A DNA stretch of 64,000 nucleotides from assembly GCF_020166495.1 (NCBI RefSeq), contig NZ_JAINZS010000008.1, positions 1-64,000 of the forward strand, in the 5' to 3' direction. Positions 1-64,000 of the stretch are shown here, piece after piece (position 1 is the first letter of the stretch; the number at the start of each line of letters is the position of its first letter). The position numbers and the translations under genes are program-made. This DNA comes from Robertkochia aurantiaca. GTDB taxonomy: Bacteria > Bacteroidota > Bacteroidia > Flavobacteriales > Flavobacteriaceae. The notes under the pieces were generated by a model. The model had not been told where the DNA came from. It saw only the letters and a program-made list of their open reading frames with translations, and ran no database searches.

Positions 1-145
1 GAACCACTAAGAAATGGTCAAGACCAGTAAGTTGGACTAAGGTCATTAGTATATTATCAATGACTCACAAGGAAAGATTAGGCCTACCCTAAAAATAAAG
101 AATGACACACTTAACTGAACACAACCTGATGAAGTTCAATAACTT

Positions 146-194
146 ACAATCTACAATCTACAATCTACAATCTACAATCTACAATCTACAATCT
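146..194. repeat. Heptanucleotide tandem repeat (ACAATCT)x7
   Basis: Seven perfect head-to-tail copies of ACAATCT, directly followed by a second 7-bp array. The reading frame of the downstream oxidoreductase stays open through it, but the encoded low-complexity peptide does not look like part of that enzyme. Because 7 is not a multiple of 3, any copy-number change would shift a frame translated across it. Confidence 0.95.
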
Positions 195-243
195 ACCACT
201 CACCACTCACCACTCACCACTCCCCACTCACCACTCCCCACTC
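195..243. repeat. Heptanucleotide tandem repeat (MCCACTC)x7
   Basis: Seven consecutive 7-bp units, five ACCACTC and two CCCACTC. It abuts the ACAATCT array without a gap, giving a compound 98-bp block of 14 heptamers ending 29 bp before the likely start codon of the FAD oxidoreductase. Confidence 0.93.
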
Positions 244-272
244 CCTATCATCCTCTTTCATATCTTTGCCTT

Positions 273-1337
273 ATGATCGATTGTATAGTAGTAGGTAGTG
301 GTCTGGCAGGTATTTCCTTTTGCGAAGAACTGCGTAAGAACGGGAAAACCTTTATGGTTTTCGATAATGATTCACAGGTTTCAACCAACATAGCGGGTGG
401 TCTTTATAATCCGGTTATTTTAAAGCGATTCACCCCTGTATGGAAAGCTGAAGAACAGCTTGATACAGCGCTGCCATTCTATGCTGCACTCGAATCTTTG
501 CTCGGGGAGAAATTCGATCATAAGATTCCTGTTTACCGGCGGTTCACTTCCGTTGAAGAGCAGAACAACTGGTTCGTTGCCGGCGATAAACCGGGGTTGT
601 CACCCTTCATAGAGACTTCAGTGCATCATTTTGAACTTCCCGGGGTTGAGGCTCCATTCGGATATGGAAGGGTGCTGCAAACGGGCAGGGTAGATACCGA
701 AGCTTTGCAAAAGGCTTATGTAAGTTATCTGCAGGATACCGGGTGTTTCAGGCAGGAGAGTTTTCAATACGACCGGCTTCAGGTGATGAATGACAGGGTG
801 ATCTATGACGGTATCGAAGCCTCGAGGGTAATATTTTGTGAAGGTTTCGGGATGAAGAAGAACCCGTTTTTCGACTACCTCCCTCTCAACGGAACAAAAG
901 GGGAGTTACTAATTATCGAAGCTCCGGAATTAGAGCTCGATTTTGTTCTGAAATCATCGGTCTTTCTGATTCCACTGGGAGAGCGGCGTTATAAGGTTGG
1001 AGCCACCTATAAGTGGAAGGATAAAACCAATATTCCCACAGAAGAAAGCCGCATGGAGTTGTTAACCAAGCTTCAGAGCTTTTTTAAGGGGCCTTATGAA
1101 GTCATTGACCATGTAGCCGGAATAAGGCCTACAGTGGCAGACAGAAGGCCTCTGGTGGGGCAGCATCCGGAATTCAGCCGGCTTTATTGTCTCAACGGAC
1201 TGGGGAGCAGGGGAGTGATGATAGCACCTTTTGCTGCAAAACAGTTATATCAATCAATGTATGGTCAGCAGGAGATAGTGCCTGAAATGGATGTCGAAAG
1301 ATACCGGTCAAAGTATCAATCTACTGTTTCGGGTTGA
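273..1337 (+). CDS. FAD-dependent oxidoreductase (DAO / glycine-oxidase-like fold)
   Basis: A protein of 354 residues that probably oxidises an amine or amino acid using bound FAD; the substrate cannot be told. The start at 273 puts the dinucleotide-binding GxGxxG motif (VVGSGLAG, residues 6-13) at the very N-terminus, as usual in the D-amino-acid-oxidase family; the open frame continues upstream only through heptamer repeats and was excluded. The C-terminal RPLVGQHP followed by NGLGSRGVMIAPFAA matches the second FAD-contacting signature of the family. The last 17 bases overlap the convergent DUF983 gene. Length fits single-domain family members. Cytoplasmic; no signal peptide. Confidence 0.85.
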   Translation: MIDCIVVGSGLAGISFCEELRKNGKTFMVFDNDSQVSTNIAGGLYNPVILKRFTPVWKAEEQLDTALPFYAALESLLGEKFDHKIPVYRRFTSVEEQNNWFVAGDKPGLSPFIETSVHHFELPGVEAPFGYGRVLQTGRVDTEALQKAYVSYLQDTGCFRQESFQYDRLQVMNDRVIYDGIEASRVIFCEGFGMKKNPFFDYLPLNGTKGELLIIEAPELELDFVLKSSVFLIPLGERRYKVGATYKWKDKTNIPTEESRMELLTKLQSFFKGPYEVIDHVAGIRPTVADRRPLVGQHPEFSRLYCLNGLGSRGVMIAPFAAKQLYQSMYGQQEIVPEMDVERYRSKYQSTVSG

Positions 1338-1734
1338 TCTCGTCTTGTTTGATCCCGGAACCTGCATTGGGGTCGTAGCTCATAAAGAAATTGATCCAGA
1401 TGTTTCTTGCCAGCCTCATGATTACCGGCATAAACACTATAAGAGTACCCACGATGGCAAAGAAAGAGGTTTTCAGGTCGGTTCCGATGATAAGGAATGA
1501 AATTACGAAGGCTGCGACAGCAAAAGCCGTTCCCACGCCATAGCTCACATACATGGCCCCATAAAAAAAGGAAGGTTCTATTTTGTACTTAGTACCGCAG
1601 TTGCTGCATTTCTCATTCATTTTCAGGGTTTTCTGCGGGTGATACAGCTGTGAGCTCTCATACATGCTTTCCTCCTGGCACTTCGGGCAAGTTCCTGTTA
1701 AAATACTGTAGAGTTTGCTTCCTTTTTTTAACAT
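1321..1734 (-). CDS. DUF983 family membrane protein
   Basis: 137 residues. The N-terminus carries two zinc-ribbon-like cysteine pairs (CPKC near residue 16 and CSNC near residue 45), followed by two hydrophobic membrane segments (about residues 61-85 and 91-110). This arrangement matches the uncharacterised DUF983 family. The start at 1734 (MLKKGSKLYSI) was preferred to an upstream ATG at 1800, because the extra 22 residues would run into the divergent ABC-F gene and lack family character. The gene is convergent with the FAD oxidoreductase and divergent from the ABC-F gene, 64 bp away. Role unknown; the cysteines suggest metal binding at the membrane. Confidence 0.8.
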   Translation of the reverse strand: MLKKGSKLYSILTGTCPKCQEESMYESSQLYHPQKTLKMNEKCSNCGTKYKIEPSFFYGAMYVSYGVGTAFAVAAFVISFLIIGTDLKTSFFAIVGTLIVFMPVIMRLARNIWINFFMSYDPNAGSGIKQDEINPKQ

Positions 1735-1798
1735 TTGCAAAAATTTTAAACAAAAATACGGCATCCTGACGGATGCTGGGGTAACAAGGGTCACATTC

Positions 1799-3712
1799 AT
1801 GCTAAACGTTCACAATTTATCGGTATCATTTGCGGGAGAATATTTGTTCGACGGAATTTCTTTCCGGCTGAACCCTGGAGACAGGGTTGGTCTGATCGGG
1901 AAGAACGGTGCCGGGAAATCAACGCTTTTGAAGCTTCTGGCCGGAGACATGAGCAAAGACACCGGGGATATTGCAACCGATAAGGAAGTAAGTATCGGTT
2001 TTCTCAGGCAGGATATCGATTTTGATGAAGGAAAAACAGTTCTCGAGGAAGCCTATACTGCCTTTGAAGAAATCAGGCAGATCGAAAGGAGAATGGATGA
2101 GATCAACCGGCAGCTGGCTGAAAGAGAAGATTACGAAAGTGAATCATACAACCAGCTGATGATCGACCTGAGCGATCTTACTCACCGGTATGAAATTCTC
2201 GGAGGGTACCACTACCAGGGAGCTACCGAAAAGGTGCTTCAGGGACTGGGGTTCAGACGTGATGATTTTGAAAAACGTACCGAAACTTTTTCAGGAGGTT
2301 GGCGTATGCGTATTGAGCTGGCAAAACTGCTCTTGCAAAAACACGATGTGCTTCTGCTTGATGAGCCTACCAACCACCTTGATATAGAATCGATCATCTG
2401 GCTCGAAGAGTTCCTCCAGCAATTTGCCGGAGCGGTGGTTATTGTATCACACGATAAGATGTTTCTCGACAACGTAACCAACAGAACCATTCAGATCAGT
2501 CTTGGAAAGATATATGATTATAACAAGCCTTACAGCGAGTTTCTGGAATTGCGCGAGGAGCTTCGTGATCTGCAGCTCAACGCTCAGAAGAACCAGCAGA
2601 AGGAGATCGAGCATACCGAGAAGCTCATTGAAAAGTTCCGTGCCAAGGCCACTAAGGCTTCCATGGCCCAGTCACTGATCAAAAAGCTCGACCGCATGGA
2701 GCGTATCGAGGTCGATGAAGAGGATAACGCTGTTATGAACCTGAGCTTTCCCGTGTCGGTCAGACCCGGTAAGGTGGTGCTGGAGGCAGAAGATCTGTCG
2801 AAAAGCTATGGAGAAAAGAAGGTTTTGGAGAATGTTGATCTGTTGGTCGAACGAGGCAGTAAGATCGCTTTTGTCGGGCAGAACGGACAGGGGAAAACCA
2901 CGCTTGCCAAAATGATTGTTGGTGAAATACCTTTCCAGGGTGAACTGAAGCTTGGCCATAATGTTCAGCTTGGATACTTTGCCCAGAACCAGGCCGAGTA
3001 TCTCGACGGGGAGAAGACCGTACTGGATATCATGATCGATGCCGCAAATGACGGTAACCGGACTAAGGTGCGCGATATGCTTGGTGCATTTCTTTTCAGG
3101 GGAGATGAGGTGGAAAAGAAGGTGAAAGTGCTTTCCGGTGGCGAGCGAAACCGCCTGGCACTTTGTAAAATGCTGCTTGAGCCTTTTAATGTTCTGATCA
3201 TGGATGAGCCTACCAACCACCTGGATATCCGTTCAAAAAATGTGCTGAAGGAAGCTCTTAAGCGTTTTGAGGGAACACTTATCGTGGTTTCCCACGACCG
3301 GGATTTCCTGCAGGGTCTCTCTGAAAGCGTGTACGAGTTCAGAAACCATCAGATTAAGGAATACCTGGGTGATATAAACGATTATCTTGAGGAGCGTAAA
3401 GCCGACGATTTCAGGGCTATAGAGAAAAAGGATGAAACGGTTAAGGTTTCTAAGAAGGAGGCGGCGCCAAAACCCAAGATGAGCTATGAAGACCAGAAAA
3501 AGCTAAAGTCTCTCAAGAACAGGGTGAGCAAGCTGGAATCACAGATAAACGACCTGGAAAGAAAGATCGAAGCGATGGATAAGGAGTTGCTGGCCAAACC
3601 CGAAAAGCTTTCAGAAGACCAGGACTTTTTTAACAGCTATGATTCCCTAAAAAAGGATCTTGAAAAGAAATCAGGTGAGTGGTTTGAACTGAATGAACAA
3701 CTGGAAGCATAG
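1799..3712 (+). CDS. ABC-F family ATPase (Uup/EttA-like ribosome-associated protein)
   Basis: 637 residues with two ABC nucleotide-binding domains and no membrane segments, the ABC-F layout. Domain 1 has Walker A GKNGAGKST, signature FSGGW and Walker B LLLDEPTNHLD; domain 2 has GQNGQGKTT, LSGGERNR and LIMDEPTNHLD. The charged linker between domains is present, and the C-terminus (about residues 560-635) is a predicted coiled coil rich in Lys, Glu and Leu, as in Uup-type members. ABC-F proteins act on the translating ribosome rather than in transport. The start at 1799 (MLNVHNLSVSF) places the first beta strand at the N-terminus; an upstream in-frame ATG at 1715 was rejected. Confidence 0.92.
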   Translation: MLNVHNLSVSFAGEYLFDGISFRLNPGDRVGLIGKNGAGKSTLLKLLAGDMSKDTGDIATDKEVSIGFLRQDIDFDEGKTVLEEAYTAFEEIRQIERRMDEINRQLAEREDYESESYNQLMIDLSDLTHRYEILGGYHYQGATEKVLQGLGFRRDDFEKRTETFSGGWRMRIELAKLLLQKHDVLLLDEPTNHLDIESIIWLEEFLQQFAGAVVIVSHDKMFLDNVTNRTIQISLGKIYDYNKPYSEFLELREELRDLQLNAQKNQQKEIEHTEKLIEKFRAKATKASMAQSLIKKLDRMERIEVDEEDNAVMNLSFPVSVRPGKVVLEAEDLSKSYGEKKVLENVDLLVERGSKIAFVGQNGQGKTTLAKMIVGEIPFQGELKLGHNVQLGYFAQNQAEYLDGEKTVLDIMIDAANDGNRTKVRDMLGAFLFRGDEVEKKVKVLSGGERNRLALCKMLLEPFNVLIMDEPTNHLDIRSKNVLKEALKRFEGTLIVVSHDRDFLQGLSESVYEFRNHQIKEYLGDINDYLEERKADDFRAIEKKDETVKVSKKEAAPKPKMSYEDQKKLKSLKNRVSKLESQINDLERKIEAMDKELLAKPEKLSEDQDFFNSYDSLKKDLEKKSGEWFELNEQLEA

Positions 3713-3807
3713 CTAAGTTGTTAAAAATTATGTATTTGGTCGAAAATAATTGTCTTTAGTCGGATTTATTGCGAATTTGGTCCTCAACAACCTCCAATTA
3801 GAATCAA

Positions 3808-4653
3808 ATGAACAAAGCAACCCGACTTATGACGATGGGGTTATGTGTTATTGCCTGTACCCTGTCTTTCGCACAAGAACATTTAAAGCCCGAACTAAAA
3901 GAATTCTTCCAGCAAACCGGTGGCGAAAACTGGATTAAAAAATGGGATTTTGAAAAGCCTGTCACTGAATTTCACGGTCTCACCTTCAGACAGGGAGAAC
4001 TTATAGCGTTAGAATTACCTTCGAATAATGTTTCCGGGGCATTTCCAGAAGTTCTTACCAATTTCACCTCTCTGGAAGTTCTAAATCTCAAGGGAAATGA
4101 GCTTTTTGGTGTGCTGCCTGATAAACTGGACAAATTGGATAAACTTGAGGTGTTAGATCTGTCGTTTAACCGTTTGGAAGGGGAGCTGCCAGCCTCGTTG
4201 ACAAAAATTAAAGAACTGAAGGAGCTCAGGCTGTACATGAATCGTTTCAGCGGACGTCTTCCGCAAGAAATAGGGGAATTGAAAAATCTCAGGTCCCTCG
4301 TTCTGTTTAATAACGGCTTTGAGGGAAGTATCCCTGAAAGTATCTGTGACATCGCCTCTCTGGAAGAGCTCATACTGGCCAGTAATCGTTTTTCAGGACA
4401 TCTTCCGCAGGAAATAGGAAAATTGGCAAACCTGAAAAAGCTGAGCGTTTTTGATAATTACCTTGGGGGTTCATTGCCTTCTTCCCTTTTTGAATTAAGT
4501 GTGCTGGAAGAACTGGCGATCGGGCAGAATTACTTTAATACCGAAGTTCCGGATGAGATGATTCGTCTGAAAAATCTGAAAGTACTTGTAATAGATGAAA
4601 TGAGGCTTATAGAAAAACGCACATCGGTCACAAGGGTGCCTGGTCAATACTGA
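3808..4653 (+). CDS. Secreted leucine-rich-repeat protein (plant-type LRR)
   Basis: 281 residues. An N-terminal signal peptide ends around AFAQ-type residues 20-23 (SFAQ). The next segment (LKEFFQQTGGENWIKKW) resembles the cap preceding LRRs in plant-type receptors. From about residue 64 there are eight 24-residue units of the form LxxLxLxxNxLxGxLPxxLxxL. Such proteins are usually exported or surface-associated and bind protein or glycan ligands; here no anchor or type IX secretion tail is visible. It stands alone, with 95 bp to the ABC-F gene and 135 bp to the efflux operon. Ligand unknown. Confidence 0.85.
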   Translation: MNKATRLMTMGLCVIACTLSFAQEHLKPELKEFFQQTGGENWIKKWDFEKPVTEFHGLTFRQGELIALELPSNNVSGAFPEVLTNFTSLEVLNLKGNELFGVLPDKLDKLDKLEVLDLSFNRLEGELPASLTKIKELKELRLYMNRFSGRLPQEIGELKNLRSLVLFNNGFEGSIPESICDIASLEELILASNRFSGHLPQEIGKLANLKKLSVFDNYLGGSLPSSLFELSVLEELAIGQNYFNTEVPDEMIRLKNLKVLVIDEMRLIEKRTSVTRVPGQY

Positions 4654-4728
4654 AAGCTGCGGCTGTTAACTTTCTCTTTAACTGATTTTTAGCTGCATTT
4701 GCACGTACTGCCTTCATATTTAAGAAAG

Positions 4729-4765
4729 TTTTAACCTGTTAAAGACAGGCTTATAGATAGATTTG
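4729..4765 (+). promoter_or_regulatory. Candidate promoter of the RND efflux operon
   Basis: A perfect Bacteroidota -7 element TAGATTTG (4758-4765) lies 23 bp before the adaptor start codon. The -33 region (GTTTTAACC) lacks a clean TTG, so the assignment is tentative. Confidence 0.35.
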
Positions 4766-4788
4766 CAGCACATCAACTAAGTCCTGAT

Positions 4789-5946
4789 ATGAGAAAGGTC
4801 GTTTTAGCCATCCTGGGTGTGCTGCTCATCGTTCTGGGTGTTTTCGTAGCCCAATATTTAATCAACAGTAAAAAGAGGCCACAATCGCAGGTGCGTAGGG
4901 TGGTGAAAACCGTTTTTGTAGATACCGTTCAGAACGGGGAAGTCCCCATTGTAATAAATGCTAACGGAAACCTGATGGCCAAGCGCCGAATCGAGCTTTT
5001 CTCAGAGGTGCAGGGGGTGTTTCTGAACAGTGCAAAGCTTTTTAAGGAAGGCCAAAGGTACCGCAAAGGCGAACTCTTACTTCGTATCAACGATGAAGAA
5101 TTTTATGCCTCGGTACAATCTCAAAAAAGCAACCTGGTAAACCTGATCACAGGGATCATGCCCGATCTTCGACTGGACTATCCTGAAGCTTTTCCGGCCT
5201 GGCAGGAGTATATCCAGAACTTCGAAATGAACTCTCTTACCAAACCGCTGCCCGAGCCATCTTCACCGCAAGTAAAGAACTTTTTAACCGGTAGAGGGAT
5301 CTACACAGCGTATTATAATCTTAAAAACCTGGAGAACCGACTTTCCAAACACAACATTAGAGCTCCTTTCAACGGGATCCTTACAGAGGCTCTTGTCAAT
5401 GAGGGTACTTTGATCAGGAACGGACAAAAGCTGGGTGAGTTCATCGATCCTGAAGTCTATGAACTGGAGGTGGCTGTTAACAAAAGTTATGCTCCTTACC
5501 TGAAGGTGGGTGAAGAAGTGCAGCTGAGTGACCTGGAAAATATAAACACATGGACGGGTACCGTGGCACGGGTAAATGGAAAAATAGACCAGGATACCCA
5601 AACCATTACCGCATTTATAGAAGTCAGTGATAGTATGCTCAAAGAGGGAATGTATCTGGAAGCACGTATTCATGCACGGGATGCTGATGATGCATATGAA
5701 GTTGACCGTTCGCTCCTGGTTGATCAGTCACAACTCTACGCCGTCAGGGATACCATCCTCGAGCTTGTTGATGTGAATCCGGTATATTTTTCAGAAAAAC
5801 ATGCGATCGTTAAAGGGATACCTGACGGAACCAGGGTTCTGAAACGTTCAGTGCCGGGGGCTTATCCGGGCATGGTAGTTAAAGTGGCAGGTGATGAAGC
5901 AGACGTTCAAAAATCTGAGGAAACGCCTAAAACCGCGCTGCAATGA
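4789..5946 (+). CDS. RND efflux periplasmic adaptor (HlyD/MFP family)
   Basis: 385 residues. A single N-terminal hydrophobic segment (about residues 5-25) anchors it in the inner membrane. It is followed by the barrel-sandwich entry region (NANGNLMAKRRIELFSEVQG), an alpha-helical hairpin segment, and the return strand with RAPFNGIL, the typical adaptor signature. The protein bridges the inner-membrane RND permease and the outer-membrane channel. It overlaps the permease gene by 4 bp (ATGA), and the adaptor, permease and TolC-like genes form one operon. The transported substrate cannot be inferred; drug, detergent or heavy-metal export are all possible. Confidence 0.9.
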   Translation: MRKVVLAILGVLLIVLGVFVAQYLINSKKRPQSQVRRVVKTVFVDTVQNGEVPIVINANGNLMAKRRIELFSEVQGVFLNSAKLFKEGQRYRKGELLLRINDEEFYASVQSQKSNLVNLITGIMPDLRLDYPEAFPAWQEYIQNFEMNSLTKPLPEPSSPQVKNFLTGRGIYTAYYNLKNLENRLSKHNIRAPFNGILTEALVNEGTLIRNGQKLGEFIDPEVYELEVAVNKSYAPYLKVGEEVQLSDLENINTWTGTVARVNGKIDQDTQTITAFIEVSDSMLKEGMYLEARIHARDADDAYEVDRSLLVDQSQLYAVRDTILELVDVNPVYFSEKHAIVKGIPDGTRVLKRSVPGAYPGMVVKVAGDEADVQKSEETPKTALQ

Positions 5947-8900
5947 GAAAGATACTTTCGTATTTCATCAAGTATGACGTAGCCGTTAACGTCATTATCC
6001 TGGCGTTTCTGATCTTCGGTCTGGTAGGTGCATTTTCACTGCGTTCATCTTTCTTTCCCTTAGTTGAATCAAAGATCATTTCTATCAACGTCACATACCC
6101 CGGAGCTGCTCCACAGGAGATAGAGGAGGGTATTATTATAAAAATCGAAGATAACCTGAAAGGAATCGAAGGTATTGACCGGGTGACCTCTACCTCGAGG
6201 GAGAACGGTGGAAGTATTACCGTGGAGATTCTTAAAGGTTATGATATAGACTTCATGCTCCTAGAGGTCAAGAATGCGGTCGATCAGGTTCCCAGCTTTC
6301 CTGCCGGGATGGAGCCTCTGATCGTAGGGAAGCAGGAAGCTATCAGGGAGACCATCACCTTTACCGTTAGTGGCGAAGGGGTAGCGCTTGCTACGCTTAA
6401 AAAGATCGCCAGGGATATCGAAAGGGATCTCAGGCGTATGGAAGGGGTCTCAAAGATCGAGATTACCGGTTTTCCGCGGGAAGAGATCGAGATCGCGGTC
6501 AGAGAAAATGACCTCCTCGCATACAACCTGACCTTTCAGGAAGTGGCCCAGGCAGTTTCAGAAACCAACCTGCTTATTACAGGGGGGAATATCAAGACCA
6601 GCGAAGAAGATTACCTGATCAGGGCGAATAACCGTTCCTATTATGGCGATGAGCTTAATAATGCGGTCGTAAAAGCACTACCTAATGGTACCAATATCAG
6701 GCTGAGAGATGTGGCCGAAGTAAGGGACCGTTTTGAGGAAAACCCGAACGCCAGCTACTTTAACGGGAATCTTGCCGTTAACATACGAGTGAGTAATACC
6801 AACAGTGAAGACCTTATACCTACCGCTGAAAAGATAAATGCATACATAGAAGACTTTAACCAAAGTTACAATAATGTACGACTGGATGTGGTTTCTGACC
6901 GTTCCATTACATTAAAGCAAAGAACCAAGCTGTTGTTCACCAACGCCTGGCAGGGGATACTGCTCGTGCTTTTCTTTCTTTCGCTTTTCCTGAATTCAAG
7001 AATGGCTTTCTGGGTAGCTTTTGGTTTGCCGATATCATTCCTGGGACTATTCGTGTTCGCCGGATTTTTTGATGTCACCATTAATGTGCTTTCCCTTTTT
7101 GGGATGATCATCGTGATCGGTATCCTGGTTGATGATGGTATCGTGATCGCAGAGAATATCTATCAGCATTATGAACGGGGAGCATCTCCGGTCAGGGCTG
7201 CCATCGATGGAACCATGGAGGTATTGCCTCCGATCATCTCGGCAATTATCACAACGATCCTGGCCTTTTCCACCTTTTTGTTCCTTGACAGTCGTATCGG
7301 GGAGTTCTTTGCCGAGGTTTCGACGGTGGTGATCATTACCCTGACGATCTCACTTATAGAAGCTCTGATCATTTTGCCGGCACACATTGCACATTCCAAA
7401 GCCTTGTTGAAAGAGGATGATCGCCCTAAGAAAGAAGACATGTCACTGGTTCAGAAGTTCTTTGCAAAAATGCGGAACATCAATACCTACGGAGATCGCA
7501 TGATGGATTATATGCGTGATAAGCTCTATGCGCCGGTATTAAAGTTCAGCTTAAGGCACCAGATCCTGGCTTTCGGAATTTTCTGCCTGGCCTTGTTATT
7601 GACCATCGGAGCCATCGGAGGTGGGATCATCGGGGTTACACTCTTTCCAAGTATTGCCAGTGACCGGGTTTCTGTAGATCTGCTGATGCCTGAAGGTACC
7701 TCGCCAAAGGTGACCGATTCGATCATCACCATGATCGAGGAAAACGCATGGAAGGTCAATGAAGAATTCACACAAAAACAAACCGGAAACAAATCGGTAA
7801 TTGAAAATATCGTCAAGCGGGTGGGTCCCGGAACCAATAAAGCCTCCCTTGATATCAATCTTCTTCCCGGGGAAGAGCGGGATTTCGAATCGTTTTTGAT
7901 ATCGAATGCCTTACGGGATACCACCGGAACGGTATACGGGGTGGAACGACTTACTTTCGGGTCTGGAGGAAACTTCGGGGGAAGCCCGATCTCTGTAGCC
8001 CTTCTGAGTAATAATACGGAAGAATTAAAAGGGGCCAAAGACTATTTAAAAGCTCAACTGCAGGATGATCCAAGGCTTAAGGATATTGTTGATACCGACC
8101 CGGAAGGTATCAAAGAGATACGTATACAGCTGAAAGATAATGCCTATGCCCTTGGGCTTGACCTTCGTAATGTGATGGGTCAGGTAAGGGCCGGTTTCTT
8201 CGGCTTCCAGGCTCAGCGCTTTATGCGCGGAGAAGATGAGATCAGGGTTTGGGTGCGATACGACCTGGAAAACAGGGAATCGATCAACGATCTGGATGAG
8301 ATGCGACTCATTACCCCTTCAGGTACCCGGGTGCCTTTCAATGAAATTGCCAATTACAGCATTCAGCGTGGGGAAGAATCTATTCAGCACCTTGACGGGG
8401 TTCGGGAAATTCGGGTGGAATCTGACCTGGTGAATCCGAATGCCTCAACCACCGATATTCTGGCAGACATACAGAGCAATATCATGCCCGAATTACAATC
8501 CCGTTATTCAACGGTTACGGCCTCTTATGAAGGTCAGAACAGAGAAGCCGGTAAGCTAAGCAGTTCTGCCGGGAAAGTGTTCCCCGTGGTCATATTTCTG
8601 ATATATGCGGTTATCGCATTCACATTCAGGAGTTACGGGCAACCCTTCCTGTTGTTACTGATGATCCCATTCAGTTTGATCGGAGTGGGTTGGGGTCACT
8701 ACCTGCTGGGTTTCCCTATCAATGTACTTTCTATGTTGGGAATCATCGCACTGATCGGAATTATGGTGAACGATGGTTTGGTGCTTATCGGTAAATTTAA
8801 CAGCTACCTGAAGGAGGGGAGCAGTTATGGCGAAGCCATCCTGATGGCGGGTAAATCGAGGTTCAGAGCGATCTTTCTGACTTCCCTGACAACGATCGCC

Positions 8901-9146
8901 GGACTGGCGCCGCTGCTTTTCGAAAAGAGCAGGCAGGCACAATTCCTGAAGCCCATGGCTATATCCATTTCGTTTGGAATTGGAATTGCCACTTTCCTGA
9001 CCCTGTTAATGCTACCTATTTTGCTTACCATGAGCAACAAGTTTAAAATGGGTACTTACTGGCTCAGAAAGGGTGAAATGCCAAAAGCAAGAGAAGTTGA
9101 ACGCGCTGTAAAAGAATTAAAGGTAGAAAAGGATGGTATCCATTAA
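5943..9146 (+). CDS. RND family efflux permease
   Basis: 1067 residues, the usual size of AcrB/HAE-type pumps. Two homologous halves each start with one membrane helix followed by a large periplasmic loop and further helices. In the fourth helix region VDDGIVIAEN carries the paired Asp residues of the proton relay, matched in the second half by VNDGLVLIGKFN. The pump exchanges protons for substrates captured in the periplasm or membrane. It is translationally coupled to both neighbours: 4-bp overlap with the adaptor, 14-bp overlap with the outer-membrane factor. HAE1 versus another RND subfamily cannot be decided by eye. Confidence 0.93.
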   Translation: MRKILSYFIKYDVAVNVIILAFLIFGLVGAFSLRSSFFPLVESKIISINVTYPGAAPQEIEEGIIIKIEDNLKGIEGIDRVTSTSRENGGSITVEILKGYDIDFMLLEVKNAVDQVPSFPAGMEPLIVGKQEAIRETITFTVSGEGVALATLKKIARDIERDLRRMEGVSKIEITGFPREEIEIAVRENDLLAYNLTFQEVAQAVSETNLLITGGNIKTSEEDYLIRANNRSYYGDELNNAVVKALPNGTNIRLRDVAEVRDRFEENPNASYFNGNLAVNIRVSNTNSEDLIPTAEKINAYIEDFNQSYNNVRLDVVSDRSITLKQRTKLLFTNAWQGILLVLFFLSLFLNSRMAFWVAFGLPISFLGLFVFAGFFDVTINVLSLFGMIIVIGILVDDGIVIAENIYQHYERGASPVRAAIDGTMEVLPPIISAIITTILAFSTFLFLDSRIGEFFAEVSTVVIITLTISLIEALIILPAHIAHSKALLKEDDRPKKEDMSLVQKFFAKMRNINTYGDRMMDYMRDKLYAPVLKFSLRHQILAFGIFCLALLLTIGAIGGGIIGVTLFPSIASDRVSVDLLMPEGTSPKVTDSIITMIEENAWKVNEEFTQKQTGNKSVIENIVKRVGPGTNKASLDINLLPGEERDFESFLISNALRDTTGTVYGVERLTFGSGGNFGGSPISVALLSNNTEELKGAKDYLKAQLQDDPRLKDIVDTDPEGIKEIRIQLKDNAYALGLDLRNVMGQVRAGFFGFQAQRFMRGEDEIRVWVRYDLENRESINDLDEMRLITPSGTRVPFNEIANYSIQRGEESIQHLDGVREIRVESDLVNPNASTTDILADIQSNIMPELQSRYSTVTASYEGQNREAGKLSSSAGKVFPVVIFLIYAVIAFTFRSYGQPFLLLLMIPFSLIGVGWGHYLLGFPINVLSMLGIIALIGIMVNDGLVLIGKFNSYLKEGSSYGEAILMAGKSRFRAIFLTSLTTIAGLAPLLFEKSRQAQFLKPMAISISFGIGIATFLTLLMLPILLTMSNKFKMGTYWLRKGEMPKAREVERAVKELKVEKDGIH

Positions 9147-10458
9147 AAATACGTTACTATTTGTTGTGATTTTAGGATTTTCGGGCTCCCTGTGGTCTCA
9201 GGATCTGCTCTCAAAGCAGGAGGCAATAGGCTACACCCTTGAAAATAACCTGGGGATCGAGATCGCAGCCAACAACACAGAGATCGCCGAGAATAATGCC
9301 GATGTACTGAATTCAGGCTATCTGCCCAGTTTGACCGGAAATGCGGGGGCTACCTTCGACCGGAATAATGCCGAGGGTCAGCTGGCCAATGGAGAAGTGC
9401 GATCTGCGGAAGGAGTGGAAACCAGGCGTTATAACGCTTCCCTAAACCTTAACTATACCCTTTTTGACGGATTGGGAAGGTTCTATAATTACAAATCTCT
9501 AAAGGAAGAACTCAATCTTACCGAGCTGCAGGCCCGTGAGACCATTGAAACCACCGTGCTACAGTTGTTCACGGTCTATTATGAGGTCGCCAGGCTTACC
9601 GAGAATGTGGAGAATCTGAGACAGGCCCTGCAGATATCCAAAGACCGGCTGGAGAGGGCGCAGTACCAGTTCGAGTACGGACAGAATACCGGTCTTGACG
9701 TGCTGAATGCCGAAGTTGATGTGAATACCGACAGTATTAACCTGATTCAGACAGAACAGACACTCAGAAACACCAAGAGAGACCTGAACCTGATCATGAA
9801 TCGTGATCTTTCCAACGACTTTCTGGTAGATACCACAGTAACCTTCGTGCCCGGGCTTTTGATGGAGAACATGCTCAACGAGGCTTCTGAAAATAATGTG
9901 ACACTTTTACAGGCTCAAAGTGGTATGCTTATCAACGAATACGGTATCAAGTCGGTTCGTGGTAATTTTCTTCCTACCATCGGGCTTTCGGGCTCTTACG
10001 GATGGAACCGCAGCAATAATAACAACCCGCTGGCATTCGTGCTTGAGAATACCAGCACAGGGGTCTCTGCAGGAGTGAACCTGACCTGGAACCTCTTCGA
10101 CGGTGGTACAACCATTACCCAGTTCAAAAATGCGAGGATCGCCTATGAGAACCAGGAAATCACCAAAAGACAGGTGGAGCTGGGTGTGGAACGGGATATA
10201 AGAAATGCTTATGAGACCTACCGGAATGCCTTGTATATCTACGAAGCACAGAAAAAGAATGTTCAAACGACCCTGAATAATTTCAACCGAACTGAAGAAC
10301 GCTATAAACTGGGACGTGCGACATCTCTTGAATTCAGACAGGCCCAGATCAACCTGTTGAACGCCATTCTGGAGAAGAACCGTGCCAAATACACGGCGAA
10401 AATAGCTGAGCTGGCTGTTTTACAGGTTAGCGGACAGCTGTTGAACATAGAGTTTTAG
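9133..10458 (+). CDS. TolC family outer membrane efflux protein
   Basis: 441 residues with an N-terminal signal peptide (about residues 1-22, ending SLWSQ). The body shows the internal duplication of TolC-like proteins: long amphipathic helices around residues 20-65, 140-210, 250-280 and 340-430, and two short beta-rich insertions with aromatic strands ([14 protein letters not shown] and [15 protein letters not shown]) that would form the barrel. It supplies the exit duct for the upstream RND pump and overlaps its gene by 14 bp. Confidence 0.9.
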
Positions 10459-10474
10459 AAAGATCCATGTATCT

Positions 10475-10654
10475 ATGTTGGAGCACTTTTTTCAATGTCC
10501 GTATTGCTGGGAAACCATTTCAATGCTGCTCGACCCTTCAAGGGATCAGACCTATGTGGAAGATTGTGAAGTGTGTTGTAATCCTATTGAATTAAGTGTT
10601 CGCTTTGAAGATGGCGAATTGATTGAGTTCGAGGCCCGTGATCTGGAACAATAG
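10475..10654 (+). CDS. CPXCG motif-containing cysteine-rich protein
   Basis: A 59-codon gene 16 bp after the TolC-like gene. The translation starts [15 protein letters not shown] and contains a second pair, CEVCC, near residues 31-35, then an acidic tail ([16 protein letters not shown]). The two CxxC pairs match the small CPXCG zinc-ribbon-like family (usual size about 60 residues); here Trp replaces the Gly of the name motif. The stop codon is one base short of the convergent S24 regulator stop. Function is unknown; metal binding is inferred from the cysteines. It may be co-transcribed with the efflux genes. Confidence 0.8.
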
Positions 10655-10655
10655 G

Positions 10656-11420
10656 TTATTTTTTTAAGGCATTAATCTCGTTACGCAATTCCAGGATGCT
10701 CTGTTGTATCTGGTCAAGGCTGCTGCCTTCGGGGTTTTTATCTATCTCAACACTGATCTTGCTGCTTACCTGCCAGAGTTCCTGAATTTCATGGCTTCCT
10801 ATGACTACCGGTGGATACTCGGTGTTCAGTGATATCAAGGATACTTGCTGATGGTCTTCATGCTTTTGCACCTTTTTCACCAAAACACTGTCCTGAAGTA
10901 CGACGACTGCGATAGTGTTGTTGTCCAGCATTTCAAGACTTTCAACCGCTTTACCGATCACCCATTCACCCGGATGCAGGGAGGGAAGCATACTATCGCC
11001 TTCCACCTGGAAACCGCGATAAGTGGCGTTGCGGTATTCGGGTAAGGGAATACTGAAAGCAGGCAGTTCTTCATACCAGTCAACATCACCGATATTATGC
11101 GGGTATCCCGCTGCAGCCCGTACATTGACCAGTACGATATTATCGTTGTTTTCTGGATCTACCGTTACCACCCTGGGAGAGGTGTTTACCTGCATATCGA
11201 GGTATTTCTGGTTGCTCTTGCCATACAGCCATAAGGGATTGATACGATATTTATCTAGCAGATCGGTTACCATGGTGCCCGATAATTTTGTCTTGCCTCT
11301 TTCGATATCAGCCGTTGAATTTTTCAATGACAACTCCTCTGCGAAGGCCTGTTGGGTCAAACCCAGTTCTTCCCGTACCTCTCTGAATCGAATTACCTCG
11401 GTGGCTAAAGACTGTTTCAT
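10656..11420 (-). CDS. XRE-type repressor with S24 autoprotease domain (LexA/CI-like)
   Basis: 254 residues. An N-terminal helix-turn-helix (about residues 9-58, VREELGLTQQAFAEELSL) is joined to a C-terminal peptidase S24 domain. The LexA-type self-cleavage parts are visible: the Ala-Gly scissile pair at 104-105 (RAAAGYP), the nucleophile in EGDSM (Ser143), and the general-base Lys at 182 or 183 (VLVKKVQ). Such repressors are inactivated by RecA-stimulated self-cleavage or a similar signal. Palindromic GGAANNNTTCC sites sit in front of the gene and of its divergent neighbour, suggesting autorepression and control of that neighbour. A short predicted coiled coil closes the protein (residues 234-254). 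Confidence 0.88.
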   Translation of the reverse strand: MKQSLATEVIRFREVREELGLTQQAFAEELSLKNSTADIERGKTKLSGTMVTDLLDKYRINPLWLYGKSNQKYLDMQVNTSPRVVTVDPENNDNIVLVNVRAAAGYPHNIGDVDWYEELPAFSIPLPEYRNATYRGFQVEGDSMLPSLHPGEWVIGKAVESLEMLDNNTIAVVVLQDSVLVKKVQKHEDHQQVSLISLNTEYPPVVIGSHEIQELWQVSSKISVEIDKNPEGSSLDQIQQSILELRNEINALKK

Positions 11421-11442
11421 AGTATAAAAATATAAAATAATT

Positions 11443-11453
11443 GGAATATTTCC
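11443..11453. promoter_or_regulatory. Operator candidate 1, GGAATATTTCC
   Basis: An 11-bp inverted repeat of form GGAA-N3-TTCC, 22 bp upstream of the S24 repressor start codon. It is one of three copies in the 131-bp divergent region; copies 1 and 2 are 19 bp apart, close to two helical turns. Confidence 0.65.
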
Positions 11454-11461
11454 TTTAGTTT

Positions 11462-11472
11462 GGAAAAATTCC
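11462..11472. promoter_or_regulatory. Operator candidate 2, GGAAAAATTCC
   Basis: The second GGAA-N3-TTCC palindrome, preceded by TT as in the other copies. It lies directly upstream of a promoter-like TATATTAG reading towards the TIGR03915-type gene. Confidence 0.65.
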
Positions 11473-11534
11473 TATATTAGCATGTGCTTACGAGGTAAAT
11501 ATAGTATTAAAGCCTTAAGAAATTGTAATATTTT

Positions 11535-11545
11535 GGAAATATTCC
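11535..11545. promoter_or_regulatory. Operator candidate 3, GGAAATATTCC
   Basis: The third GGAA-N3-TTCC palindrome, ending 6 bp before the ATG at 11552. Binding here would block transcription or overlap the leader of the divergent gene. Confidence 0.62.
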
Positions 11546-11551
11546 GATTTA

Positions 11552-12259
11552 ATGAATGCAAAAACATCACCAATTATGAAAGCAAAGGTTTTATATGATG
11601 GAAGTTTTTCAGGGTTTCTGTCTGCTGTTTATGAAGTTTTTTCCAGGGGTTATAAAGAGGTGGCTATTGTTTCTCCCCGGCATTATGAGCCGGATATCTT
11701 CTCTGAAGTCATTCAGGTGCACACGCAGCCTTTACATGCAAAAAAGGTTTGGGAGTCTTTACGATTAAAAACGTCAGCAGAAACGAGAGAGATAATATAC
11801 TTTGCTTTTTTAAGTGAGCTGAAAGGGTCAGAAGACATGATTCTTAATTTTATCATGGCTGTTTATTGCAATGAATCGGTACTGCAGGAGGCAGAGTCGT
11901 ATCTCGGGCGCTTGCGTCATGCCTCCAATATGGTGAAACGCGAGGCAGACCGTCTTGCTGAAGATTTTCGCTTTAAGATTCTCGAAAGCGGTTTGTATTC
12001 AGGTGTCGTCGATTCAAGATTTAATATTTTGCCTTTACTTACTGAATATCTAAGGGAAAAACATGCAGACCATAATTGGTTGTTGTTTGACAAGAGACGC
12101 AAATACAGTTTGTGTTTTGAGAGCGATTCAGGCAAGATACAGCGCTATACAGGCGAACCAGAATATTCTTCACTCTTTGTTCTGGGTGACAAAGGTCCGC
12201 TAGCGGGAGAACCCGGGCTTATCTATCACAGCCGTCGTCATTCTTCTCTTTCTGCCTGA
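11552..12259 (+). CDS. TIGR03915-like putative DNA-repair-associated protein, C-terminus probably eroded
   Basis: 235 codons. From the second Met (11576) the sequence KVLYDGSFSGFLSAVYEVF, and later FNILPLLTEYLREKHADHNWLLFDKRRKYSL, resemble TIGR03915 proteins, which are usually encoded beside a radical-SAM partner (TIGR03916) in DNA modification or repair loci. The family C-terminus (LW, RxNPxL, MPxRYW) is missing in this frame after about residue 200. In the +1 frame SLFWVTKVR-stop-RENPGL appears at about 12167-12215, and a degraded RRH in frame 0 follows. This looks like a frameshifted or decaying gene. No radical-SAM gene is nearby. It is divergent from the S24 repressor and flanked by its likely operators. 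Start 11552 or 11576. Confidence 0.6.
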   Translation: MNAKTSPIMKAKVLYDGSFSGFLSAVYEVFSRGYKEVAIVSPRHYEPDIFSEVIQVHTQPLHAKKVWESLRLKTSAETREIIYFAFLSELKGSEDMILNFIMAVYCNESVLQEAESYLGRLRHASNMVKREADRLAEDFRFKILESGLYSGVVDSRFNILPLLTEYLREKHADHNWLLFDKRRKYSLCFESDSGKIQRYTGEPEYSSLFVLGDKGPLAGEPGLIYHSRRHSSLSA

Positions 12260-12396
12260 TCAATATTGTCTGAGTCTTAAAAGGTGCGGATATCCGGAAA
12301 ATATTTGGCGATCTTTTGACGTTACTTATTCAGTGCCGGAATTTAAGAAACTAATCGAACAGTTTTTTTTAAATTCGCTGCTGTAACTTCAGTCAG

Positions 12397-13863
12397 ATGG
12401 ATCCCAGGAAGATCAGTTTTTTCATTATTTCATGCCTTGTTCTTTTGCTGCTCCTTACAGCCTTCAGCAGGGAAGGATCAGATGAAGCAGGAAATGAGCA
12501 GGAAGGATTCTTCTGGGGCAATACGGGTTTTAAGTATCCCACCTTTCGGAGTTTTTTAGACCCGGAACCTGCCGTCGTTACCCCTGTTGCTCAAATCGAC
12601 AGTATCGTGGGCAATATAGAGAGCATGATCGTCGAGGAGGCGCTGCCTGAAGCTCAGCCGGTAGTGCCTGATTACAGCAAGATCGATACCTCCAAAATCC
12701 GGCGCATAGAATACCCCGGTGATCCCGCCACTTTCGTAAGAACGATACGTACCGCATTTACATCTCCTACCTGCCGTATCATTCATTACGGCGATTCGCA
12801 ACTGGAAGGAGACCGGATTTCAGCCTATGTGAGGAATCGTTTACAAAGATTGTACGGGGGAGAAGGCCCCGGTTTTATACCTATCAAGCAGGTATATGAT
12901 GAGGTGAAGGCTCATGTGGAATGCAGTGATGAGTGGTTGCGATTTGCAGCCTTTGATCGCAATCAGCCCATGTTCGAACATGGGATGTACGGTGCCTACG
13001 CATCTGTTTCGAGATTTACCCTACCTGCAGATTCCCTCAGAACACTGTATCCTGACAGTATCCCTTTGACTACTGCAGAGTTCACCGTTAGTTTTTCAGA
13101 TCGGTCTTACAGGAAACTCAGGGATTTCAAGATAGTTGACCTGCATTACGGCAATGTACAGTCACCGGTTTCCATGAATGTGTTCCATCAGGATTCACTG
13201 ATCATGACAGATACGCTAGAACCGGGCGTCGAGTATCGCAACCTTCGCTTGCAGTTCGAAACGGCTCCCACGGCCTTACGATTTGAATTCACCTCTGAAA
13301 TCAGTCCCGACTTTTATGGTCTGACCCTGGATGGCAAAAAAGGTATTTTACTGGACAATGTAGCCATGCGGGGCGCTTCAGGAACCATCTTCGCCAAGAT
13401 GGACGGTCAGAATTACCGTTCGATGATGGGGCATTTGCAACCCAGAATGTTCATATTTCAATACGGCGGAAATGCCGTTCCTTATCTGAAAGACAGCGCA
13501 GCCGTTCGACGGTACTCCAAATACATCATGTCTAATCTTAATTGGGTACGAAAGAAGGCTCCGGAGGCCCCTGTTATTTTTATTGGTCCTTCAGACATGT
13601 CTACCAGGGTTGACGGCAGGCTGCAGTCTTATGATCTCCTGCCATATGTTAATGAACAGATCAGGGAAAGATGTCTGGAGAACGGAATTGCCTTTTGGAG
13701 CATGTATGATGCCATGGGCGGTTCCAATTCGATGCCACACTGGGTAGATCAGAAACTGGCGGCCAGTGATTATACGCATTTCTCACCCAAGGGAACCCGG
13801 GTGATCTCTGAATTGTTTTTTACATCCTTGTACCTTGATCTAACCCAGTATGCCCATGAGTAG
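12397..13863 (+). CDS. SGNH/GDSL-type hydrolase, membrane-anchored or secreted
   Basis: 488 residues. One N-terminal hydrophobic helix (about residues 7-23) is followed by a Pro-rich linker and a hydrolase domain from about residue 108. SGNH blocks visible: block I as YGDSQLEGD (nucleophile Ser), block III as FQYGGNAV (Asn), and block V as DYTHFSPKG (Asp and His). The protein would work outside the cytoplasm as an acyl-esterase or acyltransferase. It is the first gene of a tight operon, overlapping the next SGNH gene by 14 bp, with an MBOAT gene third. This points to O-acetylation of a secreted or cell-wall glycan, with acetyl supplied across the membrane by the MBOAT protein. Confidence 0.8.
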   Translation: MDPRKISFFIISCLVLLLLLTAFSREGSDEAGNEQEGFFWGNTGFKYPTFRSFLDPEPAVVTPVAQIDSIVGNIESMIVEEALPEAQPVVPDYSKIDTSKIRRIEYPGDPATFVRTIRTAFTSPTCRIIHYGDSQLEGDRISAYVRNRLQRLYGGEGPGFIPIKQVYDEVKAHVECSDEWLRFAAFDRNQPMFEHGMYGAYASVSRFTLPADSLRTLYPDSIPLTTAEFTVSFSDRSYRKLRDFKIVDLHYGNVQSPVSMNVFHQDSLIMTDTLEPGVEYRNLRLQFETAPTALRFEFTSEISPDFYGLTLDGKKGILLDNVAMRGASGTIFAKMDGQNYRSMMGHLQPRMFIFQYGGNAVPYLKDSAAVRRYSKYIMSNLNWVRKKAPEAPVIFIGPSDMSTRVDGRLQSYDLLPYVNEQIRERCLENGIAFWSMYDAMGGSNSMPHWVDQKLAASDYTHFSPKGTRVISELFFTSLYLDLTQYAHE

Positions 13864-15148
13864 ACCCCTGATCTTTTCCCTGCTCATTTTTATCTGCTGC
13901 CCGGTGATTCAGGCGCAGCATTTTGTGCTCGACAGTGTTATCGACAGCCACCCCTATATGATCAATATGGAGGCGAACCGATTCATAGGTGCTGAGGAAA
14001 GTGCAGAGTTTAAGAATTTCCTCATCAAAATGGACAGCATCTTTGAAGGTAAGCGGGAGAAGCTGCATATCTTTCATATCGGGGGCTCACATATTCAGGC
14101 AGATTTCTATTCAAATAAATTGCGTACCTATCTTCAGAACATGAATGAGGTAAGTACGGCACAACGGGGTTTTGTATTTCCATACCACCTGGCAGATACG
14201 AATAACCCTCTTAACTACAGGGTGGAAGCTGATGATGATTCCTGGAAAGGATACCGCTGCTCCCAGGGCCGGGATAGTGTGGCCTGGGGTCTTGCTGGCG
14301 TTACAGCTGTATTTGAGGGGAACATCGATACCATCAATATTCGATCTAATTATAAGAATTATAACAGTACCCCTTATTGCTTTGATGGCTTACGGGTCTT
14401 TTATAACTCCTGGAATGAGAACTTCGATCTGAATATCGATGAAGAATGGCTGGTGAGTGATACTCTTAACCCGGAAGCGAATTACCGGGAATATCGATTT
14501 AAATATCCCATGGATGAAGTGGATCTGGTGGTTTCCAAAAGACCCGGGGTAAATGATAAGGAACCGTTCCTGCTGATGGGTCTCGAATTTATCAATGACC
14601 GTTCAGGTATAGAATATACCAGCATAGGAGCTAATGGTGCCAAGTTCGATTCTTATGAACGCTGCGCTCTTTTTGAAAAGCAATTGTCACTTTACAAGCC
14701 CGATCTATTTATCATTTCTATCGGTACGAACGATGCCTATACCCGTTATTTTGACGGAGAAAAATACAGGGCTCAGTACGAAGATTTTATCCGGATGATT
14801 AAAAATATCAATCCTGAGTGTGCTATCCTGTTAACGGTGCCTAATGATGCATATTTCAGGCAGCGATACCCCAATCCGCATACCGGGACCCAGGAACGTA
14901 TTATACTGGAGATCGCCGCAAAACATAAACTGCCTGTCTGGGATCTTTACAGGGTAATGGGAGGGCAGGGTTCTTCACAGCATTGGTATGAGGCCGGATT
15001 GATGGTCAAAGACCGGGTACATTTTTCCCTGACCGGGTATAGCGTCAAGGCAGATCTCCTGTTACAGGCATTTTTACAGGCCTGGGAGGAGACAACTCAA
15101 AGACCCGAAAAGAGCTTATTAACCTATTTTAAATCTATTGGTGAATAG
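13850..15148 (+). CDS. Second SGNH/GDSL-type hydrolase, secreted
   Basis: 432 residues with a signal peptide (about residues 1-23, ending VIQAQ). The catalytic layout is block I IGGSHIQAD (Ser), block III ISIGTNDAY (Asn, with a close-to-canonical GTND), and a C-terminal DRVHFSLTG (Asp, His). It differs from the upstream paralogue in block I (GGSH against GDSQ), so the two may act on different acceptors or one on addition and one on removal. ATG CCC ATG start: either Met is possible. It overlaps its neighbours by 14 and 11 bp. Confidence 0.8.
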   Translation: MPMSRPLIFSLLIFICCPVIQAQHFVLDSVIDSHPYMINMEANRFIGAEESAEFKNFLIKMDSIFEGKREKLHIFHIGGSHIQADFYSNKLRTYLQNMNEVSTAQRGFVFPYHLADTNNPLNYRVEADDDSWKGYRCSQGRDSVAWGLAGVTAVFEGNIDTINIRSNYKNYNSTPYCFDGLRVFYNSWNENFDLNIDEEWLVSDTLNPEANYREYRFKYPMDEVDLVVSKRPGVNDKEPFLLMGLEFINDRSGIEYTSIGANGAKFDSYERCALFEKQLSLYKPDLFIISIGTNDAYTRYFDGEKYRAQYEDFIRMIKNINPECAILLTVPNDAYFRQRYPNPHTGTQERIILEIAAKHKLPVWDLYRVMGGQGSSQHWYEAGLMVKDRVHFSLTGYSVKADLLLQAFLQAWEETTQRPEKSLLTYFKSIGE

Positions 15149-16799
15149 AATAGCAGACATCTTTACCTTTTCTGAAGATTTTCCCCTGATCTTTACCCAG
15201 GTCAATTTCTGGATCTTTTTCGCAGTGGTCTACCTGTTTTTCGCTTTACTCTGCAGTAAACGTAAGCCGCGTAATCTGTATCTTTTTCTTGTATCGTTGT
15301 TCTTCTATTACAAGACCAGCGGCATGTTTGTAGGCTTATTGATCTTTTCTACCATTGTAGATTTCTTTATCGGTCAGGCGTTGTATAAAAGCCATAGAAG
15401 CCGGTGGCGGCTTTTCCTGGTAACTTTGAGCGTGATCATCAACCTCTTCACTCTCAGTTATTTCAAATACGCCTATTTCTTCACCGATTCTTTTAACTAC
15501 CTGTTCAATACAGACTGGCAGGTAGTGAACTGGTTGGCAGAATGGAGCAACAACTTCACCTCTGTCAATTACTTCACAGCCGATAAGATCATTCTTCCGG
15601 TCGGGATCTCCTTTTTTACTTTTCAGACCATTAGCTACAGCGTTGATATATATCGGAATAAGGTGAAACCACTGGATTCTATTTTGGATTTTGGGTTTTA
15701 TGTAAGTTTCTTTCCCCAGCTTGTGGCCGGTCCGATCGTAAGAGCAGAAAGCTTTGTTCCACAGATCAATGCGCCCACTAAAATTTCGGTAAGTGATTTT
15801 AACCGGGGAACTTTTATGATACTCAAGGGGTTGGTGAAGAAGATGATATTCGCAGATTTTATTGCCATGCATTTTCTCGACAAGGTGTTTGACGCTCCGG
15901 AAATGTTTTCAGGTTTTGCCAATATCATGGCCATGATCGGTTATTCCCTGCAGATCTACGGTGACTTTTCGGGCTACACCGATATTGCAATCGGCCTTGC
16001 GCTTTTGATGGGTTTCCAACTACCGAAAAACTTTAATAGCCCGTACAAGGCTGAGAACTGCGGGAACTTCTGGAAGAGGTGGCATATTTCACTTTCGACC
16101 TGGCTCAGGGATTATCTCTATATTCCTCTGGGCGGTAACAGAAAGGGGAGTAAGGCATCCTATATCATCCTGGTGATCATCCTTGCGGGTGTGATGGTCG
16201 CATTCAATCATCCCGGTGTTTACATATTGATTCCCGCTGTACTTACCATCGCTGCAATATCGGCTCATTACTTCCCGGAGGTGGAAAGGCAGATCAACAC
16301 CAATATCAATCTTATGTTGACCATGCTGATTGGTGGGCTCTGGCACGGGGCTTCCTGGAAATTCGTGATCTGGGGAGGTTTGAACGGCCTGGGGATAGTG
16401 GTGTATAAATTCTGGCGCAAAGTGAGTCCGTGGGAAGACAAAAGCGGTATGATCGTACACGCCTGGAAGATCCTGGTCACTTTCGTCTTTATCACCTTCA
16501 CGCGCATATACTTCCGTGGCGAAAGCATGGATCATATCTCAAGGTGGTATCATCAGGTAGCTAACAACATGGACTGGTCAAATGCCTGGAATGTACTGGT
16601 TGCTTACCAGGCGGTATTCTGGGTGATGCTTGCAGGTTATATAACTCACTGGCTTCCGCAAGACTTTAAAGACCGTATGGAAGGCTGGTATGGAAAAAGT
16701 CCCATGCCCGTTAAAATGGCAGTGGTTGTGGTAGTTGGTGTGGTGTGTTACCAGGCATTTTCTACCGATTTCCAGCCGTTTATCTATTTTCAGTTCTGA
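15138..16799 (+). CDS. MBOAT family O-acyltransferase (AlgI/PatA-like)
   Basis: 553 residues with about a dozen hydrophobic segments. The region FWKRWHISLSTWLRDYLYIPLGGNRKG is the hallmark of the AlgI-type branch, and the conserved MBOAT histidine lies in GGLWHGASWKFVIWGGLNG. These proteins pass acetyl groups from cytoplasmic acetyl-CoA to acceptors outside the membrane, working with SGNH partners such as the two genes upstream. Start is TTG at 15138 or GTG at 15141; both overlap the previous gene. The operon ends here, converging on the racemase gene with 47 bp between stops. Confidence 0.9.
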   Translation: MVNRIADIFTFSEDFPLIFTQVNFWIFFAVVYLFFALLCSKRKPRNLYLFLVSLFFYYKTSGMFVGLLIFSTIVDFFIGQALYKSHRSRWRLFLVTLSVIINLFTLSYFKYAYFFTDSFNYLFNTDWQVVNWLAEWSNNFTSVNYFTADKIILPVGISFFTFQTISYSVDIYRNKVKPLDSILDFGFYVSFFPQLVAGPIVRAESFVPQINAPTKISVSDFNRGTFMILKGLVKKMIFADFIAMHFLDKVFDAPEMFSGFANIMAMIGYSLQIYGDFSGYTDIAIGLALLMGFQLPKNFNSPYKAENCGNFWKRWHISLSTWLRDYLYIPLGGNRKGSKASYIILVIILAGVMVAFNHPGVYILIPAVLTIAAISAHYFPEVERQINTNINLMLTMLIGGLWHGASWKFVIWGGLNGLGIVVYKFWRKVSPWEDKSGMIVHAWKILVTFVFITFTRIYFRGESMDHISRWYHQVANNMDWSNAWNVLVAYQAVFWVMLAGYITHWLPQDFKDRMEGWYGKSPMPVKMAVVVVVGVVCYQAFSTDFQPFIYFQF

Positions 16800-16846
16800 C
16801 AGGCATGACCTTCCACAGGAAAAAGGGCCGACAGATCTTCTGATTT

Positions 16847-17536
16847 TCAGTTTTCTTCCAAAATGAAATCAACGGCCATTTCTGCATGCAATTCAGTAGT
16901 GGGCAGCAAGGGAAGACTGCTTTGTTCATTATCGATGAGCAATGGTAGTTCAGTACACCCCAGTATGATGCCGTCTGCCCCGCGTTCCCTGAGTCTTTCG
17001 ATCTGCTCGCTGTAAAAACTTCGCGCCTTATCGGTGAACTTACCCTGTGTAAGCTCTTTCCCAACGAAGTAATGCGATTTGTCTATGGTAGCCTCATGTT
17101 CAGGAATCAGGGTTTGTAAGCCGAACTCCTTTTCAAGAATTTCGGGGATATAACCGCCGGTCATGGTGGGCTTGTTACCCAATAAGCCAAGGGTTTTCAT
17201 CGACCGCTTTTGTGCCTCTTTCCCGGTGGCCCTCGCGATGTGCAGGATAGGAATAGTGATCCTGGGTTGCACATAATCATACACCTTATGAGGGGTGTTG
17301 GCGCAGATCAGGATACCTTCTGCTCCTGCATTTTCCAGTTTTTGTGCGACTTCGAGGTATTTCCGGTTGATAACATCCCAGTCCTGTTCCCTCATAATGT
17401 CGATCCTGATGCTGTACAGGATCATTTCAGGGTTTGTTTGTGCTCCCAGCCTTTCAGCTACTTTTTCATTGATCAGGCGGTAGTACGCTTCGGTTGAATA
17501 CCAGGATGTTCCTCCTATTAGTCCTAAGATCTTCAT
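16847..17536 (-). CDS. Aspartate/glutamate racemase family protein
   Basis: 229 residues, full family length. N-terminal GLIGGTSWYST matches the usual GxxGGMxxxST. The C-terminal catalytic cysteine is in GCTELPLL. At the first catalytic site the sequence is ICANTPHKV: the residue directly before Asn-Thr, Cys in classical racemases and Thr in YgeA-like ones, is Ala, with a Cys one residue earlier. So racemisation of Asp or Glu is likely but substrate and mechanism may differ. It is the last gene of the minus-strand cluster with isoaspartyl peptidase, cyanophycinase and a carrier, 26 bp after the DUF202 gene. Confidence 0.82.
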   Translation of the reverse strand: MKILGLIGGTSWYSTEAYYRLINEKVAERLGAQTNPEMILYSIRIDIMREQDWDVINRKYLEVAQKLENAGAEGILICANTPHKVYDYVQPRITIPILHIARATGKEAQKRSMKTLGLLGNKPTMTGGYIPEILEKEFGLQTLIPEHEATIDKSHYFVGKELTQGKFTDKARSFYSEQIERLRERGADGIILGCTELPLLIDNEQSSLPLLPTTELHAEMAVDFILEEN

Positions 17537-17562
17537 GATTTTTACTTTTCAATAGTGATGCT

Positions 17563-17829
17563 TTACATATCGTAGTTGTAAAGCTTTTTGATGTGCCTTT
17601 TTACATACAGGAAACGGGCCAGCCCGATAATAAGCAGTACAGGGCCTACAATGGTCAGGAAGTATCCTATCCATTTTATCTCTTCAAGCAGCTCCAGTTT
17701 GATGATGGCAAAACCGGAACTCAGGAATACAATGAAAGATCTGAAATACGCCAGAAAGGTTCGTTCGTTGGCTAATCTTGTGCGGTCCAGAGCCAGAATG
17801 TCTCTTAATATCAGTTTTTTGTTCTCCAC
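17563..17829 (-). CDS. DUF202 family small membrane protein
   Basis: 88 residues. The motif RTRLANERTFLAYFRS (residues 16-31) is the DUF202 signature, followed by two membrane helices (about residues 32-45 and 52-73). Function unknown in the family. It lies 98 bp after the YfcC-type carrier and 26 bp before the racemase, same strand, so it may belong to the same transcript. Confidence 0.85.
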   Translation of the reverse strand: MENKKLILRDILALDRTRLANERTFLAYFRSFIVFLSSGFAIIKLELLEEIKWIGYFLTIVGPVLLIIGLARFLYVKRHIKKLYNYDM

Positions 17830-17927
17830 GATGATGCTCTTTTCCTTAAAGATACATCATTTCGCTGACCACCTAAGCAACCTGGGTTACATGGTGTTTC
17901 TTTCAGTGAGGAGATAATTCTCTCTGT

Positions 17928-19319
17928 TTACCAGTCGAAAAGAAACAGTGGTGGAAGCATCAACAGCATGGCGGCCAGAAACAGGACGGCAAGATAAGGC
18001 CATGCCCATTTAAACCATTTGTCATAGGGGATGCCGGCGATACTGAGAACTCCCATAGTCACCCCGCTGGTGGGTACGATCATATTGGTTAAACCGTCAC
18101 CCATCTGGAAGGCGAGCACCGCTACCTGCCGGCTTACACCCAGCAGATCGCTGAGTGGCGCCATGATCGGCATGGTCAGGGCGGCCTGTCCGGAGCCTGA
18201 GGGGATGAAAAAGTTCAGGCAGCATTGAAATACTAACATCATTTCTGCCGACACCCATCCTGGGGCATTTCCAGCCACCACAGCTACTCCGTGAAGCATG
18301 GTGTCGATGATTTTTCCGTCCTGGGCGATGATCAGTAGCCCTTTTGAGAGTCCGATCACGATCGCTGCTGTCATCATTTCCCTGGCACCTGAGACAAAAT
18401 GTTTCACCGCATGGTCGACCGGCATTTTAAAAATGATTGCGCTCACCGCCGCCAGTGCCAGAAATAGCCCCGCGATCTCCTCTATATACCAGCCCAGCGA
18501 ATTCACGCCGTAGATCAATGTGATAATAGCTGCAGCAAAGACTGCCAGGATAAGTTTACGCGAACGATTCAGGGGTGGCAGTTCGGGGCTGTCTTTCTGC
18601 TCTTCATCCCACTTGCCTGAAAGAGAAAATACCGGTGACCGGCTCGGCTGTTTTTCGATCTTTCGGGCGTATCGCTGAAGGCATATGGCCGCTATGAGGG
18701 TCAATACCACCCAGACCACGAACCGATAGCCCATTCCACTGAAAAGAGGTACTTCGGCTATGCCCTGAGCGATACCTACCGTAAACGGATTGGTCACGGC
18801 TCCGGCAAATCCCACTCCAGTACCTATCACAGGCACCGCGGCCCCCAAAACAGCATCATATCCCAGGGCACGGGATAAGGGGATGGTGATCAAGACAAAA
18901 ACCAGGATCTCTTCGCTCATGCCAAAGGTTGCTCCGGCGAGCGAGAACAAGATCGTTACTATGGGAATGATGAATTTCTTAAATACGGGTCTCTTTTGAC
19001 TCAGGCTGATCATGTTGCCGATACCGGCATTCAGCGAACCGGTTGCGTTAATGATAGAAAAAGCACCGCCAACCACAAAGATGAACGCGATGACAAGGGC
19101 GGCAGAGGTCAATCCCCTGACCGGAGCCATTAATAAGGCTCCAATACCCTGTGGTTGTGAGGGAACACTTTCATAGGAGCCGGCAATCACCACCTCCGTA
19201 TTATTGACGATCTGCCGGTCAAATTCTCCGGAAGGAATGATCCAGGTTAGAATAACGAATAAGACACTTATAGCAAGAATGATGCTGATGGTGTCCGGAA
19301 ATTTTCGGGTTCGGCTCAT
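17928..19319 (-). CDS. YfcC-type carrier (C4-dicarboxylate/amino acid anaerobic carrier family)
   Basis: 463 residues with about twelve hydrophobic segments. The N-terminus (KFPDTISIILAISVLFVILTWIIPSGEFDR) is typical of YfcC proteins, and the late segments GSGQAALTMPIMAPLSDLLGVSRQ and GDGLTNMIVPTSGVTMG are the duplicated substrate- or ion-binding loops of this transporter superfamily. Family members are secondary carriers for dicarboxylates, basic amino acids or small peptides; the exact substrate is unproven. Position 16 bp after the cyanophycinase gene suggests uptake of Asp-Arg dipeptides, Asp or Arg released by that enzyme. Confidence 0.85.
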   Translation of the reverse strand: MSRTRKFPDTISIILAISVLFVILTWIIPSGEFDRQIVNNTEVVIAGSYESVPSQPQGIGALLMAPVRGLTSAALVIAFIFVVGGAFSIINATGSLNAGIGNMISLSQKRPVFKKFIIPIVTILFSLAGATFGMSEEILVFVLITIPLSRALGYDAVLGAAVPVIGTGVGFAGAVTNPFTVGIAQGIAEVPLFSGMGYRFVVWVVLTLIAAICLQRYARKIEKQPSRSPVFSLSGKWDEEQKDSPELPPLNRSRKLILAVFAAAIITLIYGVNSLGWYIEEIAGLFLALAAVSAIIFKMPVDHAVKHFVSGAREMMTAAIVIGLSKGLLIIAQDGKIIDTMLHGVAVVAGNAPGWVSAEMMLVFQCCLNFFIPSGSGQAALTMPIMAPLSDLLGVSRQVAVLAFQMGDGLTNMIVPTSGVTMGVLSIAGIPYDKWFKWAWPYLAVLFLAAMLLMLPPLFLFDW

Positions 19320-19335
19320 GATCTGAAAGGATTGA

Positions 19336-20229
19336 TTAAAGACTGATTTTCGTTCCGGGCAATAACACCTTTACCTTCAGGTCATCACCACCAAGTAATC
19401 CGTTCTGGGATGATACTTTTCCCTGATTTTTTATATAGATCACCTGAGACTCTCCGGTTACCCTTATGCTGTCATTTTTCACTATGACCGCGGTTGATTC
19501 GTCTATGCCCAGGGCGGTTTGTTCCGGATGTTCCATCGCAACACTTAACAAGCGGTTCATGCGCATTCGCCTGATAAAATGCTGATCGACAATGATACGG
19601 TCAGTCAGTCCCAATCCGTTTTCAATGATAATATTCTCAGATTCGATGCTCTGAAAATCCCCGGTATATTCAGGGTGTTTGTATTGATCACCGGTGATCA
19701 TTTTCTCGCTCATAACGGCTGCACCCGCGCTGGTGCCGGCTATGACGCTGCCTTTCTGATAGGCATTTTTTATGGCCTGTTCTATCTGACTGTCTTCAAC
19801 AATTTCCATAAACCGGTTTTGGTCGCCACCGGTGATATAGATCAAAGCAGCATTTTCTAAAGAATCGAGTTGCTGAGTTGGCATATGTTCTTTTGTGAAC
19901 TGATATCCTTTGATCTTGTCGGGTGTTATACCCAGGTCGGTGAATTGCTTTCTTCCGTACCAGATGGCCGAATCAGGTTCGGCGCTGGACATTGGCAATA
20001 TAACAGCGTAATGATTGGCCGACTCCATGGAACTGAGGCTGATCATTTCCCTGACCAGTTCAGGTGGTCGTTTCCCTCCTCCGATAATAAACAGGCTACC
20101 TTTTGGTTTAACCGAAGCAACAGGGTTTTGACTATCGCTTTCATGTGCCTTTTCATGAGTGTTCTTTTGGCAGGAGATGAAACTCAGCAGGATCAGAGTG
20201 GTTAAGAGACATTTCAAATGTGTGTTCAT
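19336..20229 (-). CDS. cphB: Cyanophycinase (S51 family), exported lipoprotein
   Basis: 297 residues. A signal peptide with lipobox LSFISC (Cys near residue 20) predicts a lipoprotein. The hydrolase domain shows the S51 nucleophile elbow GTSAGAAVMS, the preceding ITGGDQNRF, DQHFIRRMRMNRLL and GIDESTA, all typical of cyanophycinase. The enzyme cuts cyanophycin into beta-Asp-Arg dipeptides. Its export means it attacks polymer outside the cytoplasm, so it is likely a scavenger; no cyanophycin synthetase gene is in the window. The isoaspartyl peptidase gene is 24 bp upstream and a carrier 16 bp downstream, which supports a degradative pathway. Confidence 0.85.
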   Translation of the reverse strand: MNTHLKCLLTTLILLSFISCQKNTHEKAHESDSQNPVASVKPKGSLFIIGGGKRPPELVREMISLSSMESANHYAVILPMSSAEPDSAIWYGRKQFTDLGITPDKIKGYQFTKEHMPTQQLDSLENAALIYITGGDQNRFMEIVEDSQIEQAIKNAYQKGSVIAGTSAGAAVMSEKMITGDQYKHPEYTGDFQSIESENIIIENGLGLTDRIIVDQHFIRRMRMNRLLSVAMEHPEQTALGIDESTAVIVKNDSIRVTGESQVIYIKNQGKVSSQNGLLGGDDLKVKVLLPGTKISL

Positions 20230-20253
20230 AATAATAGTTTTAGGCGTGTGCTT

Positions 20254-21192
20254 CTATTCGGGTTGGTTCCAGATATATACCTTTTTTTCATCGGCTGTGA
20301 CATAACCCCGGTACATACCTTCTGAATTGTAAGGCATGGTTATTTTACCTTGACTGTCAATGGCGATAAGTCCGCCGTCACCGCCAAGGTCTGCCTGCTT
20401 ATCAATGGCTTTTTGGGCGGCCTCCTCAAAAGTAAGCCCTCCGTATTCCATCAGGTGGGAAACGGTGGCTGCCACTACGGCACGAATGAAATACTCTCCC
20501 GTTCCTGTGCACGAAACGGCGCAGGTCTTGTTATCGGCATAGGTTCCGCATCCTATGAGTGCCGTGTCTCCGATTCGTCCGTCTATTTTGTTGGTCATTC
20601 CACCGGTTGAAGTTGCGGCTGCCACCAACCCGTTTTGGTCGATCGCCACGGCACCTACGGTTCCCTTTTTGAAATTGCTGTGATCCAGAAATGTTTGATC
20701 GGCTGCATATTTTTTAGCCAGTTCCCATTGTTGTGCCCTGAAGGGTGTGTCGAACCAGTCGTTTTCGACCAGTGGGAGGTTATAATCCTTTGCCATTTGA
20801 TCAACACCTTCACCATCAAGCATCACAATGTCATTCCTTTCCATCAGGATCTTAGCCATGTCGACCGGATTCTTGATATGCTTACTGTTAGAAAGAGCGC
20901 CGGCACGATGTTCTTTACCTTCCATCACCGAAGCTTCCAGGTAATGTTTGCCGCTTCGAGAATAAACAGCACCCTTACCTGCATTAAAATTAGCGCTGTC
21001 TTCAAGGCTTCTTACTGCTGCACAAACTGCCTCGATGGCTGAACCGCCGTTTCTTAGAACGGTTTCGCCAGCCTCAAGACTGGCATGTAGGTCTTTTACG
21101 ATGGCAGATCTTTCGGCTTTTGACAGTTCCTCTTTATCGATCACTCCCGCACCACCATGTATGGCCAGGGAAAACGTGTTTTTTTTACTCAT
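20254..21192 (-). CDS. iaaA: Isoaspartyl peptidase / L-asparaginase (Ntn-hydrolase)
   Basis: 312 residues, no signal peptide, so cytoplasmic. The N-terminal IHGGAGV, the autocleavage site GTVGAVAID (the Thr becomes the nucleophile of the beta chain) and TGGMTNKIDGRIGDTALIGCGTYAD match plant-type asparaginases. They hydrolyse beta-aspartyl dipeptides and asparagine. As the first gene of the minus-strand cluster it would cleave imported beta-Asp-Arg into Asp and Arg. The subunits would be about residues 1-177 and 178-312. Confidence 0.9.
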   Translation of the reverse strand: MSKKNTFSLAIHGGAGVIDKEELSKAERSAIVKDLHASLEAGETVLRNGGSAIEAVCAAVRSLEDSANFNAGKGAVYSRSGKHYLEASVMEGKEHRAGALSNSKHIKNPVDMAKILMERNDIVMLDGEGVDQMAKDYNLPLVENDWFDTPFRAQQWELAKKYAADQTFLDHSNFKKGTVGAVAIDQNGLVAAATSTGGMTNKIDGRIGDTALIGCGTYADNKTCAVSCTGTGEYFIRAVVAATVSHLMEYGGLTFEEAAQKAIDKQADLGGDGGLIAIDSQGKITMPYNSEGMYRGYVTADEKKVYIWNQPE

Positions 21193-21725
21193 TTTCTTTA
21201 TAAAATGTACTGTTTGAATAGGTAATTGAAAAGTATGTTCCTGTAAGGATGGTATCTGTATGAGATCGGTTTATCCTGAAGGGCAGTATCAACAATTGAA
21301 GATGGGTTGCAAGCCTAAAAGAGTGAAGGGCTTGCAGGCCGGGATGTGAAATAAATGCGGTTGATACTTCATATATGTGGCTAAAAGTAGAAAAAAAATT
21401 GAAATTTAAAAGAGGGAGTGTTCCGGGGGAAAAGGTGAGAGAACTTAATATAGAGAATATTCGCGCAGATCACGCAGAAAAGCCCTTGTAAAATAAAAGT
21501 AATTAATTGTTTATTTTCAGCTTTTATTATAAGCGGGAAGCCCTTTGTTCATTAAAGCTTCAGAAGAAATCCGGACTGATTTTCAGACGAAATCTGATTA
21601 TAAACATTATTTTTTTGTCTACTAATACAGTAGTTTTTAGTAATTTGCGCCGTTTTTAAATACGACCACAACCTACTTATTATTAATGAACAAATTCAGC
21701 TATTGCTGAAGGAGGAGGATTATTT
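21193..21725. other. 533-bp intergenic region between divergent iaaA and PAS genes
   Basis: AT-rich and without a convincing gene. It holds a promoter-like element for the PAS gene (21614-21647) and a CTACT/AGTAG inverted repeat within its spacer. An imperfect inverted repeat around GGGCTTGC/GCAAGCC (21308-21340) is also visible. TACATTTT about 10 bp before the iaaA start is a weak -7 candidate for that strand. Confidence 0.5.
21614..21647 (+). promoter_or_regulatory. Candidate promoter with internal palindrome, PAS/receiver operon
   Basis: TTTG (21614-21617) and TAATTTG (21641-21647) are 23 bp apart, close to the Bacteroidota -33/-7 pattern though the -7 is one base short. CTACT-N5-AGTAG (21619-21633) lies between them and could be an operator. 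Confidence 0.35.
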
Positions 21726-23129
21726 ATGAAAGATTGTTATGGGTTCATTTTTGACAAGTTGCCCCTGGCTTGCCTCTTACTGAAACCCGACAATGGTTCT
21801 TTTATCATTGTAGATGCCAACAGGGCTTACTATAAACAACTGAATGTTGAGGCCGAGCTCATAGGTCGCCCGGTTTCTGAAGTTTTTCGTGAAAACTTTG
21901 AAGATACTTCTGTTTTATGTGAATCGTTCGATCGCATTCTTAAGACAGGGTATGCAGACATATTTCCGCTTAGTCATAAGCGAGAAGCAGTAACGCCAAA
22001 GGAAGGAGAAGTTCTTTTCCAGGTTCGCAATATCCCTATACATGAACCGGAGAGCGGGTCAATTGAGTTCATATTTCACATCCTGCTCGATAGAACCATT
22101 GAGTTGCAGGAAGAGGCCCGGCTCATGGAATTGCAACAGGAGTTAAATCAGATGAAGGATGCGTCCCGCTATTTCATTTCCGAAAACAGCGACGGATTGT
22201 TTTCACTTGATATGGAAGGAAAGTTTGTCACTGTAAACCGAGGTATAGCTGAAATGGCTCAGATGGACAGGGAGGCACTCTTGGGTTATCCGTTTCTTCC
22301 CTTTTGTGCCCCGTATCATAAAAAAAGGATACTGAATCACTTCAGGGGAGCCTTGAAAGGATTAGATGAATCATTTGAGGCAGATTTTATAGATGCATCC
22401 AATGAGTTGAAAACACTTGAAGTAACACTTGTTCCCATGCGACTTGATAATCAGATTGCCGGGGTATATGGGATCGCCAAGGATATCACCGATCAAAAAC
22501 GTATTCAGTTTCTAGTTGAAAAGCAGAGGGAGCAACTCGAGAAGAGCGAAAAGAAGTTTAAGGCTCTCGTTCAAAAAGGGAATGACCTTATCGGGATTCT
22601 CGATCAGGATGCGAACTATCTTTTCGTGAGTGACAGTTCTACTGCAGTTTTAGGTATTTGCCCGGAAGAATTTATAGGTAAGAACGCTTTTGACTTCATC
22701 CATCCGGATGATCTCACCAGGGTGCGCTCGAAGTTCGGGCAGTTGTTCGAAAGCGGGCAGGTTACGGTTCGTGCCTACCGTTTCAAGGACCATACGGGTT
22801 CCTGGCGATGGCTGGAAACAACTGCCACCAATATGAGTGACGACCCGGCGGTAGGGGGTATCGTTGTAAATTCAAAAGATATCACTCAGTCTCATGTCTT
22901 GATGGAGCGAATAAAGGAACACTCACATATTCTGGAGGAGATATCCTGGGAACACTCCCACGTGGTCAGAACACCCCTTGCCCGGATGAAAGCAGTCGTT
23001 GGCTATTTCAACGAGAATAATAACGATTTGACAAAGGATGATTTCATCGGTGTTTTAGAAGAATCCCTTGAAGAGATAGATCAGGCCATCATTAAAATGG
23101 TTGAAAAACTGGAACAAAATGAAAGATAA
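21726..23129 (+). CDS. Triple-PAS signalling protein ending in a DHp-like segment, no ATPase domain
   Basis: 467 residues, soluble. Three PAS-like regions can be seen: about residues 4-125, 146-258 (GLFSLDMEGKFVTVNRGIAEM) and 268-388 (GILDQDANYLFVSDSSTAVLG, with a PAC-like end). The C-terminus (about 395-460) has a histidine-kinase H-box, WEHSHVVRTPLARMKAVV, and then a second helix, but the protein stops before any N-, G1- or G2-box. It could be phosphorylated only by another protein, or act as a phosphotransfer or dimerisation scaffold. It overlaps the receiver gene by 11 bp. A purine-rich GGAGGAGG lies about 10 bp before the start, unusual for this group. Confidence 0.8.
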   Translation: MKDCYGFIFDKLPLACLLLKPDNGSFIIVDANRAYYKQLNVEAELIGRPVSEVFRENFEDTSVLCESFDRILKTGYADIFPLSHKREAVTPKEGEVLFQVRNIPIHEPESGSIEFIFHILLDRTIELQEEARLMELQQELNQMKDASRYFISENSDGLFSLDMEGKFVTVNRGIAEMAQMDREALLGYPFLPFCAPYHKKRILNHFRGALKGLDESFEADFIDASNELKTLEVTLVPMRLDNQIAGVYGIAKDITDQKRIQFLVEKQREQLEKSEKKFKALVQKGNDLIGILDQDANYLFVSDSSTAVLGICPEEFIGKNAFDFIHPDDLTRVRSKFGQLFESGQVTVRAYRFKDHTGSWRWLETTATNMSDDPAVGGIVVNSKDITQSHVLMERIKEHSHILEEISWEHSHVVRTPLARMKAVVGYFNENNNDLTKDDFIGVLEESLEEIDQAIIKMVEKLEQNER

Positions 23130-23544
23130 TAGCAGGAGAATTCCATGTCTGGTGGTTGATGATGACCGAATCTTTTTAAAGATACACCAGCATCTGGCCA
23201 CAAAATGTTTTGGCGGGGAAGTAACCGGTTTTTTAAATGCACGGGAGGCTATCACTTTCTTAAATGAGCCGGGCAATCAGAGGCGACCCTTTTTGATATT
23301 ACTTGACCTGAATATGCCTGAAATGGATGGATGGGAATTTTTGGAATACCTGAGAATTTCAAAAAGCGACACAGAGATACGGGTGGCGATCGTCACTTCC
23401 TCGACTTCGGCCCAGGACAGGCTCAGGGCGAAAAAATACCCGTTCGTGGTAGACTTTATCATCAAACCGATGAAAGAGAAGTCGCTGCAAAAGCTCAGCG
23501 ACAGGCTGCATGCGCAATTTAATGGCCGTTCACGGTCTGCTTAG
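23119..23544 (+). CDS. Stand-alone response regulator receiver
   Basis: 141 residues, receiver domain only. Acidic residues VVDDDR (N-terminal), the phospho-acceptor Asp in LLDLNMPEMDGWEF, the Thr/Ser of VTSST and the Lys of IIKPM are all present. No output domain follows. The start at 23119 overlaps the end of the PAS gene by 11 bp; an upstream in-frame TTG was rejected. This resembles single-domain regulators that pass phosphoryl groups or act by protein binding. Its partner lacks an ATPase domain, so the true kinase lies elsewhere or the pair works as a relay. Confidence 0.88.
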   Translation: MKDNSRRIPCLVVDDDRIFLKIHQHLATKCFGGEVTGFLNAREAITFLNEPGNQRRPFLILLDLNMPEMDGWEFLEYLRISKSDTEIRVAIVTSSTSAQDRLRAKKYPFVVDFIIKPMKEKSLQKLSDRLHAQFNGRSRSA

Positions 23545-23546
23545 AT

Positions 23547-24272
23547 CTATTTTTCACGGGGAAGACTTCTGGGAACCCAGATTTCATAGATCGGGTCTCC
23601 CTTGCTGCTCATCCCTGAATGATGCCAGTTCCCGTCGATGATCTCGTATTTAAATTCAAGACTTGCGCCAACCCTTGAATTATCTCTGGAGAAAAATTCG
23701 ATATTTTCTGTATAAGTGTTATTTTCTGTAGTATAGGTGCCGCCTCCGGTACCCATGAACTCCTTTGTTTCGGTATTATAAGCGATCCATTGAAATCTGG
23801 TGTCTGAAAGAATTTTCATGGTCTTTCTTGGTTGATCGACCTCTCTCATTACGATCTCACCGTCCCTTTTCCTGCCGCTGATCAGCCATGCACCGGCAAG
23901 ATCACTGCCCGAAGCATCATCAATTCTTTTTAGTTCCATGTTGGCCTCAGGTATCTTCATGATATTTTCTGAAAGCTCTATGGTAAAGCTTATCGAATCA
24001 CCCACCCTTTGGGGTTGGGAACTGTCGAATTCCACCACTTCGGTCATTGTATTGTTTTCAAGCCACCAGCCACCACCGTTAGTGCCGATGAATTCTCCGC
24101 CCTCGGCCTTATAATATGCCGCCGACTGATAGCCTTCGGTAAAGATGACCACCATACGAACCTGTTCATTGTCGGGATTGGTGATAATTGTTTCCCATGC
24201 ACCCAAAATGCTTTGAGCGTAGAGTGAATTGCCGATAATCAGAACCAGTGTAATGTAGCTTATAAGTCTCAT
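23547..24272 (-). CDS. Secreted protein with two lipocalin-like repeats (DUF4488-like)
   Basis: 241 residues with a signal peptide (residues 1-19, ending LYAQ). Two homologous halves follow: LGAWETIITN...EFIGTNGGGWWLENNTMTEVVEF and LAGAWLISGRK...EFMGTGGGTYTTENNTYTENIEFFSRDNSRVG. The GTGGGTY...NNTYTE pattern recalls DUF4488 domains of Bacteroidota. Function unknown; perhaps binding of a small ligand. The stop lies 2 bp from the convergent receiver gene stop. Confidence 0.7.
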   Translation of the reverse strand: MRLISYITLVLIIGNSLYAQSILGAWETIITNPDNEQVRMVVIFTEGYQSAAYYKAEGGEFIGTNGGGWWLENNTMTEVVEFDSSQPQRVGDSISFTIELSENIMKIPEANMELKRIDDASGSDLAGAWLISGRKRDGEIVMREVDQPRKTMKILSDTRFQWIAYNTETKEFMGTGGGTYTTENNTYTENIEFFSRDNSRVGASLEFKYEIIDGNWHHSGMSSKGDPIYEIWVPRSLPREK

Positions 24273-24369
24273 TATGATGAATTTATAGCTTAAATGTACT
24301 TAAATTAACCATGATTCTGCCTTATGTCAGATACTTTCTATGCTACAAATATCTGTTTACATGGGAAAT

Positions 24370-24421
24370 AAAAAATCCCGATCAACTTTGTTGACCGGGA
24401 TGATGTGCACATGAGAGGAGT
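24370..24421. repeat. 52-bp direct repeat, copy 1 (tRNA-Leu 3' end plus terminator)
   Basis: Identical over 52 bp to 24544-24595. It contains the terminator hairpin and the last 16 bases of the tRNA-Leu gene, without the rest of the tRNA. The segment between the copies is 122 bp. Confidence 0.95.
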
Positions 24422-24543
24422 ACCTCGCTTCGCTCGGTCGTCCTTAAAGGGGGCGCTTTACTTATCATCCCGGGACTGCTTACGCAGCCCCCGGCATTTT
24501 TTGTTTATTCCCTTATGCCAGTAAACTGCCGACGGTACTAAAC

Positions 24544-24575
24544 AAAAAATCCCGATCAACTTTGTTGACCGGGAT
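24544..24575 (-). terminator. Rho-independent terminator of tRNA-Leu
   Basis: 12-bp stem (ATCCCGATCAAC with GTTGACCGGGAT, one G-U pair), 3-base loop, then a run of six T on the minus strand. A second copy is at 24370-24401. Confidence 0.85.
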
Positions 24576-24595
24576 GATGTGCACATGAGAGGAGT
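24544..24595. repeat. 52-bp direct repeat, copy 2 (within tRNA-Leu locus)
   Basis: The genuine copy, overlapping the 3' end of tRNA-Leu (24580-24595) and its terminator. Offset to copy 1 is 174 bp. Confidence 0.95.
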
Positions 24596-24660
24596 CGAAC
24601 CTCCACGCCCGAAGGCACTGCCACCTGAAGACAGCGTGTCTACCATTTCACCACATGTGC
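24580..24660 (-). tRNA. tRNA-Leu (anticodon CAG)
   Basis: On the minus strand the acceptor stem GCACATG pairs with CATGTGC, followed by discriminator A. D stem GTG/CAC, anticodon stem CTGTC/GGCAG with loop TTCAGGT, giving anticodon CAG; long variable arm of 13 bases as in type II tRNAs; T arm GGAGG-TTCGACT-CCTCT. CCA is not encoded. 81 nt. Confidence 0.93.
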
Positions 24661-24856
24661 GTAATGATGGCGCAAAACTAATAAAAAACATGAATTGGAT
24701 AAAATAATTTTTGAAAATTTATTTCCGGAAAACAAGGGGTCTTTCAGGTCTCATAACTGTAACCGTATTTAGCGTGTTTTTTAATCATTTCCGTATCCTG
24801 CATCTCCCGTCTCTCTCTCTCGTTTGGAGTTTGCTTCTTTAGGGAAAAGGAACAAG

Positions 24857-24882
24857 TCTACTTCGACGAGCTCAGTGTGACA
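24857..24882. repeat. REP-like fragment (CTTCGACGAGCTCAGTGTGACA type)
   Basis: This resembles the short CTTCGAC-AGCTCAG-TGTGACA element often scattered in intergenic DNA of many bacteria. Only one copy is in the window, so its repetitive nature is from general knowledge, not shown here. Confidence 0.4.
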
Positions 24883-24994
24883 TTAATGCAATAGGGATGG
24901 AAAAACAACTAAACTGTATGACCGGCTAAGATATCACTGAAATGGTAACTAAAAATGCATGATTCACATTATCAATTGTTATCACGTATAGTGA

Positions 24995-25009
24995 ATAGCT
25001 TTTATCTAT
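24995..25009. promoter_or_regulatory. OxyR-like binding site upstream of katG
   Basis: ATAGCTTTTATCTAT fits the E. coli OxyR half-operator ATAGnTnnnAnCTAT at all specified positions. It lies 76 bp before the katG start. The second tandem half is not evident. Confidence 0.5.
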
Positions 25010-25028
25010 CAAAAATGAAATAACATAA

Positions 25029-27338
<2,310 letters not shown>

Positions 27339-27366
27339 GCAGTCAATTTTCGTTTTTGTTTAAATG

Positions 27367-27397
27367 AGCGGCCCTTTTTTAAGGGCCGCTTTTTTTT
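27367..27397 (+). terminator. Rho-independent terminator of katG
   Basis: 10-bp perfect stem (AGCGGCCCTT with AAGGGCCGCT) followed by eight T. Located 29 bp after the katG stop. Confidence 0.9.
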
Positions 27398-27482
27398 ACG
27401 AAATAATTATAAGAGGAAATTCCGTGAATCCGGAAATTCAGCAGGCTTGAAAGTTTAAAGCATTAAATAGCTAGTAGCCTGT

Positions 27483-29138
27483 TTATTCTGAAAACTGCGG
27501 CTCTTTCCCGGTCATTTCCCATTTTGCCAGGCTCATGGGAATATTTCCGATGGCGTTCAGGGTATCGAAAAACTGTCTTAACTCAAAGGTTTCTCCCTGA
27601 TCTTCTTTCATTTTGGCCATTTCAGCCAGGGTGTCTTCCAGCAGGTACTTGCCCGTTATGTAGCTGGTACCATAGCCGGGTTGTCTGAGGTAAAGATGCT
27701 GCTCAAAGATCAGCAGGTCTTTCTCGGTTTTCATCCAGCCCCTTGGGGTATATTCCATATGGATCTTACCGGCCTCTTCCATAGACATCATGTTCGCGTG
27801 GGCATACAGCGACCCAAGTCCGCGGGCAGCCCGCTGGGCGATAAGTATATATACGAGCTCCCTGGCTCTTGGATTCTTTTCGTAAAGTCCGGCCTGCATG
27901 AACATTTCTTCCACGGCTGTGGCGGCACCTTCGTTTCGGGAGTCGAAAATATTATAAAGCAGGGCGTCGCTTCTTATGCTGTTGTTGTTTGGTTCCTGAT
28001 CCATGCGGGCGAGCTCGAACCAGTGGTAAAAGTGAGAGTACAGGGGTTTGGGGTCAAGGTGAGCGGTGATCCAGAAAAAGTTGCGTGTTTCTTCCGGAAT
28101 GTATTCCCCCAGGTGTTCATCAAGGGCGGGTTTAAAATAGCTTTTTACCGTAACGATGTCTTGCTGATCTAAAAAAGTGATGAGTTCGACGGAAGCTGCC
28201 TGTGCGAGGGCATCGTAGGCCTCGGGAGAGTTTGCGGGCGTTAATTCAGGCAAGCCACGATTGCGGTGTTCTTCCAGTTTTAAAGAGCTCCACGCTCTAG
28301 CCAGTTCCCGTTTTAACAACATCACCTCATCTTCCCAGGTAAGAGGAACGAGGTGGACGTTTTGCTGATACCAGGTGTAATTGTCCTTTCCGATACCTGA
28401 AGGACCTGTTTTTTCAGAAGCTTTTTGGCTAAGCCAGTTGACGAGGTCTTCCGTAGAACGTATGGCAGCGTCAATAGTGGTTATCAGTTCGGTATCTTCG
28501 CTGACTCCCTCCCGTTGCTTTATCAGTTCAAGATCAGAAGCCTGGTTTTGTATGTCTCTGATCCCGGCTATCCACAATTCCCTGGCATTTCCTGTAAGAT
28601 TCTTTTGTGCTTGTTTGTTAAGCGGGGTAATCACTTTTAAAGCATTCAGAAACGATTCCCTTTCTGACCCGGTTAACGGAAAGTCATATTGCCATACATC
28701 CAGAACGGCATGATGTGTCGGACCTTCGTGTGCGGGGACATCACTGCGGGCCATCCATACTGTTTTGTAAAAGGCCGGATCCCGCTCCCAGGGTTTTAAA
28801 ACCCTTTGGTTAAAATCATAACCGTTCATTTCGGCAAGAACAATATGGTAATCTGCTTTTTGAGAGATATTCCAGTTTGTGGTATTAAGGGCGGAAAGTC
28901 TCTCTTTTAACCGAAGGAATTCAGTTCGTCGTTTTTCAAAGCTTTCCTTTGTATAGTCAGGAGCACCCTCTTTCAGCGGCGGTTTTTCAAAAGTGCGCCA
29001 TTCTTTGAATACATCTGTTAGAACGGTATAGCCTTTTGCTACTGATATGGAGTTTTGTGCTGAGGCGGTGAGCGAAACACTTAAAAGAACCAGATAAAAA
29101 ATTGGTTGGAAAAGGTTCGCAGATCTGTTTAACTGCAT
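27483..29138 (-). CDS. DUF885-like exported protein without the usual HExxH
   Basis: 551 residues with a signal peptide (about residues 1-28, ending TASAQ). Alpha-rich throughout. The segment [20 protein letters not shown] resembles the EGWA.Y.EE block of DUF885 metallopeptidase-like proteins, but the preceding HExxPGHH block is not seen; the equivalent stretch reads [11 protein letters not shown]. So it may be a catalytically altered relative, or a different family with a similar helix. Exported to the periplasm. It stands alone between katG and a histidine kinase. Confidence 0.6.
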
Positions 29139-29373
29139 AATGATTGGGCTTCATTTTGGTTTCACGATAGTGACAACGATCGATATGTTAAGTGGAAGTT
29201 ACGATAAAATCGTCATAGTTTCCTGCTGAAGATTTCAGGTCTCATGCATATGCGAACCTGATACAGATATCAGAATGGAGTAATACAGATCTCATTTTTG
29301 AAAGGTGTTTTTAGTGACGTAAAGACCCTATAATTTTAATAATCAGTAAATTAGCATTGACAGATCATAAAGA

Positions 29374-30507
29374 ATGAAACGAGCCGCTAAATATATCAGG
29401 GATAACAGCAATCATATTATAGAGGTATGGGAGAAAACTGTGAATGCTGAAATGCAAGTATCTGATGATACCCATAACATCGTATTGCGAAATCAGTTAC
29501 CAAACGTTTTAGAGGATCTTTCAGAGATCATTGAAGAAAATGGAGCATCAGCATCATCTACCTCTCGTAAAGATCTGTTAGATATAGTTGACGATAGCTC
29601 AGACCACGGTCGTCACAGGGCTGCTACTTCTAATTATTCGGTCGCAGCCATTCTTAAAGAATATCGCTTATTGCATGAAGTGCTAACAGATTTGTTGCGG
29701 GAGAATGATATATATGATGAAGAAACCGGGCTTATTCTCAACAAGGCTATTGAGACAGCCATGGTTAATTCAGCGAAAACCTTCAACCGTTCCTTGAACG
29801 ATATGAAAGAAAAACTGATGGCTACTTTAGCGCATGATATTCGAAACCCTGTTTCTTCGGCTTTTATGGCTTTAGATATGCTTGATCCGGAAGCTGGTGC
29901 AGAGGAGATCACCCATATTAAAGAGGTTATTGAAAACAGTTTAGGATATGCTATCAGGTTGATAGAAGGCTTGCTCGACACCATTACGGTCGAGGCCGGA
30001 GAGGGGATCACATTGAATTTTAAAGAACAGGATATTTTAGATGATATAGATTGGGTTGTAAAGGAAGCTTCCATGATATTCCCCAATAAGATCAGTTTAG
30101 AGACGAAAGCATCTGAACTCACAGGAGTCTTTGATGGAACCGCCATAAGAAGAATCTTGGAGAACCTGGTTTCCAATGCCGTTAAATATGGTAGCAGGTC
30201 GGAACCGGTTCACATTTACGCTGAGGATAAGAAAGATGAAGTTGTGATCAGAGTTCACAATGAAGGGAATCCAATCCCGGATGGACGAAAGAAAGAGATA
30301 TTTAATTTTCTAAATGGGGAGGAAGCACCGAAAGATGGTTTGAAGAGCTGGGGTATGGGGCTAAGTCTTGTCAAGGCTGTTACCGATGCCCACGGAGGGA
30401 AACTGGAGCTGAAAAGCGACAAGGAATTCGGCACGGAATTCAAGATCACTTTAGGGAAATACGACAAGGAACCGGGGAAGACGAAGTCCCGAATTAATTA
30501 TAAATAG
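29374..30507 (+). CDS. Soluble sensor histidine kinase with RsbRD-like N-terminus
   Basis: 377 residues, no membrane segment. N-terminal helical region (about 1-140) resembles RsbRD-type sensing domains. The H-box is LMATLAHDIRNPVSS (about residue 150), the N-box NLVSNAVKYG (about 265), and the G-box WGMGLSLVKAVTDAHGG. So both DHp and ATPase domains are complete, unlike the PAS protein at 21.7 kb. No response regulator is adjacent. It might act on an unlinked regulator, conceivably the orphan receiver at 23.1 kb, but nothing in the sequence proves that. Confidence 0.85.
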   Translation: MKRAAKYIRDNSNHIIEVWEKTVNAEMQVSDDTHNIVLRNQLPNVLEDLSEIIEENGASASSTSRKDLLDIVDDSSDHGRHRAATSNYSVAAILKEYRLLHEVLTDLLRENDIYDEETGLILNKAIETAMVNSAKTFNRSLNDMKEKLMATLAHDIRNPVSSAFMALDMLDPEAGAEEITHIKEVIENSLGYAIRLIEGLLDTITVEAGEGITLNFKEQDILDDIDWVVKEASMIFPNKISLETKASELTGVFDGTAIRRILENLVSNAVKYGSRSEPVHIYAEDKKDEVVIRVHNEGNPIPDGRKKEIFNFLNGEEAPKDGLKSWGMGLSLVKAVTDAHGGKLELKSDKEFGTEFKITLGKYDKEPGKTKSRINYK

Positions 30508-30972
30508 ATATCGCTTACAGCTTACTCAAAATTGATTTAAGTCTATCCCTGGCCGGCTAAAGTGCTTTGAAGTATAAGGCTAAGGTTTGGAAAAGTTCTA
30601 TTTTCTCTGAGCGCTTAGACCAGAGTGGGGGCTTTACCTCCAATATCAGTACTTTACGCAAAACCATTTTTTATGGCTTCTTGACCTTTCAAGTCTTATT
30701 CCTCCTGGATAATCCTTATGTATTTTTAATCAAGTGTAATGTAGTGGGTTATAACTTATTTGAGGCTATGAAAGCACTTTCCAGGCTAATTTATAAAGGT
30801 GTAGAGAACAGAAGGGAATAGTCAAAAATGTATCATGTGGTATAAATAGATTGTTGTTTTGATTAATGCTAATGACATACTTTTTATTGGCATAGTTCCT
30901 TAACAGGCTATTTTCCATTAAACATGACGTATTTATCCCTAAATTGAAGAGGTAACTAAAAACCTTTCTGTC
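30508..30972. other. 465-bp intergenic region without clear content
   Basis: AT-rich. An open frame of 84 codons with a TTG start (30567-30821) has no recognisable family and poor start context, and is not called. A stretch GGGGGCTTTACCTCC at about 30625 resembles the end of the repeat units at 31.9 and 32.1 kb. Confidence 0.4.
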
Positions 30973-31719
30973 ATGATCAGCAAGTATCTTTTGTCGTTAT
31001 ATCTGCTGTTAATCACCTATAATCTTAAGGCACAGCAGGAGGTATATGAATGGCGAACTTACGAACTTGAGTTTTTCCGATCGGCAGAGCTACTGCATAC
31101 CTACTTTGAAGAGGCATTGATTCCGGCTTTGAACCGACAGGGGATTGATCAAATCGGGGCCTTTGAAGAGGCCGGAGAGGGACTGCCGAAAAAAGTATAT
31201 TTACTCATAGCTTATAAGGATATTGGGGGTTTTCAGGATAGCAGAGATATGCTGCAAAAGGATGAAGCTTATTTGCAGGCTGCAGAAGGCTATCTTTCGG
31301 CGCCGGAAACTGAAATACCTTTCAACGAGTATGCAGCCAACCTAATACGTTCTACCAGTGGTTTTCCGAGCTTGGTGAAGCCGGATCCTTCAGCCGGTCT
31401 TTTTGAGCTTCGTATTTACCATAGTCACAATGAAGATGCGCTGCGCAGGAAAGTAAAGATGTTTAACGATGCTGAATTTCCCATTTTTGAAGATGCTGGT
31501 TTATCGATGGTGTTCTTCGGAGCTGATATTGCCGGAAATCATTTGCCTTCTTTGACGTATATGTTGGCCGTAACAGATAAAGAGGCACATTCAAAGGGGT
31601 GGGATGCGTTCCTGCAGCATCCGGAATGGAAGCGCATTATAAAAATGGAGGAATACGCGAATTCGGTAAATGATATCACCCGGGTGTTTTTAAAAAGACT
31701 GCCGTATTCTCAGTTATAG
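30973..31719 (+). CDS. NIPSNAP family protein, exported
   Basis: 248 residues with a signal peptide (residues 1-20, ending LKAQ). It has two ferredoxin-like halves as in NIPSNAP proteins: VYEWRTYELEF...LHTYFEEALIPALNRQGIDQIGAFE and LFELRIYHSHNEDALRRKVKMFNDAEFPIFEDAGLSMVFFG. The family is of unknown function, with a dimeric alpha-beta-barrel fold. It is flanked on both sides by long non-coding DNA. Confidence 0.85.
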   Translation: MISKYLLSLYLLLITYNLKAQQEVYEWRTYELEFFRSAELLHTYFEEALIPALNRQGIDQIGAFEEAGEGLPKKVYLLIAYKDIGGFQDSRDMLQKDEAYLQAAEGYLSAPETEIPFNEYAANLIRSTSGFPSLVKPDPSAGLFELRIYHSHNEDALRRKVKMFNDAEFPIFEDAGLSMVFFGADIAGNHLPSLTYMLAVTDKEAHSKGWDAFLQHPEWKRIIKMEEYANSVNDITRVFLKRLPYSQL

Positions 31720-31817
31720 GCGGTTTTTCAGTTTTTTATATCCCCGTAGACTGGGAGGTTTCACTACCACAAATAAGGAGATAGATTTTTCGCTTATTAA
31801 CCCCTTGCTTTTTGGCT

Positions 31818-31913
31818 CTTTTCATGATCCGGGAAGGGTTTTATTTGTGGGATGCTGTATTGCCTCCCTGGGGTCGGCGGACCAGAATAGGAGGGCTTTA
31901 CCACCAAAAACCG
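31818..31913. repeat. Intergenic repeat, copy 1
   Basis: About 96 bp, similar to 32066-32160: shared blocks include GATCCGGGAAGGGTTTTATT, TTGCCTCCCT, GTCGGCGGACC and CTTTACCACCAAAAACCGG. No gene fits. A shorter related end, GGGAGGTTTCACTACCAC, occurs at 31752. Confidence 0.85.
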
Positions 31914-32065
31914 GATGCGCCGCCCACAACCGTTTTAAGGTCATTCGCGCCTCGCTGGACCAAGCTTTGATCCTTTTCTCCTTCGCTTCTTTTCTCCTTC
32001 GCACCTTTACTATTTTGCATATTTTTCCTCGCTTGAAAAAGCCGGATTATGAAATTCGCTTGGGT

Positions 32066-32160
32066 CTTTTCCTGATCCGGGAAGGGTTTTATTTGTAGGA
32101 TGCTGGATTGCCTCCCTTTGGTCGGCGGACCTAGGGGGAAGCTTTACCACCAAAAACCGG
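32066..32160. repeat. Intergenic repeat, copy 2
   Basis: Second copy of the 95-bp module with a few substitutions and small indels, followed directly by a terminator-like hairpin at 32169. Confidence 0.85.
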
Positions 32161-32168
32161 AACGGCCT

Positions 32169-32188
32169 AAGCCGTTCTCGGCTTTTTT
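32169..32188 (+). terminator. Terminator-like hairpin after repeat copy 2
   Basis: AAGCCG-TTCT-CGGCTT followed by six T. Nearest upstream gene on this strand is the NIPSNAP gene 450 bp away, so it might end a short non-coding transcript from the repeat region. Confidence 0.55.
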
Positions 32189-32234
32189 ATGCCCTTCCGC
32201 TTCGCTCAAGTAAGCTTGGCTCGCTTAAGGGCAT
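32189..32234. repeat. Inverted repeat ATGCCCTT/AAGGGCAT
   Basis: 8-bp perfect arms with a 30-bp spacer that includes AAGTAAGCTT and GCTTCGCT/GGCTCGCTT. It lies between two terminators and may be part of a dispersed intergenic element. Confidence 0.5.
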
Positions 32235-32266
32235 AAAAAAACCGGTTTCTCTCGAAACCGGTTTTT
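32234..32266 (-). terminator. Terminator of tRNA-fMet
   Basis: 12-bp stem AAAACCGGTTTC/GAAACCGGTTTT, 4-base loop, A/T tracts on both sides, so it can work in both directions. It directly follows the tRNA on the minus strand. Confidence 0.85.
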
Positions 32267-32271
32267 GGTAG

Positions 32272-32344
<73 letters not shown>

Positions 32345-32483
32345 ATGTTTGGACTGCAAATATACAACCATTTTTAAACTGCACAAGTGCTGAAATGATA
32401 TTTTTTAATAATTATTGAAGTTCTCCCAAATTGACTATTTTAACCGGCCGTAACCTAAAACTTTACTTTAAACTCACTTACCT

Positions 32484-33854
32484 ATGATCGATTTTTTGGA
32501 AGGCCTCACCAGTCAGATGATCGGCATTGCCGAATGGTTTATGTTGATATTCGTGATCGGTGGAGGACTTTTTCTTGTCTTTTATTCGCGATTTAAACCT
32601 TACAGATATTTCAAGCACGCCCTGCAGGTCACTGCCGGAAAATATGATGACCATAATGATCCCGGTGATGTGAATCATTACCAGGCGCTGGCGGCAGCTG
32701 TGGCTGCCACGGTGGGTCTTGGGAATATCTCAGGTGTGGCTATTGCCATACATAACGGAGGCCCCGGAGTTATCTTCTGGATGTGGGTCACCGCGGTCAT
32801 AGGAATGTGTATAAAATTCTATTCATGCAGCCTGGCGGTCATGTTTCGTTCTCCCGATGGAGAAGGAGGGGTGCTGGGTGGCCCCATGTATTATATGGTT
32901 AACGGACTGGGGAAATACGGAAAACCGCTGGCAGTGGTATTCAGTCTGGCCGGCCTGATAGGAGTGCTTCCGGCATTTACCACCAACCAGCTTACCGAAA
33001 CACTTATCGCTGTGGTAAAACCGGATGAATCGTTGGCTGCCCTGGGGGAATTCACCTGGAGAGCCATTATCGGGGTTACCCTGGTAATTATCACTTCCCT
33101 CGTAATCTTCGGAGGTTTGAAGAACATCGCTAAAGCTTCTGCTTCCCTGGTGCCATGGATGGTCGCTCTGTACCTTTTGGCCGCCATTCTCATTATAGTG
33201 GCAAACTATGACAGCATACTACCCTCCTTTGGTCTTATATTCTCTGAGGCGTTTAATATAAATACTGCCGTTCAGGGCGGCCTCTGGGGTATGATACTTC
33301 TGGGAATAAGAAGAGCTGTTTTTTCAAGTGAATCAGGGGTCGGGAACGCTCCTATGTATCACGGACAATCGAAAACCAAAGAGCCCACACAGGAAGGTCT
33401 TGTTGCCATGCTGGGGCCATTTATCGATACCGTGGTGATCTGTACCATAACCGCACTGATCATCATAGTGAGCGGCGTTTACCAGGAATCTGAAAGCAAC
33501 GGTATCGCTCTTACCCTCCTGGCTTTTGAACGATCGCTTTTCGGGTGGGGAGCCGAATTTTTAATGATACTGGTCGTGGTGTTCGCAATTTCCACGCTTT
33601 TTACCTATTCCTATTACGGTACCAAATGCCTTACCTTCCTGACCAATAAAAAGATAGGAGGTTATTATAACTACGTTTATATAATAAGTATTATTTTTGC
33701 AGCAATCGCCTCTTTAGACCTGGTGATCAACATGATAGACCTGGCTTTCGCGGTCATGAGCATTCCGAATATGATCGCCGTGCTGTATCTCTCACCCCAT
33801 ATCAATGCCAATATGAAATCCTATTTCACAAAAGTAGCCTATGAGCGAGCATAA
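32484..33854 (+). CDS. Sodium:alanine/glycine symporter (AGCS family)
   Basis: 456 residues with about ten to eleven hydrophobic segments. Signature stretches: AATVGLGNISGVAIAIHNGGPGVIFWMWVTA, MYYMVNGLG and RRAVFSSESGVGNAPMYHG, the last being highly conserved in AGCS carriers. It imports Ala, Gly or related amino acids with sodium. Its gene overlaps era by 14 bp, so both are likely on one transcript although functions are unrelated. Confidence 0.92.
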   Translation: MIDFLEGLTSQMIGIAEWFMLIFVIGGGLFLVFYSRFKPYRYFKHALQVTAGKYDDHNDPGDVNHYQALAAAVAATVGLGNISGVAIAIHNGGPGVIFWMWVTAVIGMCIKFYSCSLAVMFRSPDGEGGVLGGPMYYMVNGLGKYGKPLAVVFSLAGLIGVLPAFTTNQLTETLIAVVKPDESLAALGEFTWRAIIGVTLVIITSLVIFGGLKNIAKASASLVPWMVALYLLAAILIIVANYDSILPSFGLIFSEAFNINTAVQGGLWGMILLGIRRAVFSSESGVGNAPMYHGQSKTKEPTQEGLVAMLGPFIDTVVICTITALIIIVSGVYQESESNGIALTLLAFERSLFGWGAEFLMILVVVFAISTLFTYSYYGTKCLTFLTNKKIGGYYNYVYIISIIFAAIASLDLVINMIDLAFAVMSIPNMIAVLYLSPHINANMKSYFTKVAYERA

Positions 33855-34728
33855 AGCCGGATTTGTAAACATTATCGGAAATCCCAATGTCGGGAAGAGT
33901 ACCCTTATGAATGCTTTCGTGGGGGAGCGATTGTCTATAATTACCTCCAAAGCCCAGACCACCCGCCATCGTATATTCGGAATCGTAAGCGGAGATGATT
34001 TCCAGGTGATCTTTTCAGATACTCCGGGCATTATAAAACCCGCCTATGAATTGCAGAAATCGATGATGGACTTCGTCAAATCTGCTTTCGAAGATGCCGA
34101 TATTCTTATATACATGGTTGAGCTGGGGGAAAAGGCGTTGAAAGATGAAGATTTTTACAAACGCATCATACACAGCGAGGTACCGGTGCTTCTTTTGCTG
34201 AACAAGATCGATAAGTCTGATCAGGAGACCCTGGAAGAGCAGGTAGCGTACTGGAAAGAAAAGGTTCCTAATGCCGAAATATATCCGATTTCAGCCCTGG
34301 AAAACTTTAATGTGGCCACTGTCTTTAACCGTATACTCGAACTGTTGCCTGAATCTCCGCCTTTTTATCCTAAAGACCAGCTTACCGACAAGCCTGAGCG
34401 CTTCTTCGTGAACGAGGTAGTGCGCGAAAAGATATTGGTGAACTACAAAAAAGAGATACCCTATTCGGTAGAAGTGGAGACTGAGGAATTCCTGGAAGAT
34501 GAAGAGATCATCAGAATACGATCGGTCATCATGGTCGAGCGTGATTCCCAGAAGGGGATCATAATCGGTCACAAGGGGCAATCGCTTAAAAGAGTAGGTG
34601 TGCAAGCCAGAGAGGATCTTGAGAAGTTCTTCGGAAAACAAGTGCACATTGAACTTTACGTCAAAGTGAATAAGAACTGGCGTTCAGATGAACGGCAACT
34701 CAGAAGATTTGGGTATAATCAGAAGTAG
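33841..34728 (+). CDS. era: GTPase Era
   Basis: 295 residues. G1 GNPNVGKST, G2 TTRHR, G3 DTPG, G4 NKID, followed by the C-terminal KH domain with IIGHKGQSLKRVGVQAREDLEKFFGKQVHIELYVKV. Era binds the 3' end of 16S rRNA and assists assembly of the small ribosomal subunit. Standard length. It overlaps the AGCS gene and is followed by the GGCTAAG array 9 bp after the stop. Confidence 0.97.
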   Translation: MSEHKAGFVNIIGNPNVGKSTLMNAFVGERLSIITSKAQTTRHRIFGIVSGDDFQVIFSDTPGIIKPAYELQKSMMDFVKSAFEDADILIYMVELGEKALKDEDFYKRIIHSEVPVLLLLNKIDKSDQETLEEQVAYWKEKVPNAEIYPISALENFNVATVFNRILELLPESPPFYPKDQLTDKPERFFVNEVVREKILVNYKKEIPYSVEVETEEFLEDEEIIRIRSVIMVERDSQKGIIIGHKGQSLKRVGVQAREDLEKFFGKQVHIELYVKVNKNWRSDERQLRRFGYNQK

Positions 34729-34737
34729 GTTTTATTT

Positions 34738-34842
34738 GGCTAAGGGCTAAGGGCTAAGGGCTAAGGGCTAAGGGCTAAGGGCTAAGGGCTAAGGGCTAAG
34801 GGTTAAGAGTTAAGGGTTAAGAGTTAAGGGTTAAGAGCTAAG
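34738..34842. repeat. Heptanucleotide array (GGCTAAG)x9 plus 6 variants
   Basis: Nine perfect GGCTAAG units (34738-34800), then six units of form RGYTAAG in which GGTTAAG and AGTTAAG alternate (34801-34842). 105 bp in all, telomere-like in look, starting 9 bp after the era stop. Confidence 0.95.
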
Positions 34843-34945
34843 TGTTACTTCCCGGTGAAGGTAATCTGACCAGTTGCTTAAATTCGATTGTCAGCCGCCA
34901 TATCTGACGGTATGACCCAATACCAACTTTCAGAAATACGAATAC

Positions 34946-34980
34946 AAAAAAAGGCTCCGGACGAATCCGAAGCCTTTTTT
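34946..34980. terminator. Bidirectional terminator downstream of era
   Basis: AAGGCTcCGGA paired with TCCGaAGCCTT (one mismatch), flanked by a run of A on the left and T on the right. Probable end of the AGCS-era transcript. Confidence 0.75.
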
Positions 34981-35032
34981 AATTAACCAACCAACCAAAA
35001 AATCAAAAATCAATGAATGTAAGATCTTGCGT

Positions 35033-35095
35033 CCTGTTCAAGGGGGGCGAACAGGTTGCTTATCTTAAGTAGGATAAGCGATATATTCTAAGCAA
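35033..35095 (+). ncRNA. Candidate structured RNA with two hairpins and an alternative pairing
   Basis: CCTGTTC/GAACAGG (35033-35055) and GCTTATC/GATAAGC (35058-35079) form two adjacent 7-bp perfect hairpins. The left arm of the second, TTGCTTA (35057-35063), can instead pair with TAAGCAA (35089-35095), so two structures exclude each other. No gene lies immediately downstream on this strand; the strand is arbitrary. It may be a small RNA or simply palindromic DNA. Confidence 0.35.
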
Positions 35096-35291
35096 TCAGG
35101 GTTTTTACCTTTTTGCATCTTCATCATTTCAACGAGGCAAAGATAAGACAGCTGTTCAGCCTTTTCGTTGTATAAAATAAGCAATAACTTGTTGATTATC
35201 ATGGTGTAACGTTGTAGTTGTAGCAAGGTTGATTACTATGAATACAAACGATTGTTCGTTGCTGTATTGGGCTGATTTACCTTGTAGTAAA

Positions 35292-35323
35292 TAAAAAAAC
35301 CGACTTCCCTGAAAGAAGCCGGT
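35292..35323 (-). terminator. Terminator of the SYLF gene
   Basis: 9-bp stem ACCGaCTTC/GAAGcCGGT (one A-C mismatch) with T run on the minus strand, 25 bp after the stop codon. Confidence 0.8.
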
Positions 35324-35347
35324 CTGCATATATGGGTGGTTGGTATG

Positions 35348-35884
35348 CTACATCTTGTCGAAGGGTTTGTATTTGAATTTTTGTCCTCCAACGGAAGCCT
35401 CAGCCATGAGGCCGCCTTTGGTATGCATAAAAACGGCTACTCCTTCTGTGTACCTGGCGTTGAACGATTCTCCTTCTTTTAGTGCCACAGCTGAAAGCCC
35501 GGCATTAAAACTGAATTCACTTCCTTTAAATTTCTCGAGTGTTTCAGGAGTCTCAAAAAAAATGGCTTCGATCACTGCCTGCCCCCCTGCCTGCAATCCG
35601 ATATTCAATTCCTTCAGGTTGGCATAACCTACTTGTTTGCCGTTTTCATACAGTATCCCGGAACCGGCCGCTCCCCCGATTACAAAACCGCCTTTCCCCA
35701 CGTTGGGAAATATAACGTATCCTGCCGCTGAATCGAAAAATTCCTTTATCTCAGGATTGGCTTCCATAAGAGCCGATTTGGCAGCTTCGGCCTCTTCTTT
35801 TAATTCATCGATCTTTTCCTTGCTTTGAGAAAATACGGGAAGCGTAAGGAGTAGAAGGGCAATACTGCAGAAAGCGATTTTCAT
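35348..35884 (-). CDS. SYLF / YSC84 domain lipid-binding protein, exported
   Basis: 178 residues with a signal peptide (residues 1-19, ending VFSQ). The body matches the SYLF (Ysc84) domain: SAAGYVIFPNVGKGGFVIGGAAGSGILYENGKQVGYANLKELNIGLQAGGQ and later AVFMHTKGGLMAEASVGGQKFKY. Family members bind phosphoinositides or other lipids in eukaryotes; bacterial members are exported and uncharacterised. Single-gene unit with own terminator. The minus-strand upstream sequence has TTG and TATTTTG spaced about 20 bp, close to the group promoter. Confidence 0.88.
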   Translation of the reverse strand: MKIAFCSIALLLLTLPVFSQSKEKIDELKEEAEAAKSALMEANPEIKEFFDSAAGYVIFPNVGKGGFVIGGAAGSGILYENGKQVGYANLKELNIGLQAGGQAVIEAIFFETPETLEKFKGSEFSFNAGLSAVALKEGESFNARYTEGVAVFMHTKGGLMAEASVGGQKFKYKPFDKM

Positions 35885-36058
35885 ACTTAACGGTTTGATG
35901 ATTTGATTTTCAAAATAAAATTAATTCAGGGGTTTATCAACTCATGTTAATGAAAAGTTAATTTTGATATGTAAAAAACTGTTTTTCAAACGATTAACCT
36001 GAAATTATTTAACTGGTCTTGAATTGTTTTAACGCGTTTTTCCGGTAATTATGGGGAG

Positions 36059-36092
36059 TTGTTTATTCTTATCATGCGAAGTATTACCTTTG
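36059..36092 (+). promoter_or_regulatory. Promoter of der
   Basis: TTG (36059-36061), 23-bp spacer, and a perfect TAnnTTTG -7 box TACCTTTG (36085-36092), 18 bp before the der start codon. It matches the sigma-ABfr type promoter of Bacteroidota. Confidence 0.65.
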
Positions 36093-36110
36093 CGGCAGAA
36101 TTAGATCATT

Positions 36111-37415
36111 ATGAGTGGAATAGTAGCCATTGTTGGAAGACCCAATGTAGGGAAATCAACCCTTTTTAACCGGCTAATCAAAAGAAGAGAAGCCATCGTT
36201 GACGCAGTTAGCGGGGTGACGAGGGACAGGCATTACGGAAAGTCTGACTGGAATGGAGTGGAATTTTCCCTCATAGATACAGGAGGCTATGTTGTTGGAA
36301 GTGACGATATTTTTGAAAAGGAGATCGACAAGCAGGTGGAACTGGCCATCGATGAGGCCGATGTGATCGTGTTTGTCGTCGATGTATCCAGCGGAGTGAC
36401 CGGTATGGATGAAGAGGTGGCTCAGCTATTAAGACAGGTGGATAAACCCGTTTTGCTGGCCGTCAATAAGGTAGATAGTGCCAGCAGACAGGCAGATGCT
36501 GTGGAATTCTATTCTCTTGGTCTTGGAGATTACTATACCATCTCCAGTATCAATGGTAGCGGTACCGGCGAACTGCTGGATGCCCTGGTTGAAAAATTAC
36601 CGGAAAAGGAAGAGGCTCCTGAAGAGGAACTTCCTCGTTTCGCCGTAGTCGGAAGGCCCAATGCAGGAAAGTCTTCATTCATCAATGCCTTGCTGGATGA
36701 GGAGCGCTATATCGTTACCGATATAGCAGGAACCACCCGTGATAGTGTCGATACCCGTTATAATCGCTTTGGTTTTGAATTCAACCTGGTCGATACGGCC
36801 GGAATTCGCAGAAAGGCCAAGGTTAAGAAAGACCTCGAATTCTATACGGTGATGCGCTCTGTAAGAGCTATCGAACATTGCGATGTCTGTCTGTTGGTGA
36901 TCGATGCAAGCAGGGGCTTTGAAGGTCAGGACCTGAATATTTTCTGGCTGGCCGAAAGAAACCGTAAAGGGGTGGTGATCCTGGTGAATAAATGGGATGT
37001 GGTCGAGAAAGACACCGATTCGACGAAGAAGTTCGAAGCGCATATTCGCAAGCAGATCGAACCATTCACCGATGTGCCTATAGTTTTTATTTCAGCCCTT
37101 ACCAAGCAACGTATCTACAAGGCTATTGAGACGGCCGTTGAAGTGTATCAGAATAAAACGAAGCGCATCAGTACCTCCAAACTCAATGATACCATGCTTC
37201 CGATTATCGAAAACACACCACCGCCGGCCTACAAGGGCAAGTATGTGAAGATCAAGTTTTGCACCCAGCTGCCAACGCCAACGCCGCAATTTGCCTTTTT
37301 TGCGAATCTGCCGCAGTACGTGCGGGCTCCTTATAAAAGATTCATTGAGAATCAGCTCAGGGAGCATTTTGACTTTCATGGTGTGCCCGTTCAGGTGTAT
37401 TTCAGAAAGAAGTAG
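36111..37415 (+). CDS. der: GTPase Der (EngA), double-domain ribosome assembly factor
   Basis: 434 residues with two G domains. First: [17 protein letters not shown]; second: [22 protein letters not shown]; then the C-terminal KH-like domain ([32 protein letters not shown]). Der takes part in maturation of the large ribosomal subunit. Monocistronic with its own promoter. Confidence 0.97.
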
Positions 37416-37745
37416 TTTTTTGGGTAAGTAGGTAAGTGGATTGAGGGTATTAAGAACATACCCGAATTTATGATCCCAAATGTGAGCTGTATATTGTTAT
37501 CTCCGGTTTGGAGGGCATTTATTGCTTCTGTTTGCCGGTACCTCTTAATTACCGTACAACTAATATCCCTTTCGTTATCGAACATTTCCCCTGTTAAAAT
37601 TGGGTTAAATGTCGAAAATATTCATAGTGGCGTGCTCGTTTAATTCTATTTTCACCTCCGTTTTTTGTGGGTGATAGCATATTGAGATCTTAAGTGGATT
37701 AAAACAATCCCGGTTCTCGATGTTAAGCCTGAATTAATCCCGACT
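37416..37745. other. 330-bp intergenic region between der and the TonB-like gene
   Basis: No gene. It begins with a degenerate GGTAAGT repeat (37421-37438), related in length to the heptamer arrays elsewhere. No strong terminator was seen. Confidence 0.4.
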
Positions 37746-40535
37746 ATGACAATGAAACCTATTTGCCTGTTACTGGCCTGCCTCTCATTTTGCTTTACTT
37801 TTTCTCAGGAATACATCATTAAAGGACGTGTGATCGAAGATGGCACTGAGACTCCTCTTGAAGCATCTACTATTTATGCCGAGTCACTGACCGATTCAAC
37901 CCTCGTTTCCTATACGATTTCTGAAAAGGAGGGTGATTTTGAACTCGCGCTTAAAACACGAGAGACCGAATTAAACCTCTTTATGTCGTATAACGGATAT
38001 AAAACAGTCAGAAAAAAGGTTGCACTTGACAAGCAGGTGATTGAACTCGGGGCTATTGCCATGGAGCTGCAGGCAGAACAGCTTGAAGGAGTGGAGCTGG
38101 TAGGGCAGCGGGTTCCCATTCAGATAAAAAAAGACACCCTTGAATTCAATGCCAATTCATTTAAAACGCGGCCTGATGCGACCGTTGAAGATGTGCTTAA
38201 AAAGCTTCCGGGGGTGCAGGTTGACAGCGAAGGAAATATTACGGTGAATGGAAAACCGGTTAACCGGGTGCTGGTAAACGGACAGGTCTTTTTCGACAGT
38301 GACCCTAAGGTGGCTACCCGAAGCCTTCCGAAGGAAGTAATTGAAAAAATACAGGTGACCGACACCAAAACCAGGGAACAGGAATTTACCGGTGATTCCG
38401 GAGATGGAGAGAACAAAACCATTAACCTCACTGTTAAGAAAGACAAGAATAAGGGAATGTTCGGCAGGATCACGGGTGGATACGGAACCGATGAACGCTA
38501 CCAGGGCAATGGGATCATGAATTATTTTAATGATACCAGAAGGGTTAGTGTACTTGCCAGTTCAAATAACATCAACAGCCCCGGGTTCTCTACAGATGAG
38601 GTGTTCCAGGCTGTGGCGGGAAGCGGCCGGAGATCGGTGCGCTTTGATTCAGGCAATAATGGCTTTTCAATCAATGGAGTGAGTTTCGGACAGGGACAGG
38701 GAATCACCACCTCTACCACGGTTGGAGGTAGTTATGCAGATGCAAAAAGGGATGTGTACGAGACAGCCGCCAACTATTTTTTCAGCAACAGTGAGTCGTT
38801 TAATCAACAACGAACCAGCCGGGAGAATATCTTGCCATCAGGAAATTTCTTTACCGACACCGAAAGTGACTCTGAGTCATCTTCCAACGCCCATTCAGCA
38901 ACGGCTAATCTTGAATTCGACCTGAGTGAAACCTTCCAGATTAGTGTGCAACCCGAAATGAATGTCAATTCGATCAATACCTTCAGCGAAAGCTTTACCG
39001 AATCTTCAGATGAAAACCAGGTGCTGCTTAACCGCAATCGTTCCCTGACGACCGGTGATGGACAAAGCCGTACCTTTAGTAACAGGGTTGATATTTTTAA
39101 ACGACTGGATACCATCGGTCAGTATTTCAGGCTTACTCTAACCAACCGGAATACAGAAAGACTTAATGAAAACCTCTTTCAGAACCGGAGAGAGGTCTTC
39201 GGCGATCAGCCGGAAACCATCCAGCTTAATCAGTTGACAGAAGTCGATAACGCCGAAAACAGTTATGGCATTGAGACCACTTACCGGCTTCCGCTTACCA
39301 AGACCCTGAGGCTGGAATTTGAGTACGAATATCAGCATGAAGAACAATCAAACAACCGTAGTGTTTTTGATTTTGATGAAACCACAGGGGCTTATTCTTC
39401 CTTCAATGAGTTGCTTAGCTCTGACTTTGAATTTACCAACAGGGTGCAACGGCCGTCGATCGGTTTGAACTGGAATTCAGGAAGGAATTTTTTCAGTTTC
39501 GATGCCGTTTATCAGAGAAATGATATTACGAACAGCGATGAGCTTCAACGAAATTCTCTTTCCCGGGATTACGGGAATTTATTATTCACCACCCGCGGAC
39601 GTATAAGTCTGGGAAAGACCAGCAGTATTTTCTTCGGTTACTTTCCCAATGTAAATATACCCGGCATAACACAGTTGCAACCGGTTCCTGATGTCAGTAA
39701 TCCGTTGAACATTGTAATAGGAAATCCGGATCTTTCCCCCTCGGTAAATCACCGCATGAACCTTAATTTCAATAATTACGACTGGCGATCAGGACAGGGT
39801 GTTTTTGTATATGCCTTCACGAATTATGTCGAAGATGAGGTGGTGGCAGTGACCACGACAGATGAGGATCTTTTAAGAACCACCGAATTTACCAATGTAG
39901 ATGGAAATCTGACCGCCAACATTGGAATGGGATTCTCAAAACAGATCAAAAAAGATACCCTGTTGACGGTGAGTACAAGAATTGATCCTTCAGTCTCGTA
40001 CCAGCGAAATATCAGCTTTAACAACGGTTTGAGATTAAGTGCTAAAAGATGGTCTCCCCAATTGAGACTGACCACAACTTTGAACTGGAAAGAATTGGTT
40101 GAACTTGAACCGGGGTATAATGTTTCTTACAACGATACCCGCTACAGCCTCGACAATTTTGAAGATATCAACTTTATCGCCCATACAGCAACCCTTGTTA
40201 CAACCACTTACTGGCCTGAAAACATCGTTTGGGGAAATGATATCAATTATACCTATAACAGCAACGTAGGCCCCGGTTTTGATAAAGATGCACTTCTCTG
40301 GAATATGAGTGTCGGGGTAGATCTGTTCAAGAAACGAGCGAGCCTCAAGCTGATCGCCTATGACCTGCTGAATCAGAATATCAACACGCGAAGAACCACA
40401 GGCCCAGACTTTATTCAGGATACACAAGGTACCGTGCTTCGTCAGTACTTCATGCTTACCGCCACCTTTAAGTTCGATCAGTTTGGCGGGAAAAGGCCGG
40501 GAGATAATAACAGGTTCAGATTTTACAGAAGGTAA
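37746..40535 (+). CDS. TonB-dependent-receptor-like outer membrane beta-barrel protein
   Basis: 929 residues with a signal peptide (residues 1-20, ending TFSQ). A carboxypeptidase-regulatory-like beta-sandwich follows (YIIKGRVIEDGTETPLEASTIYAES, about 22-115), then a plug-like domain (DATVEDVLKKLPGVQVDSEGNITVNGKPVNRVLVNG, about 140-215), then a long barrel with aromatic-ended strands. This is the form annotated as TonB-dependent receptor or outer membrane beta-barrel in Bacteroidota. No SusD partner is adjacent, so a polysaccharide locus is unlikely; the ligand is unknown. An alternative start is Met at 37752. Confidence 0.85.
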   Translation: MTMKPICLLLACLSFCFTFSQEYIIKGRVIEDGTETPLEASTIYAESLTDSTLVSYTISEKEGDFELALKTRETELNLFMSYNGYKTVRKKVALDKQVIELGAIAMELQAEQLEGVELVGQRVPIQIKKDTLEFNANSFKTRPDATVEDVLKKLPGVQVDSEGNITVNGKPVNRVLVNGQVFFDSDPKVATRSLPKEVIEKIQVTDTKTREQEFTGDSGDGENKTINLTVKKDKNKGMFGRITGGYGTDERYQGNGIMNYFNDTRRVSVLASSNNINSPGFSTDEVFQAVAGSGRRSVRFDSGNNGFSINGVSFGQGQGITTSTTVGGSYADAKRDVYETAANYFFSNSESFNQQRTSRENILPSGNFFTDTESDSESSSNAHSATANLEFDLSETFQISVQPEMNVNSINTFSESFTESSDENQVLLNRNRSLTTGDGQSRTFSNRVDIFKRLDTIGQYFRLTLTNRNTERLNENLFQNRREVFGDQPETIQLNQLTEVDNAENSYGIETTYRLPLTKTLRLEFEYEYQHEEQSNNRSVFDFDETTGAYSSFNELLSSDFEFTNRVQRPSIGLNWNSGRNFFSFDAVYQRNDITNSDELQRNSLSRDYGNLLFTTRGRISLGKTSSIFFGYFPNVNIPGITQLQPVPDVSNPLNIVIGNPDLSPSVNHRMNLNFNNYDWRSGQGVFVYAFTNYVEDEVVAVTTTDEDLLRTTEFTNVDGNLTANIGMGFSKQIKKDTLLTVSTRIDPSVSYQRNISFNNGLRLSAKRWSPQLRLTTTLNWKELVELEPGYNVSYNDTRYSLDNFEDINFIAHTATLVTTTYWPENIVWGNDINYTYNSNVGPGFDKDALLWNMSVGVDLFKKRASLKLIAYDLLNQNINTRRTTGPDFIQDTQGTVLRQYFMLTATFKFDQFGGKRPGDNNRFRFYRR

Positions 40536-40968
40536 AGTATCATGAGTTACAGGGTTATGGGTTAAGAGGTATTTCCGTCCTATCCAGGCAATTTTGAAAA
40601 GAAGGGAATTGCCTCCGGGCACTTTCTCCTGATAAGCACTGCAGAATTCTATATAAACCCCAAATACCCGTTAATCATTTGCTTAGGTAGAGGCATGGAT
40701 TTATTTCAGCCGTCCTTTTAAAAATTCTTTCGGCTCCACGGGCTGTTCATGCAGCTAATTGGCATGATTCGTATTTCAATGGAGAGTGGATAATAGAGAA
40801 TAGAGAATGGAGAATGGAGTGGATTGGTATTATCATTCATATTACATGAAAAATTCTGAAGAAGAGCTGATCCTGTATCATCAGGAATCAAATCAGGATT
40901 ATGTTTTCAGGTTTTTATTTTTTGGGAAAATGCCCTGGCCGTTACCCCCTATAACCGTATACCAAAAT
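40536..40968. other. 433-bp intergenic region between convergent genes
   Basis: No supported gene; a 100-codon plus-strand frame at 40807-41109 is mostly the mirror of the Gly-rich tail of the TPM gene. It includes a degenerate GGGTTAW tract (40545-40566) and the AATRGAG array (40792-40819). Confidence 0.5.
40792..40819. repeat. Heptanucleotide array (AATRGAG)x4
   Basis: Two AATAGAG followed by two AATGGAG units, head to tail. Fourth 7-bp array in the window. Confidence 0.85.
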
Positions 40969-41796
40969 CTACCAGCTTCCTCCGGCACCACCACCGCTGA
41001 AGCCTCCGCCGCCAAAACCGCCACCAAAGCCTCCTCCGAAACCGCCGCCGCCAAAACCACCGCTTCCGCTTCCTCCGAAGCCTCCACTGCTGCGACCCAT
41101 ATTGCTTAAGATGATCAGGTCCCAGATGTCCAGTCCGCCAGAGCGTTTGCCCCGGTTACCACCGCCTCTGTTGTTGCGGTTGTTTCGGGAAAAGATGCTG
41201 ACCAGGAAAACGAACAGAACGAAAATAAGTACGATGGTTCCGAATGGGATACCGTCCGGTTCTTTTGATCGTTTGGGTTTAGCCTGGTATTTGCCTGCCA
41301 GCGCCTGTATTATGGCATCGGTTCCCTTGTCGAGACCGGCATAGTAGTCTCCGCGCTTGAATTCGGGTATGATCACATTACGTGTAAGTTCCCCGGTTAT
41401 TCCGGCTGTAAGTCGGTCTTCAACTCCGTAACCGGGAGCGATCCAGATGCGCCTTTCAGATTCGGCAAGTAGAATGAATACCCCGTTATCTTCTTCGGCT
41501 TGTCCGACTCCCCATTTTTGAGCCCATCGCGGGGCCAGTAACCCGATGTTTTCCCCTTTTATGGTTTCTACGGTTGCAATGACGATCTGGGTGGAGGTGG
41601 TGTCGGCGTAATTCAGAAGTTTTGTCTTCAATGCCTGTTCCTCCTGCGGAGCCAAAATATCAGCATAGTCATAAATGCTTGTCTGCTCAGATTCTGCAGG
41701 CTTGGGCGGAATATCGAATTGTGCCTGCAGCTTGGAACTCAGGGCTCCCAGGAGTATAAAAAAGAGAATGAAATGGGTGATCGGTTTTAGCTGCAT
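40969..41796 (-). CDS. TPM domain protein with Gly-rich tail (YgcG-like)
   Basis: 275 residues. A signal peptide (about residues 1-25), the TPM domain (about 40-170: YDYADILAPQEEQALKTKLLNYADTTSTQIVIATV...WGVGQAEEDNGVFILLAESERRIWIAPGYGVE), a membrane helix (IPFGTIVLIFVLFVFLVSIF) and a glycine-rich C-terminus with repeated GGGFGG ending AGGSW. That order is typical of YgcG-type proteins, exposed outside the cytoplasm. It is the last gene of a LemA-TPM-TPM cluster and overlaps the previous stop (TAATG). Confidence 0.88.
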   Translation of the reverse strand: MQLKPITHFILFFILLGALSSKLQAQFDIPPKPAESEQTSIYDYADILAPQEEQALKTKLLNYADTTSTQIVIATVETIKGENIGLLAPRWAQKWGVGQAEEDNGVFILLAESERRIWIAPGYGVEDRLTAGITGELTRNVIIPEFKRGDYYAGLDKGTDAIIQALAGKYQAKPKRSKEPDGIPFGTIVLIFVLFVFLVSIFSRNNRNNRGGGNRGKRSGGLDIWDLIILSNMGRSSGGFGGSGSGGFGGGGFGGGFGGGFGGGGFSGGGAGGSW

Positions 41797-42233
41797 TAAG
41801 ATCGGGATATATCGTCAGGTAATTCGTTTTTATCTTCATGGTGCCAGGGGAAGTGCTTCTGAAGCTGCTCACCGGCTTTCAGTATTCCCTCGACCAGGCC
41901 TTTTTTAAAGCGCTTGTGCCTGAAATGATCCTGCATGATGTCACGGGTACTGTCCCAGAATCCGGGAGGGACAACCCGGTCTATTCCCCGGTCTCCGATA
42001 ATGGCGAAATGATGTTCATGAACGGCCAGGTAAATGAGCACCCCGTTTTCTTCTTTGGTGTTGTCCATCTTGAGCATGTGAAACACTTCTTTTGCGCGTT
42101 CCATAGAGGCTTTCCCGACACCGTATTCGAGATGTACCCTGATCTCTCCCGAGGTCGTTTTCTCGGCTTCCCTGATGGCTTGTATTACTTCGGCCTCATC
42201 TTCGCTGCTCAGAAAATCCTCTACTTCAGACAT
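41796..42233 (-). CDS. Short TPM domain protein
   Basis: 145 residues, without a signal peptide or membrane helix. It begins at MSEVEDFLSSEDEAEVIQAIREAEKTTSGEIRVHLE and continues with TKEENGVLIYLAVHEHHFAIIGDRGID, a TPM domain. It probably works with the larger TPM protein and LemA at the membrane. The stop overlaps the next start by one base; the start is 2 bp after the LemA stop. Confidence 0.85.
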   Translation of the reverse strand: MSEVEDFLSSEDEAEVIQAIREAEKTTSGEIRVHLEYGVGKASMERAKEVFHMLKMDNTKEENGVLIYLAVHEHHFAIIGDRGIDRVVPPGFWDSTRDIMQDHFRHKRFKKGLVEGILKAGEQLQKHFPWHHEDKNELPDDISRS

Positions 42234-42235
42234 GA

Positions 42236-42838
42236 TCAGGAATTAAAGTCGAATTCAACCTCGACCGGTTCTGAGGCGCCCGGTTCAGCATCGAAATAGG
42301 GTTTGCCTTCAAAGCCGAACCATCCGGCCAGGATAGAGTTCGGGAATTTCTTCACATGATTGTTATAGGGTCTGATGCGCTCGTTATAGCGTACCCGTGC
42401 TGTTTGGATGGTGTTTTCAGTGCTGGTCAGCTCATCCTGTAGTTTCAGGAAATTCTGGTTAGCTTTTAATTCGGGATATCGCTCTACAGAAACCAACAAT
42501 CTTCCCAAGGCACTGCTGAGACCTCCCTGAACCTGGTTGAATTCCTGGAGTTGTTCTGCGGAGAGTTGTGTTGGGTCAACGGTCATCTGTGTGGCTTTGG
42601 CCCGGGCTTCTATCACCTCGGTCAGGGTTTCTCTTTCGAAATCGGCAGCCCCCTGGACGGTATTCACCAAATTTCCAATCAGGTCATTTCGACGCTGGTA
42701 GGCTGTTTGCACGTTACCCCAGGCTTCAGAGACTTGCTCGTTAAGGTCGATGGCGGTATTATTGAATCCTACGGCCCACTGGTAAAGTCCGAAGCCAACA
42801 ATGAAAATCGCTATCAAAGCGATGATCCACTTTTTCAT
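42236..42838 (-). CDS. lemA: LemA family protein
   Basis: 200 residues. One N-terminal membrane helix (about residues 3-20), then long helices with the LemA signature (LNEQVSEAWGNVQTAYQRRNDLIGNLVNTVQGAADFERETLTEVIEARAKA) and PELKANQNFLKLQDELTSTENTIQTARVRYNE. Role poorly known; commonly paired with TPM proteins as here. It starts 21 bp after the MerR gene stop, so it may be part of the same transcript. Confidence 0.93.
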   Translation of the reverse strand: MKKWIIALIAIFIVGFGLYQWAVGFNNTAIDLNEQVSEAWGNVQTAYQRRNDLIGNLVNTVQGAADFERETLTEVIEARAKATQMTVDPTQLSAEQLQEFNQVQGGLSSALGRLLVSVERYPELKANQNFLKLQDELTSTENTIQTARVRYNERIRPYNNHVKKFPNSILAGWFGFEGKPYFDAEPGASEPVEVEFDFNS

Positions 42839-42859
42839 AAAGCTATTTTTTTTAATGTG

Positions 42860-43189
42860 TTACAGGTTGTTTTTGATCTTTAAAAGCTCAGCTTTTATAA
42901 ACTCCAATTTACGAATAATCTCAAAATTGGTGAGGCTTTTATTCTTATGCTCGCGTATGTAGGTTTTTGCCCCTTCAAGCGTAAATCCTCTTTCCTTTAC
43001 AAGATGGTAGATCAGAGACAGGTTGTCGATGTCTTCTTTACTGAACTGCCGGTTGCCCTTGGCATTCTTTTTAGGTTTGAGAATGTCGAATTCTTTGTCC
43101 CAGAACCTGATCAGTGAAGTGTTCACATCGAAGGCCCGGGCTACTTCGCCTATGCTGTAGTATCGTTTGTCGGGCAGATCTGCATGCAT
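42860..43189 (-). CDS. MerR family transcriptional regulator
   Basis: 109 residues. Winged helix: YYSIGEVARAFDVNTSLIRFWDKEFDILKPKKNAKGNRQFSKEDIDNLSLIYHLVKERGFTLEGAK. The C-terminus is a short helix without the cysteines of metal sensors or a ligand domain. It starts within the stop codon of the M23 peptidase gene (TAATG), so the two are translationally coupled. This coupling suggests it governs envelope genes, but no operator could be defined. Confidence 0.9.
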   Translation of the reverse strand: MHADLPDKRYYSIGEVARAFDVNTSLIRFWDKEFDILKPKKNAKGNRQFSKEDIDNLSLIYHLVKERGFTLEGAKTYIREHKNKSLTNFEIIRKLEFIKAELLKIKNNL

Positions 43190-44166
43190 TAATCAAGCGA
43201 TTGGTTTTCCTGAGAGGCTGCTCTGAGCATGGCTTCAAACTCTTCCGATGATAAACTTCCGTAGTAGAAATTGATCGGGTTGATTCGCTTATCGTCTTTC
43301 CATACCTCATAATGCAGGTGAGGAGCCTGTGAGCGACCGGTGCTTCCCACGTAGCCGATAATATCGCCACGCTTGACCTTCTGTCCGCGACGAACCTCGT
43401 ATTTGCTGAGGTGGGCATAAAGGCTGATATAGCCAAAACCATGATCGATCCTGATATGCTCCCCATAGCCGGTAGAACGATTGTCGGCGCGAACCACTTT
43501 TCCGTCTCCCGAAGCATATACCGGGGTTCCTCGCGGTGCGGTAAAATCCATTCCGTAATGAAATTTGCGCACTTTGGTGAAGGGGTCTGAACGCCATCCG
43601 TAACCTGAGGCCATTCGGGTCAGGTCTTTATTGCTAACCGGTTGAATGGCGGGAATGGCGGCCAGTAGTTTTTCCTTTTCCATGGCCAGTTTGGTGATCT
43701 CGTCAAGAGAACGGGATTGCACTACCAGTCTTTTTTGTAACTGTTCAAGTTTCTTGGTAGACGCTATGATAATCTGAGAGTTGTTGTAACCTTCGAGTTC
43801 CTTATATCTGTTGATTCCTCCAAAACCGGCGGTACGCTGCTCGTTGGGAATCGGATTGGCTTCAAAATATAATCGGTAGATATTGTTGTCCCGCTCTTCG
43901 ATATTGGCAAGTACATCTTCGATCTGGGCCATTTTCTTGTTCAGCAACTCAAACTGCAACTCGTAATTCTTGAGTTCCCTGGCTTGCGAAAGCTCTTTTG
44001 GGGTATTTACCAGATTGGTGTTTAAAAGTACGATCAGGCTGAGCGTTCCGAAAAAGAAAGAGGCGATGAAAAACAAGCTGATATTGATAAACTTCTTGCC
44101 CTTTTTAGGCTCGATCCTGCGATAAGATAAGGTGTCTGAATCGTAATAATATTTTACCTTCGCCAT
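43189..44166 (-). CDS. M23 family (LytM) peptidase, membrane-anchored
   Basis: 325 residues. One membrane helix near the N-terminus (about 27-48), a coiled coil (about 55-165), then the LytM domain. The zinc ligands and catalytic residues are visible: HYGMDFTAPRGTPVYAS (His and Asp) and HLHYEVW (HxH). Such proteins cleave peptidoglycan cross-links or act as regulators of amidases. It has its own strong promoter and opens a likely five-gene operon (M23, MerR, LemA, TPM, TPM). Confidence 0.92.
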   Translation of the reverse strand: MAKVKYYYDSDTLSYRRIEPKKGKKFINISLFFIASFFFGTLSLIVLLNTNLVNTPKELSQARELKNYELQFELLNKKMAQIEDVLANIEERDNNIYRLYFEANPIPNEQRTAGFGGINRYKELEGYNNSQIIIASTKKLEQLQKRLVVQSRSLDEITKLAMEKEKLLAAIPAIQPVSNKDLTRMASGYGWRSDPFTKVRKFHYGMDFTAPRGTPVYASGDGKVVRADNRSTGYGEHIRIDHGFGYISLYAHLSKYEVRRGQKVKRGDIIGYVGSTGRSQAPHLHYEVWKDDKRINPINFYYGSLSSEEFEAMLRAASQENQSLD

Positions 44167-44194
44167 TAGTTTAAATGTGCTATTTTTGCCCTCA

Positions 44195-44209
44195 CCGGGC
44201 AGAGCCCGG
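44195..44209 (-). promoter_or_regulatory. 5' leader hairpin of the M23 transcript
   Basis: CCGGGC-TCT-GCCCGG, a 6-bp GC stem with a 3-base loop, just downstream of the predicted start site. It could stabilise the mRNA. Confidence 0.4.
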
Positions 44210-44225
44210 CAGATAGTCGAACGAA

Positions 44226-44257
44226 CAAATATAGAAATTGTTTTTCAGACACTGCAA
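44226..44257 (-). promoter_or_regulatory. Promoter of the M23-MerR-LemA-TPM operon
   Basis: On the minus strand, TTG (44257-44255), 21-bp spacer, and a perfect TAnnTTTG box TATATTTG (44233-44226). This fits the Bacteroidota housekeeping promoter. Confidence 0.65.
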
Positions 44258-44280
44258 TTTTTAGAAAATCTTAAGCTTTT

Positions 44281-46896
44281 ATGATGACATCCACAGCGAT
44301 ACGGGAGCAGTTTTTGAAGTTTTTTGAAGAGAGAGAACATAAGATCGTTTCTTCAGCACCAATGGTGATGAAAGATGATCCTACGCTGATGTTTACCAAT
44401 GCCGGTATGAACCAGTTCAAGGAGTATTTCCTCGGAAACAAGGTGCCTGCAGATACCCGTGTAACCGATACTCAGAAATGTCTGAGGGTAAGCGGAAAGC
44501 ATAATGACCTGGAGGAAGTGGGGAAAGATACCTACCACCATACCATGTTCGAAATGCTGGGTAACTGGAGTTTTGGTGATTATTTTAAAAAAGAAGCTAT
44601 TGAATGGGCCTGGGAATTGCTAACCGAGGTTTATAAGATCGATAAAGATCGTTTGTATGTGACCATATTCGAGGGGACACCTGAAGAAGGTCTTGATAAA
44701 GACGATGAGGCTTTTGCATTCTGGAAGAAAATCGTTCCTGAATCGCGTATTTTACTGGGTAATAAAAAGGACAATTTCTGGGAAATGGGAGACCAGGGAC
44801 CCTGCGGTCCCAGCTCAGAGATACATGTTGATATCCGTTCAGACGAAGAGCGTGAGAAGATCGATGGAGCAACTCTGGTGAACCAGGATCATCCTCAGGT
44901 GGTTGAGGTCTGGAATCTGGTCTTTATCGAATTCAATCGCAAGGCCGACGGATCACTTGAAAAACTACCTCAAAAGCATGTTGATACCGGAATGGGATTT
45001 GAACGTCTTTGCATGGTGCTTCAGGGCAAGCAGAGCAATTATGACACCGATGTGTTCACCCCGATTATCAGGGAAATAGAAACCATTACCGGCGTTGCCT
45101 ACGGAAAAAAGGAAGATACAGATATCGCCATAAGGGTGATAGCTGACCATCTCAGAGCAGTGAGCTTTGCGATTGCAGACGGGCAACTTCCCGGAAACAC
45201 CGGAGCAGGTTATGTGATCAGGCGGATACTCAGAAGGGCGATACGTTACGGATTCACCTTCCTGAACCAACAGGAGCCATTTATATTTAAGCTCGTCGAA
45301 ACGCTCAGTAACCAAATGGAGGGTGCATTTCCTGAGATTAAAACCCAAAGGAATCTTGTTGTGAATGTTATCAGGGAAGAAGAACAGTCTTTTTTACGTA
45401 CGTTGGAGCAGGGGCTTTTGTTACTCGATAATGTGATCGATTCTTCTAAGGGGAAAGTGATCAGCGGAGAAAAAGCCTTCGAATTGTACGATACCTATGG
45501 ATTCCCTATAGACCTGACCCGGCTCATCGTGGAAGAACGTGGCCTGGAACTTGACGTTAAAGGATTTGAAAAGGAGCTGCAAAAGCAAAAGGAACGTTCA
45601 AGGGCAGCCACAAAGGTGGAGACAGGTGACTGGGTTGTACTGAAAGACGATGCAGATGAGGAGTTTATCGGGTATGACAGCTTGCAGGCGCCGGTAAAGA
45701 TCACACGCTACCGCAAGGTGGAAAACAAGAAGGAAGGTGAGATGTATCAGCTTGTTTTCAACCTTACCCCATTTTATCCGGAAGGAGGAGGGCAGATAGG
45801 TGATAAGGGGTATCTTGAGTCTCCTGATGGCAGTGTGGTATATATCATAGATACCAAGAAGGAGAATAATTTGATCATTCATTTTGTAAAGAACCTGCCC
45901 AAAGATCCTGAAGCTCATTTAACGGCAGTTGTGGCCAAAGATAATAGGTTGAGAACGGCTTCTAACCACACTGCTACTCACCTGCTGCATCAGGCGCTGC
46001 GTAAGATCCTTGGGGAGCACGTGGAACAGAAAGGGAGTATGGTGCACAGCGGTTATCTGAGATTTGATTTTTCTCATTTCAGCAAGGTGTCACCTGAGGA
46101 ACTGGAAGAAATAGAAGATTTTGTCAATGCCCGAATCAGGGAACAGCTGCCTTTGAATGAAGAACGGAACATCCCTTATGAAGAAGCCATTGAAAAGGGT
46201 GCTATCGCACTTTTTGGAGAAAAATACGGCGATACCGTACGTGCTGTGCGTTTCGGTGAAAGCATGGAGCTTTGCGGGGGCACACACGTTGAAAATACAG
46301 CGCAGATCTGGCATTTTGTGATCACTTCAGAGAGTGCCGTTGCCTCAGGTATTAGGCGTATAGAGGCCATTACCGGTGACGCAGCTAAAGATTACTTTAC
46401 TTCGCGTTCTGAAACCCTCGACAGGATACAAAAGGCGGTAAAAAACACCCAGGAACCTCTGAAGGCTATCGAAAACATCCAACAGGAGAATAACGACCTG
46501 AAAAAGCAGGTGGAGTCCTTGCTGAAGGAAAAGGCTAAAGGTCTTAAGAAAGAACTCAGATCTCAGGTAGAGCAGGTGAACGGAATAGATTTTCTTACAG
46601 CAAGAGTTGATCTGGATCAGGGGGCTATAAAAGATCTGGCCTTCGAGTTAGGTAACGAGCTGAACCAACCTTTCCTGGTCTTCGGAACCACTGCCAATGA
46701 AAAGGCCATGATAACCTGTTATATAGGCAAGGACCTGGCAAAGGAAAAGGATCTTAATGCCGGAAAGATCGTAAGGGAACTCGGTAAGTATATTCAGGGA
46801 GGCGGAGGCGGACAGCCGTTCTTTGCCACTGCAGGAGGCCGTAACCCTGAAGGTATAGATCAGGCTCTGAAAGAAGTGAGATCGTTCATAGAATAA
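44281..46896 (+). CDS. alaS: Alanine-tRNA ligase
   Basis: 871 residues, full length. N-terminal class II catalytic domain ([39 protein letters not shown]), the editing domain with zinc-type motif [11 protein letters not shown] and CGGTHVENT, and the C-terminal DHHA1 domain with [14 protein letters not shown]. It charges tRNA-Ala and clears mischarged Ser/Gly. Divergent from the M23 operon; terminator follows the stop. Confidence 0.97.
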
Positions 46897-46901
46897 TATA
46901 A

Positions 46902-46935
46902 GATTCCCGCCCGACAGCGGGAATCGTCATTTTTT
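46902..46935 (+). terminator. Terminator of alaS
   Basis: 9-bp perfect stem GATTCCCGC/GCGGGAATC, 6-base loop, then GTCA and six T. Confidence 0.75.
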
Positions 46936-46950
46936 GATATCTTCAGGTAT

Positions 46951-47910
46951 ATGAAATTACAGACTAAAGTACCGTTGAACCCTGCCGGGAAGAAGATATC
47001 CTACGAAAGCGACATATTGCTCTTGGGTTCTTGTTTTGTTGAAAATATTGGTGAGCGTCTTGAGCATTTCAAATTTCGGTCAGTGCTGAATCCCTTTGGC
47101 ATCATATACAATACCACATCAATAACCCGGTTGATCGATCGTGCTGTGAGATCAGAGCTCTTTACAGCTGATGATGTTTTCGAACACCGATCGCTCTACC
47201 ATAGCTATGAAGCACATTCTCAGCTAAGCGCTTCCTCTGTGGAAGCAGCTGTTGATAAACTGAACGGAGCACTTGATGTTCTGAAAGAAAGTGTAAACAA
47301 CAGTACTCATATTTTTATCACCCTGGGAACAGCCTGGGTGTATGTGGAGAATAATTCCGGGCAAACTGTAGCCAACTGCCATAAGGTTCCGCAGGAAGAA
47401 TTTGAGAGGAAATTGCAGGACGTAGAGACCATAAGAGATGAGATACTCAAGATACATTCCCTGATCTCATCTGTGAATCCTGAAGCTCAAATTGTTTTCA
47501 CCGTTTCTCCGGTGCGGCATTTAAAAGACGGCTTTACCGGAAACCAGGTGAGTAAGGCCCACCTGGTCGCCGGATTAAATGCTGCCATGCAATCTGAGGA
47601 ACAGCTCTCTTATTTTCCTTCCTATGAAGTAGTGATGGATGAATTGCGGGATTATCGCTTTTATGCCACAGACTTGTTGCACCTGAATGAAATGGGTATC
47701 ACCTATGTTTGGGAGTGTTTTTCAAAGGTATATTTTTCTGAACCTGTCAGGGAGGCTATGAAAAAGGTAGACAACTTGCAAAAAGGACTCCGGCACCGGG
47801 TGTTCAATGCTGAAAGTGAAGAATACTTCAAATTCAGGGAAAAGCTGGAGCGGCAGAAAAAGGATCTTATGACCAGGTTTCCACATATGAAATTCGAGGG
47901 CTATGCGTAA
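46951..47910 (+). CDS. GSCFA domain protein
   Basis: 319 residues. The family hallmark is present as LLLGSCFVENIGERLEHFKF (about residues 27-46), followed by NPFGIIYNT, and the late D/H block YFATDLLHLNEMG-like (FYATDLLHLN). GSCFA proteins have an SGNH-like esterase fold; Ser of GSC and the later Asp/His would be catalytic. No signal peptide. The substrate is unknown. It overlaps the DUF4230 gene by 8 bp. Confidence 0.88.
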   Translation: MKLQTKVPLNPAGKKISYESDILLLGSCFVENIGERLEHFKFRSVLNPFGIIYNTTSITRLIDRAVRSELFTADDVFEHRSLYHSYEAHSQLSASSVEAAVDKLNGALDVLKESVNNSTHIFITLGTAWVYVENNSGQTVANCHKVPQEEFERKLQDVETIRDEILKIHSLISSVNPEAQIVFTVSPVRHLKDGFTGNQVSKAHLVAGLNAAMQSEEQLSYFPSYEVVMDELRDYRFYATDLLHLNEMGITYVWECFSKVYFSEPVREAMKKVDNLQKGLRHRVFNAESEEYFKFREKLERQKKDLMTRFPHMKFEGYA

Positions 47911-48532
47911 TTTTCTTCTTGGAGTATTGATCACCGTACTTGGATTTATGCTTTTATGGCAGAGCGGACTGTTTACGAATGGCGGGGCTGATAAAGCTGA
48001 GGTGATGATTCTTGAAGAGCAGATAAAAAATACCGCGAAACTGGTGGTTACCGAAAGTACCTTTTCTGAAGTGTTTAACTATAATGAAACTGAAAAGCTT
48101 TTCGGTAGCTGGTTGACAACACAGAAAAAGGCACTGGTGCTGGTGAAGGCCGAAGTCAGTATTTCTTACGACCTCAGGAATCTGAATGTTCAGCTGGATC
48201 CGGAAAATCGTCAGGTGTTGATCTACGATCTCCCTATGCCTGAACTTAAAATAGCATCTCAACTGGAGTTCTATGACGTACAGGGGGATTATCTGAATCC
48301 TTTTAATGCTGAAGATTATAACCAGGTGAGAAGAAAAGTGAATAACCGTATCAGGCAGCAAGCTGAGAACTCCGGTTTGATGGCCAATGCCGAGAACCGG
48401 ATCATTAGTGAATTATCCGGGCTTTTTTTGCTGACCAGATCCATGGGATGGGAGCTGGTATACGAAAAAGAGGTTTTACGTTCGGCAGACGATCTTGAAA
48501 AAGTCTTACCCGGTCAGTCTGTATTTAACTGA
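47903..48532 (+). CDS. DUF4230 family membrane-anchored protein
   Basis: 209 residues with one N-terminal membrane helix (about residues 3-19). The remainder resembles DUF4230: ESTFSEVFNYNE...KKALVLVKAEVSISYDLRNLNVQLDPENRQVLIYDLPMPEL and late RSMGWELVYEKE. Function unknown. It is translationally coupled to the GSCFA gene, and its last 19 bases overlap the convergent lipoprotein gene. Confidence 0.82.
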   Translation: MRNFLLGVLITVLGFMLLWQSGLFTNGGADKAEVMILEEQIKNTAKLVVTESTFSEVFNYNETEKLFGSWLTTQKKALVLVKAEVSISYDLRNLNVQLDPENRQVLIYDLPMPELKIASQLEFYDVQGDYLNPFNAEDYNQVRRKVNNRIRQQAENSGLMANAENRIISELSGLFLLTRSMGWELVYEKEVLRSADDLEKVLPGQSVFN

Positions 48533-50193
48533 GCTTTGACCCAGTTCAGAAAATCATTCTTCAATGAAGCCATCTGCCAATCCCCCGGTGCATCGATTCC
48601 GAATTCTTTTTCAGTGACCTTGCTGCGAACTGTTTTCTGGTAATTAACCTTCAGGTTCCCCGGTGAGCCGGAGGTCCAGAAATTGGTTTTTGATTCAGGA
48701 TTTCCTGTTTTATCGATTTTAACCAGGCTGGCGCTGAAGCCTCCGTTTGCGGTAACGGCGCTGTAAAGCAGTCTTCGGTGCTCCGGAATGCTGATGATTC
48801 CCGCCTCTGTGATCGCAGTTCCGTCGAATGCGGTGTCACGGGAGAAATCACCCTTTTGCTTGTTGTACAGATACACTTCATAGCGGGGGTTTCCTGCCAG
48901 GTCTGAACCGGCTCTCAGAACCAGGTCGGGATGTCCGTCGAAATTCAGGTCCTTTGACAGTCCGTGATTTTCGCTTCCCACTATTTCAGCGATATCAACC
49001 TGTTTCGGAAGATAGGTTTCAGGCATGCTGAATACCAGCTTTCCTCCCCCTTTCATCAATTGCTTCTTCAGTACCCGCACCCTGACAGGGTTGGGTGAAG
49101 GATCTTCTTTTTGCAGGTAGCGCAACTGATAGCGCCAGATCATTTCATTGCCGTCGGTAGCGACGGGGTTCGTTTCAAATATGAATATCGAATCTTTGAG
49201 GTCCTGATAAAAGTGATAGTAGTTCTTTTTTAATTTGAAGCTATCGCTTTTAACCAGGCTTATGTCGAAGTCTTTGTTGTAAAGAAATCGCTGAGATATG
49301 GAATCGGTGTGGTAAATTGTTAGATGTTTGTTGTCGATACCCGGCCATTCGAAGGTTGTTTGACGTGCAAGGGTGTTGTCGTCGATGAATTCGCTGCGGG
49401 TGATTTTTAAAGTATCTCCGGTTTTTTTCTTTTCAGCCAGCTGAAACCAGGTGTCAACTGTATCGGCAGAATGAACGGCCAGAACTTCAGAAATGTGCTC
49501 CCTCCCCTTTACAAGATAGGTCTGTATGGGTAGGGGGGTGGGTCTTTCAAAAAAGGGTTCCGGGGTTTTGTAAAGACTTTGGGTGCTGTCAATCAGTTCA
49601 AGTAAAAGGGAATCTGACGATATTTTCAAAGATTTATGCAGGATGAAATATTTTTCAGGATAGGGGATATCGATACTGAATTGCCGGTTAGCCATCAGAT
49701 CGAAATAAAAATTCGGACTATTGGCTACCTCGGTGATCTCTAACCGGTCGTTGTTTGTGACCGCTGAATAAGCCCTGGGCAGGTTTCTGGTATTGTCGTA
49801 GGTAAAAAAGAACAAGCTATCAGCTGCTGTAGCGTCAATTCTGAAAAGGTGTCCCGGCAGCAGGGAGCTGACCTTCTCATCAGACCTGAAAATGAGGGTG
49901 TTCTCAAAGTAGCTGAGACGGCCTTTTCTTGAGGTTTTCCCATATAAGTTTACCCCTTTTATCTCCGGTTTTACCGAATTGATTACCTCTGCCTTATAGA
50001 ACAGGGAATCGTTCCTGTCGAATGCCGTATTTCCTAACCTGATGGCTTTGGAAGCCAGTTCTTCATCGCTGAGGGGAGCCGGGGCTTTTTTGACCAATTC
50101 TTCAGGCAGGTCGCTGCTTTTTGATTCCGGAGTTTCTTTCCTGCAGAACACCATAGTGAGTGCTGCAAGGGTAATAAGGGCTATTCTTTTCAA
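48514..50193 (-). CDS. Large lipoprotein of unknown function
   Basis: 559 residues. Signal peptide with lipobox LTMVFC (Cys near residue 17). Most of the sequence is beta-rich and not recognised. Near the C-terminus KDLNFDGHPDLVLRAGSDLAGNPRYEVYLYNKQKGDF resembles an FG-GAP/VCBS-type calcium-binding loop (DxNxDGxxD) as in XAC2610-like proteins. It is likely anchored in the outer or inner membrane. The stop region overlaps the DUF4230 gene. Confidence 0.65.
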   Translation of the reverse strand: MKRIALITLAALTMVFCRKETPESKSSDLPEELVKKAPAPLSDEELASKAIRLGNTAFDRNDSLFYKAEVINSVKPEIKGVNLYGKTSRKGRLSYFENTLIFRSDEKVSSLLPGHLFRIDATAADSLFFFTYDNTRNLPRAYSAVTNNDRLEITEVANSPNFYFDLMANRQFSIDIPYPEKYFILHKSLKISSDSLLLELIDSTQSLYKTPEPFFERPTPLPIQTYLVKGREHISEVLAVHSADTVDTWFQLAEKKKTGDTLKITRSEFIDDNTLARQTTFEWPGIDNKHLTIYHTDSISQRFLYNKDFDISLVKSDSFKLKKNYYHFYQDLKDSIFIFETNPVATDGNEMIWRYQLRYLQKEDPSPNPVRVRVLKKQLMKGGGKLVFSMPETYLPKQVDIAEIVGSENHGLSKDLNFDGHPDLVLRAGSDLAGNPRYEVYLYNKQKGDFSRDTAFDGTAITEAGIISIPEHRRLLYSAVTANGGFSASLVKIDKTGNPESKTNFWTSGSPGNLKVNYQKTVRSKVTEKEFGIDAPGDWQMASLKNDFLNWVKAQLNTD

Positions 50194-50219
50194 TATTGAC
50201 AGGGGTTAGCTAAGCGGTT

Positions 50220-51980
50220 TTATTCGGTCATTACCTCGGCAGATGCCAAAGCGATTCCGTCGTCTATCAGGTGGCCTACCTTCGGGCGTTCCTGTTTGAT
50301 GGTTTCCAGGTGTTCGAGTATTTCTTCCATGAAATTTTCCTCCCGGGTCTCTTTAGCCAGTTCATACAGTTCGACGGGCAGTAGCCAGTCTTCAGGATGG
50401 TTTTCTTTCAATTGCTCAAAAACCTTATGCCTGGAGATGGTTTTATTCTTCCCTTCCCTGAATTCGCGAACCTGTTTATAGAGTTGTTCCAGTTCGAGGG
50501 TTTTCGGGTGTTTTTTGGGTTTGATCGTTTTCTCTGAAGGGACATGGGTGATCAGGTCGAAGCTTTTGGCATCTGCCGGTCCGCTAAAGGCGGAGGTTAC
50601 CTGTTTTCCTATTGCCATGTGGTAAATACCGTCTTCAGGCGTGAAAAGTACCTCGTCTTTGTATTTGACCAGGCAATTGTCAAGGGTGATCATGATGATC
50701 TTTCCTCTGAGATTTCTTGTGCCGGTTATGATGGTTCCCTCGACTTTCAAATCTCCTTCAAACTCCAGAGACACCTTTTCGCCTTCATAGATGTTATATG
50801 CTTTCAGGTCTCTGGGGCTCATATCTTCTATCGCCAGGTTGATTCCCTTTAATTTTCCTACCGGGCTGCTGAATCCGTGGGGATGGTTAATGGTGCCATG
50901 GCCTACCAGTTCCTTTTCATGATAGCTCAGGGCTGTTTTTCCCTTGGTTTGAAAAAACACCGGTTTGCCTTCGTGTTCGATCATTCTGGTAAATACACCA
51001 GATATTTGTACTCCGGTACTCAATTCTATCGTACCTAATGCTTCACTTTTAATGAGTTTTTGCAAACCGCTCAGTCCGCCTTTGCGAAGTCCCATTTTGT
51101 TGGCAAACTCTTCAAGTACCAGGCTGAGGTGCGCGAAGTCAGGGGTTACGAAAAGCTGTGGCTGAGGCTTGGTAATGTCGAAGTCCTGATAGGCAGCCTC
51201 GATGGTATAAGGGATCTTTTTTACTTTATCGGTCATGCACCAGGTGCTTTCCCCTATTGATGAAAGCAGTCCGGCTCCGTAAATCCTGGGATTTTCAGGG
51301 GTTCCGATCAGCCCGTATTCGACCGTCCACCAGTGGAGGTTCCTGATCAGGGACATTTCGCTGGGCTCGCCCATATTTTGCTGAATTTCATCAACTCTGC
51401 GTTCAGCTTCTTCGATGTCTTTCTCAGGGGTACCTTCAGCTTCTTTTATGATGGAAAGATGGCGAATGGCTTCATATTGTTCGTAATCCTTTGCGCTTGA
51501 GATGGCTTTACAGCCGATCTCACCAAAGCGTCTCAGATATTCGGCATATTCCGGATTGGCGATAATGGGAGCATGACCGGCGCCCTCGTGTATGATATCG
51601 GGGGCGGGGGTGTATTCTATGTTCTCAAGCTGTCTGATATCAGAAGCGATAACCAGAACATTGTAAGCCTGAAATTCCATAAAGGCATTTGGAGGAATAA
51701 ACCCGTCTACTGCCACGGCTGCCCAGCCGATGTCTTTAAGAATCCGGTTCATGCCGTACATGCTGGGAATGTGATCGATTGATATTCCTGTCTTTTTCAG
51801 CCCTTCTGTGTAGGAGTTATGGGCTACCTTGCTCAGGTAGTCAACATTTTTGCGCATTACATATCTCCATACGGCCTGATTAATGGGGGTGTAATCCTCA
51901 TAATCCTGCGGTTTGATGAATTGTTTCAGATGCGCCGGTAATCGGTCCAGCAACGGATTGCTTTCGTATTCCCCTTTCAT
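50220..51980 (-). CDS. Aromatic amino acid hydroxylase (Phe/Tyr-type monooxygenase), long form
   Basis: 586 residues. The iron-binding motif DIIHEGAGHAP (two His of the facial triad) and TVEYGLIG (Glu) identify the pterin-dependent aromatic amino acid hydroxylase fold in the first 300 residues. The additional C-terminal half of about 250 residues is longer than the usual bacterial phenylalanine hydroxylase (about 260-290 in total) and includes a beta-rich segment and a final helix-rich tail. It probably hydroxylates phenylalanine for tyrosine or homogentisate use. Start at 51980 (MKGEYESNP) was preferred over an upstream ATG at 52010. Neighbour hutU suggests amino acid catabolism. Confidence 0.88.
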   Translation of the reverse strand: MKGEYESNPLLDRLPAHLKQFIKPQDYEDYTPINQAVWRYVMRKNVDYLSKVAHNSYTEGLKKTGISIDHIPSMYGMNRILKDIGWAAVAVDGFIPPNAFMEFQAYNVLVIASDIRQLENIEYTPAPDIIHEGAGHAPIIANPEYAEYLRRFGEIGCKAISSAKDYEQYEAIRHLSIIKEAEGTPEKDIEEAERRVDEIQQNMGEPSEMSLIRNLHWWTVEYGLIGTPENPRIYGAGLLSSIGESTWCMTDKVKKIPYTIEAAYQDFDITKPQPQLFVTPDFAHLSLVLEEFANKMGLRKGGLSGLQKLIKSEALGTIELSTGVQISGVFTRMIEHEGKPVFFQTKGKTALSYHEKELVGHGTINHPHGFSSPVGKLKGINLAIEDMSPRDLKAYNIYEGEKVSLEFEGDLKVEGTIITGTRNLRGKIIMITLDNCLVKYKDEVLFTPEDGIYHMAIGKQVTSAFSGPADAKSFDLITHVPSEKTIKPKKHPKTLELEQLYKQVREFREGKNKTISRHKVFEQLKENHPEDWLLPVELYELAKETREENFMEEILEHLETIKQERPKVGHLIDDGIALASAEVMTE

Positions 51981-52053
51981 AATCCTTTGGTTTTGCCTAT
52001 AAATGTACAAAATGAGCGGTTAACTAAGAAAATTCCCGCCTAAGCCATCGGCA

Positions 52054-52080
52054 TAAAAAAACCGCTCTTTGCGGAGCGGT
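52054..52080 (-). terminator. Terminator of the DUF4136 gene
   Basis: 7-bp stem ACCGCTC/GAGCGGT (extendable), then seven T on the minus strand, just after the DUF4136 stop codon. Confidence 0.8.
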
Positions 52081-52090
52081 GTTAGTCTTG

Positions 52091-52663
52091 TTATCTGCTG
52101 GTGAGTTTGGTGTTCATATTCGCGCCTTCAGGTGGGAACGCAGAAAGTATTTCCCTGACGAATTCAGCGATACGTTCTTCTTTCTTAGCCACATCGCCAT
52201 CGGTGACCAGATCTCCGGTTCCTTTCCCTTGCCAAACGAGCTCTCTTCTCTTAGCATCGATCAGATCGATATACAGGGAGCCTTCGGTGTTGGTGGAAAC
52301 CGAGGTCATTCCGGCGCCACCCCACCAAGGGTTCCAGCCCCAGCCCCAACCCCAGCCCCAGCCGGCGTTGTTGTAGACATTAATGCGGTCTTTTTCTTTG
52401 GTGAATATGCTGATCAGGATATCAGGATCCTGAGATTTCTGCCATCCCTTAGCAACCAGTTCATTTTGTATGGCTCTCAGAATTCGTTTCTTATCGAGAT
52501 CTGAGATGTCGGCCTGATCAATACCTGGTTTATAAAAGGCAAAGGTTCTGTATTGCGAGAAGTCAGCACTGCGATCGTAATCGGTTGCGACACTCACCGT
52601 GCTGCAGGAAGCCAAAACAAATACGGCGAGCAACGGCATGACAAGTAATTTGATCTTTTTCAT
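52091..52663 (-). CDS. DUF4136 domain lipoprotein with Trp-Gly run
   Basis: 190 residues. Signal peptide with lipobox VFVLASC. DUF4136 features: TDYDRSADFSQYRTFAFYKPG, the LVAKGWQKSQDPDILISIFTKEKDR block and LYIDLIDAKRRELVWQGKGTG. A run of alternating Gly-Trp (AGWGWGWGWGWNPWWGG) sits in the middle; this type of aromatic-glycine insert is frequent in the family. Start at 52663 (MKKIKLLVM). Role unknown, outer-membrane location likely. Confidence 0.88.
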   Translation of the reverse strand: MKKIKLLVMPLLAVFVLASCSTVSVATDYDRSADFSQYRTFAFYKPGIDQADISDLDKKRILRAIQNELVAKGWQKSQDPDILISIFTKEKDRINVYNNAGWGWGWGWGWNPWWGGAGMTSVSTNTEGSLYIDLIDAKRRELVWQGKGTGDLVTDGDVAKKEERIAEFVREILSAFPPEGANMNTKLTSR

Positions 52664-52731
52664 AATTGTTTGAATTTGTAATATATAAGTTCTGCTTCTT
52701 GGGATACCGGTCACATAGCAGTCCTTTAAAA

Positions 52732-54738
52732 TTACGAAAAAAGTGAATTCAATAACTGGTCGTCAACCTTTTTCGGCAAGGTCACGTGTAAACCCGGCTC
52801 CTGTTCCATGGCCCGCTGAATGGCAAATTCAGCTCCATGGTTCCTTGCCCAACTTCTGCGGGCTATTCCGTTATTTACATCCCAGAAAAGCATCGACTGA
52901 AGATTAGACAGGGCATTATTACTACCATCAAGAACCATGCCGAAGCCTCCATTGATAACCTCTCCCCAGCCGACTCCGCCTCCATTGTGAATACTGACCC
53001 AGGTAGCTCCCCTGAAACTGTCTCCGATCACATTTTGTATGGCCATATCGGCCGTGTACCTTGAGCCGTCATAGATGTTAGATGTTTCTCTGAATGGTGA
53101 ATCTGTACCGCTTACGTCGTGATGATCCCTGCCCAGTACCACATAACCGATTTCACCTTTTGCGATGGCTTCATTAAATGCCTTGGCGATTTCGATACGT
53201 CCTACACTGTCTGCATATAAGATGCGCGCTTGTGAGCCTACTACCAGTTTGTTCTCTCTGGCGCCTTTTATCCATTGAATGTTATCGGCCATTTGTTGCT
53301 GTATCTCTTCAGGGGCCTCCTTCATCAGACGCTGCAGCACCTCGCTGGCGATAGCATCAGTCTTTTCAAGATCCTCCGGGTTTCCACTGGCACATACCCA
53401 GCGGAAGGGGCCGAACCCATAATCAAAACACATGGGTCCCATTATGTCCTGTACATAGCTTGGATAAATGAACTCATCTGTTTTGTTTCCCTGTGGATCG
53501 CGTTTGACGATATCGGCGCCTGCCCTGGAAGCTTCCAGTAGAAATGCGTTGCCGTAATCGAAGAAATAAGTGCCCCTTCCGGTATGCTTTTTAATAGCTG
53601 CAACTTGTCTTCTGAGTGACTCTTTTACCTTGTCACGGAAACCATCGGGATCATCGGCCATCATTTCATTCGCTTCTTCAAAGCTCAGTCCGGCGGGATA
53701 ATAGCCTCCTGACCAGGGGTTGTGGAGCGAGGTCTGATCAGATCCCAGGTCGATCTGAATATTTTCTTCGGCCAGCTTTTCCCATACATCTACAACGTTA
53801 CCATGGTAGGCGATCGATACGGTTTCTTCAGCTTTCCGGGCCTTCCTGATCCTTCGGGTTAATTCTTCGGTGTCGTCGATAACTTCATCAACCCAACCTT
53901 GTGAATGTCGCGTTTGTATCGCTTTCGGATTAACTTCAGCACACACTGTGATACAACCGGCTATGTTTCCTGCTTTCGGTTGCGCTCCGCTCATCCCACC
54001 CAGTCCGGAGGTAACGAAAAGATTGCCCTTTGGTTTTTTTCCGATTTTTCTGAAACCATTCAGGACAGTAATGGTAGTGCCGTGTACAATCCCCTGAGGG
54101 CCTATATACATATAGCTCCCGGCGGTCATTTGTCCGTACTGGGTGACACCCAGGGCATTGAATCGTTCCCAGTCATCGGGTTTGGAATAATTTGGAATCA
54201 TCATACCGTTTGTGACCACGACTCTCGGGGCTCTCTGATGTGAGGGAAAAAGGCCCATGGGATGGCCGCTGTACATGACGAGGGTTTGCTCGTCGGTCAT
54301 TTCTGCCAGGTACTTCATGGTGAGAAGGTATTGGGCCCAATTCTGAAAAACAGCACCGTTACCACCATAAGTGATCAGTTCATGAGGGTGCTGTGCAACA
54401 GCCGGGTCTAAATTGTTCTGTATCATGAGCATGATGGCTTTTGCCTGCTCCGATTTGCCGGGGTATACGGCTATGTCCCGGGCATACATTTCGTAGTCGG
54501 GCCGAAAGCGATACATATAAATGCGACCGTATTGCTCCAGTTCTTCTTTGAACTCCGGAAGCAGCGTCGAGTGGTGTTTTTCGTCGAAGTAGCGGAGGGC
54601 GTTACGCAGTGCCAGTTTTTTTTCTTCGGGGTTGAGAATGTCTTTTCGCCTGGGGGCATGATTGGCGTTCGGGTCATATGGTTTTTTTGAAGGCAGGGTT
54701 TCCGGAATACCTTGTAATATTTGTTCTTGAAAGGTCAT
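52732..54738 (-). CDS. hutU: Urocanate hydratase (long form)
   Basis: 668 residues, about 110 longer than the common bacterial HutU and near the size of the eukaryotic-type form. Conserved stretches: YGGNGAVFQNWAQYLLTMKYLAEM, SGHPMGLFPSH, and the NAD-binding TSGLGGMSGAQPKAG. It converts urocanate to imidazolone propionate in histidine catabolism, with NAD as electrophile. hutH, hutI and hutG are not in the window. Confidence 0.95.
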   Translation of the reverse strand: MTFQEQILQGIPETLPSKKPYDPNANHAPRRKDILNPEEKKLALRNALRYFDEKHHSTLLPEFKEELEQYGRIYMYRFRPDYEMYARDIAVYPGKSEQAKAIMLMIQNNLDPAVAQHPHELITYGGNGAVFQNWAQYLLTMKYLAEMTDEQTLVMYSGHPMGLFPSHQRAPRVVVTNGMMIPNYSKPDDWERFNALGVTQYGQMTAGSYMYIGPQGIVHGTTITVLNGFRKIGKKPKGNLFVTSGLGGMSGAQPKAGNIAGCITVCAEVNPKAIQTRHSQGWVDEVIDDTEELTRRIRKARKAEETVSIAYHGNVVDVWEKLAEENIQIDLGSDQTSLHNPWSGGYYPAGLSFEEANEMMADDPDGFRDKVKESLRRQVAAIKKHTGRGTYFFDYGNAFLLEASRAGADIVKRDPQGNKTDEFIYPSYVQDIMGPMCFDYGFGPFRWVCASGNPEDLEKTDAIASEVLQRLMKEAPEEIQQQMADNIQWIKGARENKLVVGSQARILYADSVGRIEIAKAFNEAIAKGEIGYVVLGRDHHDVSGTDSPFRETSNIYDGSRYTADMAIQNVIGDSFRGATWVSIHNGGGVGWGEVINGGFGMVLDGSNNALSNLQSMLFWDVNNGIARRSWARNHGAEFAIQRAMEQEPGLHVTLPKKVDDQLLNSLFS

Positions 54739-54938
54739 GAGTTAATAGAATTACGGTTGTGTTTAAGTGTCACAGAAAAGCGGGTTCTCTATGCTAAATA
54801 TGAAAAAAGGGGCGAACAGGTGGCTTAACCGATAAGCCGTGAGAGTGTGAAGGTCTAGGGGTATCGAATATCAGCCCGGTGGAAATGACATCGGATAAGC
54901 TTTTTGTAATACATGTTTCCGAGATCCATAAAGGGCGA

Positions 54939-55085
54939 TTAGTTTTTGTTAAATCCGTAGGGGCAATGTCTGCAGCCACTCTGGCAACAGTATCCGCGTT
55001 TTAACAGGTATTGGGCGGTAAAGACCCGGTAACCGTCTGAAGTCCAGTAATAATCTCCTTCCTCAAGAGGAATTATTTTTTTCAT
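54939..55085 (-). CDS. DUF5522 family small Cys-rich protein
   Basis: 48 residues, read directly: it starts MKKIIPLEEGDYYWTSDGY and ends with YCCQSGCRHCPYGFNKN. The pattern CC-x3-C-x2-C followed by PYGF is the DUF5522 signature. Probably metal binding; function unknown. It lies 200 bp upstream of hutU on the same strand, and is divergent from the HExxH membrane gene. Confidence 0.82.
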   Translation of the reverse strand: MKKIIPLEEGDYYWTSDGYRVFTAQYLLKRGYCCQSGCRHCPYGFNKN

Positions 55086-55089
55086 ATTA

Positions 55090-55118
55090 TTGTCTGCAAA
55101 GTATTACCGTTATCTTTG
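55090..55118 (+). promoter_or_regulatory. Promoter for the 55154-58476 gene group
   Basis: TTG (55090-55092), 18-bp spacer, perfect -7 box TATCTTTG (55111-55118), 35 bp before the first start codon. Confidence 0.6.
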
Positions 55119-55153
55119 CAAATATAAGATGGCCCGAAAAATCAGGTCTGGAA

Positions 55154-55483
55154 ATGGTGTTAATTTTTAAATATTTCTTTCCGGGTAAGTACGTCGGACT
55201 CACTCTTTGGCCCGTGATTATCTTAAAGCATGCCGCCTTAAAGTCTGATAAAGTACTGCTCAACCACGAGCGCATTCATCTGCGGCAGCAGCTGGAACTG
55301 CTGATCGTTCCTTTCTACCTGATTTACTTTACCGAATGGCTTATAGGTCTTGTTCGCTTTCGAAACAGTTACGAGGCCTATCGCAATATCAGCTTCGAAA
55401 AAGAAGCTTACCTGCACGAGGCTGAGCTTGATTATTTGTCTGGCCGGCAATTATGGGCCTTCAGCAGATACTACAGGTCATGA
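55154..55483 (+). CDS. Small membrane protein with HExxH motif
   Basis: 109 residues. N-terminal hydrophobic stretch, then LNHERIHLRQQLELLIVPFYLIYFTEWL: an HExxH (HERIH) motif directly before a membrane helix, and EKEAYLHEAELDYL later with possible third ligand Glu. This resembles a very short M48/M56-like zincin core, but the size is far below family norms. It could be an inactive or minimal membrane peptidase. It overlaps the following gene by 4 bp (ATGA) and is not recognised as a named family. Confidence 0.7.
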   Translation: MVLIFKYFFPGKYVGLTLWPVIILKHAALKSDKVLLNHERIHLRQQLELLIVPFYLIYFTEWLIGLVRFRNSYEAYRNISFEKEAYLHEAELDYLSGRQLWAFSRYYRS

Positions 55484-56397
55484 ATCCAGATACTTCCCGG
55501 GTAATTACACAGGAATTTCAACTTGCGGAAGCTGCAGAAGCCGCTTGCCGGTTATTTATCAGAAGGGAAGATTTGATACACCCTGTTATTTCAGGAAATA
55601 AATACAGGAAGTTGAAATATAACCTCGAAGCCGCCAGGCTGAAGGGGTGTGATACCTTATTGACCTATGGGGGGGCATTTTCCAATCATATAGCAGCTAC
55701 TGCCTGTGCAGCCAGAGCGAACGGGTTTTCAAGCATCGGAGTGATCAGAGGGGAAGAGTTGTGTGATAAAGTAGACCAGAACCCCACCTTGCGCTATGCC
55801 AGGGAGCAGGGCATGCGACTGTTTTTTGTGAGTCGTTCTGAGTTCAGGGAAATGAGGACTGGAGATCAGGGAGATCTTAGGGGTCTTTTTGGGGAGTTTT
55901 ATGAATTGCCGGAGGGCGGAACCAATGAATTGGCGGTAAAGGGGTGTGAAGAAATTTTAGCTGACGATGACCAGAAGTATGATTATGTTACCTCTGCAGT
56001 AGGCACTGGTGGTACCCTTTCAGGCTTGATAAGGGCAAGTTGTGACGGGCAAATGGTTCTGGGTTTTCCGGCACTGAAGGAGAACTTCCTTCACGATGAT
56101 ATCGCATTACATACCACGAGAAAGAACTGGAGTCTGATCAGAGATTATCACTTCGGAGGTTATGCCAGGATAACCGAAGAGCTGGTGCATTTTATCAACA
56201 GGGTAAAGATCACCCATGACATATTATTGGATCCCGTCTACACCGGAAAAATGGTATATGGGCTCGCAGATATGCTTAAAAAAGGATATTTTCGCAAAGG
56301 CAGTGAGATCCTGGTCATTCATACCGGGGGCTTGCAGGGAGTGGAAGGGATGAACAGGCTGCTTAAAAAGAAACAATTACCTCAAATACTATGCTGA
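55480..56397 (+). CDS. PLP-dependent ACC deaminase / D-cysteine desulfhydrase-like enzyme
   Basis: 305 residues. SGNKYRKLKYNLEAARLKG contains the PLP Lys of fold type II enzymes, TYGGAFSNHIAATACAAR is the substrate-binding loop, and AVGTGGTLSGLI the phosphate loop. Annotated relatives are 1-aminocyclopropane-1-carboxylate deaminase or D-cysteine desulfhydrase; which reaction applies cannot be told. The 55480 start gives an ATGA overlap with the membrane gene; a longer version from 55453 is possible. It overlaps the glucosaminidase gene by 7 bp. Confidence 0.88.
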   Translation: MNPDTSRVITQEFQLAEAAEAACRLFIRREDLIHPVISGNKYRKLKYNLEAARLKGCDTLLTYGGAFSNHIAATACAARANGFSSIGVIRGEELCDKVDQNPTLRYAREQGMRLFFVSRSEFREMRTGDQGDLRGLFGEFYELPEGGTNELAVKGCEEILADDDQKYDYVTSAVGTGGTLSGLIRASCDGQMVLGFPALKENFLHDDIALHTTRKNWSLIRDYHFGGYARITEELVHFINRVKITHDILLDPVYTGKMVYGLADMLKKGYFRKGSEILVIHTGGLQGVEGMNRLLKKKQLPQILC

Positions 56398-57179
56398 TCA
56401 AAAACACCTGTTACGTTATTTTAATGATTTTCCTGGTAGGTTGCGGAAGCAGCAAAAGGGTTAAACGTGAGAAGCCGTCGGGAAGAACTGAACCAAAGGT
56501 TGTGACTTCAGAGGAATCATCAAAGGAAACTCTCGAGTCGACATCGACCACTACGGTTTATAAGGATGTGGTGAAAAACTATATTGCTACCTACCAGGGT
56601 ATTGCCAGAAGGCAAATGCAAGCCCATGGTATACCTGCCAGTATTATCCTGGCACAAGGCATACTTGAAAGCGGTGCGGGCAGGGGAGAACTTACCCGTA
56701 AGGCAAATAATCATTTTGGGATCAAATGTCATTCAGACTGGACCGGTCCAGGAGTGTTTCATGATGATGACCGTAAAGGGGAGTGCTTCAGAAAATATGA
56801 TCACCCGGAGTCTTCATTTAACGATCATTCACTCTTTCTCACCGGCCGCAGCCGATATGCTTTCCTGTTTGACCTTAAGAAGAATGATTATAAGGGGTGG
56901 GCACACGGATTAAAGAAAGCGGGTTATGCCACCGACCCCCGGTACCCGGCCAAGCTGATCAGCATAATAGAAAGATACCGTTTGTACGAGTATGACGCTG
57001 AGGTGCTGGGTAGCCCCGCTCCTGTTTATGAAGACACTTATTCCTATGTGGTCCAAAAGGGAGATACCTTATACTCGATCTCCAAAAAATATAACCTTTC
57101 TGTTGAAACGATCATGCAGCAGAACGGATTAAAAGACAGTACGATTAAAATAGGGCAGGAGCTCTATTTGAAACGATAA
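56391..57179 (+). CDS. Glucosaminidase-LysM lipoprotein
   Basis: 262 residues. Lipobox FLVGC (Cys near 18). A mannosyl-glycoprotein endo-beta-N-acetylglucosaminidase-like domain (about 60-190) with the catalytic Glu in [30 protein letters not shown]-terminal LysM ([29 protein letters not shown], about 218-262) binds peptidoglycan. It cleaves cell-wall glycan at the envelope. Start overlaps the upstream gene. Confidence 0.92.
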
Positions 57180-57192
57180 TAAACCGATAGAT

Positions 57193-58476
57193 ATGCTGTA
57201 TAAAAGAAGTAGTGCATTATTTGCAGAAGCAGAGAAAGTGATTCCCGGTGGTGTGAATTCTCCGGTGAGGGCATTTAAAGCCGTGGGAGGGACTCCCATT
57301 TTTGTCAAAAAGGCCAAGGGAACCTATCTCTATGATGAAGATGATAACAGACTGATCGATTATATCGCTTCCTGGGGTCCCATGATCCTGGGGCATGCTT
57401 ACGAACCGGTCGTGAAGGCGGTCAAGGAAAGGGCTGAGTCGGGTACCTCCTTCGGAATTCCTACCGCACTGGAAACCGAGATCGCTAAGCTGGCGGTTCA
57501 GATGGTTCCGGGTATTGATAAGATTCGTTTTGTGAATAGCGGTACAGAGGCTTGTATGAGCGCTGTTCGACTGGCTCGTGGCTATACAGGTAAGGAGAAG
57601 ATCATTAAGTTTTCAGGATGCTACCACGGACATTCAGACGCATTTCTGATACAGGCAGGAAGTGGAGCTGTAACCTTCGGAAGTCCTAACAGTCCCGGTG
57701 TAACCAAAGGGACAGCTAAAGACACCCTTCTGGCACCCTACAACGACCTGGATGCAGTAAAGGAGCTGATCAAGGCCAATCCAGGCGAGATAGCAGCTAT
57801 TATCATAGAGCCTGTAGCCGGAAATATGGGATGTGTACTTCCCAACCCCGGATTCCTGGAAGGCCTCAGAGAGGCTTGTGACCTGCACGGAATTCTGTTG
57901 ATATTCGACGAGGTAATGACCGGGTTCAGACTTGCCCGCGGCGGTGCTCAGGAGCTACTCGGGGTGAAGGCAGACATTGTCACCTTCGGAAAGGTGATAG
58001 GGGGAGGCTTACCCGTCGGTGCATTTGCGGCGAACAGTGAGATCATGTCACACCTTGCACCGGATGGGCCCGTATATCAGGCAGGAACCCTCAGTGGGAA
58101 TCCATTGGCAATGGCGGCCGGAATGGCCATGTTGAAGGAACTGAATGAGCGTCCTGATGTATTTAAGAGTTTGGAGGAAAAGACGGCCTACCTCCATAAA
58201 GGATTATTGAAGGTGTTGAATGACTCAGGTAAAGTTTTTTGTATCAACCGTATCGGTTCCATGATATCGGTTCATTTTACAGAAGAGGTTTTCGACTTTG
58301 AATCGGCAGCTAAAGGGAATAATGAAACATTTAAAATGTTTTTCCACGGAATGCTTAAAGAGGGAGTTTACCTTCCCCCAAGCGCATTTGAGAGCTGGTT
58401 CCTCAATGATGCGCTGAGCTATGAAGATCTGGATCATACCATCAATGCGGCCAATAAGGTTCTGAGAGGTTTGTAG
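57193..58476 (+). CDS. hemL: Glutamate-1-semialdehyde 2,1-aminomutase
   Basis: 427 residues, family length. N-terminal [39 protein letters not shown] and the PLP Lys in [15 protein letters not shown]. It makes 5-aminolevulinate for tetrapyrrole synthesis by the C5 route. Thirteen base pairs after the glucosaminidase gene; followed by a terminator. Confidence 0.96.
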
Positions 58477-58500
58477 AAACACTATATAGTTATATAAGGA

Positions 58501-58527
58501 AAGGCACCTGTTAAGGTGCCTTTTTTT
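58501..58527 (+). terminator. Terminator of hemL
   Basis: 8-bp stem AAGGCACC/GGTGCCTT, 6-base loop, then seven T. 24 bp after the stop. Confidence 0.88.
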
Positions 58528-58710
58528 ATGGGGTTTCTTTAACGTCTGATATTCCATGGAAAAACGGCGCCGACCGCATGGGATCTGGTTTATGAATACT
58601 TGCCTGTATTGAAAAGTAATTGTTAAGAGCATGCGGAGAGTTGTTAAAGTGTTATTAATGGCGTAACAAATTGATTTCTAAGTAGTCTTATTAATACATC
58701 AATCAATCGA

Positions 58711-59634
58711 ATGAACCACTTAAAAAATCAAAAAATGAACAGTTTAGCATTAATCGGTAGTTTACTCTTAACGGGAAGTGTTGCTACCCAAGTCAGTACA
58801 GAAGAACCCGTTTTTTTGGAAACAGTCAATGAAATAAGAGAGACTGAAACATGTTGTAAGATCGATAGTATGACCGATATTCTTTTTGAAGGGATCAGTT
58901 ATGCAGAGGAAGACGCAGAAATCGTATTAGGTTTTGATACAGCTGAATATCTTCCGGAGAATTTCGATCCGCATGTAGGTGTATTAGAAGAAGTATCATA
59001 CGTAGAGAAAGAAGTTGAGGTAATAATGGGGTTTGACACCCAGGCCTGGCTTCCCGAAGGATTCGATGCTCATGCGGGCAACCTGAACGAGATCGAATAT
59101 ATTGAAGAAGAGTCTGAGGTTGTGTTGGGCTTTGATACCGACGCCTATCTTCCTGAAGGATTCGACGCTCACGCAGGAAATCTTAATGATATCCTGTATG
59201 TGGAAGAAGAAGAGGAAGTCGTTATGGGCTTTGATACGGAAGCGTATCTTCCTGAAGGATTTGATGCTCATGCAGGGAACCTGGATGATCTCGGATATAT
59301 CGAGGAAGAGATCGAAGTTGTAATGGGTTATGATACCACAAAATGGCTTCCGGAGGGTTTTGATGCTCATGCGGGCAACCTGAACGAGATCGAATATATT
59401 GAAGAAGATTCTGAAGTTGTTATGGGTTTCAATACCGGGGATTACCTTCCTGAAAACTTTGACCCACATGTGGGTGATCTCGATGAGATCGTTTACATAG
59501 AAATCGAAGAGCCTGTGATCCTGGGATTTGATACCGCAGCATTTCTTCCGGCGGATGCCGAAAATACCCAGGCTGAAATGGCAGACTTTGATTTCTGCAA
59601 CTTCATCACCAGTGAAATCGTGTATAAAAATTAA
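58711..59634 (+). CDS. Acidic secreted protein made of seven 33-residue repeats
   Basis: 307 residues, very acidic. A signal-peptide-like start (about 1-27) and a Cys-Cys-bearing linker precede seven repeats of exactly 33 residues (about 62-285). Consensus: (D/N)xIxYIEEExEVVxGFDTxAYLPEGFDAHAGNL. The GF dipeptide recurs at 74, 107, 140, 173, 206, 239 and 272. Units 1 and 6 read PENFDPHVG while units 2-5 read PEGFDAHAG. The many Asp/Glu suggest calcium or cation binding, but there is no canonical EF-hand or cadherin motif. A short tail with one Cys follows. No recognised named domain; similar repeats appear in other flavobacterial hypothetical proteins from memory. Single gene with own terminator. 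Confidence 0.8.
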   Translation: MNHLKNQKMNSLALIGSLLLTGSVATQVSTEEPVFLETVNEIRETETCCKIDSMTDILFEGISYAEEDAEIVLGFDTAEYLPENFDPHVGVLEEVSYVEKEVEVIMGFDTQAWLPEGFDAHAGNLNEIEYIEEESEVVLGFDTDAYLPEGFDAHAGNLNDILYVEEEEEVVMGFDTEAYLPEGFDAHAGNLDDLGYIEEEIEVVMGYDTTKWLPEGFDAHAGNLNEIEYIEEDSEVVMGFNTGDYLPENFDPHVGDLDEIVYIEIEEPVILGFDTAAFLPADAENTQAEMADFDFCNFITSEIVYKN

Positions 59635-59660
59635 AAGGAAATCATATGACGCTACTGCTA

Positions 59661-59680
59661 TGGTCGGTAAATAACGACCA
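59661..59680. other. Palindrome TGGTCG/CGACCA
   Basis: 6-bp perfect arms with 8-base loop, 27 bp after the repeat-protein stop and before the terminator. Possibly part of the 3' end structure. Confidence 0.45.
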
Positions 59681-59694
59681 ATTGATCAACAACA

Positions 59695-59753
59695 GACAGT
59701 GAAAGAAGCCACCTCATCGGTTTATATGTAATTACATAGCTTTTTTCACTGTC
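59695..59753 (+). terminator. Long-stem terminator of the repeat protein gene
   Basis: 15-bp stem GACAGTGAAAGAAGC/GCTTTTTTCACTGTC (one G-T pair) with 29-base loop, followed by T-rich DNA. Confidence 0.75.
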
Positions 59754-59835
59754 TTTTATTTTTTTGCTGTCTGATGTGAGTATATTAGTCTCATTATCAG
59801 GCTTTTTTATTTTCAGCTTTTTTTTTAAACTCCTC

Positions 59836-61554
59836 ATGAAAGTAAATCAGAAAGAACGGCGCAATTTTATCAGGAAGGCTGCCGCCTTTACCGGAACAGT
59901 GTATCTGATGCCTAATATGATCAGCTGTTCTGATGATGACCTGCAACCGATTGCCGAAATACCTTCAGAAAGAGGGAATTTTTATCAGGGTGTCGCCAGT
60001 TTTGACCCGGATCAAAACGGTGTGCTGCTATGGACCCGTTTTGTACCTGAGCAACAGGCAGAATCTTCTGTTTCCTGGCAGTTGGCAAGTGATGAGGGGT
60101 TCTCTCAAATCATAAGATCAGGCGAAGTTACCGCTGAGTCTTCAAGAGATTATACCATCACGATAGAGGTGCGTGATCTGGAGCCCGGGATGCCTTATTA
60201 TTACAGGTTTTTCAGCAGAGATGAACAAGTGGTTTCCGCAACCGGTATTACCCGTACTCTTCCGGGAGCAGATAATGCAGATGATGTTATCCTTGCGGTT
60301 TGTTCCTGCGGAAATTATACCATGGGCTATTTCAACGCATACCAGGCAATGGGAGAGTCACATGCCGATATGGTTCTTCATCTCGGGGATTATATATACG
60401 AATATGCTGATATCCCCGGAAGTATTCCCGGAAGGAGTCACCGACCCGATCGCGAATTGCTGAATCTTGATGATTACCGGATGAGATACAGGCAATATCG
60501 GGAAGATCCTCAGTTGCAGGAATTGCACAGGCTTAAGCCTTTTCTGATAGTATGGGATGATCACGAGGTTGCTGATGGAGCTTTTGCTAATGGGGCGGGA
60601 AATCATGATCCCGATGAAGGGGCTTTTCAAAACAGAAAGGCCAATGCTGTCCAGGCGCATGCCGAGTACCTGCCTGTGAGAACTGATCAGCAAGGGAAGA
60701 TTTGGAGACATGTGACCCTGGGTAATCTGGCAGACCTGTATCTGCTTGATACACGTCATGATGAAAGATCGCAGCCGTTGAAACATTCAGATTATCTCAA
60801 TACCGCAGGCAATATCGAAGTTGATGAACTGCGTACTTCCTTATCTGATCCCTCCCGAAGAATGATGAGCGATGAACAGCGTGCATGGCTTTTTGCCCAG
60901 GCCGGATCTTCTCAGGCAGGGTGGCGTATCATAGCCCAACAGGTTCTCTTTTCCAGACAATGGGTTCCCGCAGTTTTGTATAAGTCTCTTTCGCTTGCTG
61001 TAAAGGAGTTCAGGGAAAACGGAGCAGTAAATGATGACCGCAGGCAAGAGATCAAAACCATGTTGCAAAGGCTTATACTCGCAAAGTCAAGAGTCGAAGC
61101 AGGGGAGGATATAAGTGACGAAGACCGGCAAATGCTCGAAGAGCTTGTTCCCTATAATCTTGATGCCTGGGACGGTTATCCGGCTGAAAGGCATGCACTA
61201 TTGAACAGGCAATGGGATGATCTGGTGATCTTAGCCGGCGATTCACATAATGCATGGTACAATAAAGTGCAGGGTAGTGATGAACGCATTGGTGCACACG
61301 AATTGGCCACTGCCGGCGTTACTTCTCCGGGTTTTGAAGCACTGCTCAACGGCGATAATTCTGAAGCGCTCCAACTGGAGCAGGCCCTTAGGTTCCTTTT
61401 AGATGAGACAGAATTTGTTCATATTCGCACCAAAGGCTATCTACAGTTACGAATCTCTGCTGAAAGACTAACCGCTTCCTGGTTCGCTGTCGATAATATT
61501 TCGTCAACTACCTTCGGTTTGATGAAGATAAACGAGGTGATTATAAATCATTGA
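59836..61554 (+). CDS. PhoD-type alkaline phosphatase / phosphodiesterase, Tat-exported
   Basis: 572 residues. The start at 59836 yields MKVNQKERRNFIRKAAAFTG: a twin-arginine signal (RRNFIRKAA), with a Cys (MISC) soon after that may be lipidated. An N-terminal beta-sandwich (about 40-125) precedes the PhoD metallophosphatase domain with VLHLGDYIYEYAD, WDDHEVADGAF and LAGDSHNAWYNKV. These residues bind Ca/Fe or similar metals. It releases phosphate from phosphodi- or monoesters outside the cytoplasm. Upstream in-frame residues to 59764 are hydrophobic but spoil the Tat motif position and were rejected. Confidence 0.92.
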   Translation: MKVNQKERRNFIRKAAAFTGTVYLMPNMISCSDDDLQPIAEIPSERGNFYQGVASFDPDQNGVLLWTRFVPEQQAESSVSWQLASDEGFSQIIRSGEVTAESSRDYTITIEVRDLEPGMPYYYRFFSRDEQVVSATGITRTLPGADNADDVILAVCSCGNYTMGYFNAYQAMGESHADMVLHLGDYIYEYADIPGSIPGRSHRPDRELLNLDDYRMRYRQYREDPQLQELHRLKPFLIVWDDHEVADGAFANGAGNHDPDEGAFQNRKANAVQAHAEYLPVRTDQQGKIWRHVTLGNLADLYLLDTRHDERSQPLKHSDYLNTAGNIEVDELRTSLSDPSRRMMSDEQRAWLFAQAGSSQAGWRIIAQQVLFSRQWVPAVLYKSLSLAVKEFRENGAVNDDRRQEIKTMLQRLILAKSRVEAGEDISDEDRQMLEELVPYNLDAWDGYPAERHALLNRQWDDLVILAGDSHNAWYNKVQGSDERIGAHELATAGVTSPGFEALLNGDNSEALQLEQALRFLLDETEFVHIRTKGYLQLRISAERLTASWFAVDNISSTTFGLMKINEVIINH

Positions 61555-61678
61555 TTTTTAAACAAATAAGAATAAAATTGTGTGTTTTGTCGATTAAATC
61601 GATCCTTTTATCCTGTCTTTAATGAAAAGCATGTATTTTTCGAAGACTTTAGCAGTATAACCATTGCCCTGAATCAAG

Positions 61679-61792
61679 ATGAAAACAAAACAAAAGTTTT
61701 TTAATCCTGTATCGGTTATCGTATTAGGAACAGCCTTTGCCCTTGCGGCGACAGCATTGACGATCACCATGCTTGTAGGTTTCATTTCGTAA
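61679..61792 (+). CDS. 37-residue single-pass membrane peptide
   Basis: Read directly: MKTKQKFFNPVSVIVLG then an Ala/Thr/Leu-rich hydrophobic stretch to residue 37. Positive N-terminus and one hydrophobic span, as in small stress or transporter-linked membrane peptides. It lies 124 bp after the phosphatase gene and is followed by a terminator shared with lysS. No family known; coding status is moderately supported. Confidence 0.5.
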   Translation: MKTKQKFFNPVSVIVLGTAFALAATALTITMLVGFIS

Positions 61793-61806
61793 CCTGCCTA
61801 CAAAAG

Positions 61807-61845
61807 AAAAGACCTGCCGGGACACTTCACCCTGGCAGGTCTTTT
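61807..61845. terminator. Bidirectional terminator between the small peptide gene and lysS
   Basis: 12-bp perfect stem AAAAGACCTGCC/GGCAGGTCTTTT with 15-base loop; A and T tracts allow both directions. Confidence 0.88.
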
Positions 61846-61873
61846 CTCGAAATCAGTATTTGATAAAGTACTG

Positions 61874-63565
61874 TTAAGACTCAAGTTCACACATCAGGTC
61901 ATCTTCGGTTTTAACCACCTTGACCAGTCCTTGCTTTGTTAATCCTTTAATTCCTTTATCCCATGCCTTGTTGCTGAGGTTGGACTTATCCTTCAACTCG
62001 TTCAGCGGCATTTTCTGTGCTGTTTTGATGATCTCGAAGATGGCTTTTTCCTTGTCGTTAAGTTCAAGCGGCTTTTTCTCCGGTCTCATCTGCGGAAAGA
62101 ACAGTACTTCTTGTATAGATGCGTTATTGGTGAGCAGCATCACAAGGCGGTCGATCCCAATCCCGATCCCTGAGGTTGGAGGCATTCCGTATTCCAGTGC
62201 TCTCAGGAAATCCTGGTCGATGAACATCGCTTCATCATCCCCCTTCTCTGAAAGCTTGAGTTGCTCTTCAAATCTTTCACGCTGGTCTATAGGGTCGTTC
62301 AACTCTGAATAAGCGTTGGCAAGCTCCTTCCCGTTAACCATCAGTTCAAAACGCTCGGTAAGTGCTTTGTTGCTGCGATGTTCCTTGGTGAGCGGACTCA
62401 TTTCCTTAGGGTAATCGATAATGAAAGTCGGCTGTATGTAGTGATGCTCACATTTTTCACCGAAGATCTCATCGATTAGCTTTCCGACACCCATGGTCTC
62501 ATTGACCGGTATGTCCAGTTCCTTGCAGATATCTCTTAATTCCTGTTCATCTAAATTAGAAACATCATAACCGGTGTGTTCCTTGATAGCTTGCAGTATG
62601 GGTACCCGTGGGTAAGGCGCTTTGAAATCAATGGTATTTTTACCTACCTGAACCTTTGAACTGCCGGTTGCGTCAACAGCTACCTTTTCGAGCAATTGTT
62701 CGGTCATGTTCATCATCCAGTGGTAGTCCTTATAGGCTATGTAGAGTTCCATTACTGTGAATTCCGGGTTGTGAGTACGATCCATTCCTTCATTACGGAA
62801 GTCTTTCGAAAACTCATAAACCCCGTCAAAGCCTCCGACAATAAGTCTTTTCAGGTACAGTTCATTGGCGATTCTCAGATAAAGAGGGATATTCAGGGCG
62901 TTGTGATGGGTTACGAACGGCCTGGCGGCAGCTCCACCCGGAATAGCCTGAAGTATGGGGGTTTCGACCTCCAGGTAATCCTTCTTATTGAAGAATTCGC
63001 GTATGCTGTTAGTGATCTTGGTTCTTTTTATAAAGGTGTCTTTCACGTGTGGATTCACGATCAGGTCAACATAGCGTTGCCTGTATCGTAGCTCCGGATC
63101 GTTGAATTCATCGTAGACCTTGCCTTCACTGTCTACCTTGGGCAGGGGAAGGGGGCGAAGGGATTTGTTGAGAAGGGTAAAATCTTTTACCATCACGGTC
63201 ATCTCACCAACATTGGTTTTGAAAAGTTCTCCCTCTATTCCGATGATGTCACCTATGTCGAGCAGCTTTTTGTAGAGATCATTGTATTTCGTTTTGTCTT
63301 CGCCGGGGCAAATTTCATCCCTGTTAAAATAGAGTTGAATACGTCCTTCGCTGTCCTGTAGTTCTGCAAAGGATGCTTTTCCCTGTATACGGCGTGACAT
63401 CAGGCGACCTGCCAAAATCACCTTTTTACCTTCCTCAAAATTCTCTTTGATCTCCTTTGAAGTATGATCAACAGGGTAAAGAGCAGCGGGATATGGGTCT
63501 ATGCCCATCTCACGTATCTTGCCCAGTTTCTCTCTGCGAATTTTCTCCTGTTCTGAAAGCTGCAT
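61874..63565 (-). CDS. lysS: Lysine-tRNA ligase (class II) with C-terminal extension
   Basis: 563 residues, about 60 more than the usual bacterial LysS. N-terminal OB fold (about 50-150: [33 protein letters not shown]), motif 2 [18 protein letters not shown], motif 3 [13 protein letters not shown]. The additional C-terminal segment (about 500-563) looks like a small helical or winged-helix domain ([31 protein letters not shown]), seen in flavobacterial LysS proteins. It charges tRNA-Lys. Confidence 0.97.
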
Positions 63566-63682
63566 ATAATTATCTTCTTTTAAGCCTGCAAAGATAGGGA
63601 GTATTTAACAATCTTTCAATGCCTTGCCAAGGCTGATTTTCAGGCCTTAGTAGTCCTGTTATAAACCTGACAAATGCCCGAA

Positions 63683-63717
63683 TTTTGCACATGGGTGTAA
63701 CAAAATTGTGATATTTG
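63683..63717 (+). promoter_or_regulatory. Candidate promoter of the UPF0057 gene
   Basis: TTTTG (63683-63687) and GATATTTG (63710-63717, one mismatch to TAnnTTTG), spaced about 22 bp, 46 bp before the start codon. Confidence 0.35.
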
Positions 63718-63762
63718 CTACCTATAAGTATCATCAAAAAACGAATTTATAGTAATTGAGTT

Positions 63763-63921
63763 ATGAGTTTCTGGCGTGTACTTCTGTCTATTATATGTCC
63801 CCCGCTTGCCGTACTGGATAAAGGCTGTGGGTCTGTGATCATTACCTTCATCCTTTGGCTTTGCGGTTGGGTGCCCGGCGTTATTGCGGCTTTGATCATT
63901 CTGAACAACCCGAATCGTTAG
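63763..63921 (+). CDS. UPF0057/YqaE (Pmp3 family) membrane peptide
   Basis: 52 residues, read directly. Starts MSFWRVLLSIICPPLAVLDKG, then two hydrophobic helices with FILWLCGWVPGVIAAL in the second. The pattern ICPPLAV...G.....FILWLCGWVPGVIAA is the Pmp3/YqaE family hallmark. In yeast and plants the family affects membrane potential under salt or cold stress; in bacteria the role is unclear. Single gene at the right edge. Confidence 0.9.
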   Translation: MSFWRVLLSIICPPLAVLDKGCGSVIITFILWLCGWVPGVIAALIILNNPNR

Positions 63922-63925
63922 TTCG

Positions 63926-63957
63926 GTTAAACAGTTATGCTGTTAAACGGTTATGCG
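63926..63957. repeat. Octanucleotide-phased repeat at the right edge
   Basis: Four 8-bp units alternate: GTTAAACA, GTTATGCT, GTTAAACG, GTTATGCG. Degenerate GGTATGCAGTTATGCAGG continues to 63991. Confidence 0.75.
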
Positions 63958-64000
63958 GTCCTGCCGGCAGGCAGGTATGCAGTTATGCAGGGAGAAAGCT

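Follow-up and report, generated by a model that had tools for sequence, protein, structure and literature searches.

What is an acidic and strongly repetitive protein of no named family doing in a flavobacterial gene order, between hemL and a phosphatase gene? The question is raised by one open reading frame in a stretch of 64,000 nucleotides of Robertkochia aurantiaca DNA (NZ_JAINZS010000008.1, positions 1 to 64,000; hereafter called the window). The original prediction, made from the letters alone, described a secreted product with 33-residue repeats that might bind cations or act as a scaffold. We followed this up with analyses of the array, of its relatives, of the predicted protein and of the DNA upstream of the gene.

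Organization of the repeat gene

The open reading frame at 58711–59634 is genuine and encodes 307 aa. The true start is probably the Met codon at 58735 (residue 9), because relatives begin at a Met matching this residue, after an A-rich leader; the window sequence before 58735 resembles that leader. On this reading the gene occupies 58735–59634 of the forward strand.

Seven exact repeats had been claimed. The period is indeed exact, at 33 residues or 99 nt, but the sequences differ from unit to unit. A 28-nt core is present in seven DNA copies, each spaced by 99 nt, and an array with period 99 was also found by Tandem Repeats Finder. Residues 33 apart are identical at 119 of 204 positions, whereas 2000 shuffles averaged 16.6 and never exceeded 31. 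Pairwise agreement among units 1–6 is 16–26 of 33 residues, and unit 7 agrees with the other units at 10–15 residues and is without the LPxxF half, so that the array has six full units and a degraded seventh. Unit 1 (58891–58989) and unit 6 (59386–59484) are of an outer type with PENFDPHVG and units 2–5 (58990–59385, 99 nt per unit) are of an inner type with PEGFDAHAG, which agrees with the cap-and-core pattern noted earlier. Degraded unit 7 (59485–59583) keeps an acidic stretch and GFDTAAFLP and has lost xxFDxH; like the other units, it is read on the forward strand. The GF pairs predicted for residues 74, 107, 140, 173, 206, 239 and 272 are found at all seven positions, except that residue 206 opens with GY.

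Codon comparisons among units 1–6 gave dN values of 0.14–0.47 over 15 pairs, with dS values of 1.34–2.96 in six pairs and saturated in nine. The protein sequence has been kept while silent sites turned over, and the repeat units look to be under purifying selection. An opposite-strand open reading frame (58996–59469) overlaps the array and is taken as a by-product. A mobile-element origin of the gene was considered and rejected, there being no match in plasmid or phage collections.

Distribution and conservation of the repeat family

We sampled 249 genomes of the same taxonomic family, the own genome among them, and 70 had a match at E 0.001 or better. Repeats lacking from related genomes would have spoken against the original prediction; this distribution, with units that look to be under purifying selection, is the opposite. 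The own genome has one copy and the other genome of the genus in the sample has three in tandem. In wider samples of 395 genomes each, there were 7 matching genomes for the phylum and 13 for the order, with the own genome in each count and all others labelled as the same family; the share of genomes outside the family is not given for these samples, so the two counts do not prove family restriction. Among named genomes, a scan with the window protein alone returned nothing and a scan with a five-row alignment returned 267 relatives. The best 80 of these 267 were kept and come mostly from Flagellimonas/Allomuricauda/Muricauda, plus Croceivirga, Croceitalea and Eudoraea.

Scanning the window and the collected loci for the motif gave 178 family ORFs in 121 sources, with at least one ORF (L033 361) that looks spurious. 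These ORFs contain one to six full units, the window gene having the most. The constant period holds for the window gene but is not a property of the family, in which spacing is 31–37 in 480 of 484 unit pairs, mostly 34 and 35. The consensus over 659 units is roughly FDLNSIIYIEEEEEIDLGFDTxDYLPEGFDPY. Conservation over these units is high at L(-8) (90%), G (83%), F (83%), T (78%), Y(-1) (83%), P(+6) (81%) and Y(+7) (86%); the unit scan demanded LPxxF and the next residue rather than these positions, and part of the motif was used in collecting the ORFs. The five-residue acidic tract has 54–80% D/E per position.

The window protein matched no Pfam or NCBIfam family above curated cut-off, its best NCBIfam match being NF046095 at 28 bits against a cut-off of 80. 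Neither of two PDB sequence searches gave a significant match (best E 0.24 and 0.19), and the RTX nonapeptide GGxGxDxUx is absent from the protein. Among 45 family members searched at E 0.01, no Pfam or NCBIfam family occurred in more than two. Identity with the Cj0814 family (NF046095, E 1.7e-6) was rejected, as it was matched by only one of the 45 members, the window's own, with about one-third of the cut-off score. DUF2240, an acetyltransferase family and other weak Pfam hits were discarded on the same grounds, no Pfam family being found at E 0.01 in more than two of the 45. The claim that the repeat matches no named family thus stands in the libraries searched.

Charge, predicted export and predicted disorder

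With a pI of 4.05, a net charge of about –71 and D/E at about a quarter of residues, the window protein is as acidic as had been proposed. A signal peptide is predicted at 58735–58785 (forward strand; residues 9–25), judged by eye, with possible cleavage after S-V-A. By a permissive rule without control, 166 of the 178 family ORFs have a hydrophobic N-terminal stretch, and an [ASTV]xA site near the signal end is found in only 114 of 178. The earlier claim of secretion is supported to the extent of this N terminus; export itself is a prediction that we consider very probable. The window protein has no lipobox, with no Cys before residue 48, and no type IX sorting-domain model was among its four NCBIfam hits with E up to 10, in a search whose filters lose weak matches.

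AlphaFold2 was run on residues 9–307 with 44 relatives (45-row alignment) and on a three-unit stretch aligned with 93 others of that size (94-row alignment). Mean pLDDT was 54.5 and 64.5, respectively, with a pTM of 0.19 in both, and this low confidence may stem from a shallow, register-ambiguous repeat alignment rather than from disorder. The full-length model contains an N-terminal helix, in keeping with the predicted signal peptide, and almost no other secondary structure. In the three-unit model, block-mean pLDDT exceeded 70 only in blocks with YLPxxF and what follows, and the LGFDT block was lower. Mean hydropathy (0.477) falls below the Uversky boundary for the charge of the protein (0.504), which is the disordered side. 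Foldseek returned no match for the window protein model, which is a low-confidence query. The folded scaffold of the original prediction is not borne out by these runs, including the one on several units. The absence of a predicted fold disfavors an ordered scaffold and favors a disordered array of short linear motifs, and we consider it likely from these models that the chain is disordered, with short docking motifs that recur on acidic spacers.

Transcription unit and putative promoter

The gene names hemL, lysS, Era, SCO1-like, DUF420-like, rnr, rpiB, Spy-like and S9-like are provisional labels that we gave by looking at the sequences, and they are our assumption throughout. The rho-independent terminator of the upstream hemL gene (58493–58530, forward strand) has a 17-pair stem and a U tail (–20.9 kcal/mol, z –5.4), was called by the rule-based scanner and sits between hemL and the repeat gene. 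A probable terminator of the repeat gene itself lies at 59694–59765 on the same strand, with a long stem at about 59694–59754 and a U-rich tail (–25.2 kcal/mol, z –4.8); the scanner did not call it, its loop being larger than the rule allows. Both stems fold well and the gene is alone in the window, as expected of the monocistronic unit that had been proposed, but this does not extend to the relatives, where a second repeat gene lies just downstream in 43 of the 80 named loci (best of 267).

Upstream of the gene, at 58662–58691 of the forward strand, is a putative ECF-sigma-type promoter consisting of CGTAACA (–35), a 17-nt spacer from GTAAC to GTC, and AGTCTTAT (–10). GTTAAA at 58643–58648 (forward strand), 20 nt before GTAAC, may be an A-rich upstream element or an extra site, and similar elements occur in many relatives. 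AAC in the –35 element and GTC in the –10 element are ECF-like features, and most of the long repeat genes have both, at fixed spacing just upstream of the start. When gaps of 14–20 nt were allowed, GTAAC and GTC were found in 105 of 178 family upstream regions, and in 101 the gap was exactly 17. Sorted by ORF length, the 17-nt form precedes 102 of the 115 ORFs that reach 170 aa versus 3 of 63 shorter ones. Some long genes are miscounted as lacking a promoter, either since a wrong start was taken (e.g. L115, L037, L052) or, in the count over the 178 upstream regions, since GTCTT-like letters were demanded (L061). The 80 named loci (best of 267) span 1.10 Mb and contain 79 sites of the form GTAAC-N17-GTC plus T, of which 78 are just before a long repeat gene; the reversed-pattern control in the same 1.10 Mb gave 9. 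Two named loci, L148 and L151, are without a site; each is the second locus of a genome whose other locus is of the standard kind. No site in these best 80 loci was assigned to a gene other than a repeat gene, so that control by the promoters of neighboring genes was rejected.

Of the 105 repeat-gene sites, 85 have A directly before GTC, 19 have C and one has G; the window has AGTC. According to the accessible part of a study on this group, it is a CGT –10 box that points to an ECF sigma factor (PMC9723704). Owing to the prevalence of A before GTC, our confidence in ECF-type control of the repeat gene is lower than it would otherwise be, and we still regard such control as highly probable on the strength of the promoter pattern. 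Short ORFs (<150 aa) have TAnnTTTG, given in the same part of that study as the main –7 box of the group (PMC9723704), within 220 nt upstream in 42 of 59 cases, a count made without control.

The same promoter signature before envelope genes

In the own genome, pattern one gave 7 hits (reversed control 0) and pattern two gave 3 (reversed control 2). Pattern one does not cover the GTCTTA form; the site in the window belongs to pattern two, for which the excess over the control is small. Eight of these ten sites are upstream of a same-strand gene, within about 125 nt, and two are intragenic. The eight genes are the repeat gene, a MacB-type ABC operon and genes for an HlyD-type adaptor, an S41 protease, a TonB-receptor-like protein, a CarboxypepD_reg protein, an alpha/beta hydrolase and a 57-residue membrane-type protein. 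In three other genomes the hits numbered 14 (reversed control 1), and six further genomes gave another 14 (reversed control 0), among which were four repeat genes, four MacB-type operons and one site with no clear gene after it (L237, G102). A longer, stricter pattern, run on 8 genomes, hit three sites, each of them at a repeat gene. Across the 10 genomes including the own one, sites stand before a MacB-type gene in 8 (G000, G223, G201, G086, G120, G077, G211 and G102) and, with the strict patterns, before a repeat gene in 7 (G000, G201, G086, G229, G120, G126 and G211); the MacB-type label comes from Pfam for two permeases and one ATPase and from likeness for the others.

The MacB-type ABC genes with an ECF-type site in these eight genomes are in L174, L197, L198, L204, L239, L241, L242 and L243, and in the first four of these loci the gene comes after a run of SCO1-like/DUF420-like genes. 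The 57-residue membrane-type gene of the own genome (L170, 1551–1721) lies between rnr-like and rpiB-like genes. A similar site is present at the corresponding position in the other genome of the genus (L195), where our script found no ATG-started ORF.

Candidate sigma factor

Thirteen matches to sigma region 4 in the own genome are over cut-off. When the surroundings of all 13 were scanned, a close ECF-type site was found before one sigma gene only (L183; G000:C1:193849-194355, minus strand). After this gene come an anti-sigma-like gene, which had no Pfam match, and two DUF4252 genes, and an S41 protease gene is divergent to the sigma gene. The sigma factor has matches at E 1e-15 in 220 of 249 genomes, a few of them weak and maybe not orthologues. 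GTAACA-N-GTC with the 17-nt gap precedes the sigma gene in 26 of the 30 best orthologue loci, own included (L207–L236); of the four without a site, three were read on the wrong strand and L229 has GTTAC. In the three of these 30 loci that were inspected for it, the order of sigma, anti-sigma-like and DUF4252 genes, with a divergent S41-type protease gene, is the same. Upstream of a second ECF sigma gene in the own genome (L180; G000:C7:267095), the site is looser and its gap is 18 nt.

A match to the DUF4252-adjacent sigma factor occurs in 70 of 70 repeat-positive versus 150 of 179 repeat-negative genomes (Fisher 4e-5), a co-occurrence that is suggestive only, being confounded by phylogeny and genome size. 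Sites before the sigma genes have CGTC and a –10 flank different from that of the repeat genes. Because of this difference we hold the assignment loosely; the sigma factor next to the DUF4252 genes is our first choice as regulator of the repeat gene, with a probability that we place slightly above even.

Gene neighborhoods and branches of the family

In the 80 named loci (best of 267), a Met-zincin gene is divergent upstream in 69 (DUF5117/DUF4953 by Pfam in one member), a Na_sulph_symp-type symporter gene is convergent downstream in 77, and a Spy-like gene is nearby in 65 (DUF4890 by Pfam, below its cut-off). From the gene order found in relatives, the window retains hemL, the repeat gene, a PhoD phosphatase gene and lysS. 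In a third branch, the repeat gene is just upstream of genes for a LytS-type histidine kinase and a LytTR regulator on the same strand (L048, L050, L058 and L060; Pfam in L048). The ECF-type site is absent from the upstream regions of these four kinase-linked genes and of a fifth repeat gene (L035) that is not followed by a kinase gene, and two of the five (L048 and L058) matched a pattern for GTTTCA-like direct repeats 21 nt apart. Since the kinase-linked repeat genes and nearly all short companion genes are without the site, ECF control is not universal to the repeat family. A fourth branch lies directly after two alpha/beta hydrolase genes in three loci (L053, L061 and L063; Pfam in L053).

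Apparent ORFs of 83–86 aa cluster in 21 loci (L033, L034 and relatives), in the divergent intergenic region between the Met-zincin gene and the repeat gene. They are more likely conserved non-coding DNA than a gene.

Possible role of the repeat protein

Our best explanation for the locus as a whole is that the repeat protein is an exported effector of an ECF-sigma envelope response that binds multivalently outside the cytoplasm; it is a tentative reading, to which we give a little less than an even chance. In such a response, the sigma factor would be released and RNA polymerase would use the GTAAC-N17-GTC promoter at 58662–58691. The product would cross the inner membrane by its Sec signal and then stay mostly unfolded, each unit providing an acidic, extended spacer and a conserved docking motif, LGFDTxxYLPxxF(D/N)(P/A)(Y/H). 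Six motifs per chain could give avidity for a periplasmic or surface target, either a folded partner or a cationic ligand. Clients, which may be stress-exposed proteins or cationic toxic peptides, would be held or buffered, in parallel with the MacB-type exporters and S41 proteases whose genes have the same kind of promoter. Among possible jobs of the protein we think this last step, the holding or buffering role, the most likely, at odds well below even.

The high acidity could instead mean that the protein is a buffer for divalent cations or metals, in which acidic tracts bind Ca2+/Mg2+ or metals and order only when loaded. RTX repeats, which are exported, acidic, tandem calcium-binding repeats of length 9 with a GGxGxD core and are unfolded without ligand, offer a precedent, and the repeat protein is like them in being tandem and acidic and, by prediction, exported and unfolded. 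The D/E content, the charge and the acidic tract of each unit all fit a metal buffer, and an ion-induced fold would escape an AlphaFold2 run without ions. Yet the best-kept positions are hydrophobic or aromatic (L, G, F, Y, L, P, F, Y) rather than ligand oxygens, no known ion-binding repeat was matched, and the repeat length is 33 rather than 9, without a GGxGxD core. We consider this reading improbable, and the same conservation of the aromatic motif, better than bulk charge demands, makes it very improbable that the chain is a bulk polyanion giving osmotic or desiccation protection without a specific partner, even with its high charge and stress-type promoter. No greater probability is given to an ordered repeat scaffold or surface adhesin: the constant period of the window gene and a unit number of one to six across the family would suit one, but neither AlphaFold2 nor Foldseek, the latter with a low-confidence model, gave a fold, the family spacing is not one value, and neither a type IX sorting model nor a lipobox was found in the searches above.

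The motif might also act as a feedback ligand, binding the S41 protease, the anti-sigma factor or another sensing member and so setting the length of the response. An S41 protease gene, named by Pfam, is divergent to the sigma operon of the own genome, a different S41 gene carries an ECF-type site, and in four loci a dedicated LytS-type kinase gene and a LytTR regulator gene follow the repeat gene. Against this, the sigma factor is common without a repeat gene, as in the 150 repeat-negative genomes, and we regard a feedback role as only marginally more probable than the scaffold or the polyanion. An extension that we rate a shade higher, and still as a long shot, is that these proteins make up a class of their own, new among effectors of envelope stress: disordered chains, exported and ECF-induced, whose motif binds a component of stress sensing or proteolysis and whose unit number (one to six) tunes avidity, with a second branch of the family under a dedicated LytS/LytTR pair.

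The preferred reading, an exported effector of an ECF-sigma envelope response, resembles known systems in part. Spy and CpxP are stress-induced periplasmic chaperones, and Spy is a folded all-helical dimer. As we read it, the repeat protein is likewise small, exported and made in envelope stress; unlike Spy, it is predicted to be unfolded and is repetitive, and no sequence relation was found. In Flavobacterium psychrophilum, the accessible part of the same study describes a motif, SM6, with a CGT –10 box, which precedes genes for T9SS components, Band-7 proteins, an ECF sigma/anti-sigma pair and others (PMC9723704). The sites described here are similar in that an ECF-type site precedes envelope genes and a sigma gene. 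They differ in that the box is mostly AGTC rather than CGT; that part of the study lists no such repeat protein among SM6 genes and gives no –35 sequence for SM6 (PMC9723704).

A literature search, in which the motif itself was not a query and most subscription journals were outside coverage, found no description of the repeat family. The family thus appears to be unnamed, and a stress-induced exported protein is a known kind of thing. To our knowledge, exported disordered motif arrays have rarely been described in bacteria. The family is common in Flavobacteriaceae and has no model in the curated libraries searched. The promoter link turns a hypothetical repeat protein into a testable candidate envelope-stress effector, and the promoter signature offers a handle for mapping an ECF regulon in Flavobacteriaceae.

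The window also contains shorter tandem repeats. At 34738–34842 the heptamer GGCTAAG occurs 15 times in tandem (92% matches), nine bases past the stop codon of an Era-like GTPase gene, and at 145–243 there are two abutting heptamer arrays, TACAATC in 7.4 copies (100% matches) and ACCACTC in 7.0 copies (92%).
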